Positions 1 through 64,000 of a stretch of 64,000 nt of DNA are shown piece after piece. Numbering within the stretch: the first letter of the stretch is position 1; each line of letters starts with the position of its first letter. The stretch covers positions 1,302,001 through 1,366,000 of the forward strand of contig NZ_CP116398.1 of the NCBI RefSeq assembly GCF_029643245.1, read 5' to 3'. A model generated the notes under the pieces. It had not been told where the DNA came from. It worked only from the letters and a program-made list of their open reading frames with translations, and made no database searches. Source of the stretch: Methylomonas sp. EFPC3. Lineage in GTDB: Bacteria > Pseudomonadota > Gammaproteobacteria > Methylococcales > Methylomonadaceae. The translations under genes were made by a program, and so were the position numbers.

Positions 1-352
1 ACTGAAGACCGATCGGAGTCCGTGCGCAATAGACACGGGACAGATTCCGCTTTCCATGAATACTAAGTTACTAGATTTTGACGGTCCAATACAGCGTTAT
101 ATTGTTACAAACCCGCGTAAATTTTACGACCGCCAAGCGCTTGCCGTTGAGCCCGGCACCGTCCCATTCGAAAACAACAGTTTACGCGCCCTAGAGGGCA
201 GTTTTGGCTCTAGCTTATAAGCCCGGCCGCCAGGAACACCGCGACACCAGTAACTCGCTGTCTTTATAATTGATTAGGCAATATTCTGCCACTCCAGTCC
301 GCCAACGGCGGACTCCAGCACAAACCCGCTTTCGCCAGAGGAGGTCGTCATC
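1..352. other. Intergenic region at left edge
   Basis: No convincing reading frame is visible. A TATAAT hexamer at 265-270 could be the -10 box for the kinase starting at 353, but I see no matching -35 box. An inverted repeat CTAGAG/CTCTAG (191-196 and 208-213) has no T-tract and may be the end of an upstream transcript. Confidence 0.4.
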
Positions 353-2125
353 ATGCAAAGCATTGCCGAATTTTTCGGGACCAAGGATTTCATGCCACAC
401 GGATATTGCTTGGCCTGGAGTCCGGGCCTGCTCTGGCTGATGGTGACTTCCGATGCGATTATGGCTTTGGCCTACTTTACCTATCCGATCGGCATCGCCT
501 ACTTCGTTTGGAAACGGAAAGACTTGTCCTACCGCTGGCTGTACCTCGGCTTTTTTATCACCTTCATTCTGACCTGCGCCGCCACCCATCTGTTATCGGT
601 GGTGACGGTCTGGATTCCGCTTTACTGGCTGGATGCCTATGTCAAAGCCGTATCCGCCCTGGTGGGCATCGCCACCTCTTTCGCGATCTGGTGGGTCATA
701 CCGCGCGCGCTGAAATTGCCAAGCCCGGCGGAATTGCAGCGCGCCCGCGATCAGGCCGAAGCCGCCAACAAAGCCAAAAGCGTGTTTTTGGCTAACATGA
801 GCCACGAACTGCGCACACCGCTGAATGCCATTCTCGGTTTTTCCAGCCTGATGCAAAAAGATCCGCAGCTTCCGGCCAGCCAACACCACAATCTGGCCAT
901 CATCAACCGCAGCGGCGAACATTTGTTGAGCTTGATCAATAATGTACTGGAAATGGCAAAAATCGAGTCCGGCCGGCTGCAATTGGAACGTAGCCGCTTC
1001 GATCTCGGCGCCATGATCCGCGACGTCAGCGACATGATGTCGATGCGGGCGCGGGACAAGGGTTTGCAATTGTTAATCGACCAAACCTCGGAATTTCCGC
1101 GCTTCGTTTGCGGCGACGAGGCGCGTCTGCGCCAAGTGTTGATCAATCTGCTCGGTAACGCCTTGAAATTTACCCAGCAAGGCGGCGTCACACTGCGTCT
1201 GGGCACGCAACAAAACAACCACAGCCATCTAAGGATCGAAGTGGAAGATACCGGTCCCGGTATCGCCGACAGTGAGCGGGAGCACATCTTCGAGCCCTTC
1301 GTGCAACTCGGTGACCAGGGCGACAGTAAAGGTACCGGCTTGGGCTTGACCATTACCCGCCAGTTCGTGCAACTCATGGGCGGACAGCTGACGCTGGAAA
1401 GTAGCGTCGGCAAGGGTTCGTTGTTCCGTATCGATTTACCGCTGCCGGAGTTGGCGGAGCCGGAGGTCCGTGCCAGCGCAGCGGATAGCCTCGGCGAAGT
1501 GACCGGTCTGGCCCCTGGCCAGCCGCAATTCCGGATTTTGATCGTCGAGGATCAACTGGAAAATCAGCTGCTACTCGGCCGGCTGATGACCGATATCGGC
1601 ATGCAAATCCAGTTAGCCAAAGACGGCGCGCAAGGCGTGGCCCTGTTCGAATCCTGGCAACCGCACCTGATCTGGATGGACCGGCGCATGCCGCACATGG
1701 ACGGCATGCAAGCCACCCAAGCCATCCGGCAGTTGCCAGGCGGCGATCGGGTCAAGATTGTCGCGGTCACCGCCTCCGCGTTTATGGAGCAGCGCGAGGA
1801 AATACTGCAAGCCGGTATGGACGACTTCATCCGCAAACCCTACCGGGCCGAAGAAATTTACGCCTGTCTGGCCAAACACCTCGGCGTCGAATTCGTTTAC
1901 CGGACGGAAATCGCCGCTGCCCAGGACGCAAGCTTGGATCCGGCGATGATTGCCGCCCTGCCGGAACCATTGCGGAAAGACTTGAAAACGGCACTGGAAA
2001 GCCTGGAACAAGCGCGCATAGCCGAAGTCTTGGAACGCATCGGCGGCGTAGATCGGCCGCTACAAAAAACCCTGGCGCTACTGGTCGACAACTTCGACTA
2101 TCCAGCTATTCTTAAATATCTGTAA
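353..2125 (+). CDS. Ethylene-receptor-like hybrid histidine kinase
   Basis: This 590-residue membrane hybrid kinase probably senses a small ligand and phosphorylates its own receiver domain. Residues 25-115 form three membrane helices that match the plant ETR1 ethylene-binding domain: SD-x5-AYF-x-x-P at 33-45, YRW at 60-62, and C75-A-A-T-H79. C75 and H79 align with the copper-binding Cys65 and His69 of ETR1, and D34 and Y41 align with its Asp25 and Tyr32. A coiled linker leads to a HisKA domain (H151 in SHELRTP), an HATPase_c domain ([24 protein letters not shown]) and a REC domain with D443. The C-terminal 80 residues form a helical tail with no Hpt histidine motif. A GAGG ribosome site precedes the ATG. 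The REC-HD-GYP gene 23 bases downstream is its likely output partner. Ligand identity is inferred from homology only. Confidence 0.88.
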
Positions 2126-2148
2126 AGCTGCTCTGGACAACTACGCCA

Positions 2149-3147
2149 GTGAACGGAAAAATCCTCGCCGTCGACGACACCCCGGACTCCCTAAAATTGT
2201 TGACCCAACTGTTGCAGTCGGAGGGCTACGAGATCCGCTCGGCCATCAATGGCGAACTGGCTTTGCAGTCGGCGTTGCTCAATCCGCCGGAATTGATCCT
2301 GCTGGACGTGCGCATGCCGGACATGGACGGCTTCGAGGTATGCCGCCGTTTGAAAGCCTACCCGCAAACCCGCAGCGTGCCGGTCATCTTCGTTACGGCG
2401 TTATCGGAGATCAACGAAAAAGTCGACGGCTTTAAATTGGGCGCCGTCGATTTTATTACCAAACCCTACCAGCGGGAGGAGTTGTTGGTCCGGGTCCGCA
2501 CCCATCTGGAAATGGCGCGCTTGCGAAACGGCCTGGAATCTCTGGTCAACGAACGCACCGCGGAATTGAAAGCCAATATGCTGTCGTTCGTCACCGCGAT
2601 CGCATCGACGGTGGAAATGCGCGATCCATACACGGCCGGCCATCAACGCCGCACGGCTCATCTGGCGTCGGCAATCGCCCAACAAATGCGACTCGGCCCG
2701 GATTTAATCGAAGGCCTGAGCCTGGCCGGGGTGGTTCACGACATCGGCAAAATCAAAGTGCCGGCCGAAATTTTGTGCAAACCGGGAAAGCTGGACGAAC
2801 TGGAATACGGCCTGATCAAACTCCACCCGCAAACCGGTTACGAAATCCTGAAATCGATCGATTTTCCCTGGCCGATCGCCCAGACCGTATTGCAACACCA
2901 CGAACGGCTGGACGGATCGGGCTATCCGCAAGGCAAAGTCGGGGCGGACATTCTGCCGGAAGCGAAGATTCTGGCTATCGCCGACGTGGTCGAAGCGATG
3001 ATTTCCCACCGCCCTTACCGGCCCGGCCTGGGCATAGCCGCCGCTTTACGGGAGATTGCCGAGCACCGCAACACGCTCTACGACGCCGCTGCGGTCGATG
3101 CCTGTCTGGCTCTGTTCCAAGAAAAGCATTACCAACTGCCGGCTTGA
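2149..3147 (+). CDS. REC-HD-GYP response regulator, c-di-GMP phosphodiesterase
   Basis: The protein has 332 residues. The receiver domain (1-120) carries the phosphoacceptor D53 in LLDVRMP and a switch lysine in TKPY. A short coiled linker joins it to an HD-GYP domain with H197-D198 in HDIGK, HH in the QHHER segment, and G258-Y259-P260 in GSGYP. HD-GYP proteins hydrolyse c-di-GMP to pGpG or GMP, and this architecture is that of RpfG. The start is GTG at 2149. The gene lies 23 bases after the ETR-like kinase, so the two are probably cotranscribed and form a cognate kinase/output pair. The catalytic residues are intact, so activity is expected. Confidence 0.92.
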   Translation: MNGKILAVDDTPDSLKLLTQLLQSEGYEIRSAINGELALQSALLNPPELILLDVRMPDMDGFEVCRRLKAYPQTRSVPVIFVTALSEINEKVDGFKLGAVDFITKPYQREELLVRVRTHLEMARLRNGLESLVNERTAELKANMLSFVTAIASTVEMRDPYTAGHQRRTAHLASAIAQQMRLGPDLIEGLSLAGVVHDIGKIKVPAEILCKPGKLDELEYGLIKLHPQTGYEILKSIDFPWPIAQTVLQHHERLDGSGYPQGKVGADILPEAKILAIADVVEAMISHRPYRPGLGIAAALREIAEHRNTLYDAAAVDACLALFQEKHYQLPA

Positions 3148-3186
3148 ACGGCGCAGCCACCAGTCCAACCACAAATATCGATTCAC

Positions 3187-4152
3187 ATGATGAACATCCC
3201 GAGTTTCTATCTGGAACCCGCCAATTATGCCGCTGACTTTCCCGACCTGCATTACCTCAGAACCGAAGTGTTCGTCGTCGAGCAAGGTATTGCGCCGGAA
3301 ATCGAATTCGACGATTTGGACCGGGATTGCCGGCATCTGATTGCCCGCGACGCCGCGCGGCGTCCCATCGGTTGCGGCCGCCTGTCGCCGACCGGCAGAA
3401 TCGGCCGAATGGCGGTACTGCCGGCATGGCGCCGGCAAAAGGTTGGCGAATCGCTATTGCGCGGCTTGATCGAACTGGCCGGCAATTTGGGGCTGAGCGA
3501 AGTCACCGCCCACGCCCAAATCGCAGCGCTGGGGTTTTACCGGCGCTACGGCTTCCAAACCGTCGGCGCCGAGTTCCTCGAAGCCGGGATTCCGCATACC
3601 GCAATCCGTCTGACCATTGCCGCGCCGGCGCCGATGTCCCGCCAGAGTGAGGACGCGCCTGAATCAAGCGTACCCGCCATACGCTTGCAAACGCCGGAAG
3701 CGGCGGCGGAAGCGGCCTTGGCTTTGGTCCAGCAAGCCCGCCGCCTGCTCTGCATCTACAGCCGCAACCTGGATTCGCGGCTCTACAGCCAAAAACCGCT
3801 GGTCGAAGCCTTGAAACAATTCGCGTTGCGTAACCAGCGCGGCGCCGAAGTCCGCATCATCGTTCAGGAACCGGAAGCGATTCGCGGCCAACAACTCCCT
3901 TTAATCGATTTGGCGCAACGTTTGCCGTCTTATATTGCGATCAGGGCAGCGGTCGAAGCCGAGGATTTGAATTTTAGGCCGGCATTCATCGCCAACGACA
4001 ACGGCGGTTATTTGTTTCAATTGCAGAGCGACCGCTACGACGGACACTGGAGCCCGAATTTACCGGCGCAAAACCGGCAATTGAGCGAGGAATTCGAACG
4101 GGTATGGCAAAGGGCGCGGATTTGCAGCGAGTTCCGCGCCTTGGCACTTTAG
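3187..4152 (+). CDS. GNAT acetyltransferase with C-terminal DUF7931-like domain
   Basis: The protein has 321 residues. Residues 1-145 are a GNAT fold: an N-terminal segment LRTEVFVVEQGI typical of the ElaA-like subgroup, the acetyl-CoA loop region around RMAVLPAWRRQKVGESLL, and a final GFYRRYGF motif. The substrate is unknown. Residues 165-321 form a second domain with ARRLLCIYSRNLDSRLY and a DGHWSPN segment, reminiscent of the phospholipase-D-like DUF7931 family found fused to such GNATs; I see no HKD motif. It follows the HD-GYP gene by 39 bases on the same strand. The fusion is clear, but the function of the second domain is not. Confidence 0.75.
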   Translation: MMNIPSFYLEPANYAADFPDLHYLRTEVFVVEQGIAPEIEFDDLDRDCRHLIARDAARRPIGCGRLSPTGRIGRMAVLPAWRRQKVGESLLRGLIELAGNLGLSEVTAHAQIAALGFYRRYGFQTVGAEFLEAGIPHTAIRLTIAAPAPMSRQSEDAPESSVPAIRLQTPEAAAEAALALVQQARRLLCIYSRNLDSRLYSQKPLVEALKQFALRNQRGAEVRIIVQEPEAIRGQQLPLIDLAQRLPSYIAIRAAVEAEDLNFRPAFIANDNGGYLFQLQSDRYDGHWSPNLPAQNRQLSEEFERVWQRARICSEFRALAL

Positions 4153-4257
4153 GAAGCCGACATGTCACTTAATCTCGCAATTAAAACAACAAAGCCCGGC
4201 GAATTCCAGCCCAGAATTGTTTTCTCTCGCGAAATAAACAATGCATTCAAGCACATA

Positions 4258-4285
4258 TTGTAAATTGATCCAGCCGAGCTATAGT
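4258..4285 (+). promoter_or_regulatory. Sigma-70-type promoter for candidate small RNA
   Basis: The -35 box TTGTAA (4258-4263) and -10 box TATAGT (4280-4285) are separated by 16 bases. No open reading frame follows, and the predicted start near 4292 leads straight into a structured segment that ends at a strong terminator. Confidence 0.6.
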
Positions 4286-4291
4286 GAAACC

Positions 4292-4426
4292 GTCGTTAGC
4301 GCAATTCGGTTCGAAACGGCGCCAGCCGCACTGGGCCAATCCCGCTAACTTTCCCTCGCTCACAGCGGTGAACTCCTGCACCGCGCACTCTACGGCCTCT
4401 ATCGCTGCCTGATAGAGGCTTTTTTT
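4292..4426 (+). ncRNA. Candidate intergenic small RNA
   Basis: About 135 bases lie between a near-consensus promoter and a textbook terminator, with no coding potential. GTTAGCG (4295-4301) and CGCTAAC (4343-4349) can close a stem around an inner CCAG/CTGG hairpin (4322-4334). A second hairpin GCGGTG/CACCGC (4365-4370 and 4379-4384) presents the loop AACTCCTG, whose CUCCU would be complementary to ribosome-binding sites. The terminator forms the 3' end. It does not resemble 6S, SRP, tmRNA or RNase P RNA. It could instead be the long 3' UTR of the GNAT gene, but the internal promoter argues for a separate transcript. Confidence 0.55.
4395..4426 (+). terminator. Rho-independent terminator
   Basis: A 9-bp perfect stem GCCTCTATC/GATAGAGGC (4395-4403 and 4411-4419) has a 7-base loop and is followed by seven T residues (4420-4426). 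The T-run exists only on the + strand, so it ends the candidate small RNA and any readthrough from the GNAT gene, not the convergent GST gene. Confidence 0.9.
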
Positions 4427-4462
4427 GCGCCCGGCCGAATCTCGGCAGCAACTTCCGGCGCT

Positions 4463-5086
4463 TCAGCCGGGACGGTATCCTTCTTCCATCAAAACCCGCC
4501 TGACGGCCGGGCGCGTCAACATCAGCTGATAATGCTGCCGACAACGCACCGGCAACTCGATGTCCGATCGGTCGGCCCAGAATTCCACATAAAACAGCGC
4601 GGCGTCGGCAATGCCGAAACCGCCAAAGGCATAGCCCTGCTCCGGCAAAGCCCGCGCCACCAAAGCCAGAGCCTGATTGACGATAGCCGTCCCCTGCCGT
4701 TTGACTTGGTCGTACTGGGCAGAATCGGTCGCAAATTTCTCCGGCACGAATAGGCGCTGGAACCCCTGGCCGTGAATCGTAACAACCACATAATCCATCA
4801 ATTCGATCGCTTGCGCGGCCTGATCCGGATCGGTCGTCAATAGCCCTGCTTTGGGGTAAGTTCGCGCCAGCCAATAGGCGATGGCCTGGAATTCGGTGAT
4901 GGCCGAACCGTCGTCTTTAACCAAAACCGGGATCGTCGCTTTCGGGTTAATCGCCAAAAACTCGGGCTTATGCTGGTCTCCGGCCAGCAGATTGACGATT
5001 TGCGCTTCGAACACCAAGTCCAGTTCTTCCAGCAAAATATGGATGCCGGTCGAACAGGAACCGGGCGTCATATACAGTTTCAGCAT
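4463..5086 (-). CDS. Glutathione S-transferase family protein
   Basis: The protein has 207 residues. The N-terminal thioredoxin-like domain begins LYMTPGSCS, where the Ser/Cys pair is the usual GST active-site position in beta/theta-type enzymes, followed by NPKATIPVL with the conserved cis-proline and DDGSAITEFQAIAYWLA for glutathione contacts. An all-helical C-terminal domain carries FGIADAALFY. The ATG at 5086 is preferred over upstream frame extension because GGAGG lies six bases before it. The start overlaps the stop of the upstream gene by 7 bases, so the two are translationally coupled. Substrate unknown. Confidence 0.88.
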   Translation of the reverse strand: MLKLYMTPGSCSTGIHILLEELDLVFEAQIVNLLAGDQHKPEFLAINPKATIPVLVKDDGSAITEFQAIAYWLARTYPKAGLLTTDPDQAAQAIELMDYVVVTIHGQGFQRLFVPEKFATDSAQYDQVKRQGTAIVNQALALVARALPEQGYAFGGFGIADAALFYVEFWADRSDIELPVRCRQHYQLMLTRPAVRRVLMEEGYRPG

Positions 5087-5541
5087 CGGCCCTCCAGAAA
5101 ATGCCGGTTCAAATCGAGCGCGAAAGTTTTCCATAAACCGGCAATCTCCCGACGCGTCGCATTCAGGTAATCCCGGTCCGGTTTATGTTCTTCCGCAAAA
5201 TTCGACAGCGCGCAGGAAGTGCGGTGTTTATCGACCGCAAACAAAATCAACTCGTCGCTAAATCCGGCAAATGCGGTCAAGACTTGGCCGGTGAGTTCGC
5301 TCATACCGTTTTCGACCCCGACCTGGCTGGCGTCGAACGGCAGGGCTTTCAGCTGTTGCAAGGCCTGTGGATAAAATGCCGCCAACACCGCCACCAGATT
5401 CCGCTGAAAGCAACCCTGCCACTGTTGGCTCGCCAAATCGGCAGCCAAGCGTTGTTGATATTGGCGCTGCAATAGAGGTTTGGCTTCGGCGATAAAACAA
5501 GCGAAGTCCTGCAAAAGCCTGGCGTTCAATTGGGTATCCAT
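5080..5541 (-). CDS. Uncharacterised helical protein upstream of GST
   Basis: I do not recognise this 153-residue protein. It is predicted to be almost entirely helical, with no signal peptide or membrane segment, and contains conserved-looking patches LLQRQYQQRL, FAGFSDELILFAVDKH and FAEEHKPDRDYL. ATG 5541 is chosen; the frame stays open to a TTG at 5598 but nothing supports that start. Its stop overlaps the GST start, suggesting joint expression and perhaps a related role. Confidence 0.6.
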   Translation of the reverse strand: MDTQLNARLLQDFACFIAEAKPLLQRQYQQRLAADLASQQWQGCFQRNLVAVLAAFYPQALQQLKALPFDASQVGVENGMSELTGQVLTAFAGFSDELILFAVDKHRTSCALSNFAEEHKPDRDYLNATRREIAGLWKTFALDLNRHFLEGRC

Positions 5542-6028
5542 GGTGCGATCCGTTCCGAGTTTACCGAACTGACAAACAAGATACGGACCAGTTTTCAAGG
5601 GCCGCGACCGGCCCGGACCGCAACCGCCGACTGAAAACTATTTTAAATAAAATCAATCGCCTACGTCCGCTTGCAGTATACGCAGATCACTCCCGCTACT
5701 GCCGATCCGACACAAGCCGCATTGCAGATCCTACATATCCCCGGGAGTTGCGGGGTTTGCGACATAGCAAAACGTCGGCTACAAACCAAAATCAGCCTAA
5801 GTCCAGATAATCCCGCTATTCGCAAGACTTCGCGGCGACGCCAAAAACCGCCGCTACCCCAAACATTGCATTTACTTGAAGCTGGGCGCAAAGGCTGCCT
5901 GGCCTTTGCGATTCTTTAGCCTCGTTTTGCAACCACTATGCTGAATCCTGGATTGTCTGCGGCGAATGCCGAGTTTTGTCCGCTGACCGGTAACCGGATC
6001 GGCAACGCCGGCCCTGGCGGCCGCTGCC
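5542..6028. other. Intergenic region with one perfect hairpin
   Basis: No supported gene. A perfect 9-bp hairpin CGCAAAGGC/GCCTTTGCG (5887-5895 and 5902-5910) with a 6-base loop is followed on the + strand by ATTCTTT, so it is terminator-like, but no transcript leading into it is evident. The A/T-rich stretch near 5640-5655 could hold the promoter of the leftward gene pair. Confidence 0.4.
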
Positions 6029-6484
6029 TCAGGCGTAATACAGCTTGCGTAATTCCAGCATAGACGCCGCAACCAAATCCGCGCTATCGCTGGCGCGCTT
6101 TACCGCATAACTGGCTTTGCCCAAGGTGATTTCCTCGCCGGCGGCGGCGTAACCGACCACGTTGTGACCGACATCGAGATCCCTGCGGTGCAAGCCGCCA
6201 TACTGGGTGTTGAAATCGGCCAGCAGTCCGCAATGCGGCGGATTCATGACCGATCCCCACCACGACAATTGGGCAACATCGTGACTCCAAAAATCGCCGA
6301 TCGCTTCCGGCGGCAGGCAGCGCTCCACCAGACGGTCGCCGATCACCGCATACTGGCGCCGGCTGATTTTTCCCGGTTCGTCGCCGACGTTGTCGCGGCA
6401 TTCCAGAATCTCGCCGTTAACGAAACTCTCGGTCGCCGGCACCACCCGGTTCCATTGGCCATCTAATGCTTTGTGCTCGAACAT
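6029..6484 (-). CDS. Uncharacterised protein
   Basis: I do not recognise this 151-residue protein. It has no signal peptide or membrane segment. It contains two Cys-Pro or His-Cys clusters (RCLPPEA, NPPHCGL), a Trp-rich patch LSWWGSVMNPP, and a helical C-terminus ending LRKLYYA. ATG 6484 is chosen because GGAGAAAGG lies just upstream; a TTG at 6499 would place the start inside that ribosome site. It stands alone in its transcription unit. Codon use resembles its neighbours. Confidence 0.55.
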   Translation of the reverse strand: MFEHKALDGQWNRVVPATESFVNGEILECRDNVGDEPGKISRRQYAVIGDRLVERCLPPEAIGDFWSHDVAQLSWWGSVMNPPHCGLLADFNTQYGGLHRRDLDVGHNVVGYAAAGEEITLGKASYAVKRASDSADLVAASMLELRKLYYA

Positions 6485-7175
6485 ATTGCCTTTCTCCAAT
6501 TACAGTTGAACGAAACCTACGGGAAGGCGGGTAACGGCATTCCCGGACATCGACACTGCAAGCAAATTCGCGGCCAATTCTCGGTAAGCCGGTCAGCGGG
6601 ATTGCCGCTTTCAGGATATTTTTAAAAACAAGGATTTAGCCATCATCCTTAGCGTAAACCCGGCATTGGCAGCCCAATAATGGCCCGCGCCGATCGTGTT
6701 TTGCAGGTTCGGACACGACAATTTGTCGGCTTTGCATTGTGCACCGGCAAGGCGCACCCGGTTAAACCCCAACGCTCTGTAGCCGGAATTGCTCGGGTCG
6801 GCTGTGCACGTCGGGCAAATCGAACGTAGCGGATAGGTCAGGAAACGTTAAACCTAGAAAAAGCAGTTGAGCCGAAATAGAGCCCGTTCGTGCTGAGATT
6901 CGAAGGATGGGCGGGATTTTTGATTCACCCAACGGACCAGCGTGTTGTGAGCCACTCATGCTTCGATCTTGCTCAGCATATATGCCCTAGAAGGCACGAA
7001 AGGCACACAACACACGTCAACGACTCGTTCCAGATGAAACAAAGGCAGGCAGCGGCGATAGCCGCGGTTGGTGTTAGATGTGGTATAGGCCACCGTTCGA
7101 TAGAACAATTTGAATAACCGGCTAAAATTCAGGGTTTCCGAAACCGTAGGAATAGTCTGACGGGTGCTTCGAATA
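6485..7175. other. Long intergenic region upstream of giant kinase
   Basis: About 690 bases without a supported gene; short frames on both strands lack ribosome sites and similarity. It includes an A/T-rich patch near 6616-6640 and a 13-base palindrome GGTTTCCGAAACC at 7133-7145, 31 bases before the kinase start, which is a possible operator. It may hold decayed sequence. Confidence 0.4.
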
Positions 7176-10100
7176 ATGAATGATTCCATCCCAAGCCTTG
7201 ATGATTTGGATTTCCGCTTACTGTTCGAATCGTCGCCCGACCTTTACCTGGTGTTAAATCCACAATTGGAAATCGTCGCCGCCAGCGATGCCTATACCCG
7301 CGCCACCTTGACTCGCCGGGAAGACGTATTGGGGAAAACGATGTTTCAAATTTTTCCCGACAATCCCGACGACCCGACGGCGGAAGGCCAGCGCAACTTG
7401 CGCGCGTCCTTGCAGCGGGTGTTGTTGTCCGGAAAACCCGACACCATGCCGGTACAGAAATACGACATCCCTAGACCCGACGGCAAGGGGTTTGAGCAGC
7501 GGTACTGGAGCCCGATCAATCTCCCCATTCTCGGCAAGGACAGCAATATTGCCTATGTGCTGCATCGCGCGGAAGATTTAACCGAGTTTATCCGCGTCAA
7601 ACAACTGGGCGTTGAGCAAAGCCAACTCAACGACACACTGCGCGCCCAGGCCGTAAAAATGGAAGTTGAGCTGTTCGCCCGCACCAAGGAAGTTGCATCC
7701 GCCAGCGCGGAGTTAAAGTCCGCCAACGAGGAACTGTCCCGCTTGTACGCCAAAACCTTGGAGTTGGACGAACTCAAAACGCAGTTTTTTGCCAACGTCA
7801 GCCATGAATTTCGCACGCCGCTGACGCTGATGCTAGGGCCTCTGGAAGAATTGCTGGCCCAATTTGCTCCAACGAGTTCAAGCCCTGACGCTGCCTTGCA
7901 TGAACAACTTGATCTGGTGCATCGCAATGGCCTGCGCCTACTCAAATTGGTGAATGCGTTGCTCGATTTTTCGCGTATCGAAGCCGGTCGCATGGATGCC
8001 TCCTATGAAGCGACCGACTTGGCGACCTATACCGCCGAGCTGGCGAGCGTATTCGGCTCCGCCACTGCAAAAGCGGGATTGAAGCTGATCGTGTCGTGCC
8101 CGGCAATGGCCGAACCTGTGTATGTCGATCGGCAAATGTGGGAAAAAATCGTCATTAATCTGCTGAGCAACGCCTTCAAGTATACCTTTGCCGGCGAAAT
8201 TGAAGTTTCGCTACGTCAATGTGGACAAAGGGTTGAGCTGGCCGTGCGCGACACGGGTGTCGGCATTGCCGCTGACCAGCTTAACCATGTGTTCGAACGC
8301 TTCCATCGGGTGCCGAACGTGCGCTCGCGCAATCACGAGGGAACCGGTATCGGCCTGGCTCTGGTGCGCGAGTTGGTCCGCTTGCACGGCGGCGACATCT
8401 CGGTCACCAGCACGCAGGGTTTCGGCAGCACCTTTACCGTTGTCATCCCGACCGGCACAGCACACTTGCCGGCTGACCATATTCACCCTGCCAAAGTGCC
8501 CTTCTCTGCCTGCACTGGCGCGGAATTTATGGCCGATGAAGCGTGGCGTTGGGAAGTGGGAGCGGAACATGAAAATGCCCTCGGTCCGCACATAGATTCG
8601 GTTGAATCGATAGGGTCTACTGCGGGCGTGAGCGCACACATTGTCATTGCCGATGATAACGCCGACATGCGCAATTATGTTGCCCGGCTGTTGCGGGTAC
8701 AAGGCTACGACGTAACAGCGGTGCGCGACGGCTTAGCGGCGCTGGCAGCAGTACGCCAGCGCCGACCGGATCTGGTGCTGACCGACATTATGATGCCGGG
8801 CCTGGACGGCATCGGTTTGCTGAGCGCCCTGCGGGAAGATCAAGAAACCAGCACGATTCCGGTCATTTTGCTCTCGGCTCGGGCCGGAGAAGAAGAACGC
8901 ATCGAAGGCCTGAAACACCGAGCCGACGACTACCTGACCAAGCCCTTCAGCGCCCGGGAACTACTGGCTCGTGTTGGGGCGTACATTGAAACAGCACGGC
9001 TACGCAAAGAGGCTGAAATCCAGTTACGTATCCAGGAAAACGAACGCGAATTTCGCGCCTTTTTCGATCTGGCCGCCGTGGGCATCGCGCAAGTTAGTCC
9101 CGAAGGACGGTGGATGAGAGTCAACCAAAAACTGTGCGACATCGTCGGCTATTCTCGGGAAGAACTAGTAACGAAGACATTTCAAGACATCACTCACCCG
9201 GATGATCTCCATACCGATCTCGGCTATATGCAGAGGATGCTGATCGGAGAGATCGATACCTACTCCTTGGAGAAGCGTTATTTGCGTAAGGATGGCGCCG
9301 TCGTCTGGATCAATCTGACCGTCGCCCTGGTTCGTGGCGATACCGGACAGCCGAGGTACTTCATCTCTGTAGTAGAAGACATCACCGGGCGTAAACAACT
9401 TGAGATTGAGCGGCAGAAATTCTTCCTGCTGGCTGAAAGCAGCAGCGAATTCATTGGCATGTGCGACCTCGATATGAATCCCCTCTATGTTAATCCCGAG
9501 GGTCGGCGCATGGTCGGTCTACCGGATATGGCCGCCGCCTGCCGGATCAAGGTACAGGACTATTTCTTTCCGGAAGATCGGCGTTTCATCGCTGAGGAGT
9601 TCTTCCCGCGCGTGCAACAGGAGGGTCACGGCGACGTGGAGACCCGCTTACGGCACTTTCAGACCGGCGAACCGATTTGGATGAACTACTACCTGTTCAG
9701 TGTCTACGACGCCGCCGGCATGCCCATCGGCTGGGCAACTGTCAGCCGCAATATAACCGAACGCAGACAAGCAGAGGCGGCGCTGCGCGAGAGCGAGTCG
9801 CGGCTGCGGTCTGTTACGGATAACATATCCATCGGCATTGTCACACTTGATCGCAATAGGCAATACAGGTTTGTTAACCCTGCCTATGTCCGTATTCTTG
9901 GCCTTGCTCAGTCAGCCGACGAGCTGATTGGCAGATCGCCGTCCGAGGTACTGGCATCCAGTTATGCGACGCAGATTTCGCCACGCCTCGACCGAGCCTT
10001 CGCCGGTGAAAAGGTGGTATACGAATTGATTCGGCCACTTGCCTCTGAGGCCGCGCCAAGACAATACACCGTCATCTACGAGCCGATACGTGATGGCGAA

Positions 10101-13100
10101 GAAATTGATGGCATCATTGTCATCATCTATGACATTACCCAGCTGAAGCAGACTGAAAATGCCTTGCGCGAGAGCGAGCGCGAATTTCGAGTTCTAACCG
10201 AGGCCATGCCGCAAATTGTCTGGGCGACACGCCCTGACGGCTGGAATGTCTATCATAACCAGCGCTGGGTCGAATATACCGGTCTGACACTTGAAGAAAG
10301 TTATGGTCATAGCTGGATAGAACAAGTTCACCCTGATGATAGGCAACGTGCCTGGGAAGCATGGCAACGCGCGACCCAGCATCATGACAGCTACTCCGTG
10401 GAATTTCGCTTGCTACGGGCAGACGGCGTATACCGGTGGTGGTTGGCCCGGGGCATGCCACTGTTAAACGCACAAGGGCAAATCGAAAAATGGTACGGCA
10501 CCTGTACCGACATTCAAGAATTAAAAGAAGCGGAAACCGTTATCCGTGAAAATGAAACCAGGCTGCATTTTGCTTTGGAGATGTCGAATACCGGCGCCTG
10601 GGAAGTGGATTTGGAAACGCACGCCGCGTATCGCTCCATCGAACACGCCCGTATTTTCGGCTATTCCGACACAGCGTCGGCATGGTCGGTCGACAAATTC
10701 CTGGAGCATGTGCTGGCGGCAGACCGGGCCAGGGTCGCGGCAGTGCTGCAAGAGGCGTTTGCCAGCGGCGGCGAAGGCAAATTCGAATGCCGGATTCGGC
10801 GTACCGATGGCGAAATCCGCTGGATCATGGTCGCCGGCCGCTATCGCATCCACCGAACGGACGGCAAAAGCCAGGTCGCCGTGGGCGTCATTCAAGACAT
10901 TACCGACAGTAAACTCTTTCAGGAAGAACTCAAGCAACACCGCGACCAGTTGGAAATATTGGTTGCCCGCCGCACAGAAGAACTGGAAAAAGCCAAGGCC
11001 TTGGCGGACACCGCCAACCATGCCAAGAGCGCCTTCCTGGCCAATATGAGCCATGAAATCCGCACGCCGATGAATGCCGTGCTGGGTTTTTGCTATCTAT
11101 TGGAACAGCGTCATCTGGACGGCGAATCGCTGGCCTTGGTGCGCAAAGTCCACAATGCCGGGCATACGCTATTGTCCCTGATCAACGATATCCTCGACTT
11201 TTCCAAGATCGAGGCCGGCCGGCTGGATATTGAGCGCGCGCCGTTCAAACTGACCGAAATGCTGGACAACCTTGCCGCTATCATGGCGACGGCCGCCCAC
11301 GATAAAGACCTGGAATTGATCATCACCCCACCCGCCGAAATCGACGCCTTGGTTGGCGATGCCTTGCGCCTCCAGCAAATATTAATCAACTTGCTCAGCA
11401 ACGCGATCAAATTTACCGAACGCGGCGAGGTCGAGTTGCGCGTTAGCGTGGAATCTGCGGACAAACAACAATGTCAGCTGCGTTTTGGGGTGCGCGATAC
11501 CGGCATCGGCATTTCCAGCTCACAGCAGTCGCTGATTTTCTCGGCTTTCGGCCAAGCCGATAGCAGCATCAGCCGCCGATTCGGCGGCACCGGCTTGGGC
11601 TTGAGCATCAGCATGCAACTGGTGGAACTGATGGGCGGCAGCCTGCAAGTGACCAGCGAAGTCGGCCAGGGTAGCGAATTCTGGTTCGTGTTGCCGTTGC
11701 AGCGCGACCAGCGCGTGGAACGCCGGCCTAGCGAACTGGCTCGGCTCGAACTGCTGATCGCAGATGACTGCGCCAGCGTGCGCGAGGCGCTGGCCGTTGT
11801 GGCTAACTCTTTGGGTTGGCCGGCCGATACCGCCGCTTCCGGCGAATCCGCCCTGATGCAAGCACTGACCAGGATGGATAGCCAACGTTTTTACGATGCC
11901 ATCGTATTAGATTGGAAAATGCCGGGGCTGGACGGATTGAGTGCCGCTAAAGCCATACGCCAAGCGCTTCAGGAAAAACGCCAGGACTTGGACCCGCCGA
12001 TACTACTGATGGTCGCCGCTCATTTGCGCGAAGAATTATTGGCCCAACCGGGTATCGAGACAGTGGCCAAGGTACTCAGCAAGCCGGTCACCGCCTCGAC
12101 GCTCTACTCTGCCGTCGCCGACTCGTTAAACCAACACGGTCTGGGGCTATTTCGGCCCGATCCGCCGCCGATCGCCGCCGCCGGCAATCGCCGCATTCCC
12201 GGCGTGCGCGTACTGGTGGTCGACGATAGCGATATCAACCGGGAAGTGGCAAAAGGCATCCTGGAAGCAGATGGCGCAATCGTCGATACGGCCTGCGACG
12301 GCCAGGACGCGCTGGAATGGCTGCGAGTCCACCCCGATACGGTGGATATCATATTGATGGACTTACAAATGCCGCGCCTGGACGGCTATGCCGCCACCCG
12401 CATTATCCGCGAGGATGAACGCTGGCGGGAGTTACCCATCGTCGCACTGACCGCCGGCGCCTTCCAGGAATTGCGCGATGCGGCGCAGGCATCCGGCATG
12501 AGCGATTTTGTAGCCAAACCGTTCAACGTGGCGCAAATGATGGAAACCATTCAACGCTGGACCGGATGCTCGGCAGGAAAGGCCATCTCGGGCGTTAGCG
12601 GCGCAAGCGTGGCCGTCGGCTCGGCAAGTGTATCGCCGCCGCGGCCGGCGACCGGCGCTGGAGAACCCGAATTGCCGGCTATCGATCTGGCGGCCGCGCG
12701 CGGCCAATGGGGCCAGCTCGACGTCTATCGCACTTATCTGGACAAATTCGTCGCCGCGTACGCGGTGTGCGGAACCTCTATCGCCGCCGCATGCCATGAC
12801 GGCGACCTGAAAACTGCCGGGGATCTGGCACATAAACTGTACGGCGTGGCCGGAACTTTGCGGCTGTCCCGAGTCGCCGAGCTGTCCCGCAAACTGGAAA
12901 CACGCTTGAATGGGGGCGAAGCGGCATTTAAACTGGCGGCCGAATTGCAAGCCGCGATAGATCAGGTATGCGCGGCAGTCCACGCTTGGCCTGAAACCGA
13001 AACCCCCGCGGTCGAGCCGGAGCCGGCTACCGGCCCGCTTGGGGACGGCTTGCTTGATTTGTTCGCGGGCATGCTGAAAGCGCTCGACCGTAACGATCCC

Positions 13101-13256
13101 GATGATTCCGAAATCTGGCTGGACCGGCTGCGGCAGCACCCGGACCCCATCCAACTGACCGAGTTGGACGCGCTGCTGGCCGACTTCGATTTCCGCGGGG
13201 CGGAGGCCGCCGTGCGCAGTCTGGTGCAGCACCTGAATTTATCGATACCGGAGTAA
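7176..13256 (+). CDS. Giant double-core hybrid histidine kinase with six PAS domains
   Basis: The protein has 2026 residues and no membrane segment. Order: PAS (about 10-145), coiled coil, first HisKA (H210 in SHEFRTP) and HATPase, REC with D537, five PAS domains (about 615-1250; several show ITGRKQ, DITQLK or ITDSK exits), second HisKA (H1293 in SHEIRTP) and HATPase, REC with D1579 (VLDWKMP), REC with D1729 (LMDLQMP), Hpt with H1886 in AHKLYG, and a C-terminal helical tail similar to that of the kinase at 353. Both kinase cores keep N, G1 and G2 boxes. ATG 7176 is preferred to GTG 7164. The following REC-HD-GYP gene starts three bases after the stop codon, so the phosphorelay probably ends on that phosphodiesterase. 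Confidence 0.9.
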   Translation: MNDSIPSLDDLDFRLLFESSPDLYLVLNPQLEIVAASDAYTRATLTRREDVLGKTMFQIFPDNPDDPTAEGQRNLRASLQRVLLSGKPDTMPVQKYDIPRPDGKGFEQRYWSPINLPILGKDSNIAYVLHRAEDLTEFIRVKQLGVEQSQLNDTLRAQAVKMEVELFARTKEVASASAELKSANEELSRLYAKTLELDELKTQFFANVSHEFRTPLTLMLGPLEELLAQFAPTSSSPDAALHEQLDLVHRNGLRLLKLVNALLDFSRIEAGRMDASYEATDLATYTAELASVFGSATAKAGLKLIVSCPAMAEPVYVDRQMWEKIVINLLSNAFKYTFAGEIEVSLRQCGQRVELAVRDTGVGIAADQLNHVFERFHRVPNVRSRNHEGTGIGLALVRELVRLHGGDISVTSTQGFGSTFTVVIPTGTAHLPADHIHPAKVPFSACTGAEFMADEAWRWEVGAEHENALGPHIDSVESIGSTAGVSAHIVIADDNADMRNYVARLLRVQGYDVTAVRDGLAALAAVRQRRPDLVLTDIMMPGLDGIGLLSALREDQETSTIPVILLSARAGEEERIEGLKHRADDYLTKPFSARELLARVGAYIETARLRKEAEIQLRIQENEREFRAFFDLAAVGIAQVSPEGRWMRVNQKLCDIVGYSREELVTKTFQDITHPDDLHTDLGYMQRMLIGEIDTYSLEKRYLRKDGAVVWINLTVALVRGDTGQPRYFISVVEDITGRKQLEIERQKFFLLAESSSEFIGMCDLDMNPLYVNPEGRRMVGLPDMAAACRIKVQDYFFPEDRRFIAEEFFPRVQQEGHGDVETRLRHFQTGEPIWMNYYLFSVYDAAGMPIGWATVSRNITERRQAEAALRESESRLRSVTDNISIGIVTLDRNRQYRFVNPAYVRILGLAQSADELIGRSPSEVLASSYATQISPRLDRAFAGEKVVYELIRPLASEAAPRQYTVIYEPIRDGEEIDGIIVIIYDITQLKQTENALRESEREFRVLTEAMPQIVWATRPDGWNVYHNQRWVEYTGLTLEESYGHSWIEQVHPDDRQRAWEAWQRATQHHDSYSVEFRLLRADGVYRWWLARGMPLLNAQGQIEKWYGTCTDIQELKEAETVIRENETRLHFALEMSNTGAWEVDLETHAAYRSIEHARIFGYSDTASAWSVDKFLEHVLAADRARVAAVLQEAFASGGEGKFECRIRRTDGEIRWIMVAGRYRIHRTDGKSQVAVGVIQDITDSKLFQEELKQHRDQLEILVARRTEELEKAKALADTANHAKSAFLANMSHEIRTPMNAVLGFCYLLEQRHLDGESLALVRKVHNAGHTLLSLINDILDFSKIEAGRLDIERAPFKLTEMLDNLAAIMATAAHDKDLELIITPPAEIDALVGDALRLQQILINLLSNAIKFTERGEVELRVSVESADKQQCQLRFGVRDTGIGISSSQQSLIFSAFGQADSSISRRFGGTGLGLSISMQLVELMGGSLQVTSEVGQGSEFWFVLPLQRDQRVERRPSELARLELLIADDCASVREALAVVANSLGWPADTAASGESALMQALTRMDSQRFYDAIVLDWKMPGLDGLSAAKAIRQALQEKRQDLDPPILLMVAAHLREELLAQPGIETVAKVLSKPVTASTLYSAVADSLNQHGLGLFRPDPPPIAAAGNRRIPGVRVLVVDDSDINREVAKGILEADGAIVDTACDGQDALEWLRVHPDTVDIILMDLQMPRLDGYAATRIIREDERWRELPIVALTAGAFQELRDAAQASGMSDFVAKPFNVAQMMETIQRWTGCSAGKAISGVSGASVAVGSASVSPPRPATGAGEPELPAIDLAAARGQWGQLDVYRTYLDKFVAAYAVCGTSIAAACHDGDLKTAGDLAHKLYGVAGTLRLSRVAELSRKLETRLNGGEAAFKLAAELQAAIDQVCAAVHAWPETETPAVEPEPATGPLGDGLLDLFAGMLKALDRNDPDDSEIWLDRLRQHPDPIQLTELDALLADFDFRGAEAAVRSLVQHLNLSIPE

Positions 13257-13259
13257 GCC

Positions 13260-14258
13260 ATGCCTTACGGCCCTATCCTCATCGTCGACGATGAGCCCAC
13301 CAATTTGGCCATCCTACGCCGTACGCTGAAAGACGAGCACCGGTTAATGCTGGCTCGAAACGGTGCAGAAGCGCTCGAGCTGGCGGGCAAGCATCATCCC
13401 TGTCTGATCCTGCTCGATATCCAAATGCCGGAAATGGACGGCTATGCGGTCTGCCGCGCCCTGAAAGCCAATCCGGCGACCGAGGCCATCCCGGTGATTT
13501 TCGTCACCACGCTATCCGAATTGGAAAAAGAGGAAGCCGGCTTCGACGCAGGCTGTGTCGATTACTTGATCAAACCGGTTTACCCCCGGATCGTGCGGGC
13601 GCGGGTGCGGACCCACCTATCGCTGGTGCAGGCCAAACGCTTGGAGAGAACCTACGGCGAGGCCATCGCCATGCTCGGTAAAGCCGGCCATTACAACGAC
13701 AGCGATACCGGGCTGCATATCTGGCGCATCGCGGCTTACGCCCGGCAACTGGCCGAGGCCGTCGGCTGGCCCAAAGAGAATTGCGTGTTGCTGGAGCAAG
13801 CCGCGCCGATGCACGACACCGGCAAAATCGGCATTCCCGACTCGGTGTTACGCAAACCCGGCCAACTGGATGCCGACGAATGGGCCATCATGCGCGGCCA
13901 TTGCCGAATAGGCTACGAAATCCTGTCCAGCAGCGACGCGCCGGTATTCGTGTTGGCCGCCGAGGTCGCACTTCGCCATCACGAGAAGTGGGACGGCAGC
14001 GGTTATCCCGACGGCTTGCGCGGCGAAGCCATTCCCGAATCGGCGCGCATCGTCGCGCTGGTCGACGTGTTCGACGCCTTGACCATGAAACGCCCGTATA
14101 AAGACGCTTGGTCGGTGGAACAGGCTATGGACACCTTGCGCGAAGGCGCGGGCCGCCATTTCGACCCTACCCTGGTCGAGGCATTCGAAACCTGCCTGCC
14201 GCGCATTTTGGAAATCAAGGCCGGTTGGGACAGCCGCGAAGCGCAGCAAGGCGCCTGA
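13260..14258 (+). CDS. REC-HD-GYP response regulator, c-di-GMP phosphodiesterase
   Basis: The protein has 332 residues. The receiver has D53 in LLDIQMP and a lysine in LIKPV. The HD-GYP domain has H185-D186 in MHDTGKIGIPD, the HH of RHHEKWDG, and G248-Y249-P250 in GSGYPDG. It should degrade c-di-GMP when phosphorylated. It starts three bases after the giant kinase and so is its likely target. The domain order matches the protein encoded at 2149-3147, but the sequences differ enough that this is not a recent duplication. Confidence 0.92.
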   Translation: MPYGPILIVDDEPTNLAILRRTLKDEHRLMLARNGAEALELAGKHHPCLILLDIQMPEMDGYAVCRALKANPATEAIPVIFVTTLSELEKEEAGFDAGCVDYLIKPVYPRIVRARVRTHLSLVQAKRLERTYGEAIAMLGKAGHYNDSDTGLHIWRIAAYARQLAEAVGWPKENCVLLEQAAPMHDTGKIGIPDSVLRKPGQLDADEWAIMRGHCRIGYEILSSSDAPVFVLAAEVALRHHEKWDGSGYPDGLRGEAIPESARIVALVDVFDALTMKRPYKDAWSVEQAMDTLREGAGRHFDPTLVEAFETCLPRILEIKAGWDSREAQQGA

Positions 14259-14382
14259 TCCCTCCGCCAAGACCGAATTGGCGCTGCCGCTGCGCGCCCT
14301 GCGCTAACCGCAAATCACCAATTCCGACTAATTCTTTGTCAGATTTCAGGTTTCAAATTACCGAAGGTTGTCATTCCGGCAT

Positions 14383-14426
14383 GGATTCATGTCAGGGCGT
14401 CCTGCCTGACACCCTGCGGGTAATCC
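14383..14426. repeat. Structured palindromic element
   Basis: Nested inverted repeats GGATT/AATCC (14383-14387 and 14422-14426) enclose GTCAGG/CCTGAC (14391-14396 and 14405-14410). The preceding TCATTCCGGCATGGATT resembles REP-like dispersed elements. Only one copy is in the window, so the repeat status is inferred. Confidence 0.35.
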
Positions 14427-14510
14427 AAATCCGTTCCAGACCGATTTTTGCCGGAGCCGCAGACCGCAGCTCGGTATTCATACCCTGGCCGCCGGTCGCC
14501 GAGTTGTGGT

Positions 14511-14516
14511 TATAAT
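14511..14516 (+). promoter_or_regulatory. -10 box abutting the glcD start
   Basis: A perfect TATAAT lies five bases before the glcD ATG at 14522. If it is a -10 box, transcription would begin at or next to the start codon and the mRNA would be leaderless. No clear -35 box is seen. Confidence 0.4.
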
Positions 14517-14521
14517 CGGCC

Positions 14522-15979
14522 ATGCCTTTATCTTCTGCCTTTACCCGCCAATGCCTCGACTTGCTCGGTGCCGCCAACGTCGTCACCGAGCCCGAGCGCT
14601 TGCGGGTTTACGAATGCGACGGCCTGTCCGCCTACCGCACCCTGCCGGAGCTGGTGGCGCTGCCGGAAACCGCCGAGCAAGTCCTGGCGTTGATGCGCTT
14701 ATGCCGCGAGCAGCGGGTGCCGGTGGTGCCGCGTGGCGCCGGCACTGGTCTGGCTGCCGGCGCGATGCCGGTGGCCGGCGGCATCGTCATCGGTTTGAGC
14801 AAGATGAACCGCATCCTGGCACTCGATCCGCTGAACCGCACCGCCACGGTCCAGCCCGGCGTCAGAAACCTGGCCATTTCCGAAGCCGCCAAAGCGCACG
14901 GCTTGTTTTACGCACCGGACCCTTCGTCGCAAATTGCCTGCAGCATCGGCGGCAACATCGCCGAAAATGCCGGCGGCGTGCACTGCCTGAAATACGGCTT
15001 GACCGTGCACAACGTGTTGCAGATCAAATTGGCGACAATAGACGGCGAACTGCTGACGCTGGGCGGCCCCGGCCTCGATGCGCCGGGCTACGACCTGCTG
15101 GCGTTGGCGATCGGCTCGGAGGGTTTGCTGGGTATCATGGTCGAAGCCACGGTCCGGCTGCTGCCGTTGCCGCCGGCGACGCGGGTGCTGTTGTCGGCTT
15201 TTCCCAGCGTCGAGCAAGCCGGCGCGGCGGTGGCGGCCGTGATCAGCTCCGGCTTGCTGCCGGCCGGCCTGGAACTGATGGACAACCCGGCCATCCGCGC
15301 CACCGAAGCCTTCGTCCACGCCGGCTATCCGCTCGACGCCGCGGCATTGTTACTGTGCGAGCTGGACGGTTTGCCGGAACAGGTGGCGGCCGACAGCGAA
15401 CGCGCCATCGCGGTGCTGACGGCGGCCGGGGCCAGCGAAATCCGCAGCGCCGACGACGAAGCGCAACGCAAACGCTTCTGGGCCGGCCGCAAGGCCGCGT
15501 TTCCGGCGGTCGGCCGCATCGCCAGCGATTACTACTGCATGGACGGCACGATTCCGCGCAAACACCTGGCCGAGGTATTGCGCCGAATTTCCGAGATGTC
15601 GGCCGAATTCGGGCTGGCGGTAGTCAACGTATTCCACGCCGGCGACGGCAATTTGCATCCTTTGATTTTGTACGACAACGGCGTCGACGGCGAATTTGCC
15701 AAAGCCGAGGCCTTCGGCGGCAAAATACTGGAACTGTGCGTCGCGGTCGGCGGCACCATCACCGGCGAACACGGCGTCGGCAGCGAAAAACTCCCGTATA
15801 TGTGCGTGCAGTTCGGCAGCGGCGAATTGCAGCAATTCCTGCGCTTGAAACGCGCCTTCGACCCTTACGCTCTGTTGAATCCGGGCAAGGCGGTGCCGAC
15901 CTTGCACCGCTGCGCCGAATTGGGCCGGATGCACGTCCATCGCGGCGAACTGCCGCATCCGGATTTGGAGCGATTCTGA
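14522..15979 (+). CDS. glcD: Glycolate oxidase, FAD-linked subunit GlcD
   Basis: The protein has 485 residues, normal for GlcD. It is the FAD-binding catalytic subunit that oxidises glycolate to glyoxylate together with GlcE and GlcF. Visible features are CDGLSAYRTLPELVALP at the N-terminus, the FAD motif VPRGAGTGLAAGAMP, SCSIGGNIAENAGG-type sequence (CSIGGNIAENAGGVHCLKYG), VNVFHAGDGNLHP, the ITGEHGVGSEKLPYM motif of the active site, and the LNPGK end motif. No Shine-Dalgarno sequence precedes the ATG. Its stop overlaps the glcE start by one base. Confidence 0.95.
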   Translation: MPLSSAFTRQCLDLLGAANVVTEPERLRVYECDGLSAYRTLPELVALPETAEQVLALMRLCREQRVPVVPRGAGTGLAAGAMPVAGGIVIGLSKMNRILALDPLNRTATVQPGVRNLAISEAAKAHGLFYAPDPSSQIACSIGGNIAENAGGVHCLKYGLTVHNVLQIKLATIDGELLTLGGPGLDAPGYDLLALAIGSEGLLGIMVEATVRLLPLPPATRVLLSAFPSVEQAGAAVAAVISSGLLPAGLELMDNPAIRATEAFVHAGYPLDAAALLLCELDGLPEQVAADSERAIAVLTAAGASEIRSADDEAQRKRFWAGRKAAFPAVGRIASDYYCMDGTIPRKHLAEVLRRISEMSAEFGLAVVNVFHAGDGNLHPLILYDNGVDGEFAKAEAFGGKILELCVAVGGTITGEHGVGSEKLPYMCVQFGSGELQQFLRLKRAFDPYALLNPGKAVPTLHRCAELGRMHVHRGELPHPDLERF

Positions 15980-17028
15980 TGGCCGCCGATAGGAGCGCCG
16001 AATTGCGCGAGCACATCGAACGGGCCGCGGCGACCAACACGCCGCTGCGCATCGTCGGCGGCAACAGCAAAGCCTTTTATACCGGACCGGTAGCAGGCGT
16101 CGAACTATTGGAGGTAGCCGGACACACCGGCATCGTCGGTTACGAACCCAGCGAACTGGTGGTGACGGTCCGCGCCGGCACCCGCCTCGCCGAGCTGGAA
16201 GCGGCGCTGGCCGGACATGGCCAGATGTTGGGCTTCGAGCCGCCTTATTTCGGCGCCGACGCCACCATCGGCGGCACGCTGGCCTGCGGTTTTTCCGGCC
16301 CGCGCCGGCCATTCGCCGGCAGCGCCCGCGATTTCGTGTTGGGTTGCCAGATCGTCAACGGCCGCGGCGAGGAGCTGAATTTCGGCGGCCAGGTCATCAA
16401 GAACGTGGCCGGTTTCGACGTGTCGCGGCTGATGGTCGGCGCGCTGGGCAACCTGGGTCTGTTGTTGCAGTGCTCGTTGCGGGTACTGCCCAGGCCGGAA
16501 ACCGAGACAACCGTGGCATTCGCGCCGGCCGAAGCGGCCGCCGCGATCGAGTTCATGAACCGTCTGGCCGGCCGGCCCTGGCCGCTGTCGGCGCTGGCTT
16601 ACGCCGGCGGCCGGGTCCGGGCCAGGCTGTCCGGCGCCTCAGCCGCGGTAAGCGCCGCCGCAACCAAGATCGGCGGCGATATCGACGCCGACGGCGACGC
16701 GTTCTGGCAGGACTTGCGCGAACAACATTTGCCGTTTTTCCAGCAGCCGGGCAATTTGTGGCGGATTGCGATGGCGCCGGCCGCACCGCAACCCCAACTG
16801 GCCGGCGATTGGTTGCTGGATTGGGGCGGCGCCCAGCGCTGGCTGAAAACCGGCGAATCGGCCGAAGCGGTGCATCGGGCCTGCGCCGCTGCCGGCGCCC
16901 AGGCACGGCTGTTTCGCGGCGAGGCCGGTTCGGACCGGCAGCGCATCGCGCCGGAATTGGCCGCGCTGCAACGCCGCGTGCGCCAGGCCTTCGATCCACT
17001 CGGCCTGTTCGTCCCCCTCCCGGATTAA
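15979..17028 (+). CDS. glcE: Glycolate oxidase, FAD-binding subunit GlcE
   Basis: The protein has 349 residues. It has a single FAD_binding_4 domain: LRIVGGNSKAFY in place of the first loop, IVGYEPSELVVTVRAGT, the ATIGGTLACGFSGPRRP nucleotide loop, and NVAGFDVSRLMVGALGNLG. It ends with the GlcE-type VRQAFDPLGLF segment. The ATG at 15979 shares its A with the glcD stop; the same frame is open far upstream, but that part runs inside glcD and is not coding. It is part of the GlcDEF complex at the membrane. Confidence 0.94.
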   Translation: MAADRSAELREHIERAAATNTPLRIVGGNSKAFYTGPVAGVELLEVAGHTGIVGYEPSELVVTVRAGTRLAELEAALAGHGQMLGFEPPYFGADATIGGTLACGFSGPRRPFAGSARDFVLGCQIVNGRGEELNFGGQVIKNVAGFDVSRLMVGALGNLGLLLQCSLRVLPRPETETTVAFAPAEAAAAIEFMNRLAGRPWPLSALAYAGGRVRARLSGASAAVSAAATKIGGDIDADGDAFWQDLREQHLPFFQQPGNLWRIAMAPAAPQPQLAGDWLLDWGGAQRWLKTGESAEAVHRACAAAGAQARLFRGEAGSDRQRIAPELAALQRRVRQAFDPLGLFVPLPD

Positions 17029-17032
17029 GCCC

Positions 17033-18241
17033 ATGCAAACCCAAATCGATCCAAGCCTGGCCGGGCACCCCGGTATCGACGCAGCCCAAGCGGCGTTGCA
17101 GCGCTGCGTCCATTGCGGCTTTTGCAATGCCGCCTGCCCCACCTACCGTTTACAAGGCGACGAACTGGACGGGCCGCGCGGCCGGATTTATCTGATCAAA
17201 CAATTGCTGGAGGGCCTGAACGCTACCGCCTCCAGCCAACACCATCTGGACCGTTGTCTGGGCTGCCGCGCCTGCGAATCGGCCTGCCCGTCCGGCGTCG
17301 AGTACGGCCGCTTGCTCGATGTGGGCCGGGAAATTGCCGCCGGCCGGATCGCGCGGCCGTGGCGGCAGCGCTGGCTGCGCCGGGCCTTGCTGGCGATACT
17401 GCCCTACCCGCGCCGGCTGTCGCCGCTGGCCGCACTGGCGCGGCTGGCGAAACCGTTGCTACCGGCCGCGTTACAGGCCAAAGTCCCTGCCAAACCGGTG
17501 CCGGAAACCTGGCCGCCATTACGCCACCGGCGGCGGATGCTGATCCTGGAAGGCTGCGTGCAGCCGGCGCTGGCGCCGCGGATCAACGCCGCCACGGCGC
17601 GGGTGCTGGACCGTCTCGGCATCAGCGTGATTCGAGGCCAAAGCGCGTGTTGCGGCGCGCTGGCTCACCATCTGGACGAGCGCGAAGCGGCACTGGAGGC
17701 GATCCGGCGCCGGATCGACGCTTGGTGGCCGGCATTGCAGGCCGGGGCGGAAGCCATCGTCATCACCGCCAGCGGCTGCGGCACCATGGTCAAAGATTAC
17801 GGCTATCTGCTGCGCGACGACCCGGACTATGCCGCAAAGGCAGCGCAAGTCGCGGCCGCGGCCAAGGACATTGCCGAAATCATTCAGGCCGAGGATATCG
17901 CCAAGTTGGCGGTGAGCCCGCGCAAAATTGCGTTTCAGGCGCCTTGCAGTCTGCAACACGGCCAAGCGTTGGCCGGCGTCGTCGAAACGCTGCTGGCCGG
18001 CCTGGGTTTCGAGTTGGCGGCGGTGACCGATGCCGGCTTGTGCTGCGGCTCGGCCGGCAGCTATTCGTTGTTGCAACCGGAATTGTCCGGCCGCCTGCGC
18101 CAGGCCAAACTTACCGCACTGCAAGCGGGGCAACCGGAATTGATCGCCAGCGCCAACATCGGCTGCCTTTTGCACTTACGGGAAACGGCACAACTGCCGG
18201 TGGTGCACTGGATAGAATTGCTGGACGGCTGGGACCGGTAA
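17033..18241 (+). CDS. glcF: Glycolate oxidase, iron-sulfur subunit GlcF
   Basis: The protein has 402 residues. Two 4Fe-4S clusters are bound by C25, C28, C31 and C35 (CVHCGFCNAACP) and C75, C78, C81 and C85 (CLGCRACESACP). Two CCG domains follow with ACCGALAHH and LCCGSAGSYS. It transfers electrons from the FAD subunits to the quinone pool. The start lies four bases after the glcE stop, completing a compact glcDEF operon. In this type of organism it probably recycles 2-phosphoglycolate-derived glycolate, which is an inference. Confidence 0.95.
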   Translation: MQTQIDPSLAGHPGIDAAQAALQRCVHCGFCNAACPTYRLQGDELDGPRGRIYLIKQLLEGLNATASSQHHLDRCLGCRACESACPSGVEYGRLLDVGREIAAGRIARPWRQRWLRRALLAILPYPRRLSPLAALARLAKPLLPAALQAKVPAKPVPETWPPLRHRRRMLILEGCVQPALAPRINAATARVLDRLGISVIRGQSACCGALAHHLDEREAALEAIRRRIDAWWPALQAGAEAIVITASGCGTMVKDYGYLLRDDPDYAAKAAQVAAAAKDIAEIIQAEDIAKLAVSPRKIAFQAPCSLQHGQALAGVVETLLAGLGFELAAVTDAGLCCGSAGSYSLLQPELSGRLRQAKLTALQAGQPELIASANIGCLLHLRETAQLPVVHWIELLDGWDR

Positions 18242-18364
18242 AGCCGTGTATTGCGAAGGTTTGATGCCGATCAAAGCTCAGCCGTTTCGGCGAGGTAAAC
18301 GCACGAATTCAGGAGAAAAATCCGCCGGGAAGGCCTAACTTAAACTGCCAAAAGGGAGCATCCC

Positions 18365-19432
18365 ATGAACCACAAACTATCCGTCGCCGCCCTGATTCTG
18401 ATCGCGGCAACCGCCGCCGGCCGAAGCGAGGCGGCAAATTTTTCCAGCGTTTATGCCTTCGGCGATTCGCTGTCCGACAGCGGCAAGAGTTCATCGTCGG
18501 TCTGGAGCATTTACAATTTCTTGAACGGTTATCCGGGGCCGATCAATCCCAACGGCAATTGCGACACCACTCATCCGTGCCCGCCCTATTTCGAAGGTCG
18601 TATATCCAACGGAGCGACCGCAGTGGAGCGCATAGCAAATTCGGTTCTGCCCGGCGGCAGCAATTCGAGCAATTTTTTCAATTACGCGGTGGCCGGCGCC
18701 ACCAGCGGCATCGGTAACTTCGGCGACGGCGGCTCGCAGTCGGCCCCCGGCGGTTTCGCTCTACCGGGCATCGCCCAACAAATCGGTTTTTACCTGAACA
18801 ACGCCGCCCCGGCCGCCAATGCGCTGCACTTCGTCTGGGGCGGTGCCAACGACTATCTGACCGACGTCTATATCCCGCTGGCAACCCAACCCGGCCTCGA
18901 CCCCAGCGCGGTCGCCAAAAAAGCGGCGCAAACCGCCGCAACCAGCATCGCCGGTTACGTCGGTGCATTGGCGGCTTTCGGTGCAGAAACCATCCTGGTG
19001 CCCAACTTGCCCGATTTGGGCTTGACGCCGTTCGTCACCAGCCAAGGCCAGGGCGTGATCGACCCGGCGCGCGAATATTCGTTGACCTTCAACCAAACCC
19101 TGGCCAGTTTATTGGGTCTGGTCGACAACCAGTTCGCCGCCACCGACATCGTCGAATTCGACTCGTTCGGTTTATTCAATGCCATCGTCGCCAATCCGGC
19201 CGGATTCGGTTTCGGCGATGCGGTCAGCGCCTGCGTCAGCTTACCCGACGCCTGCGCCGATCCGAATAATCATGTGTTTTGGGACGATTTCCATCCGACG
19301 GCGGCGATGCATGCGCTGGTCGCCAACGCCATGGTCAGCCAGGTACCGTTGCCGGCTGCCGGCTGGTTGTTCGCCGCCGGCTGGTTAGCGCTGTGTCGCC
19401 GCCTCCGGTTTACCGCGCCGGCCAGCGCATAA
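18365..19432 (+). CDS. Secreted SGNH/GDSL esterase with PEP-CTERM-like tail
   Basis: The protein has 355 residues. A signal peptide covers about 1-24 (cleavage after SEA). Block I is AFGDSLSDSG with nucleophile S35, block III is VWGGANDYL, and block V is WDDFHPT with D307 and H310. The C-terminus reads QVPLPAAGWLFAAGWLALCRR, in which a VPLPAA-type motif, hydrophobic helix and arginine cluster match a PEP-CTERM or VPxxP exosortase signal. GGAG lies seven bases before the ATG. It is probably processed by an exosortase encoded elsewhere and acts as a surface lipase or esterase. Confidence 0.86.
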   Translation: MNHKLSVAALILIAATAAGRSEAANFSSVYAFGDSLSDSGKSSSSVWSIYNFLNGYPGPINPNGNCDTTHPCPPYFEGRISNGATAVERIANSVLPGGSNSSNFFNYAVAGATSGIGNFGDGGSQSAPGGFALPGIAQQIGFYLNNAAPAANALHFVWGGANDYLTDVYIPLATQPGLDPSAVAKKAAQTAATSIAGYVGALAAFGAETILVPNLPDLGLTPFVTSQGQGVIDPAREYSLTFNQTLASLLGLVDNQFAATDIVEFDSFGLFNAIVANPAGFGFGDAVSACVSLPDACADPNNHVFWDDFHPTAAMHALVANAMVSQVPLPAAGWLFAAGWLALCRRLRFTAPASA

Positions 19433-19444
19433 GCTCTAGTTGGT

Positions 19445-19471
19445 TGCGGCCGGTTCAAGCAGCCGGCCGCA
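19445..19471. terminator. Hairpin between convergent genes
   Basis: A perfect 9-bp stem TGCGGCCGG/CCGGCCGCA (19445-19453 and 19463-19471) with a 9-base loop sits between the convergent esterase and hybrid kinase stops. Neither side has a clear T-run, so it may be a weak bidirectional terminator. Confidence 0.5.
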
Positions 19472-19476
19472 GGGCA

Positions 19477-22400
19477 TCAACCGGGACGGCGTCGATTCAA
19501 CTCGGCGATGGCCCGCTGCAAGGCCTCGATCAACTCTTCGGCTTGGCGCAACGCATGTTCGTCGTCAAGCCGGACCGAACGCAACACCCGAATCGCAACC
19601 GCTTCCAACTCCGGCGCGCAGACATTGCCGGCCATGCCTTTTAAATTATGAGCCGTCTCCTTGATTACCTCCAAATCCCGGCCTGCCAGCGCTTGGCGCA
19701 ATAGTTCGGCATCGCCTGCGTGATGCTCGGCCGCCATTCGAATCAAACGGTCGACGAAATCGGTTTGATTCGGAAACTTTTTGGCAAGCGCCGGCCAATC
19801 GACTGCCGGCAGTGGCGTCGGCTGCGCTTGGCCTAAACTCAACGGCGCCAAGCCCGGCATGGCACCGGCATTGCCAATCTGATCGCGCAAGGCCGACACC
19901 AGGGTTTCGATATCGAGCGGCTTGGTCAAAGTCGCCGCCATTCCTGCCGCCAAACAGCGCATATGTTCTTCTTTCAGAGCGTGAGCGGTCTGGCCGATCA
20001 CCGGCAGCGCCGGCGCAATTTGCCTGATGAGCCGGGTTGCCTCGAGCCCGTCCATCTCCGGCATCTGTACATCCATCAACACCAGATCGAAGTTCTGCGC
20101 CGCTTGTTGCACCGCTTCGACGGCCAAACGCCCGTTAGCGACCATCTGCACCTCGGCGCCTTCCTGGCGCAGAAAATCCTCCAGCACCAACTGATTGATC
20201 GCATTGTCCTCGGCGGCGAGTATCCGCAGGCCGGCCAGACGCCTTTCGCCAGTAGTGCGGGTGATGGCAACCGGATTGTCGCAGTGATCGATCAGCCGTA
20301 GCGGTAGACGCAGAGTAAAGGTGCTACCCACACCCAGTCTGCTGTCGACCTCGAGCGTACCGCCCATCATTACCGCCAGGCGCCGGCTAATCGCCAGGCC
20401 CAGGCCGGTGCCGCCGAATTTGCGGGTGGTGGCGCTGTCGGCCTGTTCGAACGCCTCGAACAATCGAGCCAAATTGGATTCGGCAATACCGATGCCGGTA
20501 TCGCGGACGCGAAACACCAACTCCCCGCCCTCGCAGCTGCCGCTCAGGCAAATTTCGCCGGTCTGGGTAAATTTGATGGCGTTGGCAACCAGATTGATCA
20601 GAATCTGGGAAATTCTGACCGGATCGCCCAGGCACGCCCTGGGCAGTGCATCGTTTTGGACAAGCAATTTCAGATTCTTAGCGGCGCCGGCCTCGGCAAA
20701 AGTTTGCAAGGCGGTGGCGGCCAAATAGCCGGGATCGAGCGGCACGCTTTCGATTTCCAGCTTGCCGGCTTCGATTTTGGAAAAATCCAGGATATCGTTG
20801 ATGATGGTCAGCAACAATTTGCCGGAATCGAGAATGCGGGAAAATATCTCCTGAGTTTCGCCCCGGCCCACACTGTCGCGGTAACCGATCTGGGCCAGAC
20901 CGAGCACGCCGTTTAGCGGCGTACGGATCTCATGCGACATATTGGCTAAAAAATCGCTTTTCAGCCGCGCCAATTGCTCCGCGGCCCGGCGCGCATCTTC
21001 CCTGGCCTGATCCGCCAAATAACGTTCGGTATTGTCATAGAAGCTCATCACCGCGCCGGACAAGCCGTCTCCGTTCCAAACCGGCTGCGTGGCCACGGAA
21101 ACTTGCAACGCACGGCCGTCGGCACACCAGAACACTTCGCCGTCCAGCCTCAATTCCTTTCCGGCGACAACCGCATGGAACAAAGGACAGGCTTCGGCAG
21201 CACAACGCCGGCCGTCGGCCCGCCGGTAATGAATCACATCGTGCACGTTGCGGCCCAATATGTCTTCGACCGCATAGCCCAACAATTGCGCCGCGGCCGG
21301 ATTCGCCATCCGCACCAAACCCTGGGCATCGAGTTCGAATATGCCTTCCGCGGCCGACTCGACCACTTGCCGATAGCGTTGTTCCGCTTGCCTGGCTTCC
21401 CCGGTGCGGGCTTCGACCAGGCGCTCCAGATGAAACCGGTGGTTTTCCAGTTCGGCTTCGGCCCGCTTCAGATGAGTCACATCGGAAACGATTGCATAAA
21501 ATCCCCTGACCTCACGATCCCGGATATCCGGAATGTATTGCACCATGGCATGCCGCGCCGGGCGGCCGTTGCGCGCCGGGTATTCGGTATCGAACACCTG
21601 TTTTTCGCCGCGCAACACCGCTGCGACCCGAGGCAGATTGCTCGGATAAATCTCCTCCGGCAACACTTGACCCACGTGTCTACCCTGAATCGCGGCGGGA
21701 TCGATGCCGAACCAATCGGCGTAAGCGGCGTTGCCGAAGCGATTGACCAAATCCTTATCCCAGTAGCCGATCAAGGCCGGAACGTTATCGAGGATGGTAC
21801 GGTAAAAAACTTCCCGTACCGCCAGTTCCGCATCCTTGGCCTTGATCGCGCGCAGATCGAAAATCGTTGTCATCAAGCCTAAAAAATTGCCATGGGCATC
21901 GCGGATACTGGATACGGTCAGAAACACCGGCACGGCACTACCGTCTTTGGCTTGCCGCACAACTTCCCGCGCGCAACCGCCCTGCTCGAAAGCCTGCCGC
22001 AATATTGCCAGTTGTTCGGCTCTGCTGTCCGGATCGTCCGGCACCAGAAAACTCGGGTGGCGCCCGCACACCTCATGCTCGGCATAGCCGAATAATTGCA
22101 AAAACGCCGGATTGACAAATTCAATGGTGCCGTCGGCAGTGCCGATTACATTAGCTGCCGCGGATTGACGCAAGGCTTCCGATAGCCGGTAGCGTTCGTT
22201 CTCCGCGGCCTTGCGTTCGGTAATGTCCTCACTGAAGAGAACAACGCCGCCGACCGAGCCGTCTCGCGCCGGCCAGGGCCTTACCTCCCACTTCAACCAT
22301 TGCAGACTGCCGTCGCTACGCCGAAAACAATCCTCGTCTTCGCGGATCACTTCCCCGGCCAGACCGCGGCGATGAACGGCTTTCCAGTCGTCGCCGATCT

Positions 22401-23934
22401 CCGGAAACACGGCATAATGCGATACGCCGGACAGTTCGGTGTCGCCCAAGCGGTAATCCTCGCGCCAGCGCTTGCTGGCCGCCAGGTAACGCATGTCCCG
22501 GTCGAACATCGCCAATGCCGCCGGCGCATGTTCGATCAATATCCGCAACCGCTCCTCGCTGTCCGCCAACGCGTCTTCGGCCCGTTTGCGCTGAGTAATA
22601 TCCAACACCGACAACAACATTTCGTCGCCCAACCGGACCCGGCCGAGCAGCACGGTTTTGATGCTGCCGTCTTTACTGCGCACCGACAACTCGGATTGGG
22701 TTAACTCGGTTTCCGCCAGTTCGGCCCACCGCTGCCGGCAGAGTTGGAGTTGCTGCAGACTCGATTCGGGATCGGCGATCACTTTATCCCGCCAATCTTC
22801 TATGCTGGACAATTCGTCCGGCCCATAGCCGAACAGTTTGACGAATTCGCGGTTCATGGAGACGAAGGCGCCATCGCGGTTGCTGGTGGAAAAGGCCACG
22901 GGCGACTGCTCGTACATCTGGCGGAAACGGGTCTCGCTGGCCGCCAACGCTATTCGTTGTTGCTCAATGGTATCCATCAAGCGTTTGCGCTCGGTCACGT
23001 TGCGGGCAACGGCGAACATGCCGATCGGCGATCCGTTACGGCCGACGACCGGCCCTTTGATGGTTAAAAAATCCAAGACCAAACCGTCCTGGTTTTCCAG
23101 ATGCTCGTCCAGCATGATCGGTTTGACGCTGAGCATCGCCGCCCTATCGTTGGCCATGAAGGCCATCCCGACCTCCACCGGAAACAAGGCCAAGTCGTCT
23201 TTGCCGATGATTTCCGCGAGCGGTTTGCCGACGAATTCGCAGGTGGCGGCATTGGCCAGCACGTATCGACCCAGCGCATCCTTGGCGAATACCGCATCCG
23301 GGGTACCGTCGACGATGGCTTGCAGCAGGTAGCGGGTGGCTTGCGCTTCCGCCAAGGAACGCTGCAAGCGCCCGCTCAGCGACGACAAGGTAATCCCCGA
23401 CAGCAGAAAAATGGCCAATTGCAAACTTTCCACCGCCGGTACCACCACGAAACTTTCCAGCGGCAGCAGGAGCCGATAGCAGACGAAACCCGTCGACAGC
23501 AGCGTCGCGGTAAACCCTGGCCCGCTGCCGCCGAGCAAGGCACTGAACACGACCGGGATCATGAATAGCACCAGCATCGGTCGCTGGCCGAACGGCATGG
23601 CGAACTCTTGCCTGACCCACATCGTCGCCAGCGTAATGCAGACGGCAAACAAGTACATGGGCCAGCGCGGCGGCTTATCGAGAAAACCGGTTACCGCCGA
23701 AGTCAGATGGGATTGGGCCAGATCGGCTGCCGAAGCGGTCGCGACCGCATTCAATGCAAAAAACAGAAAACCGGTAGTGGCAACGACGAACAACACTCCT
23801 TTTGCGGTCGAAAACCAGACCACAGATTCGGTGTCGGTAATTTGAGCCAACAAGGTGTCGGATAAAAATATCCAGGCCAAACCGAGTATCAGGTAGGCCG
23901 TCGTTGCAAACAAAATAAATCGGTTTCTCGCCAT
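19477..23934 (-). CDS. Membrane hybrid histidine kinase with six PAS domains and Hpt
   Basis: The protein has 1485 residues. Two membrane helices (about 7-27 and 40-62) are followed by a DUF4118/KdpD-like block of helices (about 92-200), then six PAS domains (about 205-975), HisKA with H1001 in SHEIRTP, HATPase_c (N box LINLVANAIKFT, DTGIGI, GTGLGL), REC with D1288 in LMDVQMPEMDG, and Hpt with H1429 in AHNLKG. A full internal phosphorelay is thus present, but the final response regulator is not adjacent. The ATG at 23934 faces the divergent GH17 gene, with 211 bases between. Ligand unknown; the multiple PAS domains suggest redox or metabolite sensing. Confidence 0.9.
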   Translation of the reverse strand: MARNRFILFATTAYLILGLAWIFLSDTLLAQITDTESVVWFSTAKGVLFVVATTGFLFFALNAVATASAADLAQSHLTSAVTGFLDKPPRWPMYLFAVCITLATMWVRQEFAMPFGQRPMLVLFMIPVVFSALLGGSGPGFTATLLSTGFVCYRLLLPLESFVVVPAVESLQLAIFLLSGITLSSLSGRLQRSLAEAQATRYLLQAIVDGTPDAVFAKDALGRYVLANAATCEFVGKPLAEIIGKDDLALFPVEVGMAFMANDRAAMLSVKPIMLDEHLENQDGLVLDFLTIKGPVVGRNGSPIGMFAVARNVTERKRLMDTIEQQRIALAASETRFRQMYEQSPVAFSTSNRDGAFVSMNREFVKLFGYGPDELSSIEDWRDKVIADPESSLQQLQLCRQRWAELAETELTQSELSVRSKDGSIKTVLLGRVRLGDEMLLSVLDITQRKRAEDALADSEERLRILIEHAPAALAMFDRDMRYLAASKRWREDYRLGDTELSGVSHYAVFPEIGDDWKAVHRRGLAGEVIREDEDCFRRSDGSLQWLKWEVRPWPARDGSVGGVVLFSEDITERKAAENERYRLSEALRQSAAANVIGTADGTIEFVNPAFLQLFGYAEHEVCGRHPSFLVPDDPDSRAEQLAILRQAFEQGGCAREVVRQAKDGSAVPVFLTVSSIRDAHGNFLGLMTTIFDLRAIKAKDAELAVREVFYRTILDNVPALIGYWDKDLVNRFGNAAYADWFGIDPAAIQGRHVGQVLPEEIYPSNLPRVAAVLRGEKQVFDTEYPARNGRPARHAMVQYIPDIRDREVRGFYAIVSDVTHLKRAEAELENHRFHLERLVEARTGEARQAEQRYRQVVESAAEGIFELDAQGLVRMANPAAAQLLGYAVEDILGRNVHDVIHYRRADGRRCAAEACPLFHAVVAGKELRLDGEVFWCADGRALQVSVATQPVWNGDGLSGAVMSFYDNTERYLADQAREDARRAAEQLARLKSDFLANMSHEIRTPLNGVLGLAQIGYRDSVGRGETQEIFSRILDSGKLLLTIINDILDFSKIEAGKLEIESVPLDPGYLAATALQTFAEAGAAKNLKLLVQNDALPRACLGDPVRISQILINLVANAIKFTQTGEICLSGSCEGGELVFRVRDTGIGIAESNLARLFEAFEQADSATTRKFGGTGLGLAISRRLAVMMGGTLEVDSRLGVGSTFTLRLPLRLIDHCDNPVAITRTTGERRLAGLRILAAEDNAINQLVLEDFLRQEGAEVQMVANGRLAVEAVQQAAQNFDLVLMDVQMPEMDGLEATRLIRQIAPALPVIGQTAHALKEEHMRCLAAGMAATLTKPLDIETLVSALRDQIGNAGAMPGLAPLSLGQAQPTPLPAVDWPALAKKFPNQTDFVDRLIRMAAEHHAGDAELLRQALAGRDLEVIKETAHNLKGMAGNVCAPELEAVAIRVLRSVRLDDEHALRQAEELIEALQRAIAELNRRRPG

Positions 23935-24107
23935 GCCAAAATGTTCGAATGGTCCGGATAAAGGGATCGCTTGCCACGGGCCGATACCCGCCCGCCTATT
24001 CCCCTAATTTTGGCACAGTTTAAAATTCCTTCATCGGCAATAGATTCGAGCGGCCGTTGCCGTCATCACTATTGCAGCCGCGGACATCGGCACCGCAACG
24101 GCCGGTG

Positions 24108-24113
24108 TATAAT
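24108..24113 (+). promoter_or_regulatory. Candidate -10 box of the GH17 gene
   Basis: A perfect TATAAT lies 32 bases before the ATG at 24146, in the 211-base divergent region shared with the hybrid kinase. I see no good -35 box at the right distance. Confidence 0.35.
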
Positions 24114-24145
24114 CGCCGAATTCATTATCGGCTTCCCTCATCCGC

Positions 24146-25849
24146 ATGTCTTCGCTCAAAGTCCTGCTCTGCCTGCTACTCGTTTTCGTCGCCCACGGCT
24201 CCATCGCTTGGTATCGCAACCAACCGCAAGCGGCCGGCCCGGACGTGCCGTCCGGCAAATTGCGCAGCCTGTCGTTTGCGCCTTACCACGCCGGCTTTAG
24301 CCCGATCGCCCAAAAATTTCCGTTGCCGGAGCATATCGACACCGACGCCCGGCTGATCGCCGACAAAACGTACACCATTCGCACCTATTCCGTGCGCGGC
24401 GGCATGCAACCAACCCCGGAATACGCCCGCCAACACGGTTTGAATATGATGATGGGCGCCTGGCTCGGCGACGGCCACCCGGAAAACAAAGTCGAAATCC
24501 AGAGCCTGATTCAAGCCGCCAACCAGCACCCGGACGTCGTAACCCGGGTCATCGTCGGTAATGAAGTGTTATTGCGCAAGGACATGGATATCGACACGCT
24601 GATCGCTTACATCCGCCAGGTGAAGCAAGCGGTCAAACAACCGGTGACCTATGCCGACGTCTGGTCCAGTTACATGCAATATCCGCAGCTGTTCCAGGAA
24701 GTGGATTTCATCACCGTGCATATCCTGCCTTACTGGGAAGACGAACCGGTCGCAATCGAACACGCAGCGGACCACGTCGAAAAAATCGTGCGCCAGATCG
24801 AAGAAAAGGCCCGCAGCATGGGTGTCGACAAACCGATTCTGATTGGCGAATCCGGCTGGCCCTCGGTCGGCAGGCAGCGCGGCGCCGCAGTACCCGGCGT
24901 GGTCAACTCGGCGCGTTACATTCGCGATTTGATTCAGGTCGCCAACCGCCACGGTTTCGATTACAACATCGTCGAAGCTTTCAACCAGCCCTGGAAAAGC
25001 CACAACGAAGGCGTGGTCGGTGCCAATTGGGGCTTACTGGACATAGACCGCGAACCGGTGTTTCCGCTGACCGGACCGGTACAGGAAAATCCGGACTGGC
25101 TGCAGCAGTTCGGCTGGGCCGCGGCGCTGAGTCTGGCCGCGGCCGGCATCGGCCGGCGGGCTTTACAACATTTGGCCTGGCCGAAGCTAACGGCGTATCT
25201 GCTGCTGATCCAGGTATTCAGCGGATGCCTGGTGCATCTGGCCGACTTATCCTGGGAGACCAGTTACAGCGTCTGGCAACAGGCCTACACGCTGATCATG
25301 ATATGCGGTAATGCGGCACTCGCCGGCCTGCTGCTGATCCAGGTTTACGCCGCAGTAGTCGAGCGAGCCGTTCCGGCACCCTGCCGCGCAGCGCTGCAAA
25401 CCGGGTACTTGCTGTTCATGGCGTTGGCCGTCGCAAAAACCTATCTGCTGGCGTTCGACGGCCGCTATTTAAGTTTTCCGGTCGAGCAATTCACGATTCC
25501 GGCCGTGGGGATCGCTGCGCTAGCCGTATGCCGCCGGCTAGGCGACTTGACGACGAATAGCGGGGCCGAGGCCGGCAAATACAGCGGCCGCCTGGCATTT
25601 TTGTTGGGCTTGGGCATATTCGGCATCGTCGCCGGCGAAACCTATTCCTTCATGTCGGCCTACGACTTTATCCAGGCCCACCCCAGCATCGGCGAGGGCC
25701 TGCCGGTCGCGCTAGGCTATACCTTGCAGAACCGGCAATTGCTGGCTTGGCTGGTCTGCATCCTGATTCTGGCGTTACCGTACTGGCCGAAACCGAGTGG
25801 CAAGCCGCAGCCTGCCGGCGATGCCCGCATTAGCGGAGAACCACAGTGA
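24146..25849 (+). CDS. Membrane-anchored GH17 beta-glucanase-like protein
   Basis: The protein has 567 residues. An N-terminal signal anchor (about 4-20) precedes a GH17-type (beta/alpha)8 domain at about 40-320, with the proton donor E140 in VGNEV and the nucleophile E235 in IGESGWPS, plus FNQPWK. The C-terminal 230 residues hold roughly seven membrane helices. GH17 enzymes cut or remodel beta-1,3 or beta-1,6 glucans, and membrane-fused forms occur with bacterial glucan synthesis. No glycosyltransferase is adjacent. Its stop overlaps the next small gene by GTGA. Confidence 0.85.
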   Translation: MSSLKVLLCLLLVFVAHGSIAWYRNQPQAAGPDVPSGKLRSLSFAPYHAGFSPIAQKFPLPEHIDTDARLIADKTYTIRTYSVRGGMQPTPEYARQHGLNMMMGAWLGDGHPENKVEIQSLIQAANQHPDVVTRVIVGNEVLLRKDMDIDTLIAYIRQVKQAVKQPVTYADVWSSYMQYPQLFQEVDFITVHILPYWEDEPVAIEHAADHVEKIVRQIEEKARSMGVDKPILIGESGWPSVGRQRGAAVPGVVNSARYIRDLIQVANRHGFDYNIVEAFNQPWKSHNEGVVGANWGLLDIDREPVFPLTGPVQENPDWLQQFGWAAALSLAAAGIGRRALQHLAWPKLTAYLLLIQVFSGCLVHLADLSWETSYSVWQQAYTLIMICGNAALAGLLLIQVYAAVVERAVPAPCRAALQTGYLLFMALAVAKTYLLAFDGRYLSFPVEQFTIPAVGIAALAVCRRLGDLTTNSGAEAGKYSGRLAFLLGLGIFGIVAGETYSFMSAYDFIQAHPSIGEGLPVALGYTLQNRQLLAWLVCILILALPYWPKPSGKPQPAGDARISGEPQ

Positions 25850-26013
25850 AAGCCTCCTCCGCAACCCGATTCAAATGCGCTGCCGTGTTTGTAGTGTTCA
25901 TGATTTTTAGCGTCGGACCGATTCCGATCACCAGCGCACTGGGCTTATACGTGGTTATTTTCCGGCCGCGCTGGTTTAAAGAACTGGTTAACCGCGTCTA
26001 CGCCGACGATTAA
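25846..26013 (+). CDS. 55-residue membrane peptide coupled to the GH17 gene
   Basis: This short frame starts with GTG at 25846, overlapping the GH17 stop by four bases (GTGA), and ends with TAA at 26011-26013. The peptide has a basic N-terminus (KASSATRFK), a single hydrophobic helix over about residues 11-39, and a charged tail RPRWFKELVNRVYADD. The overlap and the sharply amphiphilic layout argue that it is translated. I infer a small partner or stabiliser of the GH17 membrane protein. Confidence 0.7.
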   Translation: MKASSATRFKCAAVFVVFMIFSVGPIPITSALGLYVVIFRPRWFKELVNRVYADD

Positions 26014-26144
26014 TTGGCCGCCCGGATTCCGTGTTATCCCAGCTCCGGCAAGTCTAAGCGGTTTACCCGGCCGGATTTATCCATTATCGTTAGCTACCGG
26101 GCCTAATCGCCCACATCCAGCCATCACAACCCAGGAAAATTATT

Positions 26145-26576
26145 ATGGAACGTCGCGATTTTATTAAATTCAGCGCGGCCGGCGCGGTAGCCGGCCTGGC
26201 CCTTCCCCACGCTGCTTCGGCGGCAGCCGGCGCGGTACCGACACCGCCGGGGGACCTGTTCTACACCAAGGACGCTCAGGGCCGCTGGGCCGGAAAGGCA
26301 GCCACCCACTTGCCGGTGATCGAGGCGACCAAAGACGGCGGCAAAATCAGCATAAAAGTGACCACCCCCCACGAAATGAAAGGATACGAGCATTACATTG
26401 TCAAACACGTGCTGCTGGACAAGGACTACAAATTCCTGGCCGAACACATGTTGGACCCAAGCAAAGACCCGGTGCCGGTTTCGACCTTTAGTTTGGACGG
26501 CTATGTCGGCACGCTGTACGCCCTGAGTTTGTGCAACAAGCACGATTTGTGGATCAGCAGCGCCGAGATTGCCTGA
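26145..26576 (+). CDS. Tat-exported desulfoferrodoxin/superoxide reductase-like protein
   Basis: The protein has 143 residues. RRDFIKF (3-9) followed by a hydrophobic stretch and ASA is a Tat signal peptide. The mature part shows the neelaredoxin/SOR fold signature: H55 in THLPVIE, H76 in PHEM, H83 in YEHYI, and C130 with H133 in LCNKHDLW, matching the Fe(His)4Cys centre. The spacing between H76 and H83 is one residue longer than the usual HPxTxxH. The desulforedoxin-type FeCys4 domain is absent. If active, it would reduce superoxide in the periplasm. AGGA lies ten bases before the ATG. It appears monocistronic. Confidence 0.78.
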   Translation: MERRDFIKFSAAGAVAGLALPHAASAAAGAVPTPPGDLFYTKDAQGRWAGKAATHLPVIEATKDGGKISIKVTTPHEMKGYEHYIVKHVLLDKDYKFLAEHMLDPSKDPVPVSTFSLDGYVGTLYALSLCNKHDLWISSAEIA

Positions 26577-26584
26577 TTCCTGCG

Positions 26585-26612
26585 CCCCCGGATCGGGGAA
26601 AGTATCCGGGGG
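26585..26612 (+). terminator. Terminator-like hairpin after the SOR-like gene
   Basis: A perfect 9-bp stem CCCCCGGAT/ATCCGGGGG (26585-26593 and 26604-26612) with a 10-base loop begins eight bases after the stop codon. The following TCTATT is a weak T-tract. Confidence 0.6.
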
Positions 26613-26685
26613 TCTATTGCCGCAGTTAAACGGCGTGCCGGCGCAGTCGCCTGGCCCCACCCCTTCAAGTCACCCCCGGAGATTT

Positions 26686-26710
26686 GGGAGAGCGGCATGA
26701 TTGCTCTCCC
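26686..26710. terminator. Hairpin between convergent genes
   Basis: A perfect 8-bp stem GGGAGAGC/GCTCTCCC (26686-26693 and 26703-26710) lies 43 bases beyond the end of the leftward RND gene. It lacks a clear T-run on either strand, so termination is inferred from position. Confidence 0.4.
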
Positions 26711-26752
26711 CTCAGCGCCTACTCAAGTTTGGTCTCCAAGTAGTTAAACCGG

Positions 26753-29700
26753 TTATTCGGCCAATCCGTATCTTGCATCGCGACCATCGATTCCGGGTCG
26801 AACCGAAGCAAAAAGACGGCGGGCGACACTCAACAGGTCGTCGATCGCGGTGTAGGCCACCGGAATTATCACCAGACTCAGCGCGGTCGATGTCAGCAAG
26901 CCGCCGATCACGGTAATCGCCATCGGTGCCCGGAAACTCGGGTCCGCGCCCAGGCCGAGCGCGATCGGCAGCATGCCGGCACCCATCGCGATGGTCGTCA
27001 TCAGGATCGGTTGCACCCGCTTGCGGCAACTGTCGATCACCGCATCCAGCCGGCTCAGGCCGTGCTCGCGGCGGGCAATCATCGCGTATTCGACCAGCAG
27101 GATCGAGTTTTTGGTGACGACGCCCATCAGCATCAACAGTCCGATCACACTCGGCATCGCGAAGCTGCCGCCGGTCATCAGCAAGGCCAGAAAAGCCCCG
27201 CCCAGCGATAAGGGCAGCGCGCCGAGAATGGTCAGCGGCTGACTGAAGTCGCCGAACAACAATACCAGCACCACATAAATGCACAGCACGCCAATGGCCA
27301 TCGCCCCGCCGAAACTGCCGAACAACTCGTTCATCCGTTGCGCATCGCCCGATTCTATCGTGCGCACGCCGGCCGGCAGATTTTGCAGCGTTGGCAATTG
27401 CATGGCCTCGGCCAACACGTCGCCGACCGCCCGCTCGCCCAACTCGATGTCGAAGGTGGTATTACGCATCCGGTCCAGCCGGTCGATTTGCTGCAAGCCG
27501 CCGGCCAGGCGAATGTCGGCCAGGGTGGCCAAACTGACGCTGCCGCCGCGTCCGGCCACCCGCAGTTGGCCGATTTCGTCCAGACTCCGGCGGACGGATT
27601 CGGCCAGCCGCACCCGAATCGGAATTTGCCGTTGCGGCAGATTCAGCTTGGCCATCACGTTGGAGTAATCGCCGTAACTGGCGACCCTCACCACGTCGGC
27701 CAAGGCCTCGACCGTGACACCCAATTCGGCGGCCTTGCCGAAATCCGGAGTGATTTGAATCTCCGGGCGTTGCAGGCTGGCGCTGGAGGTAATGTTCCCG
27801 AGACCGCGCAGTTGGCGCAACTCAAGCTCGACCGCATCGGCGGCCCGGCGCAAGGCTTGCGGATCGTCGCTGGCCAGCGTCAGTTGCAATTTCTCGCCGC
27901 TGCCGCCGGCACCGACGGTCACCCGCACGCCGGGCAGATCGGCCAGTTGCTCGCGAATCGCCGCCTCGACCGCCGCTTGTTTATACGGGCGTTCGGCGCG
28001 GTCGCGCAGACTTAAGGTCAAGGTGGCCTTGCGCACTTCGTAGTTGGTGGTGGCGGCATCCGCGCCGCCGCCACCGCTACTGGAGACGCCGGCCGCGGTG
28101 AACACCTGGATGACGTCGGGCAAGTCGCGCAAGCGGCGTTCGGCCTCGACGGCGACACGGCGGGTTTGCGCCAGCGAACTGCCCGGCGGCAATTCCAACG
28201 CAACCTTGGTCTGACTGTTATCCGCCGCCGGCACGAAGCCCTTGGGCAACAATGGCATCAAGCTCAAAGAACCCACCACGAACACCACCACGCCGACGCC
28301 GACCGTGATTCGATGGCTCAGACACCACTCGACCGCCCGCAGATAAATGCGCATCACCGCGCTGTCGCCGCTATCGCGTTCCGGATGCGGCTGCAGTAAA
28401 TAGGCCGCCATCATCGGCGTCAGCAAGCGCGCCACCAACAACGACGCCAGTACCGCGGCGGCGGCGGTCACGCCGAATTGCCGAAAGAATTTGCCCGCTA
28501 CGCCGCCCATGAACGCGGTCGGCAAAAACACCGCCACTAGCGTAAACGTGGTGGCGATCACCGCGAAGCCGATTTCGTCGGCGGCGTCCATCGCCGCTTG
28601 CAACGGCGTCTTGCCCATCCGCAAGTGGCGGACGATGTTTTCGATTTCGACGATGGCGTCGTCCACCAAAATCCCCACCACCAAGGCCAGGGCCAGCAGC
28701 GACAGAATGTTCAGGCTGAAGCCGAAATACCACATCGCCGCGAAGGTCGGCAAAATCGACAAGGGCAAGGCGACCGCCGCGACCAGCGTCGCCCGCCAAT
28801 CCCGTAAAAACCACCAGACCACAATGACGGCCAGGAAGGCGCCTTCGTAGAGCAAATGCATGGAGCCGGTGAAGTTGTCCTCGACCGGCTGCACGGTGTC
28901 GAAGGCCTCGCGGATTTGCACTTGCGGATGCGCGGCGGCAAACTCGGCCAGCGCCGCGCGCACCGCTTCGGCCACGGTGACTTCGCTGGTGCCTTTGTTG
29001 CGGACGATGTCGAAACCAACCACCGGCTTGCCGTCCAAGGTCGCGTAAGTGGAACGCTCGGCGATGGTATCGCTGATGTCGGCGATTTGGTCCAGTTTGA
29101 TGTGGCTGCCGTTGGCCAGCGGAATGTCCAGGTTGCGCAGCTCGCCGGCCGTCGCCACCCGGCCCAGGGTGCGCACCGCTTGCACGCCGCCGCCGATGTC
29201 GCCGCGGCCGCCGGACGCGTCTTGCTGTACTTTTTTCAGTTGCGTCGCTACTTCGCTGACCAGCGCGCCCAAGCCCGCCATCCGCACCGGATCGAGATCG
29301 ACGTGCACCTCGCGATCGACGCCGCCGGTGCGGGTGACCTTGCCGACGCCGGTCACCGCCAACAAGCGCTTGCTGACGTCGTTATCGACGAACCACGACA
29401 AGGCCGCTTCGTCCATATTTTCGGCGCTGACCACGTAGGTCAAAATCGCGCCGCCGGCGGTCGTGGTCTTGGAGACGATGGGCGCCGCCATCGCCGACGG
29501 CAATTCCGAGCGGGCGCCGTCCACCGCGTTGCGCACCTGATTCAGCGCCTCCTCGGAATTTTTATCGATGTTGAACTCGACCTTGATCGAAACCGAACCG
29601 TCGGTGATCGTGGTGCGCACGTGCTCGACGCCGCCGATCGCGGCGATCTTGTCTTCGATCTTGCGTGCCACTTCGGTTTCCAACTGCGCCGGCGCCACGC

Positions 29701-29857
29701 CTTCCAGAGTAGCGGCGACGGTAATGGTCGGCACTTCGATATCTGGGAAGTTTTGCTTGCCCAATTGCTTGAGACCCAAGCCGCCCAGAATCGATAACAC
29801 CACGAACAACAATATACTGGGCACCGGCTTGCGGATGGCCCATGCGGAAAAATTCAT
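26753..29857 (-). CDS. RND efflux pump inner membrane subunit
   Basis: The protein has 1034 residues, full length for an AcrB/MexB-type HAE-1 family transporter. It begins with the typical AIRKPVPSILLFVVLSILGG first helix, followed by the porter domain motifs (TDGSVSIKVEF) and the proton relay aspartates D399-D400 in GILVDDAIVEIENI. A second set of membrane helices ends in the VIPVAYT motif. It exports hydrophobic compounds using the proton gradient. It is the last gene of an operon reading TetR, outer membrane factor, adaptor, pump. The substrate cannot be told from sequence. Confidence 0.93.
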   Translation of the reverse strand: MNFSAWAIRKPVPSILLFVVLSILGGLGLKQLGKQNFPDIEVPTITVAATLEGVAPAQLETEVARKIEDKIAAIGGVEHVRTTITDGSVSIKVEFNIDKNSEEALNQVRNAVDGARSELPSAMAAPIVSKTTTAGGAILTYVVSAENMDEAALSWFVDNDVSKRLLAVTGVGKVTRTGGVDREVHVDLDPVRMAGLGALVSEVATQLKKVQQDASGGRGDIGGGVQAVRTLGRVATAGELRNLDIPLANGSHIKLDQIADISDTIAERSTYATLDGKPVVGFDIVRNKGTSEVTVAEAVRAALAEFAAAHPQVQIREAFDTVQPVEDNFTGSMHLLYEGAFLAVIVVWWFLRDWRATLVAAVALPLSILPTFAAMWYFGFSLNILSLLALALVVGILVDDAIVEIENIVRHLRMGKTPLQAAMDAADEIGFAVIATTFTLVAVFLPTAFMGGVAGKFFRQFGVTAAAAVLASLLVARLLTPMMAAYLLQPHPERDSGDSAVMRIYLRAVEWCLSHRITVGVGVVVFVVGSLSLMPLLPKGFVPAADNSQTKVALELPPGSSLAQTRRVAVEAERRLRDLPDVIQVFTAAGVSSSGGGGADAATTNYEVRKATLTLSLRDRAERPYKQAAVEAAIREQLADLPGVRVTVGAGGSGEKLQLTLASDDPQALRRAADAVELELRQLRGLGNITSSASLQRPEIQITPDFGKAAELGVTVEALADVVRVASYGDYSNVMAKLNLPQRQIPIRVRLAESVRRSLDEIGQLRVAGRGGSVSLATLADIRLAGGLQQIDRLDRMRNTTFDIELGERAVGDVLAEAMQLPTLQNLPAGVRTIESGDAQRMNELFGSFGGAMAIGVLCIYVVLVLLFGDFSQPLTILGALPLSLGGAFLALLMTGGSFAMPSVIGLLMLMGVVTKNSILLVEYAMIARREHGLSRLDAVIDSCRKRVQPILMTTIAMGAGMLPIALGLGADPSFRAPMAITVIGGLLTSTALSLVIIPVAYTAIDDLLSVARRLFASVRPGIDGRDARYGLAE

Positions 29858-29997
29858 GATTTTGCTCCCGCGCCCGAAGCCGCTCGATGCGGCGCATGGG
29901 CGCTGATAAATGGTGATGCGTTCGGCATCGTGGTTGAAAAAGCTGCCGTTGGCAGGCGCTCGCCGGCGCTTTAACTGACGGATTACTTAGACCCGGT

Positions 29998-31119
29998 TTA
30001 GATCTTGGGCGTCACGTTGACGATGTCGCCATCCTTTAAAAATGCGCCGCCGCCGGCAACCAAATGGGCATCGCCGGCAATCCCCTCGCGGATTTCCACC
30101 CAGTCGCCGACCCGGCGGCCGGTCACCACGTTGCGCTGTATCACCGTTTGAGTCCCGGTGGCGACCGAGGATTCGGCGATTTCGAACAAATAATCGCGAC
30201 CGTCCCGTAACACCAGCGCGGTCTGCGGCACGACCAAGGCAGCCTGTTCGCCGACGGCGATACTGCCTTGCAAATACATGCCCGGTTTGGCGGCGGCGCT
30301 GGGAATATCGACGTAAACCAGCGCGTTGCGGGTAGCTTCGTCCACGGTTGGCGCGGTCATTCGCACAGTGCCGCTCACCCGACCGCCGTCCGCCAAGCTC
30401 AATTCAACGGTTTGGCCGGGCCGAATTTGAGCGAGCTGCTGGGCGTTGACCTCGGCCCGCCACTCAACCCGTCCCTGCCGCACCAGCCGGAACAACTCGG
30501 TGCCCGCCGTCACCACATCGCCCAGGCCGGCGCCGCGCGCCGAAATCACGCCATCATCCGAGGCAACGATGTGAGTCTGGCGCAAGCGAATCCGCTGGTT
30601 TTCCAACTCGGCTTCCGCCAAGGCCAGATCGGCGCGGGCGGTTTGTTCGGCGATCACGTATTCGTCGATTTTCTGCGACGATAGCGCGCCGCTGTCTTGA
30701 ATTTCGCGGGCGCGGGCGGCGTCGGCGCGGGCCTTGGCCAAATTCGCCCGGCTTTTATCGACGCTGGCTTGTTGCTTGTGCAGTTCGGCAACGACGGTGT
30801 CGTCGGCCAGCACCGCTAAATCCTGGCCGCGCTTGACCCGGTCTCCAACATCGACCAAGACTTGCTTGATGCGCAAACTGCCGATTTCGGCGCCGATTTT
30901 GGCTTCCTGCCAAGCCGCTACCGCGCCATTGACCTTGATCGTGGTCGGCCAGTCTTGCCGACTGGGCGTCAGCGTTTCCACGGCCAGCACCGCCTTGGTT
31001 TTGACGGCGACCTCAGCCGGTGCCGGTTTGGCGGCGATTGCCAGCACGGCGATGCTCAGGCCGGCCAGCGTCAGGCCGACAAACCAGGTTTTAAGGTGTA
31101 GCGTTTGCCGTATGTTCAT
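29998..31119 (-). CDS. RND efflux periplasmic adaptor subunit
   Basis: The protein has 373 residues. An N-terminal membrane anchor (about 12-30) is followed by the lipoyl half-motif GAVAAWQEAKIGAEIGSL, a long coiled-coil hairpin (about 95-165), the second lipoyl half, beta-barrel and membrane-proximal domains (ALVLRDGRDYLFEI, VVTGRRVGDWVEI). It bridges the pump and the outer membrane channel. ATG 31119 is chosen because GAGGA precedes it; its ATGA overlaps the stop of the upstream gene by four bases. Confidence 0.92.
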   Translation of the reverse strand: MNIRQTLHLKTWFVGLTLAGLSIAVLAIAAKPAPAEVAVKTKAVLAVETLTPSRQDWPTTIKVNGAVAAWQEAKIGAEIGSLRIKQVLVDVGDRVKRGQDLAVLADDTVVAELHKQQASVDKSRANLAKARADAARAREIQDSGALSSQKIDEYVIAEQTARADLALAEAELENQRIRLRQTHIVASDDGVISARGAGLGDVVTAGTELFRLVRQGRVEWRAEVNAQQLAQIRPGQTVELSLADGGRVSGTVRMTAPTVDEATRNALVYVDIPSAAAKPGMYLQGSIAVGEQAALVVPQTALVLRDGRDYLFEIAESSVATGTQTVIQRNVVTGRRVGDWVEIREGIAGDAHLVAGGGAFLKDGDIVNVTPKI

Positions 31120-32582
31120 AATTGTTCCTCGTGCCGGGCGTCGCCGACGCTCAATTGCGTATCCTGGGCGCGCCATCCGCCACCCAGAGCCTTGTAAAGT
31201 GCGATCCAGTACTGCACGCGATTTTGTTGTTGAGTGATAAGGCTGATTTCCTGCGCGATCATCTGCCCGCGCGCGTCTTCCAACGACAGCAGACTCAAGC
31301 CGCCGGCCCGCCAGTTCTGCTCGGACGCTAGAAAATACCGGCGATATTGTTCGGCGCTACGGGCTTCGACACTTTCGCGTTGCTCGGCGCCGCTCAGATT
31401 GACCAAGGCTTGCTCGACCTCCTTGACCGCGGCGCGAATGTCGCTCCGGTACGTGGCCAGCGCCCCGGCATAGGCGGCTTCGGCGCTATCGACCTTGGAG
31501 CGTAATTCGCCGCCGTCGAAGATCGGCAAGGTCACGGTCGGGCCGATCGACCAGGTGTTGCTGCTCAGGGTCAAGCCGGTGGTTTCGGTTTTGCGCTTGC
31601 CGATCGAACCGGTCAGGCTGACGCTGGGATAGCGCTTGGCGACCGCGTTGCCGATGTCGGCGCTGGCCGCCGCCAACTTGCGCTCGTCGGCGGCCAGATC
31701 AGGACGCTGAGTCAACAGATCGGCCGGCACGCTATCCACCCGGAATTGGGTCGGGACCGGTATGCCGCTGCCTCGATCCAACCAAGCGCGCAACTCGGTC
31801 TCGGCCAGGCCGGTCAGCGCCACCAAAGCCTTGACCGTGTTGTCGCACTCGACGCGTTGGGCGATCAGACTGGATTCGCTGGCGTGCAGGCTGGCCTCGG
31901 CCAAGACCGCGTCGGCCGGCGACGAAAAACCCGCGCCGGCCAGGACGCCGGTCAAGCGGGCAGTATCCTGCTTTGAGTCAATTGCGTTTTGATAGGCCGC
32001 CGCGGTCAGTTGGCAAGCCCGGTAACTGACGTAATCGCTCGCCACTTCCGCCGCCAAACTCACTTTAGCGTTGTGCAATGCCAATTCAGCCGCATCCAGC
32101 CGGGCCTGCTCGGCTTGGCGACCGAAGGCGAATTTGCCGAATAAATCCAGCTCCCAGCTGGCGTCCAGGCTGCCGGACAGAAGTTGGGTAATCCCGCTGT
32201 TGAACCCAGTGCCGATAGAACCGCTGGTTTGGCCGTTGATACCGTTGGACGTGCCGCCCTTGGACCGGCTGAACGCCCCATTTGCCGTCAGGCCGGGCAT
32301 GCCGCCCGCCTCCGCCCCGGCCAGACTGGGTCGCGCCGAAGCGATGCTCGCCACCGCTTGATCCAGCGTCGGATTATCCTGTTCGGCGGCCTGCAGCAAG
32401 CGGGTCAACACCGGATCGTTGAACTGGCGCCACCAGTCCAGCCGTTCCGCCGCGCCGTCGGCTTCGGTGCGCCGAACTTGCCATTGCGCCGGCGTGTCGA
32501 CGGCCGGTCGAACGTAATCGGGGAACACGCTGCAGCCGGCCAGCGCGCCGCCGGCCAGTATGGTCATGATCGCGGCCTTCAT
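31116..32582 (-). CDS. Outer membrane efflux lipoprotein (NodT/OprM type)
   Basis: The protein has 488 residues. The signal peptide ends in the lipobox LAGC with C17. Two TolC-type repeats follow, with VRPAVDTPAQW at the start of the mature part, a central RVECDNTVKALVALTGL segment and a second repeat with DGGELRSKVDSAEAAYAGALATYR-type helix residues (positions about 345-370). It forms the exit duct for the RND pump. ATG 32582 has GGAGG upstream and overlaps the TetR stop (ATGA), so the frame extension beyond it is not used. Confidence 0.92.
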   Translation of the reverse strand: MKAAIMTILAGGALAGCSVFPDYVRPAVDTPAQWQVRRTEADGAAERLDWWRQFNDPVLTRLLQAAEQDNPTLDQAVASIASARPSLAGAEAGGMPGLTANGAFSRSKGGTSNGINGQTSGSIGTGFNSGITQLLSGSLDASWELDLFGKFAFGRQAEQARLDAAELALHNAKVSLAAEVASDYVSYRACQLTAAAYQNAIDSKQDTARLTGVLAGAGFSSPADAVLAEASLHASESSLIAQRVECDNTVKALVALTGLAETELRAWLDRGSGIPVPTQFRVDSVPADLLTQRPDLAADERKLAAASADIGNAVAKRYPSVSLTGSIGKRKTETTGLTLSSNTWSIGPTVTLPIFDGGELRSKVDSAEAAYAGALATYRSDIRAAVKEVEQALVNLSGAEQRESVEARSAEQYRRYFLASEQNWRAGGLSLLSLEDARGQMIAQEISLITQQQNRVQYWIALYKALGGGWRAQDTQLSVGDARHEEQL

Positions 32583-33232
32583 GACGGCCTCCGGCCGGCG
32601 ATACCGTATAAAAACACCTGCACCACGAATTCGACGTGGGCGCGCGCATCCCAATCTGTTTCCAGAATGCCGAACAAGGCTTTGTTTCGCGGCTCGGCAA
32701 TCAACATTTCCAAAAACAAGGCCGCCGCCGACTCGAACTCCGCTACCGACAGTGCGGTTTCCGCGGCGTGCCGGTGCAGGTAAGCGGCGATCATCTCTTG
32801 AATGCGCTTGGGGCCGGTGTTCTTGATCAGTTCACTCAGTTCCGGAAACCGGCAGGCTTCGGCGACGCCCATCCGGTAAAACGAGATCATGTCGGGCTGC
32901 ATGACTTTGCCCAGCAGCTTTTCGCCGAGCGCGATCAAGCCGTCGCGGCACGCCAGATCCTGTAAATTTTCGATACCTTGCATTTCGGAAATGTCGGTTT
33001 CGACCAGCCTATCCACCGACGCCAGCATTAGCTCGGCCTTGTTTTTATAGCGTTCGTAAATGGTCCGGGTCGAAACCCCGGCCGCCGCCGCGATTTTGGC
33101 GATACTGGCGGCGGCATAGCCCTCGCGCATGAACTGTACCAGCGCCTGATCCAGCAAATGATCGTTGCGCTCAGCTTCGGTACCGGCTTTCGGCCTACCC
33201 ACTTTAGGTTTGTTCGTCGTTTCCGCTGCCAT
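32579..33232 (-). CDS. TetR family regulator of the RND operon
   Basis: The protein has 217 residues. The N-terminal helix-turn-helix spans about 42-61 (ASIAKIAAAAGVSTRTIYERY), and a basic segment KPKVGRPKAG precedes it. The C-terminal ligand domain is of the AefR/TetR_C type (FLEMLIAEPRNKALF). It is the first gene of the efflux operon and overlaps the next gene by four bases. GGAG lies upstream of the ATG at 33232. It probably represses its own operon from the palindrome at 33256-33270. Confidence 0.9.
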   Translation of the reverse strand: MAAETTNKPKVGRPKAGTEAERNDHLLDQALVQFMREGYAAASIAKIAAAAGVSTRTIYERYKNKAELMLASVDRLVETDISEMQGIENLQDLACRDGLIALGEKLLGKVMQPDMISFYRMGVAEACRFPELSELIKNTGPKRIQEMIAAYLHRHAAETALSVAEFESAAALFLEMLIAEPRNKALFGILETDWDARAHVEFVVQVFLYGIAGRRPS

Positions 33233-33255
33233 CGTCTGCTCCGGCAAATAAAAAT

Positions 33256-33270
33256 AAAACGTTTCGTTTT
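33256..33270. promoter_or_regulatory. Candidate TetR operator
   Basis: A perfect palindrome AAAACG-TTT-CGTTTT sits in an A/T-rich stretch 24 bases upstream of the TetR start, the usual place for autoregulation. Flanking bases extend the symmetry imperfectly. Confidence 0.45.
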
Positions 33271-33637
33271 TATTATTTCCGAACAAACTCTGTTTGGCAA
33301 GCACCGCATCGAAATATTTATCGCTGTTTCCGAACCTTATGCAATGGACCGGTAGCTAGCGATGAACCCGGAAAGCATTGCGGAGGGAGAAAGGTGCGAA
33401 GCTCATGCGCAGGAAGGGCTATTCGAGAACCGAGCGCTGAATTCTGAGCAGCAAAAACACGGGCGATTTTTTACCTGAAAAACTCGAACGACTCAGGTGG
33501 CGCAAATCCGGAGCAAAACGCCCCTACGCCAAACCATTTGCCGACTCTGATTTGCCATCTGGCGGTCAGCGCAGGCGCGGTGCGATGGACCTTGATCGGT
33601 AAAACAGTAAGGCCGGATATCTACAACCGGACTGAAA
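33271..33637. other. Intergenic region between efflux operon and eutC
   Basis: About 370 bases with no supported gene. The part nearest the TetR gene should contain the efflux operon promoter; the rest is the region downstream of the leftward eut genes. I see no strong terminator. Confidence 0.4.
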
Positions 33638-34423
33638 TTAACTCAAGGGCTCGAGGTTGGCGCGACCCGGAGCGGCCGCAATAGCGATATCGTCAGTATC
33701 GTCTTTCAACGCCACGCCGGACAGTTGCCGCTGTAAGGCTTGACAGCTCAGATACGCCAATTTGGCCGCCGCCGCGGTGTAACTCATGCCTGCGGGTGGA
33801 CGAATATTGGAAAGACAATTGCGTTCGGCGTCGGTGCGACCCGGTTGCGGGGCGTAGGTCAAGTAAATGCCCAGACTGTCCGCCGCACTCAGGCCGGGCC
33901 GTTCGCCGACGAGAATCACCGCCAGTTTCGCCCCCAGCAACGCGCCGATTTCGTCGGCGACCGCGACCCGCGCGTCCGGCACCAGGCAGATCGGACCCAG
34001 GCTCAGCGAACACTTGGCGTAGGTCGCGACTATTGACTCCAATAACGCTAGGCCGTGCTGTTCGACGGCGGCTGAGGACAAGCCGTTGGTTACGACCAGC
34101 GCCACATCGGCGGCCGGCAAGTCCAGTTTTTGCAAGCGGTCGCGGCTAGTCTGATCCAGGACGCGGCCGAGATCGGGCCGTTGCAGATAATGCTGCCGGC
34201 TGTGGATCGGCGTTGCCAAGCGCAAGGTTTGCCAACCCGTTGTCGCCAGCGCCTCGGCAAAATCGCCGACTTGCCAGGGCTGATGCACTGCGTCCCGCGC
34301 CAGCGCGTGGGCCAGTTGGAATTCAAGCTGCGCCGCAGTCGGTGTGGCGCAGCCGGCCCGGCCCTGGCCGATGCGAGCTTGGGTGTAACGTCGGAGTTCG
34401 AACCAGGGATCGGGCGCGGACAT
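33638..34423 (-). CDS. eutC: Ethanolamine ammonia-lyase small subunit
   Basis: The protein has 261 residues. It is the light chain of adenosylcobalamin-dependent ethanolamine ammonia-lyase, which converts ethanolamine to acetaldehyde and ammonia. Recognisable blocks are RYTQARIGQGRAG near the N-terminus, ALVVTNGLSSAAVEQH, VPDARVAVADEIG, LVGERPGLSAADSLGIYLTY and DAERNCLSNIRPPAGMSY. The ATG at 34423 overlaps the eutB stop (TAATG), so the longer frame running into eutB is not used. Confidence 0.95.
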   Translation of the reverse strand: MSAPDPWFELRRYTQARIGQGRAGCATPTAAQLEFQLAHALARDAVHQPWQVGDFAEALATTGWQTLRLATPIHSRQHYLQRPDLGRVLDQTSRDRLQKLDLPAADVALVVTNGLSSAAVEQHGLALLESIVATYAKCSLSLGPICLVPDARVAVADEIGALLGAKLAVILVGERPGLSAADSLGIYLTYAPQPGRTDAERNCLSNIRPPAGMSYTAAAAKLAYLSCQALQRQLSGVALKDDTDDIAIAAAPGRANLEPLS

Positions 34424-35802
34424 TATTCGAGCAAGGCCGCGAACCGGCTCAACAACGGGGCTTTGGCACGCAAGTCCGACAGACGGTTCTCGCCGTCGAA
34501 AATGCCCATCCGCTCCAGCCAGGCTTCGAATTCCGGCGCCGGCCGCAAGCCCAGCACTTGGCGCAGATATAAGGCATCGTGAAACGAGGTGCTCTGGTAA
34601 GCCAGCATCACGTCGTCGGCGCCGGGTATGCCCATGATGAAATTGCAGCCGGCAACGCCGAGCAGGGTCAATAAGTTGTCCATATCGTTCTGGTCGGCTT
34701 CGGCGTGGTTGGTGTAGCACACGTCGCAGCCCATCGGCAGGCCGAGCAATTTGCCGCAGAAGTGGTCTTCCAGGCCGGCGCGGAGGATTTGTTTGCCGTC
34801 GTACAAATATTCCGGGCCGATGAAACCGACCACGCTATTGACCAGCAACGGCGAGAACTCGCGCGCTACGGCATAAGCCCGCGCCTCGCAGGTTTGGGCG
34901 TCGACGCCGTGGTGGGCATTGGCGGACAACGCGCTGCCCTGGCCGGTTTCGAAATACATCACCTGATTGCCGACATTGCCCCGGTTCAGCGCTTCGGCCA
35001 TCGCTTTGGCCTCACCCAACAGCGCCAGATCGATACCGAAACTACGGTTGGCCGCCTCGGTACCGGCGATGGATTGGAACACCAGGTCGACCGCTGCGCC
35101 GCGTTGCATCAACTCCATTGCCGTCGTCACGTGGCATAGTACGCAGGATTGGGTCGGAATTTGGTAACGGCCGATTGCGTCGTCGAGCAATTCCAATAAG
35201 GTGCGCACGTTGTGCAGATTGTCGGTGGCCGGATTGATGCCGATCACCGCGTCACCGCTGCCGTACAGCAAACCGTCGATGATGCTGGCGGCGATGCCGC
35301 GCGGGTCGTCGGTCGGGTGGTTGGGTTGCAAGCGGGTCGATAGGCGCCCGGCCAAACCCAGCGTGTTGCGAAACCGGCTGACCACGCGAAGGCGGCGCGC
35401 TACCGCGATCAAATCCTGATTGCGCATGATCTTGCTGACCGCGGCCACCATTTCCGGCGTCAAGCCGGCGGCCAAAGCCGTCAGGTCGCCGCTATCGGCC
35501 AACAGCCAGTCGCGGAATTCGCCGACCGATAATGACGCCACCGGCGCGAACGCGACCGGGTCGTGGCGTTCCAGAATCAGCCGGCTGACCTCGTCGCGTT
35601 CCGGCGCAATCAAAGGCTGTTCCAGAAATTCGCGCAGCGGCACGTCGGCCAGAATTTGCTGGGCGACGGCACGCTCGAATTCCGATTCTGCGGCCAATCC
35701 GGCCAATTCGTCGGCCGCCCGTCTGGGCGAGGCCTTGGCCATCAAGGTACGCAGATCGGCGAAACGGACGCTTCTGCCGTGTACGGTTGCCGAGTATTGC
35801 AT
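34423..35802 (-). CDS. eutB: Ethanolamine ammonia-lyase large subunit
   Basis: The protein has 459 residues, full length. Family blocks are present: RDEVSRLILERHD, LLYGSGDAVIGINPATD, the VLCHVTTAMELMQRGA barrel strand, FETGQGSALSANAHHG, GFIGPEYLYDGKQI, GLPMGCDVCYTNHAEADQNDMDNL, and GIPGADDVMLAYQ. It forms the substrate-binding TIM barrel and binds B12 with EutC. No eutA reactivase, permease, aldehyde dehydrogenase or microcompartment shell gene lies nearby. The promoter must be in the 190-base divergent region shared with the small gene at 35993. Confidence 0.96.
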   Translation of the reverse strand: MQYSATVHGRSVRFADLRTLMAKASPRRAADELAGLAAESEFERAVAQQILADVPLREFLEQPLIAPERDEVSRLILERHDPVAFAPVASLSVGEFRDWLLADSGDLTALAAGLTPEMVAAVSKIMRNQDLIAVARRLRVVSRFRNTLGLAGRLSTRLQPNHPTDDPRGIAASIIDGLLYGSGDAVIGINPATDNLHNVRTLLELLDDAIGRYQIPTQSCVLCHVTTAMELMQRGAAVDLVFQSIAGTEAANRSFGIDLALLGEAKAMAEALNRGNVGNQVMYFETGQGSALSANAHHGVDAQTCEARAYAVAREFSPLLVNSVVGFIGPEYLYDGKQILRAGLEDHFCGKLLGLPMGCDVCYTNHAEADQNDMDNLLTLLGVAGCNFIMGIPGADDVMLAYQSTSFHDALYLRQVLGLRPAPEFEAWLERMGIFDGENRLSDLRAKAPLLSRFAALLE

Positions 35803-35944
35803 GGTCGAGCGGCCGCGGCCGGAAGTTGAAGATACCGATCGAGGATACGTCGGCCAGATGACCGATTTATGACAGCGGCCATTTCCGGCATGCTGCCAAC
35901 GCTAACAAATTTGTAATATTTCGCGATTAAACTGGAATAACATT

Positions 35945-35963
35945 CGGCCCGGCAGTCGGGCCG
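35945..35963. other. Short GC hairpin in divergent region
   Basis: CGGCCCG and CGGGCCG (35945-35951 and 35957-35963) form a perfect 7-bp hairpin with a 5-base loop, 30 bases before the start at 35993. It may be a leader structure or an attenuating signal. Confidence 0.3.
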
Positions 35964-35992
35964 GCTTACTTGACCACTTCCGGATTTATTCG

Positions 35993-36205
35993 ATGACTGA
36001 CACCAACACCACTTCTCCAACCCTGACCATAGGCGACAAAACCCACCCGATCGACAGCCTTAGCGAGCTTGCCAAAGCGCAACTGGCCAATCTGCAAATC
36101 GTCGACACCGAGATTCAGCGGCTGCAACAACAATTGGGCATAGCCCAGGTCGCGCGGGAAACCTTTCTGACCACGCTGCAAACCGAATTCGCCAAATTGG
36201 GTTAA
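35993..36205 (+). CDS. DUF6447-type small coiled-coil protein
   Basis: The protein has 70 residues. A short beta-like start (LTIGDKTHPIDSLSELAKAQ) precedes a heptad-patterned helix (LANLQIVDTEIQRLQQQLG). This matches the small DUF6447 family of unknown function. It is followed after 22 bases by the exo/endonuclease-like gene on the same strand. Confidence 0.65.
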   Translation: MTDTNTTSPTLTIGDKTHPIDSLSELAKAQLANLQIVDTEIQRLQQQLGIAQVARETFLTTLQTEFAKLG

Positions 36206-36227
36206 ACCGTTTTCGGCTGGAGCGCCG

Positions 36228-37067
36228 GTGTTTTCGCTACTGACGCTGAATCTGCATACCTACCAGCAACACCCGCGCCACAACTGCTTCGAAACCATGC
36301 ACCTGCACGAACGCGAGGTGCACATCATCGCCGAAGCCGTTGCCCAGCAAGGCATAGACGCGATCTGCTTTCAGGAAGTCGGCGAATACCGGTACGATCC
36401 TATTACCCAGCCTTATGGTGAGGCGCCGTCGAACATGGCATTCCGGATTTGCCGGCGCTTGCGGGAATGGGGGCATTGGTTCCACATCCACCAGGATTGG
36501 AGTCACATCGGCTTTCGACACTGGCGGGAAGGCACGGCCATACTCAGCCGCCATCCGCTGCGGCACAATTATTCGGCGTACGTGTCGCATGATTGCGGCA
36601 AAGACAATTACATGTCGCGCAATGTCACGCTGAGCTGCATCGACCTGCCCCGCTTCGGCCTGCTGCACTTGGCCAACGTGCATTTGAGCTGGGCCCACCA
36701 CGGCTTCCATCAGGAATACGAACGGCTGAAATGGCTGATCGGGTCGCGTTACCATTTCGGCGTCCGCGGCGATTTGATGGTCGGCGATTTCAATGCGCCA
36801 GCCGGCGAGCAGGCCTACCATCAAATCGTCGGCAACGGCGAATACGTCGACCAATATCACGAACTGCATCCGCAGCGGTTTTACGAACCGACTTTCCGCG
36901 GCCAGATCGACGGCTGGCGCCACAGTCCGCCGCGGCGCATCGATTACATCTTCAAACGTAAGGGCCAGCCGTTGCGGGTCCGCGAAATGACGCCGATTTT
37001 CAACGACGAGTTTTATCCGGCCGTATCCGACCACTTCGGTTACCTGGCCCGCTTCGAATTGTTTTGA
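36228..37067 (+). CDS. Endonuclease/exonuclease/phosphatase family protein
   Basis: The protein has 279 residues with the DNase I-like fold. NLHTYQ provides the metal-site asparagine, ICFQEVGEY the metal-binding glutamate, VGDFNAP the Asp-Asn pair, RIDYIF a conserved strand, and SDHFGY the C-terminal Asp-His. It has no signal peptide, so it acts in the cytoplasm on nucleic acid or a phosphoester. The start is GTG at 36228 with GGAG a few bases upstream. Confidence 0.82.
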   Translation: MFSLLTLNLHTYQQHPRHNCFETMHLHEREVHIIAEAVAQQGIDAICFQEVGEYRYDPITQPYGEAPSNMAFRICRRLREWGHWFHIHQDWSHIGFRHWREGTAILSRHPLRHNYSAYVSHDCGKDNYMSRNVTLSCIDLPRFGLLHLANVHLSWAHHGFHQEYERLKWLIGSRYHFGVRGDLMVGDFNAPAGEQAYHQIVGNGEYVDQYHELHPQRFYEPTFRGQIDGWRHSPPRRIDYIFKRKGQPLRVREMTPIFNDEFYPAVSDHFGYLARFELF

Positions 37068-37173
37068 GCCGGAGGCGTTTGGTTTGCGTCAAATAACCGT
37101 AACCGGACCTTAACCGTCCTGTCACGGCCGCGCCCTAAAATCCAGGCTTTATTCCCGGCTCCGGACACGTGCC

Positions 37174-37713
37174 ATGACAATCCGTATTCTGATTTTGTTG
37201 GCGATGGGCTGGCTGGGTGGCTGTGCGACCAGCGCCGACCGGCACGCGGCATGGCCGGCCAGCTTGCCGGCGCAAGCCGGGTTTGCCGCGTTTTACCTGC
37301 AAGACCGCCGCAATGCCGAGCTGCAAAGCCTGGACCAATACCTGGCCTGGGTCGAACGTTTTTATCAGGGCTGGGACCTGTATCCAACCGGCTGGAACCA
37401 AATCAGCCGGGATTTGGCCGGCAAAATTACAGACCCCGGCGTCAAACGCGAAATAGAAGCCAAACTGCGCCGATTGGGCATCGCCATCGCCGCGGAATGG
37501 GCCAAAGACAATAGCGTGCGCCGCATCACGACCCGGCACGTCGGCATATGGGGTAACGCGTTGCAAAAATCGGCCGAACGCGCCGAAATCCCGAACATCG
37601 TCGACCGCGTGCTGGACGACGTCGACAACCTGCTCAACAATCGCATCGCCGCCGACGTCATCACCGAAAACCGATTCTACGCCGAGGAAGACGTGCTAAA
37701 CGAAATCAATTGA
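37174..37713 (+). CDS. Uncharacterised lipoprotein
   Basis: The protein has 179 residues. The signal peptide ends in LGGC (C17 is the lipidated residue). The mature part is helical and contains YLAWVERFYQGWDLYPTGW and RHVGIWGNALQKSAER, with a C-terminal acidic helix. I do not recognise a family with a known role. Localisation to the outer or inner membrane periplasmic face is inferred from the lipobox. Confidence 0.65.
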   Translation: MTIRILILLAMGWLGGCATSADRHAAWPASLPAQAGFAAFYLQDRRNAELQSLDQYLAWVERFYQGWDLYPTGWNQISRDLAGKITDPGVKREIEAKLRRLGIAIAAEWAKDNSVRRITTRHVGIWGNALQKSAERAEIPNIVDRVLDDVDNLLNNRIAADVITENRFYAEEDVLNEIN

Positions 37714-37875
37714 GCACAAGATATCTCGATTCGGCCGGATTAGGCTGGAAGGATCGAGATAACAAAGATCGGCACCTACCCTCCGGTTTGGCTGGGTTGA
37801 CGATGGCCGCGAACACGTTATATTGAACGCCCAGGCCTCGAGCCGACTCCCCTCCCGGAAACAAGGCCGGAACCG

Positions 37876-38724
37876 ATGCCAAGAAGCATTCATTTATGCA
37901 TCCTTACCGCTTTGGCGGCCTGTACTCCGCCCAACGAAACTTCCGCGCCGGCAAGCTCTGCTCTGGAAGCCGCGATCGCCGGACACTGGCGCGAGCCGGC
38001 CAACGTCGCCCGCGACATCTGGCGGCATCCGGCACAAACTTTAAGCTTTTTTGAAATCTATCCCGATCAAACCGTGATCGAAATCATCCCCGGCGGCGGT
38101 TGGTACACCGAAATTCTGGCCCCTCTGCTAAGGGACAACGGCCATTACGTCGCGGCAGTGATCGACCCGGACAGTGCCGTTAACCCAAGTTCGCAGCACT
38201 ATTACGATCGGCAACTCAAAACCCTGAAAATCAAACTGGCGCGTTTACCCCGCATTTACGGCAGACCGGAAATCCGCCGCTTCGACGAAGGCCACCCCCA
38301 ATTCGGCTCTCCCGGCTCGGCCGACAGGGTAGTGACCTTTCGCAACGTGCATAATTGGCGGGAAAACGGTACTGCAGAAGCGATGTTTCGCGGCTGTTTC
38401 GACGTGTTGAAGCCCGGCGGCATTTTAGGAGTCGTCGGACATCGGGCCAATCCGGATGCAGCCAACGGCGGCAGCGCCGGTTACACCACGCAAAGCCAAG
38501 TGATTGCCTGGGCCGAACAGGCCGGATTTGAGCTGGAAGCCGCCAGCGAAATCAACGCCAATCCGGCAGATACGAAAGACCATGAGAGCGGAGTCTGGAA
38601 TTTACCGCCCAGCTTCAGCCTCGGCGCGAAAAACCGGGCGAAATACGCCGCCATCGGCGAAAGCGACCGCATGACTTTACGCTTTCGCAAACCGGTAATC
38701 GATCAAGCTGGCCATAAAGGTTGA
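37876..38724 (+). CDS. Exported methyltransferase-like lipoprotein
   Basis: The protein has 282 residues. The signal peptide has the lipobox LAAC (C16), unusual for an S-adenosylmethionine enzyme. Residues 70-210 match the predicted-methyltransferase family COG4798: VIEIIPGGGWYTEILAPLL is the nucleotide motif, VTFRNVHNW a family signature, and DVLKPGGILGVVGHR post-I motif IV-V. Members of this family are commonly exported. The substrate is unknown, and SAM in the periplasm is not expected, so the activity may have diverged. Confidence 0.75.
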   Translation: MPRSIHLCILTALAACTPPNETSAPASSALEAAIAGHWREPANVARDIWRHPAQTLSFFEIYPDQTVIEIIPGGGWYTEILAPLLRDNGHYVAAVIDPDSAVNPSSQHYYDRQLKTLKIKLARLPRIYGRPEIRRFDEGHPQFGSPGSADRVVTFRNVHNWRENGTAEAMFRGCFDVLKPGGILGVVGHRANPDAANGGSAGYTTQSQVIAWAEQAGFELEAASEINANPADTKDHESGVWNLPPSFSLGAKNRAKYAAIGESDRMTLRFRKPVIDQAGHKG

Positions 38725-39028
38725 ACATTCACCGTTAACAAACCCATGTTCGATAACCGCCATTCCGGCAGGGCTTGTCTGCCCCGTTGCCCCCGAAGCG
38801 GATTCAGAAGACACTTCCACCACACTTGATACGCGCGTTCATCGGGGGGAGACGACTATTATGTATCCGCCGCCCCCCGAGACAAACACCTTATTCGTAG
38901 TTAAAAACCGTGTAGTTTTGACTTTAAAAAACTACCGACTATAGTGAGTCGCGAACAACCTCAATAAGCGCCTTTCTTAGTAATTCGAGGCATCGTGAGG
39001 ACAATCTCAGGCCATCCGGTGCGAAAAA
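38725..39028. other. Intergenic region with two hairpins before orphan gene
   Basis: No supported gene. TCGGGGGG/CCCCCCGA (38842-38849 and 38873-38880) forms an 8-bp stem with a 23-base loop. GTAGTTTT/AAAACTAC (38912-38919 and 38928-38935) forms an 8-bp stem with an 8-base loop in an A/T-rich patch that also repeats GTAGTT. These may be promoter or operator elements of the orphan gene. Confidence 0.45.
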
Positions 39029-40135
39029 ATGTTGCAGAATTTGTTTAAGAAAAAAGTTTCGGCAATTGAAACCGCAACTAACTATCCAGCCGTCAATCTC
39101 ACTCCGGCCAACGAGGAAGAACTGAAAAAAATATTGCGATTGGCGCTCCCGAATATCAAAGCAGAAAATAACCCACTTGCTTGGTCTTGGGATCCGGATT
39201 TATGGGTGTCTGGCAAATTGCATTACCTAATCCCGCAAGAGGTCGCGACTACAAAGGATATTGCCGAATTTCTAGGAGATATCCGTACCGCGTCGCTGAC
39301 TTTTCCAGGAGGACCCTTTGTTTGGAACCTCAATGCCCTGGACAACTTAGTCTTTCTACCAACCGACAACGCAGAGCGAAAACAAAAAACCGGCATCTTT
39401 GCCGCAATTCATTCGGCCTGCGACGAACCATACCAAGCCTACTGCCAATTCGTGACAAAAATCCTAAGACACATCAGGAAAAACCATGACGAAACCTTAG
39501 CCAGCACCGAGAATAGCGAGCAAAGTCGAGCATTGGCCGCGATGAGATCGGCCGCTCAAATTTTGGATTTTCAACGTAGTTTGCGTGCTGGGCTTGTCGG
39601 CACTAGCCCCGAAAGCGTGAAATACTTCCTCAGCGATACCGATGAACTCTTTTTCGGCAGCCTTACGAAACCAGCAACCGTAAGGGTCAAATTCCAGCAA
39701 GAATCGGTATCCGTAATGCTCCCGCACTACGTGCGTATTTCGAGAACCCCAACCGACCAGATCGACGCTACTTTTGGTGAGAACTACATCTGCAGAGTTG
39801 AAATATCGAAAATCCACTCAGTCGGCCCGGAATATCCCGAAGAGTTTGGAGTGTATCTGGTCAAACAGTCTGGGGAGAAGCAAGGGATGACGGTCAACTA
39901 CTCCACCGAAGGCAAAGCAATAATTCCAGTCCCGCCCTTAATAAAACATGAACACGATCAACTTCTTCAGGTTTTTCATTTCACTATCGGCACCAAGCGA
40001 AGCGTATTCACCATGACCCTGACTTGCCCTCCGCTCCAAAATCTTCCTGAACAAGAAAAAACCAAAATCAATCAGACTATCAATGGAGTGATCGCAACTC
40101 TCACCGAAGAGAACACGCCTTCAAGCATTCACTAA
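39029..40135 (+). CDS. Uncharacterised AT-richer orphan protein
   Basis: I do not recognise this 368-residue protein. It has no signal peptide or membrane helix. The N-terminal 170 residues look alpha/beta with a Trp-rich WSWDPDLWVSG patch; the C-terminal 150 residues look beta-rich (VRVKFQQESVSVMLPHYVRI, MTVNYSTEGKAIIPVPPL). Its codon use is clearly richer in A/T-ending codons than flanking genes, a sign of recent transfer. Neighbours are a methyltransferase-like lipoprotein and the convergent rluB, which give no functional clue. Confidence 0.6.
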   Translation: MLQNLFKKKVSAIETATNYPAVNLTPANEEELKKILRLALPNIKAENNPLAWSWDPDLWVSGKLHYLIPQEVATTKDIAEFLGDIRTASLTFPGGPFVWNLNALDNLVFLPTDNAERKQKTGIFAAIHSACDEPYQAYCQFVTKILRHIRKNHDETLASTENSEQSRALAAMRSAAQILDFQRSLRAGLVGTSPESVKYFLSDTDELFFGSLTKPATVRVKFQQESVSVMLPHYVRISRTPTDQIDATFGENYICRVEISKIHSVGPEYPEEFGVYLVKQSGEKQGMTVNYSTEGKAIIPVPPLIKHEHDQLLQVFHFTIGTKRSVFTMTLTCPPLQNLPEQEKTKINQTINGVIATLTEENTPSSIH

Positions 40136-40186
40136 GCTTAGTCATCAGGCTCGCTGTGATCGGCAGCCCATAATACTTCGACGCAG

Positions 40187-41083
40187 CTATAAGCCCACAA
40201 ACTCCATCAACCCCTGCAATTCCTTAGGTTCCAATTCATAAAACGAATGCGCCCTGACCCGCTCCGGCAGCGTGACGTCGCCATAGCGGACCCGAATCAG
40301 GCGACTGACTTTGACGCCTTGCGATTCCCATAGCCGCCTTACCAAGCGGTTGCGGCCCTGTTTCACCGTGGCGTAGTACCATTTGTTGGCGCCCTCGCCG
40401 GCGTAGAAACTGACGTCTTCGAAATGGGCCGGGCCGTCTTCCAGCTCGACGCCTTGTTTCAGTCGCTCCAGCATGGCATCGTCGACTTCGCCCAGGATCC
40501 GCACCGCGTACTCGCGCTCCACTTCCCGCGACGGATGCATCAAGCGGTTGGCCAATTCGCCGTTGTTGGTAACCAGAATCAAGCCGGAGGTGTTGATATC
40601 CAATCGGCCGACCGCGATCCAGCGTCCGACCTGCAACCGCGGCAGTTGGGTAAATATCACCGGCCGGCCTTCCGGATCGCGGCGGGTGACCAATTCGCCG
40701 ACCGGTTTGTGGTACACCAACACCCGGGTCGGCTGTTCGGCGTATTTCTCCCATTTGACGATGCGGCCGTTGATCTGCAAATGGTCGTCCGGTTTCAGGT
40801 GGTAGCCCAACTGCACCGGGTTGCCGTTCACCAACAGCTTGCCTTCGCTGATCCAGCGCTCGATTTCGCGCCGCGAACCCAAACCGGCGCGGGCCAGCAA
40901 TTTTTGAATCCGTTCGCCGCCCGTGCTTACGTTGTCAGTGGAGGGTGACGCCTTTTTCGCCGTCGGCGCCGGTTTCGGCTTGCGCATTGGCGCCGACTTC
41001 GGTTTGCGGTTCGGTTCCATCGGCTTCCGGTGCTCCGGACGGGTTGACGGTTGGTGCGGTTTCGACGGTTTGCGATCTTTCAC
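40187..41083 (-). CDS. rluB: 23S rRNA pseudouridine synthase RluB
   Basis: The protein has 298 residues. An S4 RNA-binding domain (GERIQKLLARAGLGSRREIERW, about 55-110) precedes the RsuA/RluB catalytic domain with the aspartate motif AVGRLDINTSGLILVTNNG and the KQGRNRLVRRLWESQG segment. It modifies helix 89-region U2605 of 23S rRNA in known relatives. The first 50 residues are a Lys/Pro-rich disordered tail whose DNA overlaps the 3' end of scpB by 149 bases. AGGA lies five bases before the GTG start. Confidence 0.92.
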   Translation of the reverse strand: MKDRKPSKPHQPSTRPEHRKPMEPNRKPKSAPMRKPKPAPTAKKASPSTDNVSTGGERIQKLLARAGLGSRREIERWISEGKLLVNGNPVQLGYHLKPDDHLQINGRIVKWEKYAEQPTRVLVYHKPVGELVTRRDPEGRPVIFTQLPRLQVGRWIAVGRLDINTSGLILVTNNGELANRLMHPSREVEREYAVRILGEVDDAMLERLKQGVELEDGPAHFEDVSFYAGEGANKWYYATVKQGRNRLVRRLWESQGVKVSRLIRVRYGDVTLPERVRAHSFYELEPKELQGLMEFVGL

Positions 41084-41642
41084 TGTGGTCCTGCTCGGTC
41101 TGCGGTTGCGGCGGATTACCGAAATCGAAATCGGCGATTTCTTGCAAGGTCGGTAAGTCGTTCAACGAAGTTAAATTGAAATAATCCAGAAATAGTTTGG
41201 TGGTGCCGAACAAGGCCGGCCGGCCCGGCACCTCCTTATGCGCGATCACCCGAATCCACTCCCGTTCCAGCAAAGTCTGAATAATGGAACTGCTGACGCT
41301 GACGCCGCGAATGTCCTCGATTTCGCCACGGGTCACCGGCTGACGGTAGGCGATGATGGCCAGGGTTTCCAATAGCGCGCGCGAATAGCGGGCCGGTTTT
41401 TCCTCGAATAGCCGGGTCACATAAGGCGACAGGCCTTCGCGCACCTGAAACCGGTAACCGCTGGCCAGTTGCCGGAGGCCGATCGGCCGATCGGCGTAAT
41501 CGCGGGCGATGTCTTCCAGGGCCATCTGAATCGTCAGCGTGTCCGGCTGTTCCAGTTCCGGAAAGGTCTCCTGAATCTGACGGATGGTCATCGGCCGATT
41601 GGCGGCGAACAAAATGGCTTCGACAATGCGCTTGGTGTTCAT
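40935..41642 (-). CDS. scpB: Segregation and condensation protein ScpB
   Basis: The conserved ScpB core begins at the ATG at 41642 (KRIVEAILFAANRPMTI) and has two winged-helix domains, with ALLETLAIIAYRQPVTRGEIE and FGTTKLFLDYFNL. It partners ScpA and SMC in chromosome condensation. The C-terminal 60 residues are an acidic, Thr/Glu-rich tail that overlaps rluB. The same frame is open for 208 codons upstream to 42266 and the first part of that looks coding, so the native protein may start earlier with GTG or TTG. No good ribosome site precedes the ATG. Confidence 0.85.
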   Translation of the reverse strand: MNTKRIVEAILFAANRPMTIRQIQETFPELEQPDTLTIQMALEDIARDYADRPIGLRQLASGYRFQVREGLSPYVTRLFEEKPARYSRALLETLAIIAYRQPVTRGEIEDIRGVSVSSSIIQTLLEREWIRVIAHKEVPGRPALFGTTKLFLDYFNLTSLNDLPTLQEIADFDFGNPPQPQTEQDHSERSQTVETAPTVNPSGAPEADGTEPQTEVGANAQAETGADGEKGVTLH

Positions 41643-42051
41643 GTCGCAGTCTTTAACCCGTTCCGGCGCCGGCAAATGGCGTTCGACGATGATAGCCTGG
41701 TGCTCGCTGGCGCGGATGACCGCAGCCCATTGCGGCGGCAGGCGGGTCGAGCGGCGGCGGATAGCAATAATCTCGGATTTTTGCTCGATTTCAGGTTTAC
41801 GCCAATCGCTTTGCCAATTAGGCCGCAAGCGTACTGCACGCCGGCCCACAGGCTTGGCAAGCTTTGCCGGCACTTCGCGCGGCTCCGGTTGGACGCGAGA
41901 TTCGCCGCTCCAGCCGGGTGGAAACCGTACTGCCCGACGCTTGACCGGTACCAAAATTTTGACCGGCTCGGGTTTGATCCGCGGCTTGCGCGGGGCGCGA
42001 GGCTTGGTTGGCGGGCTAACATGGTCGACAAGGCTGGCGGTTGGCGGCGGC
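41643..42051 (-). other. In-frame extension upstream of scpB with threefold Arg/Trp repeat
   Basis: The scpB frame continues without a stop through the whole interval between scpA and the scpB core. It encodes three copies of an R-R-x-x-R-x-x-P-x-W motif (KRRAVRFPPGW, GRRAVRLRPNW, RRRSTRLPPQW) spaced about 30 residues apart, with Pro/Lys-rich linkers. Codon use looks normal. In-frame start options are TTG at 41954 and GTG at 41873 or 41849. This is either a real N-terminal extension of ScpB or a separate peptide. Confidence 0.5.
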
Positions 42052-42873
42052 TCAATCGCCTGTGCCGGTGTTGGCGCGGAAACGGACGTGGATGCCGGCG
42101 TAGGGCTCGGGCTGAAAGATGTCGATGACTCGTTCCTTGGAGAGTTCAAGGATGGCAAGAAACGCGACAACCACCCCGTTTTTTCCTTCACCTCGGGTAA
42201 AACACGCTGGGAAAGGGAGGATATCTGCTCGGTTAAGTTTTTCCAAAATGGCTGCCATTCGTTCACGGACTGATAGAGGCTCTTTGGTTATGTGGTGGTG
42301 GCTGAGCCGTTCGGCGCGCTTCAACACGTCCTGAAAGGCCAGCAATAATTCCTTGAGTTCCACGTCCGGCAGAATCTGCCGAACGTTGACAGTCGAGGTG
42401 TCGACGCCGAATTCGAAGGTGTCGCGCTCGTTTCTGGGCAACAGATCGATCTCTTCGGCGACTTTCTTGATCGCCTCGTATTCCTGCAATTTACGGATCA
42501 AAAACGCCCTGGGGTCTTCTTCCTCTTCCTCGCTCTCCGGCTGGCGCGGCAACAACATCCGCGATTTGATTTCGGCCAGCAAGGCCGCCATCACCAAATA
42601 TTCGGCGGCCAGCTCCAGACGCAGGTTTTCCATCATCTCGATGTAGGCGATGTACTGCCGGGTGATCTGTGCGATCGGAATGTCGAGAATATCCAGATTC
42701 TGGCGGCGGATCAAATACAGCAGCAAGTCCAGCGGCCCCTCGAAGGCGTCGAGAAACACTTCCAGCGCGTCGGGCGGAATGTAGAGGTCTTCCGGCAGTT
42801 CCTGGAACGGCTGGCCTTGGACCAGGGCCAACGGCGCCGCAACCGGCTCGACGGCTAACGCGGTTTCGTTCAA
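42052..42873 (-). CDS. scpA: Segregation and condensation protein ScpA
   Basis: The protein has 273 residues. The kleisin N-terminal segment reads FEGPLDLLLYLIRRQNLDILDIPI, followed by AAEYLVMAALLAEIKSRMLLP, and a C-terminal winged helix (VRERMAAILEKL, VVAFLAILELSKE). It binds ScpB and the SMC head. The start is TTG at 42873; no upstream ATG exists before the kleisin motif. It follows the site-2 protease stop by two bases. Confidence 0.93.
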   Translation of the reverse strand: MNETALAVEPVAAPLALVQGQPFQELPEDLYIPPDALEVFLDAFEGPLDLLLYLIRRQNLDILDIPIAQITRQYIAYIEMMENLRLELAAEYLVMAALLAEIKSRMLLPRQPESEEEEEDPRAFLIRKLQEYEAIKKVAEEIDLLPRNERDTFEFGVDTSTVNVRQILPDVELKELLLAFQDVLKRAERLSHHHITKEPLSVRERMAAILEKLNRADILPFPACFTRGEGKNGVVVAFLAILELSKERVIDIFQPEPYAGIHVRFRANTGTGD

Positions 42874-42875
42874 AC

Positions 42876-43529
42876 CTAAATTCCAGCCAGACTGAAAAAC
42901 AATTGCTGGGCGTAATACAACGGGTAGGCCAGGACGTATTTCAAGACATCGGTCGCCAACAAAACCAGCAAAATCACAAAGCCGAAACGTTCCAGGCGAT
43001 TATATTGCCAAGCCCAGTAATGCGGCAGCATACCGGACAATATCCGGCTGCCGTCCAGCGGCGGGATCGGCAACATATTGATCAAGGCCAATACCAGGTT
43101 GATGCTGATTCCGGCCACGCCGCTGTAGATAAAAGGCATCGAAATAAATTCGATTTCCAGCATCACCCCCAGCCTGGCGATCAACGCCCAGGCCGCGGCC
43201 ATCAACAGGTTGGACACCGGCCCGGCCAAAGCAACCCAGGCCATACCCTGTAACGGTTTCTTGAAGTTACGCGGATCGACCGGCACCGGCTTGGCCCAAC
43301 CGAATACGAACCCGGTGAAAGTCAGCAACAACAAGCCGGGAATAATCAGGGTTCCCAAGATATCGATATGCTTGAGCGGATTCACCGTCAACCGGCCTTG
43401 CGACGCCGCGGTATTGTCGCCCAATAGTTTGGCAACCCAGCCGTGAGCCACTTCATGCACGGTAATCGCAAAAATCACCGGTAAGATCCAGACCACGATG
43501 CGCTGCACCAGAGTTAATTCGTCCATCAT
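42876..43529 (-). CDS. Site-2 protease family membrane protein
   Basis: The protein has 217 residues with about five or six membrane helices. The zinc motif is H25-E26-V-A-H29 (HEVAH), and the second motif NMLPIPPLDGSR supplies the zinc-binding aspartate. It lacks a PDZ domain, as in the minimal M50 subgroup that is usually placed beside scpA. It would cleave a peptide within the membrane; the substrate is unknown. GGAG lies nine bases before the ATG at 43529. Confidence 0.88.
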   Translation of the reverse strand: MMDELTLVQRIVVWILPVIFAITVHEVAHGWVAKLLGDNTAASQGRLTVNPLKHIDILGTLIIPGLLLLTFTGFVFGWAKPVPVDPRNFKKPLQGMAWVALAGPVSNLLMAAAWALIARLGVMLEIEFISMPFIYSGVAGISINLVLALINMLPIPPLDGSRILSGMLPHYWAWQYNRLERFGFVILLVLLATDVLKYVLAYPLYYAQQLFFSLAGI

Positions 43530-43534
43530 CGTTT

Positions 43535-44155
43535 TTACTCCAACATCGGCGCGATACCGATACCTTGCCTGACTATTTCGATGGTTTTATCGCCGCAGGC
43601 GATTACCGTGGTCGATTGGTGCTCGATCACGCCGCCGTCAATGACCAGAGCCAGCTCTTTTTCCAGGCGCTGCCTGATTTCGTAAGGATCGGCCAGCGCA
43701 TCGGTTTCGCCGGGCATGATCAGGGTGGTGGTCAGCAACGGCTCGCCCAACTGCTCGACCAAGGTTCTGGCAATGACATGATCCGGTATCCGCACGCCAA
43801 TGGTTTTCTTTTTCGGGTGTTGCAGCCGGCGCGGCACTTCCCGCGTCGCATCCAGCAAAAACGTGAACGGCCCCGGCGTCAGTTTTTTGATCAGCCGATG
43901 GGCATCGTTACCCATTTTGGTAAAGGTCGATACCTGCGATAAATCGGTACAAATCAATGTGAAATTGTGATTATCGTCCAGCCGGCGAATCGCGCGGATG
44001 GTATCCATCGCCGCCTTGTCGCCGATCTGGCAGCCCAACGCGTATGAGGTATCGGTCGGATAGGCAATCACCCCGCCGTCGCGCAGAATATTCAGGGCTT
44101 GTTGAATCAGCCGCGGCTGCGGATTCTTCGGGTGGATTTCGAAATATTGCGCCAT
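43535..44155 (-). CDS. yciO: YciO-type Sua5/YrdC family protein
   Basis: The protein has 206 residues. The YrdC fold is shown by GGVIAYPTDTSYALGCQ, the KKLTPGPFTFLLDAT loop, KKTIGVRIPDH and EPLLTTTLIMPG. Enzymes of this fold form threonylcarbamoyl-AMP, the first step of tRNA t6A synthesis; the YciO branch has weaker or unclear activity in that step. It heads the block with the site-2 protease, scpA and scpB. A tsaB gene lies upstream in the same direction, separated by about 117 bases. Confidence 0.88.
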   Translation of the reverse strand: MAQYFEIHPKNPQPRLIQQALNILRDGGVIAYPTDTSYALGCQIGDKAAMDTIRAIRRLDDNHNFTLICTDLSQVSTFTKMGNDAHRLIKKLTPGPFTFLLDATREVPRRLQHPKKKTIGVRIPDHVIARTLVEQLGEPLLTTTLIMPGETDALADPYEIRQRLEKELALVIDGGVIEHQSTTVIACGDKTIEIVRQGIGIAPMLE

Positions 44156-44272
44156 GGGCTAGAAAGTCGGCTTAAAGAAGGTCATTGTACCGCACAAGCG
44201 GCGGAAAACCTTGCCGGACATTTGCCTTGCCGGCTAACGGGCACAACTTAACTTGCTGAATCCGTTAATTTA

Positions 44273-44962
44273 TTACCTCTCCGACTGCTTTTTCGCGACC
44301 TTGTCGCGTAAATAGACCGGCATGGCCTGCTCGACCGGCACCGCACCGCCATTGGCGCACAGAAATGCGCCGAGTTGGGCGATGCAGGCGGCGCGCGGCC
44401 AGATTTCTTCGGCTTCGACGGCCTGCAAGCGCTGCCCCAAACGCTGCGCCAGCGGTTCGGCATAGGCGCGCCAGCCGGAGCCGACGCCATAGCCGGTTTC
44501 TTCGCCGACCTGAATATCCGCGGCGGGCGTAACCGCTTCGGCGCCGAGCAATTCGGCCAAGCCCAAATCGCTGCGCCGATAAACGCCCCAAAAGATCTCG
44601 CCCATCCGCGCATCCATCGCAGTGAATGCAATTTCGGGATCGCTGCGCTTATTGAAGAAATCTTGAGCAATCGCGGCCAGGGTCGATACCGGCGCCACCG
44701 GCAAATCGGCGCCGTAGGCGATACCCTGTACCACGCCGCCGGCGATGCGAACGCCGGTAAACGAGCCGGGACCACGACTGACGGCGATGGCATCCAACTG
44801 TTGCGGCCGCAGTTGCGCCTCGGCCATCAGACGATCGATCATCGGCAGAATCAGCTTGGTGTGCTCGCGCGGGACGATGGCGAACTCTTCCCGGATTTCG
44901 CCGTTGATGAACAATGCCGCCGAACAGGCGTCGGTCGAGGTTTCTACCGCTAGTAACTTCAA
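44273..44962 (-). CDS. tsaB: tRNA t6A modification protein TsaB
   Basis: The protein has 229 residues. The actin-like Kae1 relative fold begins LKLLAVETST, followed by AVSRGPGSFTGVRIA. TsaB stabilises TsaD in threonylcarbamoyl transfer to tRNA. The TTG at 44962 is chosen because GAAGGAAAGG sits right before it and the family starts with this strand; the longer frame to 44983 would run into the helicase gene. It is 13 bases beyond the helicase stop. Confidence 0.9.
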   Translation of the reverse strand: MKLLAVETSTDACSAALFINGEIREEFAIVPREHTKLILPMIDRLMAEAQLRPQQLDAIAVSRGPGSFTGVRIAGGVVQGIAYGADLPVAPVSTLAAIAQDFFNKRSDPEIAFTAMDARMGEIFWGVYRRSDLGLAELLGAEAVTPAADIQVGEETGYGVGSGWRAYAEPLAQRLGQRLQAVEAEEIWPRAACIAQLGAFLCANGGAVPVEQAMPVYLRDKVAKKQSER

Positions 44963-44975
44963 AGCCTTTCCTTCG

Positions 44976-46883
44976 TTATGCAAAAAATTGGCGGACGTCG
45001 GCGATATCCCGGCTGCGCTTCATGGCCGGCACGCTATCCAGAAACATCTGGCCGTAGGAGCGTTTCAACAAGCGCGGATCGCAAACCATCAACACGCCGC
45101 GGTCGTTGACGTCGCGGATCAAGCGGCCCACGCCCTGGCGCAGCATGATGATGGCACTGGGCAATTGGTGTTCGAAAAACGGGTTGCGCCCCTGCTTCTC
45201 CATTGCGTTCATCCGCGCTTTCAATACCGGATCGCCCGGCGAAGCGAACGGCAGCTTGTCGATAATCACGCAGGACAAGGCATCGCCGCGCACGTCGACG
45301 CCTTCCCAAAAGCTGGCGGTGGCCAACAGCACCGCATTGCCGAGTTCCTTGAACTGATCCAGCAACACACCTTTGGACTTGGTACCTTGTACCAGCAAGG
45401 GGTGGTCGAGTTTGCCTTCCAGCAATTGCGCGGCGCGCTGCAAGGCCCGGTGGCTGGTGAACAGAAAAAAAGCCCGGCCCCGGCTGGCTTCCAGCACCGG
45501 CAACGCAAAATCGACGATTTTGTCGGTAAAGTCCGGATCGTTCGGTTGCGGCAGGCCCTTTGGGTGGTAAAACAAGGCTTGATTCGGATAATCGAATGGG
45601 CTGTCCCAGCTTTGGCTCAACGCCCCGCTCAAACCCAAGCTTTTGGAGAAATGCACGAAATTGTTGGCGACGCTGAGCGTCGCCGAGGTAAATATCCAGG
45701 TGGCCTTATGGCGAGCCATGAAACCGCGGAATTCCTTGGCGATATCCAGCGGGGTCCGGCTCAGCGTGAACGACTTGCTGTAGGTTTCGTACCATTTGAT
45801 CCATTGGCCGTCCTTGTCGCTAATCAAGGTATCCAGTTGCGCATCCAACGCCTCGGCCCGGTCGAAGCAGGACTCCAGGCCTTTGCTGCGCACCGAAGCC
45901 CGCTCCAATTGGTCGGTCAGACGGGCCAACTGCTTTTGCAGGGATTCCAAGGCGCCGGCGATTTTCGGATTACTTTCGATCTCCTGCCAGTCGCCACGCC
46001 TCAGCTCCAAGCCAAAGGCCAAACGCATGTCCTTGACTTCGTGCTGCAAATCCTCGCAAGCCGTGCGCAGGTCCGGCATGTCCTTGGCATCGGTAAAATA
46101 TTCGGCCAAGGTATCGTCGGCCAGATCGGTCAGCTGTTTGCCGCTGATGGTCACGCCCAGAAAATTGGAGGCGGTGTCGGCCAATTGATGCGCTTCGTCG
46201 ATGACGACGACATCGGCATCGGGCAGCAACTCGCCGAATCCGGTCTCGCGAATCGACCAGTCCGCGCACAGCAAATGATGGTTGACCACGACGATATCCG
46301 ACTCTTGCGCCTGTTTGCGGGCTTTGGTCAGGAAGCAATCGGCGTAGTCCGGGCAATTCTGACCCAGACAGTTGTCGGTGGTCGACGTGGCGTGAAACCA
46401 GACCGGGTCGCCGTCGTGGACATCGGCCACTTCCGAGACGTCTCCGGTTTTGGTGCGCTTGGACCAGGCCTTGATTTGCGCCAGCGCCGACGCCTCTTCC
46501 CGGCTATAGCCGAAGGCGGAATTCAGCGCCTGTTCCAAGCGGTAGGTACACAAATAATTCGCCCTTCCTTTCAACAAGCCGGCTTTAAAAGGCCGTTTCG
46601 CCAACGCTTTGCGTATCAGTGGCAGATCTTTATTGAACAACTGGTCTTGCAAGTTTTTGGTGCCGGTCGACACGATCACGCGTTTGCCGGACAGGATGGC
46701 CGGAATCAGGTAGGCGAAGGTCTTGCCGGTGCCGGTGCCGGCCTCGGCGATCAAGTTTTGTTGCGATTCGATGGCGTAGGCGATTTTTTCCGCCATCTCG
46801 ATCTGGGCCGCGCGCGGCGAGTAACCGGCGATGACGCCGGCCAACGCGCCATCGCTAGCGAACACTTCATCCAGTTTACTCAC
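44976..46883 (-). CDS. ATP-dependent helicase of the YoaA/DinG family
   Basis: The protein has 635 residues. An XPD-like superfamily 2 helicase: Walker A AGTGTGKTFAYL, DEAH box VVIDEAHQLAD, and an iron-sulfur domain with cysteines in LCTYRL, NCLGQNCPDYADC. The C-terminal motif VI region is GVGRLIRD. Relatives unwind DNA in damage and replication stress. The start is GTG at 46883. It sits directly upstream of tsaB, an order common in gammaproteobacteria (yoaA-tsaB). Confidence 0.92.
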   Translation of the reverse strand: MSKLDEVFASDGALAGVIAGYSPRAAQIEMAEKIAYAIESQQNLIAEAGTGTGKTFAYLIPAILSGKRVIVSTGTKNLQDQLFNKDLPLIRKALAKRPFKAGLLKGRANYLCTYRLEQALNSAFGYSREEASALAQIKAWSKRTKTGDVSEVADVHDGDPVWFHATSTTDNCLGQNCPDYADCFLTKARKQAQESDIVVVNHHLLCADWSIRETGFGELLPDADVVVIDEAHQLADTASNFLGVTISGKQLTDLADDTLAEYFTDAKDMPDLRTACEDLQHEVKDMRLAFGLELRRGDWQEIESNPKIAGALESLQKQLARLTDQLERASVRSKGLESCFDRAEALDAQLDTLISDKDGQWIKWYETYSKSFTLSRTPLDIAKEFRGFMARHKATWIFTSATLSVANNFVHFSKSLGLSGALSQSWDSPFDYPNQALFYHPKGLPQPNDPDFTDKIVDFALPVLEASRGRAFFLFTSHRALQRAAQLLEGKLDHPLLVQGTKSKGVLLDQFKELGNAVLLATASFWEGVDVRGDALSCVIIDKLPFASPGDPVLKARMNAMEKQGRNPFFEHQLPSAIIMLRQGVGRLIRDVNDRGVLMVCDPRLLKRSYGQMFLDSVPAMKRSRDIADVRQFFA

Positions 46884-46916
46884 GCTAACACTGACTCCGC
46901 TGCAACTTCAGCCGGT

Positions 46917-47639
46917 TTAATGACCGAAAAAGCTTTCGGCTTTAGCTTTGGCTTGTTTGGCGCCTTGCGGGTTTTGCTGCATGTTGCGCGCTTCGGCAAT
47001 CAACATCCAGCTTTTACGTTTCAAATCCAGGTTGCTTCCTGCGAGCAGAGCCGCCTTGCCGGCCAGTTCCTCGGCCAGTTGCGGTTTGTTCTGTTTCAGG
47101 CGCAATTGGGCCAATTTGTAGGTCAAGGTCGGGTTACGAGCGTCGATGCGCAGTGCGCGTTCCATCACGACGACAGCGGCATCCAGATCGCCGCTGTTGC
47201 GGCTACGGTCGGCTTCGCTGAGCAACGCCAGTACGGCAGGCGGCGTCCCGCTCGGAATCGCGGCGTCTTCCACCGCATATCTCGGCGCCGGCACGGTAGC
47301 CAGCGGCGTAGTCGGATTGGCCGGGACTACCGGAGCCGCCGCGCCGGGCTGTGCCGGCGGTACATCGGCCGGCGGCATCAACGGTTCGGCACGGAAAGCC
47401 GGCAAATTGGGCTCGACTTTCACGCTGCCGGGGCCGCTGTCAATGGCATAAGTTGCGGTCGGGTTGGGACCTGCGGCCGGTTTTTTTGGGGCGACGGCTG
47501 TTGCAGGCGCTTTTGCCGCCGGCTTTTTCGCAATCTTTTTCGTCGGCGAGCTGCCTGACACCGGTGGTTCGGCTACGCTGCTACAACCTGCTCCGAGAAG
47601 CAAAAACGGGACCAGGGCCAACAAACATTTATTTTTCAT
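46917..47639 (-). CDS. TPR-containing lipoprotein
   Basis: The protein has 240 residues. The signal peptide ends in the lipobox LGAGC (C19). An Ala/Pro/Lys-rich linker (about 20-110) precedes two or three TPR-like helix pairs (LLSEADRSRNSGDLDAAVVVMERAL). The linker suggests passage through or contact with the cell wall. ATG 47639 is chosen over a TTG four codons upstream. It may scaffold an envelope assembly; no partner is evident. Confidence 0.7.
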   Translation of the reverse strand: MKNKCLLALVPFLLLGAGCSSVAEPPVSGSSPTKKIAKKPAAKAPATAVAPKKPAAGPNPTATYAIDSGPGSVKVEPNLPAFRAEPLMPPADVPPAQPGAAAPVVPANPTTPLATVPAPRYAVEDAAIPSGTPPAVLALLSEADRSRNSGDLDAAVVVMERALRIDARNPTLTYKLAQLRLKQNKPQLAEELAGKAALLAGSNLDLKRKSWMLIAEARNMQQNPQGAKQAKAKAESFFGH

Positions 47640-47668
47640 TAGTGATGCCAATTCAAACAGATAAAAAG

Positions 47669-48208
47669 TTAAAACAGTTCGATCTCGTCCGGACGGCTCT
47701 GTGCACTTGCCTGAGCAAACAACAATAGCGCCTCTTCGATGCTCTTACCTTGATGGATGGCGTCGAACATGACTTTTTCCGACTCCATCGTGTAGCGGCT
47801 GCGAATACTTTCCTGAAATTTGTGCCACTCCAGCGGATTGTATAGCCGGTGCGGCGTCTCGATGATCTCGGACAAGCCCTTCAGGTTGTTCGAGACGTGC
47901 TGCAGGCATTGCTGCATGCGATCGTAGAATTGAAACGCCACGATCGCCTGATTGATCTTGTCCTGCATCGACTCGCAATAGCCTAAAGCCGCAGCGGACG
48001 AGTCGTTCGGGGCGACCAAGGCTAAAAACTCGTGAATTTTCTGCATATCGTCGACCATATGGGTAAACGTACTGGCCAATGCGTTAACCGATTCGTCGCC
48101 GTCTTTAATGCTGCTTTCAACTTGGGCCACCGAGACCGTCAACAGCTTGATCGTCTCCCTGATTTGGCTCCAATCCAAGTCGGGCTGGTTTGATACTGAA
48201 TAATTCAT
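47669..48208 (-). CDS. Small helical protein with CheZ-like D-x-x-x-Q signature
   Basis: The protein has 179 residues and is nearly all helical. The segment FQFYDRMQQCLQHV (93-106) aligns with the CheZ catalytic helix DFQDLTGQVIKRI: D96 and Q100 take the places of Asp143 and Gln147. The extreme C-terminus DEIELF resembles the acidic CheY-binding tail of CheZ. A conserved-looking patch LYNPLEWHKFQESIRSRYTM is not found in CheZ. I infer a CheY-P phosphatase or chemotaxis accessory role. The gene lies about 2.9 kb beyond the che operon and is separated from it by two genes. Established CheZ membership is not proven. Confidence 0.55.
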   Translation of the reverse strand: MNYSVSNQPDLDWSQIRETIKLLTVSVAQVESSIKDGDESVNALASTFTHMVDDMQKIHEFLALVAPNDSSAAALGYCESMQDKINQAIVAFQFYDRMQQCLQHVSNNLKGLSEIIETPHRLYNPLEWHKFQESIRSRYTMESEKVMFDAIHQGKSIEEALLLFAQASAQSRPDEIELF

Positions 48209-48491
48209 AAAGCAATCCTGGAAGTAAATGTATCGATTCGAGATCGACGGCCAGCGCGGGTATTGTAACCGACTATGCGCTTCGGCATGGCGTCGGCTTA
48301 AGTATAGAAAATTCGCCGATTTCAGCGCGCTTGCCGGCCGCTTTTTTGATTCCGTCCGGCAGCCGCCGCTTTAGCGGAATTTAAGCCGAAATCCCGCCCG
48401 GTTGACGATGGCGCGCGGGATGGAGTAGAAAGACAAACAGTGGCACGCCTCCATGCTTGCCAACGCCGCAACCGATCTTGAAAAGGAACCC

Positions 48492-49904
48492 ATGAATATA
48501 CAATCCGCCGGTAAAAAATTGTTCGTCCTGGACACTAACGTCTTGATGCACGATCCGACGTCAATCTTCCGGTTTCAGGAGCACAACGTATTCATCCCGA
48601 TGGTGGTATTGGAAGAGCTGGACCACGCCAAGAAAGGCCTATCAGACGTATCGCGTAACGTCCGCCAAGTCAGCCGGTTTCTGGACGAGTTGATCCGCGA
48701 CGCCGACCAGCAATCGATCAAAGACGGCCTGCCGCTGTCCCGGATCGAGCACGGGCTGGCCGGCGAGCGCGAATTCGACGGTCGCCTGTTTTTTCAAACC
48801 CGGCAATTGTCGCATCTGTTACCAGCCGATCTGCCGGGCCAAATCGCCGACAACTCCATCCTCAGCATCGTGCTGGCTTTGAGCAAGGAATATCCGGACG
48901 TCAACGTGATTTTGGTGTCGAAAGACATCAATATGCGCATCAAAGCCGCCGCGCTGCAAATCAACGCCGAGGATTACCACAACGACCAGACCATCGAAGA
49001 CATCGACCTGCTTTACAGCGGCAGCCTGGCACTGGATGCCGACTTCTGGGACGAAAACGGCGGCAAGATGGAATCCTGGCAGGAAAACAACAACACCTAC
49101 TACCGGATCAACGGGCCGGCGGTCAGGGAGTGGTATCCGAACCAGTACCTGTACATGGAGGGCGAGGACAGCTTCGAGGCGATCGTAAAAAGCTGCGACG
49201 GCGAGACCGCGGTGCTGCAATTGGCGCGGGACTTCCGGACTAAACACAATAATATCTGGGGCATTTTCGCCAAAAACCGGGAGCAAAATTTTGCGTTGAA
49301 TGCGTTGATGGATCCGGAAGTGGATTTCGTAACCCTGATCGGCTCGGCCGGTACCGGCAAAACCCTGCTGGCATTGGCGGCCGGCCTGTCGCTGACGCTG
49401 GAGCGGAAGCTGTATCAGGAAATCATCATGACCCGCGAAACCATGCCGGTCGGTCAGGACATTGGCTTTTTGCCGGGTAGCGAGGAAGAAAAGATGGCGC
49501 CGTGGATGGGCGCGCTGATGGACAATCTGGAACTGCTCGGCAGCCGGGCCGGCAATACCGAATGGGAACAAGGCGCGTCGCAAAACGTCGTGATGAACCG
49601 GGTAAAAATCCGCTCGCTTAATTTCATGCGCGGCCGCACCTTCCTCAACCGCTATCTGATTATCGACGAAGCCCAAAACCTGACGCCGAAGCAACTGAAA
49701 ACCCTGATTACCCGTGCCGGACCGGGTACCAAAATCATCTGCATCGGCAATCTGGCGCAGATCGATACGCCCTACCTGACCGCGACCAGTTCCGGTCTGA
49801 CCTACGTGGTGGACCGCTTCAAAAACTGGCCCAATAGCGCTCACATCACCTTGCGCCGCGGCGAACGCTCGCGTTTGGCCGATTTTGCCTCGGACAATTT
49901 GTAA
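48492..49904 (+). CDS. PIN domain-PhoH family ATPase
   Basis: The protein has 470 residues. A PIN ribonuclease domain (1-150) has the acidic residues in FVLDTNVLMHD (D14) and EELDHAKKG; the PhoH ATPase domain (about 250-460) has Walker A LIGSAGTGKTLLAL and Walker B LIIDEAQNL. PIN-PhoH fusions act as RNA helicase/ribonucleases, often linked to toxin-antitoxin pairs in actinobacteria and to ribosome-associated RNA decay elsewhere. ATG 48492 is chosen because AAGGAA precedes it, rather than ATG 48453. It converges with the PerM-type gene, leaving one base between the stops. Confidence 0.9.
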   Translation: MNIQSAGKKLFVLDTNVLMHDPTSIFRFQEHNVFIPMVVLEELDHAKKGLSDVSRNVRQVSRFLDELIRDADQQSIKDGLPLSRIEHGLAGEREFDGRLFFQTRQLSHLLPADLPGQIADNSILSIVLALSKEYPDVNVILVSKDINMRIKAAALQINAEDYHNDQTIEDIDLLYSGSLALDADFWDENGGKMESWQENNNTYYRINGPAVREWYPNQYLYMEGEDSFEAIVKSCDGETAVLQLARDFRTKHNNIWGIFAKNREQNFALNALMDPEVDFVTLIGSAGTGKTLLALAAGLSLTLERKLYQEIIMTRETMPVGQDIGFLPGSEEEKMAPWMGALMDNLELLGSRAGNTEWEQGASQNVVMNRVKIRSLNFMRGRTFLNRYLIIDEAQNLTPKQLKTLITRAGPGTKIICIGNLAQIDTPYLTATSSGLTYVVDRFKNWPNSAHITLRRGERSRLADFASDNL

Positions 49905-49905
49905 A

Positions 49906-51006
49906 CTAGCCCGCCAACGTGCCGTTGGCTTCCCAGCGCGGCCACGCCGTTAACACAGCCTTAACCAGCGTGGCCAATGGGATTGCGAAAAATACGCCCC
50001 AGAATCCCCACAAGCCGCCGAAGAACAAAATCGCAACGATGATCGCTACCGGATGCAAATTGACCGCCTCCGAGAACAGCAGCGGCACCAAAATCACGCC
50101 GTCCAAGGCTTGGATCACCGAATAGGCGACGAACACGTACATGAACTGGTCGCCGCCGCCGACTCCCCATTGTACATAAGCCACGCCCAGCACCGGAAAG
50201 GTGACCAAGGTTGCGCCGACGTAGGGAATCACCACGGACAATCCCATCAATACTGCCAGCAACATTGCGTAATTCAAACCCAGCCACCAAAACACCAGAT
50301 AACTTATCGCCCACAAGATGAAGACTTCGACAAACTTGCCGCGCACGTAGTTGGAGATTTGTTTGTCGACTTCCTGCCAGACTCGCAGGCTCAAGCTGGT
50401 GTCGGCGGGCAGGAACTGTAACATCCACCCCAGCAGCACCTGTTTGTCTTTCAAAAAGAAAAACACCATTAACGGCACCAGAAACAGGTAAATGATTACG
50501 GCCACCAAGCCGACGAAGGATTGGGCGGAGCCCGATATCAGATCCTGGCCGTATTTGAGCAAATCCTGTTGGATCGAGAACATGATTTCCCGAATCCGGG
50601 TTTCCGAAATCAACTCCGGATGGCGTTCCGGAAAGCGCATGATCTCGGCTTGGGTTCTGGACACGATTTCCGGGATGTGCTGAACCAATTGTACGGTCTG
50701 TTCGGATACCATCGGTACCAACACGAACAGCACGAAACCGAGCACCGCCGTAAAGGCAAAAAACACCAGATGCACCGCGAGTAGCCGCGCCACGCCGCGC
50801 AACTCCAATTTGACGACCAGGCCCTCCAGCAGATACGCGAGTACCACGGCAACGAATACCGGCATCAACAGCCCCAACAGACTGTATATCAGCAGGAAAC
50901 CGCCCAACAGTATTATCGCCAACCCGGCCACCTGCGAATTGGGTAAGAAACGCCGTAAAAAAAGGCGCACGATGCCGTGACTGGAATTATTGCTGTACTG
51001 GTTCAT
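49906..51006 (-). CDS. AI-2E family (PerM-like) transporter
   Basis: The protein has 366 residues and about eight membrane helices. The family motif region VAVIIYLFLVPLMVFFFLKDK and the GATLVTFPVLGVAYVQWG segment are typical of the PerM/AI-2E exporter family. The transported solute is uncertain. The ATG at 51006 is preferred to a TTG eight codons upstream. It lies 64 bases beyond the last chemotaxis gene on the same strand and could be a separate unit. Confidence 0.88.
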   Translation of the reverse strand: MNQYSNNSSHGIVRLFLRRFLPNSQVAGLAIILLGGFLLIYSLLGLLMPVFVAVVLAYLLEGLVVKLELRGVARLLAVHLVFFAFTAVLGFVLFVLVPMVSEQTVQLVQHIPEIVSRTQAEIMRFPERHPELISETRIREIMFSIQQDLLKYGQDLISGSAQSFVGLVAVIIYLFLVPLMVFFFLKDKQVLLGWMLQFLPADTSLSLRVWQEVDKQISNYVRGKFVEVFILWAISYLVFWWLGLNYAMLLAVLMGLSVVIPYVGATLVTFPVLGVAYVQWGVGGGDQFMYVFVAYSVIQALDGVILVPLLFSEAVNLHPVAIIVAILFFGGLWGFWGVFFAIPLATLVKAVLTAWPRWEANGTLAG

Positions 51007-51070
51007 GGAGCGCTGACGAAGGTCCGGCAAGAGCCGGCACCCAACTACCGGACGGGAAAAAGGAAAGGCG

Positions 51071-51370
51071 TTAAACTAAAGAGAATAGTTTATCGAAATT
51101 GGCGATTTCCAGAATTTTTTTTACTTCGGCGCGAGCGTTCTTTATCCGGATCGCCGACTTGTCGCCGCCGACTTTATCGCGCAACACCAACAACATCCCC
51201 AGCGCTGAGCTGTCCATGTATTCGGTGCCGGTCAAATCGACGTCAATCTGTTTCACGCCGCTCTCAGCCAGCTTGGTGGCTTCGCGAAACTCGTTATGCA
51301 AACCGAAATCGAATTTTCCGCTGACCTTAATGTGTAATACGCCAGAATCGGCTCTTGCCTCAATACCCAT
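51071..51370 (-). CDS. STAS-domain anti-sigma antagonist-like protein
   Basis: The protein has 99 residues, a single STAS domain: IKVSGKFDFG, then IDVDLTGTEYMDSSALGMLLVLRD with the phosphorylatable serine in DSSALG. Such proteins switch partners when dephosphorylated. It is the last gene of the chemotaxis operon, 37 bases after the receptor-like gene. AAGGAG lies well placed before the ATG. No anti-sigma kinase is adjacent. Confidence 0.9.
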   Translation of the reverse strand: MGIEARADSGVLHIKVSGKFDFGLHNEFREATKLAESGVKQIDVDLTGTEYMDSSALGMLLVLRDKVGGDKSAIRIKNARAEVKKILEIANFDKLFSLV

Positions 51371-51407
51371 AGCTTCTCCTTATCGCAAAATTGCCCGAAC
51401 GGCAAAC

Positions 51408-52610
51408 TCAGAACAAATCCACATCGCCTTCGTCCATAGACGATTGCGATACCACGCGGTAGTTACCGGCCTGCCATTGTTGTTTCATCTGCCTTAAACG
51501 ATCCGATCCCTGCCCCAATTCCAACTGCCACTCCTTGCGGTTTCCCGCTTTGAACGTCGCCATACCGATGGCAACTTCGTCTTTCAATGCGGCGAAATGG
51601 TCAAGGTTAGCCTGCATCTGTTCGATCAATTGGCGGGCCATGTCTTCGAACTGCAGCCCTCTGACGGCGTTGCCCACACTGACTTCTATCTTCCCGGTCA
51701 GTTGGGAAATCTCGTCCACGTTTCGGGCGACGTTTGCATTGATCGTGCTGATATCGAACATCATCTTGTCGATATTGGCTTTGGAACTTAACGCAAGGTT
51801 CATGTCCTTCGACGCCATCACTTCGATCATATCGCGAGCATTGCGGATGTTATCTTTGGACGCTTTGACAACCGCCTTGATTTCTTCGCTGAACTTATCG
51901 GAGTTTTTCGATAAATTGCGCACCTCGCCGGCCACGACGGCGAACCCTCTCCCCGCCTCGCCTGCCCGCGCCGCTTCGATGGCCGCGTTCAACGCCAACA
52001 GATTGGTTTGGTCGGCGATTTTCTGCACATCGCCCAGTAATTTTTCGACATGGGCCATGTGGTCGCCGACGTCGTTGATCACGGCGACCATTTCCACGCT
52101 TTGCTTACTGATTTGCACAATGTGGTCGATAAAAAATTGCAAAACTTTATCGGTTTCGTGGGTGAAACTGGTGAAATTGATATGCGCACTGTCCCGCTCA
52201 ACACTATCTTCCAAATCCGATACCAGCGAGCAAACCACCGTTGACTGGCCGCTGGTCAAGGCATGTAAATTGTTGAAGCTATTCGACATGGTGCTGACCG
52301 CATCCGCCAACATCGCCTTCAATTGGTTAAGCTCGCTGCGAAAAGTGCTGCTTTCCTGTTCGATGCAATCGCTCAGGTGAATCAGATAACTGTCAACCGC
52401 CCTGGATATGTCCGTTTCATTTTGCTCGCCTTGAGCGGCTTGCCGGAGCATGCCGACTGCCTGTATACGAAACGTGCGGAACATCCACAGCAGGCTGATT
52501 AATCCAGTAGCAGCCCAATACACCCGGGTATCGGCAATCAATAACGGCAGCGCTAACACCACAGCGGTCAAGCCAATCAAAACACCGTTATCCTTAAAAA
52601 ACTGCACCAT
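51408..52610 (-). CDS. Receptor-like chemotaxis protein with CheZ-like motif
   Basis: The protein has 400 residues. Two N-terminal membrane helices (about 9-25 and 30-46) leave almost no periplasmic domain. Residues 170-310 contain the chemoreceptor signalling tip sequence [20 protein letters not shown] followed by [14 protein letters not shown]. At 318-330 comes [13 protein letters not shown], in which D323 and Q327 form the same F-x-D-x-x-x-Q pattern as the CheZ catalytic helix. It ends EGDVDLF. It has no HAMP domain and no xWxxF tether. It may be an atypical receptor or a phosphatase delivered to the array; the second reading is an inference. Confidence 0.75.
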
Positions 52611-52615
52611 ATAAT

Positions 52616-53674
52616 CTATTCCGCCAGGGCTAAAAGTTTTTCCGCTATTCGGTTCAAGGATAGCACATGATGCGCGGCACCCAGTTTGAAGGCCTCCCCA
52701 GGCATACCCCAGACTACGCTGGAAGCCTCATCCTGCACGATATTGATCGCCCCGGCCTCGCGCATCTCCAGCATGGCTTTGGCGCCGTCCGCCCCCATAC
52801 CGGTCAACATCACGCCGATGGCGTTACCGCCCACGTTTTGCGCTACCGAACGAAACAAAACTTCAACCGACGGTCTATGCCGATTCACTGGCGGACCGTC
52901 GTCCAAGCGGCAAATGTAGCGGGCACCGTCGCGGGCAACCAGCAAGTGGCGATCGCCGGGCGCAATGTAGACATGCCCTGGCACTATCGGCTGCCCATCC
53001 TCGGCCAAGCCCACTGTCATGTCGGTAGCATCATTGACGTGCTTGGCGAACGAAGCGCTAAAGGCTAGCGGGAGGTGCTGGGCAATCACGATCGCGGGGG
53101 TGGTCCGCGGCAAAGTCCTCACCAAGTGTTTGACCGCCTCGGTTCCGCCGGTGGAGGAGCCTAATGCGACGATTTTGTGCGTAGTCTTGAAATGTTTTTT
53201 CATCACGGTGTTTGCCAAGCCGTCGGTATGGCTGGGAATTACGCGGGGGTTGGGCGTTTCCAAAGCCTTTACCCTGGCCTGTGCCGCCACCCGGATTTTA
53301 CTAACGATTTCGTCGGCATAAGCCCGTAAGCCTTGCGATACGTCAACTTTGGGCTTGGCGACAAAATCGACGGCACCCAAAGCCAAAGCCTCCAAGGTGA
53401 CTTCGGCGCCTTTTTCGGTCAAGGTCGAAATCATCACCACCGGCATCGGTCGCAAACGCATCAGATTCTTCAGAAACGTCAGACCGTCCATACGCGGCAT
53501 TTCCACATCCAGCGTCAGCACATCGGGGTTTAACGCTTTGATTTTATCGCGAGCGATCAACGGATCGCTGGCCGTGCCGACGACCTCTATGTCGCCGGCC
53601 TCGTTAAAAATTTGCGTCAGCATCTGCCGGATCAAGGCCGAGTCGTCGACGATCAGTAGCTTTATTTTTGCCAT
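52616..53674 (-). CDS. cheB: CheB methylesterase/glutamine deamidase
   Basis: The protein has 352 residues. The receiver domain has D56 in [11 protein letters not shown]; the linker leads to a methylesterase domain with [10 protein letters not shown] (nucleophile Ser), [12 protein letters not shown] (catalytic His) and [11 protein letters not shown] (catalytic Asp). It removes receptor methyl groups when phosphorylated by CheA. AGAGG lies before the ATG at 53674. It is eight bases downstream of cheD. Confidence 0.96.
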
Positions 53675-53682
53675 GTTCGCCT

Positions 53683-54318
53683 CTAGAACAACTCGACGCT
53701 GCCTTCAACCGGTGCGTCTTTGATGCTGAAACTGTATTGTTTCTCGCGCAGGAAAATGGTCTGGTTATGCAAGTCTTTGATTTTTTTCATTCTGACGCGT
53801 CCAGTACGCGGAAAGAAATTGACTTTACGCGGATAGATATCGCCCAAGTCTTGAGAAACCAACTTCAACGCTTCCGTATCGACATAATCCAACACAAATT
53901 GCACGTTGCGAGCGCCGACGTCACTCAGCGAAGCAATAATTTTGCCGCCGCCGAATAACTTGACTTCCAAATTCTTTCGTTTTCCGCCATGTTGCAATAT
54001 GGTGTTGATCAGATGTTCCATGGCGTAATTGCCGTAACGCAAGGCATTGCCCACCACGGCTTCGTCACGCGCGTTCAAACGATTTTGGCTGGTCTCCGGC
54101 AACATGAAGTGGTTCATACCGCCGATTCCGGATTCGCAATCGCGAATACATGCCGACACACAAGACCCCAGCACAGTGGTGATCATTTCATCGGCACCGG
54201 TAACATAGTAGTCGCCGGGCATCAATTTCGCGGCAATAATTTGGTTTTCCTGATCCCAGTAGCGGTTTATGCCCTCGAAGCCGGCGATCGGTGGTTTTTC
54301 GACTGTATGACGGGTCAC
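53683..54318 (-). CDS. cheD: CheD receptor glutamine deamidase
   Basis: The protein has 211 residues. Catalytic motif: VLGSCVSACI with the active Cys, followed by GGMNHFMLP with the active His and a Thr further on (YVTGADEMITTVLG). It deamidates receptor glutamines. The GTG at 54318 overlaps the cheR stop (GTGA); the longer open frame upstream is inside cheR. No cheC partner is visible. The C-terminus EGSVELF matches the tails of two other proteins here. Confidence 0.93.
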   Translation of the reverse strand: MTRHTVEKPPIAGFEGINRYWDQENQIIAAKLMPGDYYVTGADEMITTVLGSCVSACIRDCESGIGGMNHFMLPETSQNRLNARDEAVVGNALRYGNYAMEHLINTILQHGGKRKNLEVKLFGGGKIIASLSDVGARNVQFVLDYVDTEALKLVSQDLGDIYPRKVNFFPRTGRVRMKKIKDLHNQTIFLREKQYSFSIKDAPVEGSVELF

Positions 54319-55166
54319 TTGCGCGCTTTCCTGTAAATAGTGTTTCCAATCGGATCGAAGGCGGTATCCAGCTGATGCAACGATTCCGAATGGCCTATAA
54401 ACAGACAACCGCCGGTATCGAGCAAACCGGCATAGCGTTCTGCGAGCATGGCTTTGGTTTCGCGGTCGAAATAAATCAATACGTTCCGGCAAAAAATAGC
54501 GTCGAAACCGCCGCGCATCGGCCATTCCTGCATCAAGTTCAATTGCCTGAAGGCTATCAATTGACGCAATTCGGCTCTGACGCGCACTTTGTTCGCCTGC
54601 CGGCCGCTGCCTTTTTGAAACCAGCGCTTTAATCGCTGCTCGGCAATACCGGTGACGCGCTCTTCGCTATAAACCCCGCTGGCGGCAGTGGCCAACACAT
54701 TGGTATCGAGATCGGTCGCCAGAATCTTTATATCCCAATCGGCCGGCAACCTTTCTTTTAACGTTATCGCCAACGAATAGGGCTCTTCACCGGTAGAACA
54801 CCCGGCCGACCAAATTTTGACCTGTTTGACCCCGGCTTTTTTTCTCAAAAGCTCAGGCACCACGGTACTACTCAAATATTCGAAATGGTGGTTTTCCCGA
54901 AAAAACGCAGTCAGGTTGGTCGTAACCGCATTGATGAACTCGGTAAACTCGGTGTCGGGATGGTCGGTGAGATACTGACAATATTCTTTAAAGCTGCTCA
55001 GACCCAACAGACGAATCCGTTTCGCTAGCCGGGAATAAAACATGTCGAACTTGTCGTCCGGCACTAATATGCCGGAATATTGGCGGGAAATTTTTCGAAG
55101 AACATCGAAATCCGCGTGAGTATATTCGAATTCGCGAATACTGCTTGCCATATTGCTTGTAGCCAT
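54315..55166 (-). CDS. cheR: CheR receptor methyltransferase
   Basis: The protein has 283 residues. The N-terminal helical domain is followed by the SAM-binding domain with FFRENHHFEYL, KIWSAGCSTGEEPYSLAI and KILATDLDTNVLATA; the beta-subdomain region and DAIFCRNVLIYFD complete the family set. It methylates chemoreceptor glutamates. Its stop overlaps the cheD start by four bases. Confidence 0.96.
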   Translation of the reverse strand: MATSNMASSIREFEYTHADFDVLRKISRQYSGILVPDDKFDMFYSRLAKRIRLLGLSSFKEYCQYLTDHPDTEFTEFINAVTTNLTAFFRENHHFEYLSSTVVPELLRKKAGVKQVKIWSAGCSTGEEPYSLAITLKERLPADWDIKILATDLDTNVLATAASGVYSEERVTGIAEQRLKRWFQKGSGRQANKVRVRAELRQLIAFRQLNLMQEWPMRGGFDAIFCRNVLIYFDRETKAMLAERYAGLLDTGGCLFIGHSESLHQLDTAFDPIGNTIYRKARK

Positions 55167-55187
55167 TCGATAGCCAACCGGAGACGT

Positions 55188-55694
55188 TTAAAAAAAACCC
55201 GAGGCTGCGGTATCGACTTCCAGCATTTCGGAGACGCCTAATAGCTCCGCCGCCTCGATAAACTTATCCGAAGGAAAATCGATCGCCACGACTTTCTGCA
55301 ACCCTGCGGCCGTCCGTTTCAGGATCACCAGCAATTGAAGAGTCGACGTGTCGATGCTGGCCACCGCCGAGGCGTCTATGTCGATCGCATCGTATCGGCT
55401 TAACATTTGCATCAAATTTTGATGCAAATCGGCGACGCCCTGTATATTCAACAACGGTTCCAACGCCAAGCTACCTTTAGCCGACGTTTGCGGCACGGAT
55501 TCCGATAGTTCGTCGGTTGACGCCGTATCGGAGACGATGGTATCGGTGGCTTCCGTTACCGATGTCACGGCGTCCTCGCCATCGGCGGGTACAGCCGCCG
55601 GCATCGCCTCAGCGGCTTGCTCCTCAGGACCCAAGGTTCGCATCCAGGCTAACGGATCGTAGCCAATTAAACTGTTTTCGCCATTTTCAGCCAT
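55188..55694 (-). CDS. STAS-domain protein in chemotaxis operon
   Basis: The protein has 168 residues. An acidic, Ala/Thr-rich N-terminal half (1-78) is probably disordered; the C-terminal half is a STAS domain (YDAIDIDASAVASIDTSTLQLLVILKRT). The position of the usual phosphoserine is DTSTLQ. The ATG at 55694 overlaps the ParA-like stop (TAATG). It probably acts as a partner-switching or array-associated factor, which is an inference. Confidence 0.75.
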   Translation of the reverse strand: MAENGENSLIGYDPLAWMRTLGPEEQAAEAMPAAVPADGEDAVTSVTEATDTIVSDTASTDELSESVPQTSAKGSLALEPLLNIQGVADLHQNLMQMLSRYDAIDIDASAVASIDTSTLQLLVILKRTAAGLQKVVAIDFPSDKFIEAAELLGVSEMLEVDTAASGFF

Positions 55695-56458
55695 TACATC
55701 ACCCTATTTTCCAAAAAGTCTTTGGCCAATTCGGCAAAATCCCGTGCCGAACGGCAGCCTGGACGATACTCAAAAATAGTCTTACCAAAACTCGGGCACT
55801 CGGCCAGCAACGCCGTCTCCCTGATCGGTGTCGCCAGAATTTTGCCGGGGAAATAGTTTTTAACCAGATCCAATACATCTGCGGATAACCGCCGCGTCGG
55901 TATGTAACGCGACATTACCAACGAAAAACGGTACTGCCGTTGCAACGCCGCCTCGAATTTCTTGATGGTCCCCATCAAATGCGACAAGCCTTGGAGAACG
56001 AGATAATCGCTGGTCATCGGAATCAAAATCTCGTCGGCGGCGAACAAGGCATTCGCCACCAGCACGCCCGAAGACGGCGGACAATCGATAAAAATAAAGT
56101 CCTGATCCGGATCCGAATGCTCCAAAGCCTTGCGCAGTAAATCGCCGCGACAGGAATCCCCGTCGCTTAGTTGCTCGATTTCTTGAAGGCGTGGGCCGGA
56201 GACCACCAGATTCAAATTTTTTCTGGCCGGAATGCATCGACTCTGTAACGAACCGCCATTCAGCATCACTTCATCGATCCCCCCTTGCGGCTGCGGCCCG
56301 ACGATTCCCAGCGACACCGCCAAGTGGCTCTGCGGATCGAGATCGATCACAGTTACTGCCTTTCCGGATCTGGCCAAAGCGTGGGTCAAATTGACCGAAG
56401 TCGTGGTTTTGCCAACACCGCCCTTCTGATTCAGTACGGCTATGACTTTCGCCTTCAT
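55694..56458 (-). CDS. ParA-like ATPase of the chemotaxis operon
   Basis: The protein has 254 residues. A deviant Walker A motif KGGVGKTT (12-19), Walker A' DLDPQSH, and Walker B FIFIDCPPSSG identify a ParA/MinD-type ATPase. In Vibrio and others the related ParC positions chemotaxis arrays at the pole, and this location between cheW and the STAS gene suits that role. Start and stop overlap both neighbours (ATGA and TAATG). No ParB or ParP homologue is adjacent. Confidence 0.9.
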   Translation of the reverse strand: MKAKVIAVLNQKGGVGKTTTSVNLTHALARSGKAVTVIDLDPQSHLAVSLGIVGPQPQGGIDEVMLNGGSLQSRCIPARKNLNLVVSGPRLQEIEQLSDGDSCRGDLLRKALEHSDPDQDFIFIDCPPSSGVLVANALFAADEILIPMTSDYLVLQGLSHLMGTIKKFEAALQRQYRFSLVMSRYIPTRRLSADVLDLVKNYFPGKILATPIRETALLAECPSFGKTIFEYRPGCRSARDFAELAKDFLENRVM

Positions 56459-56931
56459 TGCAAATTGGCGATATTGATGAACTCTTCCGGATTCAGCAAT
56501 TTGTCGACATCCAACAGCATCACCATGTGTTTTTTGCCGACATACATGCCTCGCATATATTCGGTATTGATTTTAGTCCCCAAATTCGGCGCGTTTTTAA
56601 TATCCGCCGGATTAATATCCAACACGTCGGACACGGTATCGGCAACGACGCCCATCACAGTGGTTCCGGCTGCGGTTTGGATACTCATGACAATCACCAC
56701 CGTCACCGGCGTGTATTCGACTTTTTCCATCTGAAACCGCTCGCGCAAATCGATAATCGGCACAATGGTCCCGCGCAGATTCAGCGCACCTTTGACGAAA
56801 GCCGGCGTATTCGGAATCTTACGGATCGGTTCCCAACCCCGGATTTCCTGGACTTTCAAGATATCGATACCGTAAGCGTCTCCCGCCAATTCGAACGTCA
56901 GAAATTGTTCAACCTGCTTATTGGTTGCCAT
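56455..56931 (-). CDS. cheW: CheW adaptor
   Basis: The protein has 158 residues. A single CheW domain: LTFELAGDAYGIDILKVQEI, the GALNLRGTIVPIIDLRERF receptor/CheA-binding block, and VVADTVSDVLDI. It links receptors to CheA. The stop overlaps the ParA-like start by four bases. A second CheW gene lies upstream at 60207-60731. Confidence 0.95.
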   Translation of the reverse strand: MATNKQVEQFLTFELAGDAYGIDILKVQEIRGWEPIRKIPNTPAFVKGALNLRGTIVPIIDLRERFQMEKVEYTPVTVVIVMSIQTAAGTTVMGVVADTVSDVLDINPADIKNAPNLGTKINTEYMRGMYVGKKHMVMLLDVDKLLNPEEFINIANLQ

Positions 56932-56975
56932 GGCTCATCGTCCTCGCCGATCGCTCGATAATGTTTGCAACACCC

Positions 56976-59900
56976 TCAAAAATCCTGCCATTCGTCATCC
57001 GCATCGTTCGATTTAGAGGCAAAGGCAGGCTGCGTATTTGCGGCTGGAGCCGCAACAGGAGCGCTACGCACAACCTCCGCCCGGGCGACCGTGGGGCTAT
57101 GTCCACGCTGCGCAACAGGTTGTTGACCAATGTTTTTGTCGGTTTTAAAGAAAGCGAGCATCTCGACCATATTGGTAGACAAATCGCTCATCGATACGCT
57201 TGCCGCCGAGGCTTCTTCGGCTAATGCAGCATTTTGCTGGGTTATCTCATCCATCTGCGCCACGGCTTGGTTGACCTGGCCGATACCAGCAGACTGCTCG
57301 ACACTGGCGTCCGCTATCTGGGCCACAATGTCGCCCACTTTTTTGACGCCGGCAACGATTTCGGTGAGCGCCTTGCCGGTTTCATTGACGAACTCGGTTC
57401 CGGCCCGAACTTTTTGCACACTGTTTTGAATCAGTTCTTTACTTTCTCTGGCTGCCGTCGCACTGCGCTGCGCCAGATTTCTAACCTCGGTCGCCACCAC
57501 CGAGAAACCGCGTCCTTGTTCTCCGGCCCTGGCGGCTTCCACCGACGCGTTCAATGCCAACAAATTGGTCTGGAATGCAATTTCGTCGATGACACCGATG
57601 ATGTCGGCAATTTTATTGCTGCTCTCGTTGATCTCTTGCATCGCCGCGACCGCAGCCTTAACCACGTTTCCGCCTTTCTCAGCCAGATCTTTGGCGTTAT
57701 TGGCTACCAAGTTGGCTTGCTGAGCGTTATCGGCATTGTTTTTCACCGTACTGGTCAGTTGCTCCATGCTGGCAGCCGTTTGCTCCAGATTGGCCGCCTG
57801 CTGCTCGGCGCGGTGAGACAAGTTATTGTTTCCACTAGCAATTTCTTGCGACGAGTTATTGATAAAATGCGCCGACTCGCTGACTTGGCCAAATATCTCG
57901 TTCAATTTGTCTATCGTGCTGTTGATGTCGTTCTTGCATTTCAAGTAGGTGCCCCGGTAATCGCGATCGATACGATTGGTCAAATCACCTTCCGCCATAC
58001 TCTGCATTGTGCTGCCGATATCGCTGAATACGTTTTCGATGACGTCGGTCAATTCGTTAATGCCTGCACTGAGCGAGGCAAAAAAGCCTTGCTTGTTGCC
58101 CAACTCGATTCGACTGGAGAGCTCTCCAACTTTTACCGCCTCGACGATTTCAGCTATTTCGCGTTCGATCTTCACTTCGTGGGTTCTATCGAGCCACTCG
58201 ACTACGGTGCCGATCCGGTTGCCTTCTGCGTCTATGACCGGATTGGCGATAATATTCATATGGCGGCTACCGATTTCCAGGCCTGATTTGTAAGTCGATT
58301 CCAATTTGGCCAACATACCGCGCTGATGGCTCGGATTTTTATGAAATTGGTCGATATTTGCCCCCATCAATTTAGCCGAATCAAAGTGGGGTAACTGCTG
58401 ACGAATATCCTGTTCGGCGTTTTTGAACAACTCCACTACCGCTCTGTTCATGTACATAATTTCCAAGTTACTATTCGCCAACATCACGCACGAACTGACG
58501 TTATCCAACGCCCGTTCGACGCGGGTGGCTTTTATGGCTCGTTCCCGTGTGTTGGAAATGTCGACATTCAGATTGACTTGCATCATTTGCAAGCTGCGTA
58601 GTAAATCGCCCAGTTCGTCGTGCCCGTCCAAGTGAATGGTGCTACGGAAATTACCCTCTGTGATTTTGGCAAATACCCCTTTCACAGTACGCAGATTCGA
58701 AATGATGTGGCGGACAATCGCGAACCCGATCAGCGCTACGATCACTATCAATCCGCTTACCGCTGCGAACTGACGATATTTTTCCTGCTCCAGTCCATCG
58801 ACCCGTTTCTGCAACATGCTTCTCAATAACGGACTTGCGGCATCGTATAAGGCATTCACCGCTTGCAAGGCCAACGCACCGGAAGCCGCGATGCGGTCCG
58901 GCGAAACGTTCACCGCCGACGCCAGATATAAATTTTGTTTGATCAAATCGGAAAACTTTGCCGTGTCGCCGAACAGTATCTCCTGCTTGTCGGCCAGCGC
59001 CGTTTTCGCTTCGGCATCGGCGGCATACGCCACCGCCAAATCATGTTCGGTTTCTCCAAGCCTTTCGCCGATATGCTGGTCGACCACGGCCATTTCGATT
59101 TTGGCTTGCGGGTCCAGACTAGTCCCGGCTTTTGCCAATACAACCGCATTCGCCATGTGCTCGCTGACATGGTCGATTAATTCCGGTAGCCGTATCGAGA
59201 CAACGTTCATCACATAATAGGTGCCTACCTCGGGATCGAGCGTCAGGTTCGACTGGTCGCTAACATGAATCATCAGCTTGGTAACGTTCTCAACCAACTC
59301 GCTGTGCTTAGCCAAACTGGCTTGCGCAGTCAGCTGCGCAGCGTTTTGCGGCTCGAGTAGCGCCCAATCACTTTTGATTTTTTGCCAAGCTTCGGTGCTG
59401 TTGAATTCAGCGCCAAACTCGGCATCTACCGCATCCGCTGCTTTTATCGCGTCGGCAACCCGTTTGCCAGACTGGCTCAATGCGGCGGAGTCGGGATTAC
59501 CGGCCGCAGACAAGGCCAGATAGCTTGCTCCTCGATGTTCGGTCAATTGGACAAGCAAATGTTTCAACGATTTTAGATAATCTACGCCGCGGATTTCTTT
59601 TCTGGCGAATTCGATATCAGCGTTTTTGTCTTGGTTGACCATCCCCAGCAAAACCGCGCCGGGCAGCAGCAACAGCAGCGCGAATAACACCAGTTTGGCG
59701 GTTATGTTCAGCCGATTGACGAAATTGATCTTATCGACAAACCGATCCGATCTGATCTGGCTCTTCTTATTACGGACACTGTCGTACAAAAGCTCTGCCG
59801 CGCGGATTTGCTCCCGACTCGGTGCATAGCGGGCGGAGACGTAACCGGTGACCTTGCCTTGCTCGAAAACAGGCGAAACGTTTGCTTCCACCCAATAGTG

Positions 59901-60173
59901 ATCGCCTGATTTACAGCGATTTTTCACTAAATTCCGCCAAGGCTTACCTTTGGAAATCGTACTCCACAAGTCGGCGAACGCTTCCGGCGGCATATCCGGG
60001 TGGCGAACGATATTGTGGTTCTGGCCGAGCAATTCCTCTCTCGAAAATCCGCTGATTTCGACAAAGGCTTCGTTAACGTCGACAATCCGACCTTTTAAAT
60101 CGGTCTTAGTAACCAGGATGGTGCCTTCTTTCATCAACACTTCACGGTCGGTTACCGGATGGTTTATCTTCAT
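56976..60173 (-). CDS. Large PAS-HAMP methyl-accepting chemotaxis protein
   Basis: The protein has 1065 residues. An N-terminal Aer-type PAS domain (about 20-125, RIVDVNEAFVEISGFSREEL) precedes a membrane helix (about 157-178), a large helical sensor region, a second membrane helix (about 467-488), a HAMP domain, a second PAS-like domain (about 555-665), another HAMP-like segment, and the MCP signalling domain (about 780-1030, [18 protein letters not shown]). It ends DEWQDF, an xWxxF pentapeptide that tethers CheR and CheB. The two PAS domains suggest redox or energy sensing. AAGGAG precedes the ATG. Confidence 0.92.
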   Translation of the reverse strand: MKINHPVTDREVLMKEGTILVTKTDLKGRIVDVNEAFVEISGFSREELLGQNHNIVRHPDMPPEAFADLWSTISKGKPWRNLVKNRCKSGDHYWVEANVSPVFEQGKVTGYVSARYAPSREQIRAAELLYDSVRNKKSQIRSDRFVDKINFVNRLNITAKLVLFALLLLLPGAVLLGMVNQDKNADIEFARKEIRGVDYLKSLKHLLVQLTEHRGASYLALSAAGNPDSAALSQSGKRVADAIKAADAVDAEFGAEFNSTEAWQKIKSDWALLEPQNAAQLTAQASLAKHSELVENVTKLMIHVSDQSNLTLDPEVGTYYVMNVVSIRLPELIDHVSEHMANAVVLAKAGTSLDPQAKIEMAVVDQHIGERLGETEHDLAVAYAADAEAKTALADKQEILFGDTAKFSDLIKQNLYLASAVNVSPDRIAASGALALQAVNALYDAASPLLRSMLQKRVDGLEQEKYRQFAAVSGLIVIVALIGFAIVRHIISNLRTVKGVFAKITEGNFRSTIHLDGHDELGDLLRSLQMMQVNLNVDISNTRERAIKATRVERALDNVSSCVMLANSNLEIMYMNRAVVELFKNAEQDIRQQLPHFDSAKLMGANIDQFHKNPSHQRGMLAKLESTYKSGLEIGSRHMNIIANPVIDAEGNRIGTVVEWLDRTHEVKIEREIAEIVEAVKVGELSSRIELGNKQGFFASLSAGINELTDVIENVFSDIGSTMQSMAEGDLTNRIDRDYRGTYLKCKNDINSTIDKLNEIFGQVSESAHFINNSSQEIASGNNNLSHRAEQQAANLEQTAASMEQLTSTVKNNADNAQQANLVANNAKDLAEKGGNVVKAAVAAMQEINESSNKIADIIGVIDEIAFQTNLLALNASVEAARAGEQGRGFSVVATEVRNLAQRSATAARESKELIQNSVQKVRAGTEFVNETGKALTEIVAGVKKVGDIVAQIADASVEQSAGIGQVNQAVAQMDEITQQNAALAEEASAASVSMSDLSTNMVEMLAFFKTDKNIGQQPVAQRGHSPTVARAEVVRSAPVAAPAANTQPAFASKSNDADDEWQDF

Positions 60174-60206
60174 TTTGAACGCTCCTTAGCCGCTAATTTT
60201 CTTGCT

Positions 60207-60731
60207 TTATTTGTTCGAATTGTCATTTTCATCATTTACACCATCGAGACTGAGTAGTTTATCGACGTCCAACAGCATAACCATCCGGCCGCCCACTGAA
60301 GCCAGACCGGTTATGAACTCGGTACTGACCTTGGCCCCAAAATCGGGTGCGGTTTGAATCTGTTTTTTATTGACGTCCACTACGTCGGAAACCGCATCGA
60401 CCACCACGCCCATAATTCTAGTCCGGTCTGCAACTTTAGCCTGTAGCACCACCACCACCGTAAGCGCGGTATATTCGCAGCGTCCGAGTTGAAACCGCTC
60501 TCGTAAGTCGATGATGGGTACGATGGCACCGCGCAGATTAACGACGCCTTTTTCGTAAGCGGGGACGTTCGGAATACGCGACACGGGTTCCCAGCTCCTG
60601 ATTTCCTGAACCCTTAAAATATCGACCCCGTATTCTTCCCGGCCCAGGGTAAAACTCAAAAACTGCAACAGATGTTCCTGATTGATGGCTTCCGCCTGTT
60701 CGGAGGTAATCGTTTCGGCGTTATGAGTCAT
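60207..60731 (-). CDS. cheW: CheW adaptor
   Basis: The protein has 174 residues with a single CheW domain: FTLGREEYGVDILRVQEI and GVVNLRGAIVPIIDLRERF. Its N-terminal 28 residues and C-terminal NDENDNSNK tail set it apart from the other CheW. It lies between cheA and the large receptor gene in the same operon. Confidence 0.94.
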   Translation of the reverse strand: MTHNAETITSEQAEAINQEHLLQFLSFTLGREEYGVDILRVQEIRSWEPVSRIPNVPAYEKGVVNLRGAIVPIIDLRERFQLGRCEYTALTVVVVLQAKVADRTRIMGVVVDAVSDVVDVNKKQIQTAPDFGAKVSTEFITGLASVGGRMVMLLDVDKLLSLDGVNDENDNSNK

Positions 60732-60747
60732 ATTTAATTCGCGGCAA

Positions 60748-62826
60748 TTATTGATTTGATAATCGGACCAATCCTGGAATATCCAAAATTAACGCAACCG
60801 AGCCGTCGCCGAGGATGGTCGCCCCCGAGACGCCTTCGATCCGCCGATAATTGGCTTCGAGCGACTTAATCACGACTTGCTGTTGGCCCAGCAAGTCGTC
60901 AACAAACAATCCGCAGCGTGCGCCTTGCCCCTCAACCACAACGATTAATCCTTCGGTCAGTTTGGTATTTTTGGCGCTGGGTACTTTAAAGATCTCGTGA
61001 ATGCGGATCACCGGCAGATATTGGCCCCGCAGCAAAAAGGTCTCGCCCTTCCCGGCCACCCGGTTAATAAACTCTTCTCTGACGTGCAGGGATTCAATAA
61101 TCGAGCCCAACGGTAAAATGTAGGTCTCGTCGCCCACCGCGATCGATTGGCCGTCCAAAATCGCCAAGGTCAGCGGCAAATGGATCGAGATAGTCGAGCC
61201 CTTACCCAACTCCGACAAGATTTCGATATCGCCGCCCAAGGCTTGAATATTACGCCTCACCACATCCATACCGACGCCGCGGCCGGAGATGTCTGTCAAT
61301 TTTTCCGCCGTCGAAAAACCAGGCATGAAGATCAATTCGTATGTCTGTTTTTCGCTCAGTACGGCATCGGCATCAATCAAGCCTTTTTCGACCGCTTTGG
61401 CGCGCAGCTTTTCTTTGTCCAAACCTTTGCCGTCGTCCGAAACTTCAATCACGATATTTCCGCCGCGGTGGTACGCCTCCAGGGTAACCGTGCCGGTTTC
61501 GGGTTTGCCGGCCGCAACGCGCACTTCGGGCATTTCGATACCGTGATCCAGACTGTTGCGGACCAGATGTACCAGAGGATCGCTCAGCAACTCGACGACG
61601 GTTTTATCCACTTCGGTATTTTCGCCGACCAATCGAAGCTCGATTTTTTTACCCAGCTTACTGCTGATGTCATGCGCCAAACGCGGAAAACGGCTGAATA
61701 CGAAGCTGATTGGCAGCATCCGAATATTCATTACGCTTTCCTGCAATTCGCGCGTGTGACGCTCCAATTGCGATAAGCCGTTTTTTAGCTGATCAAGCTT
61801 GTTGATTTCAAAGTGCTCGCCCAACAAACTCAACATCGATTGAGTGATGACCAGTTCGCCAACCATATTAATCAAGGTGTCGATCTTACCGGTATCGACC
61901 CGAATCGAGCTTGAGCCTTTGCCGGCAACTTTCCCATCGTCTTTTTTGGCCGATTTAGCATCTGCCGCTTGCGCGCCGGTTTCGTTTCCCGGCTCCGCCT
62001 CAGGCCTGGCTTCGACCGCCGCCACGCTGGCAGGCACTGCCGGAATATCAACCGGTTGCTCAACGTGCTCCGCGCCTAACTGATGGATGGGCTGCTTGGC
62101 CAAATCGCAGTGGTCTTCCACCCAATCGAAAATTTCGTCGATTTCGCCGGCCGGGATGTTTCCCGCGACGTGCAATTTCCAGGACAAATGGCATTCTTCA
62201 GGATCCAGATCGTAAAGACTGGGTACGCCTTGTAAATCAACCGTTGTCGTTAATTCTCCCAGAGCGGCTAATTCTCTGAACATCCTTACCGGTTCATTGC
62301 CGGTTTTGAGTAAGTTCAGATGCGGGCTGAACGCGATCGACCAACCGCTCAGTTCCGCAGTATCAGTCTGCTGCGGAGCGGGTTGCTGTAGGATCGGCTG
62401 AGCGATTACGCCCCTAGGGTCGCCGGCCGGCTGCCCGGCATTACGCAACTCGTTATCCAAGGCTTGCTTGTGGGCCGAGACCGTCGCCTGATCGATTTCG
62501 GCGCCGATCTGGATCGATTGCAACATATCGCGCAAGCAATCGACCGAACCCAGTAAAACGTCTACAGCCGGTTGCGTCACTTTACGCCGACCGTCGCGCA
62601 TTTCGTCGAGCAAGGTCTCCATCACGTGGGTGAAATCGGACACCGCGTTAAAGCCGAATGTGCCGCTACCGCCTTTTATGGAGTGGGCTGCACGGAAGAT
62701 AGTATTGATCTCTTCGGCATCAACATCGCCGGTATCCATGTTCAGCAAGCCGGATTCCATCGCATCCAATCCTTCGAAACTTTCTTCGAAGAACACTTGA
62801 TGAAATTGCGCCATATCGATTGCCAT
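60748..62826 (-). CDS. cheA: CheA chemotaxis histidine kinase
   Basis: The protein has 692 residues. P1 Hpt has H48 in AAHSIKGGSG. A second domain (about 165-245, WSIAFSPHLNLLKTGNEP) is the P2-like module of the CheA-289 type. Then come an acidic linker, P3 dimerisation (IDTLINMVGELVITQSML), P4 ATPase (LVRNSLDHGIE, SDDGKGLD, ISGRGVGMDVV) and the P5 CheW-like domain. It phosphorylates CheY and CheB. ATG 62826 is chosen over a TTG four codons upstream. Confidence 0.96.
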   Translation of the reverse strand: MAIDMAQFHQVFFEESFEGLDAMESGLLNMDTGDVDAEEINTIFRAAHSIKGGSGTFGFNAVSDFTHVMETLLDEMRDGRRKVTQPAVDVLLGSVDCLRDMLQSIQIGAEIDQATVSAHKQALDNELRNAGQPAGDPRGVIAQPILQQPAPQQTDTAELSGWSIAFSPHLNLLKTGNEPVRMFRELAALGELTTTVDLQGVPSLYDLDPEECHLSWKLHVAGNIPAGEIDEIFDWVEDHCDLAKQPIHQLGAEHVEQPVDIPAVPASVAAVEARPEAEPGNETGAQAADAKSAKKDDGKVAGKGSSSIRVDTGKIDTLINMVGELVITQSMLSLLGEHFEINKLDQLKNGLSQLERHTRELQESVMNIRMLPISFVFSRFPRLAHDISSKLGKKIELRLVGENTEVDKTVVELLSDPLVHLVRNSLDHGIEMPEVRVAAGKPETGTVTLEAYHRGGNIVIEVSDDGKGLDKEKLRAKAVEKGLIDADAVLSEKQTYELIFMPGFSTAEKLTDISGRGVGMDVVRRNIQALGGDIEILSELGKGSTISIHLPLTLAILDGQSIAVGDETYILPLGSIIESLHVREEFINRVAGKGETFLLRGQYLPVIRIHEIFKVPSAKNTKLTEGLIVVVEGQGARCGLFVDDLLGQQQVVIKSLEANYRRIEGVSGATILGDGSVALILDIPGLVRLSNQ

Positions 62827-62865
62827 ACAACCACCCAAAAATGACTGTCAAGATGCCGTTGGACT

Positions 62866-63228
62866 TCAGCCCATCACTTTCTTGATCGTTTTCAGTAACT
62901 GATCAGGATTGAACGGCTTCACGATCCAGCCGGTTGCTCCGGCATCCTTACCCTGTTGCTTTTTGTCTGACCCCGCTTCCGTCGTCAACATCAACATCGG
63001 CGTGAACTTGTAGTTGGGCAGCGCCCGCAGTTCTCTGATCAATTGGATTCCATCCTTGTTGGGCATGTTGACATCGGTCACCACACAATCGAAAGCCTGC
63101 CCTTTGGCTTTGTTCAAAGCATCCACACCATCGACCGCTTCCACTACGCTGTAGCCGGCCCCCTTCAGAGTAAACGCCACCATTTGTCTCATCGATGCCG
63201 AATCGTCTACGGCAAGAATCGTCGCCAC
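62866..63228 (-). CDS. cheY: CheY-like response regulator
   Basis: The protein has 120 residues, a stand-alone receiver with D8-D9, phosphoacceptor D52 in VVTDVNMP, T82 in MLTT and K104 in VKPF. It is the first gene of the operon and the likely CheA output. The GTG at 63228 is chosen because GGAGGA precedes it at the right distance; the frame upstream of that is not used. Confidence 0.94.
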   Translation of the reverse strand: MATILAVDDSASMRQMVAFTLKGAGYSVVEAVDGVDALNKAKGQAFDCVVTDVNMPNKDGIQLIRELRALPNYKFTPMLMLTTEAGSDKKQQGKDAGATGWIVKPFNPDQLLKTIKKVMG

Positions 63229-63481
63229 AATTATTTCCTCCAGTTTTGAGTCACAGTAAAAAACGTAGTCGAAATTGCCGTTTTGGCTCCGCCGAGCGTT
63301 ACTCCAATTCCTAGACGCAGGAAGTGTAGTCAAGCTCCTACAAGAGTGTAGTTACTGAAATCCGATCTTGCGAGGTCGCGCCGAATTTTGTTTCAGCTCT
63401 CATAACTTTGTTTGATCCTGTGCTATCTTCCAACTGGCCTCGCAATATACCGCCTAAGAAAACCCGGATTCACTCCCCCCT

Positions 63482-64000
63482 ATGAGCAAACTCAGAGCTG
63501 CCGCAGGATTCACCCTGATCGAACTACTGATAGTGGTAACGATCGTCGGCATATTGTCGGCAGTCGCGGTTCCGAGCTTTACCGCAGCAATCAGAAGCAG
63601 TCGGCTAACCGCTGCAGCGAATCAATTTATTACTTCGTTAAGTTTTGCCCGTAGCGAAGCTATAAAGCGCGGAAGGATTGTCGTCGTGCGCAAAACCGGT
63701 ACGAACTGGGAAGAGGGATGGCAGGTGTTTGTTGACGTAGATCGCTCGTCGTCAAGCAAAACAAACGTCTTTAACCAAGATAACGATAACACTCCATGCG
63801 AAGACAGCGAGGACTGCAATCTAAGAACTTACGAGTCTTTACCCACCAATTACACATTAAGAGGTAACAATTTCGCCGACTATATTAGCTACAGCCCCAC
63901 CGGGGAAAGCAATACGTTTGGGTCTTTCGCTATTTGCGACAACTCTGACGGTAACAATACCCCAGAGCAAGGCACAGCAAAACGCATCATTGTGAGCAGT
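63482..64000 (+). CDS. GspH/FimT-type pseudopilin (cut by window end)
   Basis: The first 173 residues are in the window and the frame runs off the right edge. The N-terminus AAGFTLIELLIVVTIVGIL is a class III signal: prepilin peptidase would cleave before Phe10, with Glu14 as the fifth residue of the mature protein. AIRSSRLTAAANQFITSL followed by ARSEAIKRG is the FimT/GspH helix. Cys residues in TPCEDSEDC suggest a disulfide. It is a minor pseudopilin of type IV pilus or type II secretion assembly. It reads away from the che operon. Confidence 0.88.
   Translation, partial: MSKLRAAAGFTLIELLIVVTIVGILSAVAVPSFTAAIRSSRLTAAANQFITSLSFARSEAIKRGRIVVVRKTGTNWEEGWQVFVDVDRSSSSKTNVFNQDNDNTPCEDSEDCNLRTYESLPTNYTLRGNNFADYISYSPTGESNTFGSFAICDNSDGNNTPEQGTAKRIIVSS

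Follow-up and report, generated by a model that had tools for sequence, protein, structure and literature searches.

The hybrid kinase RpfC, which senses a fatty-acid signal, has a C-terminal HPt domain as its defining feature, and in H-NOX networks a haem gas sensor controls HD-GYP-type c-di-GMP hydrolysis. In the ethylene receptor ETR1, Cu(I) is held by a Cys and a His, namely, C65 and H69 (PMC6586836, PMC13012798), and the residues described as required for ethylene binding are D25, Y32, I35, P36, I62, C65, and H69 (PMC6586836). AzoEtr1 binds ethylene, and ethylene lowers c-di-GMP in Azospirillum via a route from the receptor that is reported as unknown (PMC11819568). In Geitlerinema, a receptor gene is neighboured by one that encodes a diguanylate cyclase domain (PMC6682694). 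Ethylene poisons methanotrophs, probably via epoxyethane (PMC11507031). A preliminary description of the locus presented here knew of no other two-gene ethylene-to-c-di-GMP circuit. No account of an ethylene-type receptor kinase with an HD-GYP partner was recognised among the papers listed from the open-licence literature searched; for the link as such, the Azospirillum and Geitlerinema hints are already in print.

The window, i.e., the whole stretch of 64,000 nucleotides from Methylomonas sp. EFPC3 that was analysed, carries a hybrid histidine kinase with the Pfam architecture ETR1_N (PF25487)-HisKA-HATPase-REC, followed by a REC-HD-GYP response regulator (Response_reg plus HD_5) (Table 1). 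The HisKA His, the N and G boxes, and the receiver Asp that mark hybrid histidine kinases are all present, and a GAGGAGG stretch upstream of the kinase ATG was taken by eye as the ribosome-binding site. No HPt domain was matched in the kinase by Pfam at E 0.001; its C-terminal tail is a short helical stretch, and a similar tail follows the kinase core in five relatives with other sensors (L195, L196, L198, L201, and L203). Since the kinase is a hybrid one and has no HPt match, transfer to a separate receiver is possibly not direct. The host is a methanotroph with two PF02461 (pMMO/AMO) genes in its genome. Both open reading frames, their domains, and the residues D34, Y41, C75, and H79 were found as the preliminary description had given them, and its conjecture of a methanotrophic host was borne out.

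Table 1. Features of the kinase and response regulator genes in the window (positions in nt of the window).
Feature	Position	Strand	Details and basis
Hybrid histidine kinase: ETR1_N, HisKA, HATPase_c, REC, small helical tail	353..2125	+	590 aa; ORF and Pfam
ETR1_N (ethylene-binding-type) membrane domain, residues 26-122	428..718	+	Pfam; AlphaFold2
D34, aligns with ETR1 D25	452..454	+	Invariant in 16 kinases
Y41, aligns with ETR1 Y32	473..475	+	At least 90% conserved in 16 kinases
Y44, replaces ETR1 I35; clade-specific	482..484	+	Invariant in 16 kinases
P45, aligns with ETR1 P36	485..487	+	Invariant in 16 kinases
I72 (566-568), aligns with ETR1 I62	within 566..589	+	Invariant in 16 kinases
C75 (575-577) and H79 (587-589), align with ETR1 C65 and H69	within 566..589	+	Invariant in 16 kinases
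HisKA, phospho-acceptor His151 (803-805)	776..973	+	Pfam, sequence
HATPase_c, N and G boxes present	1112..1447	+	Pfam, sequence
Receiver within kinase, phospho-acceptor Asp443 (1679-1681)	1535..1864	+	Pfam, sequence
Helical C-terminal tail, residues 530-589, without HPt match	1940..2119	+	Pfam, locus comparison
REC-HD-GYP response regulator	2149..3147	+	332 aa, GTG start, 23 nt past kinase stop; Response_reg and HD_5
Receiver of HD-GYP protein, probable phospho-acceptor Asp53 (2305-2307)	2161..2496	+	Pfam; Asp read from sequence
HD-GYP domain, Tyr161 (2629-2631) at PmGH E185 position	2605..3090	+	Pfam, PmGH (4mcw) alignment

The sensor domain scores 96.5 bits against Pfam ETR1_N (cut-off 27, E 1.1e-27) and 101 bits in the genome search, and none of 14 control genomes had an ETR1_N match. 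Its AlphaFold2 model (mean pLDDT 87.7) has long helices at residues 24-54, 61-85, and 91-121, and thus predicts the three-helix N-terminal membrane domain of ETR1-type receptors. When a solved ETR1-type membrane domain was sought for superposition, no chain was matched by sequence and no fold at E <= 0.001, and according to PMC13012798 no high-resolution structure of the ETR1 membrane domain exists. The same source reports that spin-label distances were fitted better by an ab initio model than by AlphaFold's ETR1 arrangement, and the helix packing of the present model was therefore not relied on. In the alignment, six of the seven ETR1 ethylene-binding residues are kept and Tyr44 stands at Ile35; K98, at the position of the lysine believed to be the partner of D25 in ETR1, is present. 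Conservation was read from 16 aligned hybrid kinases related to this one; L099 was left out of that set and has Asn at the D34 position. Judged by these residues, C75 and H79 would hold Cu(I), and ethylene is a likely ligand, although not an assured one because of Tyr44. Helix 2 also contains a one-residue insertion; neither this nor Tyr44 appears in the preliminary description.

The window sensor belongs to a distinct clade of 21 rows (support 100/99). Of 126 distinct sensor domains, 20 have Tyr where ETR1 has I35; these comprise 20/20 distinct clade members and 0/106 others. At the K98 position, 10 clade members carry Asn and L099 carries Asp. Together with the helix-2 insertion, the retained Cu ligands, and the multicopper-oxidase and CopB genes that adjoin one clade member (L106, the same locus as L036), these features would suit a clade that has lost or changed ethylene recognition and that reads Cu(I) occupancy or another Cu(I)-binding gas (such as acetylene, CO, or propene) with the same output. 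However, the window protein retains the other six binding residues and K98, the published residue test, as described in PMC11819568, was alanine scanning and not Ile35Tyr, and the copper-gene neighbourhood is a single case in which the contig cuts the kinase. An altered input is therefore considered possible, but only tentatively so. In a wider version that we likewise regard as doubtful, the Tyr44 clade would be a methanotroph-centred ethylene-receptor offshoot with an altered ligand (Cu(I) or a non-ethylene Cu-binding gas), shuffled between cores and plugged into a c-di-GMP cassette, and would, if this is true, let methanotrophs register directly either copper or the stress that alkenes and alkynes put on methane monooxygenase. 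As a natural substitution, Tyr for Ile offers a ready probe of ETR1 pocket recognition.

With the window sensor as query, matches were obtained in 155/311 genomes of the host's order, i.e., about half of those searched, vs 11/369 in the class sample. Among the loci read, many sensors of the order are fused to GGDEF-EAL, and the second ETR1_N protein of the host is itself a GGDEF-EAL protein, a paralogue with a PAS domain and with all seven binding residues. Clade sensors are also found on kinases without an adjoining HD-GYP gene, and two different kinase cores bear them; the sensors form one clade and the cores do not (AU p 2e-11).

In four Methylomonas genomes and in four metagenome bins whose listed neighbours differ (8 genomes in all), an HD-GYP gene lies directly downstream of the kinase, with gaps of -4 to +23 nt and overlapping genes in L090 and L092. 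Downstream sequence could be read for 17 named Tyr-clade loci: HD-GYP adjoins in 6, is the second gene on in L099 (1/17), and is absent next door in 10. For G030 (78% complete), in which the Tyr-clade kinase is cut by the contig end, no HD-GYP protein of >41% identity was among the matches listed. In five other Methylomonas genomes, a REC-HD-GYP homologue adjoins a similar core (61-68% identity) that carries another sensor; these sensors are GAF/PAS, dCache, or without assigned family. In a sister cassette of the host (C1:2538 kb), a 65% identical core is followed, with a 4-nt overlap, by REC-GGDEF-EAL. The window itself encodes a second REC-HD-GYP protein. HD-GYP homologues of 66-71% identity occur in 13 Methylomonas genomes without a Tyr-clade sensor. 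Eight such loci were read (L196-L203): an intact similar-core kinase with another sensor is present in L196, L198, L201, L202, and L203, the kinase is broken over two ORFs in L199, and no kinase lies within the stretch read around the homologue in L197 and L200. Gene order is reversed in L199, L202, and L203, with HD-GYP upstream of the kinase.

The two-gene ethylene-to-c-di-GMP circuit proposed in the preliminary description hence stands as a pairing, while a dedicated circuit of ethylene-binding domain and HD-GYP was rejected on account of the 13 genomes; it is too narrow because core plus HD-GYP has other sensors and clade sensors also occur without HD-GYP. Pairing with HD-GYP goes with the kinase core, not with the sensor, and the same core with other sensors and the same sensor on two cores indicate that the locus is a sensor-exchangeable c-di-GMP cassette bearing an ETR1-type sensor. 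That the kinase mainly drives its own REC, and then HPt or other receivers, with the HD-GYP neighbour regulated elsewhere, would agree with its hybrid nature, the 10 loci without the neighbour, and the 9 HD_5 and 55 GGDEF matches over cut-off in the host, but is unlikely in view of the overlapping genes of L090 and L092 and of a similar core that recurs by a REC-effector gene despite varying sensors and outputs.

The receiver of the L097 partner is 67-73% identical to six others and its HD-GYP domain only 32-35%, the latter being of E-T-G type and predicted to be trinuclear; strict receiver/HD-GYP co-inheritance was rejected on this ground and on that of similar receivers in other proteins. 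Unrelated receivers compared with this set are 45-58% identical, and the place of L097 in the REC tree has support of only 88/90. Since receivers 64-71% identical are also found in larger Methylomonas open frames (mostly 902-1108 aa), the receiver identity is suggestive and no proof.

Compared with PmGH (4mcw), the HD-GYP domain of the window keeps 7/8 metal-ligand positions, including the seven common to both HD-GYP subgroups, and an intact GYP motif. It falls in the Y/F subgroup, which is predicted to be binuclear, and is predicted to destroy c-di-GMP; as the closest solved relative is the 3'3'-cGAMP phosphodiesterase V-cGAP3 (5z7c), specificity for c-di-GMP is not certain. A cGAMP-specific enzyme or a protein-interaction regulator, for which the absent metal ligand of the Y/F subgroup and the likeness to V-cGAP3 would speak, is nevertheless improbable given the seven metal-ligand positions and GYP motif, and given that the E-T-G HD-GYP of L097 and the GGDEF-EAL of the sister cassette both point to c-di-GMP. 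An MshEN-ATPase gene beside the kinase in the host, M. koyamae SM2, and G002 is a candidate c-di-GMP target, as a lead only; in L091, L092, and L097 it is not among the genes listed for the ~3.5 kb that precede the kinase, and L089 and L090 have <0.7 kb of upstream sequence for this check.

Taken as a whole, the locus is best explained, with somewhat more confidence than doubt, as a Cu(I)/gas-sensing ETR1-type kinase that drives its operon-partner REC-HD-GYP phosphodiesterase within an exchangeable-sensor cassette. The three-helix domain would carry Cu(I) on C75/H79 and bind ethylene or a small gas of similar pi-ligand character. Binding would make the attached kinase core, one of standard type, more or less active, and this core would phosphorylate the REC-HD-GYP phosphodiesterase, whose activity would set the local or global c-di-GMP level. 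For this system, we infer Cu and gas binding, phosphotransfer, catalysis, and the sign of the response. In methanotrophs, the ETR1-type sensor may have been grafted onto a cassette of kinase core and REC-effector. Its likely purpose would be an ethylene alarm on the attached/motile decision, useful in wetland and root habitats, which would pay off because methane monooxygenase co-oxidises ethylene to toxic epoxyethane. Given the poisoning of methanotrophs by ethylene, ethylene or copper sensing could bear on methane oxidation in the root zone. For the receptor-to-c-di-GMP route reported as unknown in Azospirillum, the window locus offers a testable one: because a predicted c-di-GMP phosphodiesterase is encoded alongside the ETR1-type kinase in one operon, purifying these two proteins would be enough to examine the link.

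Several described systems resemble this locus in part. AzoEtr1/AzoRRetr1 shares an ETR1-type three-helix sensor, a histidine kinase, and a receiver gene downstream; as described, AzoEtr1 differs in its PAS domain and AzoRRetr1 is a receiver without recognisable output domain, whereas the window partner is REC-HD-GYP (PMC11819568). The domain taken to be that of AzoEtr1 (a 525-aa ORF of A. brasilense Sp7, L175) has 7/7 binding residues, where the window kinase has Tyr for Ile35, and is 40% identical to the window sensor over 130 aa. SynEtr1/UirS (Slr1212)-Slr1213 of Synechocystis is likewise a bacterial ethylene receptor kinase with a response-regulator partner, but UirS is reported to be also a UV-A cyanobacteriochrome, and UirR to act via LsiR (PMC5812497, PMC7700396). 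PcrK/PcrR of Xanthomonas campestris combines a plant-hormone-sensing kinase with a regulator that has c-di-GMP phosphodiesterase activity, its ligand being cytokinin and its sensor CHASE (PMC7700396), and GCS-HD-GYP of Vibrio fluvialis places a gas sensor over HD-GYP-type c-di-GMP hydrolysis, with a haem sensor in a single polypeptide (PMC10882959). RpfC/RpfG also joins a membrane hybrid kinase to a REC-HD-GYP partner; the window kinase differs by having no HPt match, in contrast to the C-terminal HPt of RpfC. RpfG has Gly at the position of Tyr161 (PMC4159591). The window locus is thus a combination of known kinds, with an RpfC/RpfG-like output and an AzoEtr1-like input.

The preliminary description had placed a REC-HD-GYP gene beside an ETR1_N kinase gene, and this arrangement was confirmed (see table). 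By Pfam, the kinase contains ETR1_N (96.5 bits against a cut-off of 27), HisKA, HATPase_c and Response_reg domains, with His151, the N and G boxes and receiver Asp443 all in place, and the second ORF contains Response_reg and HD_5. D34, C75 and H79, proposed there as ETR1-type residues, likewise held up: the spacing of D34, Y44, P45, I72, C75 and H79 equals that of ETR1 D25, I35, P36, I62, C65 and H69 (I35 immediately followed by P36; 11 positions from D25 to P36, three from I62 to C65 and four from C65 to H69; ETR1 numbers from passages of PMC6586836), and the numbering therefore transfers to the window sensor without an ETR1 sequence. The AlphaFold2 model of the sensor, built from 31 sequences, has three long helices (24-54, 61-85, 91-121; mean pLDDT 87.7); that of the full-length kinase is merely fair (pLDDT 71.1, pTM 0.47) and predicts that the receiver is followed by a short helical tail. 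Neither sequence nor fold search found a solved ETR1-type membrane-domain structure, and the AlphaFold packing of ETR1 itself is contested in section 6 of PMC13012798.

Features of the window pair, related kinases and neighbouring genes (window coordinates unless a locus is named)
Feature	Location	Strand	Basis
Kinase ORF, 590 aa	353-2125	+	ORF call
Second ORF, 332 aa	2149-3147	+	ORF call
GNAT-DUF7931 protein	3187-4152
Second kinase, 2030 aa	7164-13256	+	Pfam
Second REC-HD-GYP, 332 aa	13260-14258	+
MshEN-T2SSE ATPase	L004:8092-9996
ETR1_N-PAS-GGDEF-EAL, 731 aa	L003:5442-7637 (own genome C1:2505 kb)
Sigma factor-, FecR-like regulator-, TonB receptor-like genes	L003:11488-15001		by eye
Second hybrid kinases near group B kinases	L095:8830-11169; L105:8819-11185; L103:9848-12487
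REC-HD-GYP with divergent output domain	L097:8762-9793
EBD-type ORF + PAS-GGDEF-EAL ORF	L045:2577-5202
Tyr-clade kinase cut by contig end	L106 (= L036):3197-5561
Kinase sensor: GAF-PAS	L196		Pfam
Kinase sensor: N-terminus resembles L196	L198		by eye
Kinase sensor: dCache-PAS-GAF	L203		Pfam
Kinase sensor: resembles L203	L202		by eye
Kinase N-terminus: no match	L201		Pfam

Thirteen Methylomonas genomes without a Tyr-clade sensor (Tyr where ETR1 has Ile35; Y44 in the window protein) contain HD-GYP homologues with 66-71% identity. Eight such loci were read, five of which hold an intact kinase whose core, i.e., the part aligned with window kinase residues 126-515, is 61-68% identical to that of the window kinase but joined to other sensors (see table), as in a cassette whose sensor can be exchanged; the L199 kinase is broken over two ORFs, and no similar-core kinase was found within the stretch read in L197 and L200. 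The HD-GYP gene lies ahead of the kinase in L199, L202 and L203. As a yardstick, the core of the unrelated 2030-aa hybrid kinase of the window is 37.5% identical. The host also encodes a CHASE8-HAMP-PAS kinase whose core is 65% identical; its gene shares 4 nt with one for a REC-PAS-GAF-GGDEF-EAL protein, the receiver of which is 68% identical to that of the window REC-HD-GYP. Both pathway ends vary around a recurring kinase-receiver pair, and this recurrence is the best sequence evidence, short of proof, that the window kinase talks to the REC-HD-GYP receiver.

In a 31-row core tree, the window kinase groups with other-sensor kinases (15 rows, 100/98) and the group B Tyr-clade cores fall in another group (11 rows, 100/99); a single core clade for the 16 Tyr-clade kinases (nine of core group A, seven of B) was rejected (AU p 2.24e-11). 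The sensors of these kinases form one clade in the 31-row sensor tree. Since the sensors are one clade but the cores are not, sensor and core have recombined. Group A alone as a sensor-tree clade was weakly rejected (AU p 0.03). Close 3' of the group B kinase, L095, L105 and L103 carry a second hybrid kinase of the same core type but with another sensor (MASE3 in L095, PAS in L105), as would result from duplication of the core followed by a change of sensor.

In eight loci the gene directly 3' of the kinase encodes an HD-GYP protein, at a distance of -4 to +23 nt: L004 (host), L088 (M. koyamae SM2), L089 = L034 (Methylomonas SURF-1) and L035 (G002), plus metagenome bins L090, L091, L092 and L097. 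Among the 19 named Tyr-clade loci (L088-L106), downstream sequence is readable in 17 (L104 and L106 end too soon), with HD-GYP directly next in six, second gene on in L099 and none in 10. For G030, a 78% complete genome with a Tyr-clade kinase, no close HD-GYP homologue was among the matches listed. The window HD-GYP domain keeps seven of eight PmGH metal-ligand positions and has Tyr at the E185 position, as in the Y/F subgroup, predicted to be binuclear (passages of PMC4159591). Of the five matches to solved structures, V-cGAP3 (5z7c) is the best and PmGH (4mcw) is another; specificity for c-di-GMP is therefore presumed rather than certain. The L097 protein has a receiver 67-73% identical to those of six kin and an HD-GYP domain just 32-35% identical, of E-T-G type, an apparent output-domain swap. 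No paper joining ethylene, HD-GYP, histidine kinase and ethylene-binding was found in the open-licence literature.

Four kb further along the window lies a second kinase/REC-HD-GYP pair. Its kinase combines PAS, two stretches each of HisKA and HATPase, an HPt and three stretches of REC; the REC-HD-GYP gene follows after 3 nt, and its product shares 38% identity with the first REC-HD-GYP protein. Just upstream of the window, a divergent MshEN-T2SSE ATPase gene, whose family has pilus/secretion ATPases that bind c-di-GMP among its members, stands beside an HDOD gene; similar neighbours occur in M. koyamae SM2 and G002, in both of which a GNAT-DUF7931 gene also adjoins the pair, as it does directly 3' in the window.

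The host is a methanotroph, to judge by a sensor identical over 136 aa to that of M. koyamae SM2 and two PF02461 (pMMO/AMO) genes in its own genome. That genome encodes two ETR1_N proteins, the window kinase and an ETR1_N-PAS-GGDEF-EAL protein with 7/7 ETR1 binding residues (row L001 of the residue table); sigma factor-, FecR- and TonB receptor-like genes lie ~3.9 kb past the latter. Queried with the window sensor, 155 of 311 genomes of the host's order (33/50 genera) gave matches, against 11/369 in a class-wide sample, three of them from that order; the ETR1_N model exceeded its cut-off in 12/369 genomes of the class sample and 28/398 of a phylum sample. The sensor is fused to GGDEF or GGDEF-EAL within one ORF in 25 of 42 hand-chosen, non-random loci of the host and relatives. 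In L045 an EBD-type ORF and a PAS-GGDEF-EAL ORF overlap by 20 nt and the sensor starts in a third, either a split gene or frameshifts; in its relatives L050 and L061 a single fused ORF takes their place.

Most likely, ethylene, or a ligand similar to it, would bind to Cu(I) on C75/H79; a shift of the helices would then change the kinase/phosphatase balance, and the REC-HD-GYP enzyme would be switched, up or down. Published work describes negative regulation of Slr1212 by ethylene (PMC7700396), lowering of c-di-GMP by ethylene in Azospirillum (PMC11819568) and, for PcrK-PcrR, more phosphodiesterase activity with less phosphorylation (PMC7700396). Ethylene is relevant to methanotrophs because methane monooxygenase converts it to toxic epoxyethane (a passage of PMC11507031, in whose text the word "receptor" is absent).

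The window sensor lies inside a 21-row clade (support 100/99 in a 72-row tree, 100/100 in the 31-row tree). Tyr occupies the ETR1 I35 position in 20/20 distinct clade members versus 0/106 other distinct domains, these 126 coming from fetched loci rather than a random sample; all seven canonical residues are present in 69 of the 126. Of the remaining six, only two vary within the clade, D25 being replaced by Asn in L099 and Y32 by Phe in L101; helix 2 has one extra residue. Several members are metagenome bins; two, L093 and L094, are labelled Gallionella, and their kinases may be mis-binned or acquired by horizontal transfer. The truncated L106 kinase has genes for a multicopper oxidase and CopB in its vicinity. 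K98, aligned with the proposed D25-bridging lysine, is kept in the window sensor; in its place 10 clade members have Asn and L099 has Asp. The helix-3 lysine is absent from 4/4 domains with Asn at the D25 position (L134, L071, L099, L118) and, where Glu stands there, absent from L080 and kept in L076 (1/2 lost); contrary to this pattern, 10 Tyr-clade domains lack the lysine yet have Asp. Lysine loss alongside D25 change would be expected from a salt bridge between the two residues; a conserved lysine, proposed to form this bridge, is mentioned in PMC13012798. ETR1 I35 is immediately near modelled ethylene clusters (part of PMC6586836). The domain taken as that of AzoEtr1, from a 525-aa ORF of an A. 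brasilense Sp7 plasmid record (L175) matching the length stated in PMC11819568, is 40% identical to the window sensor and has Ile-Pro where the window sensor has Tyr-Pro.
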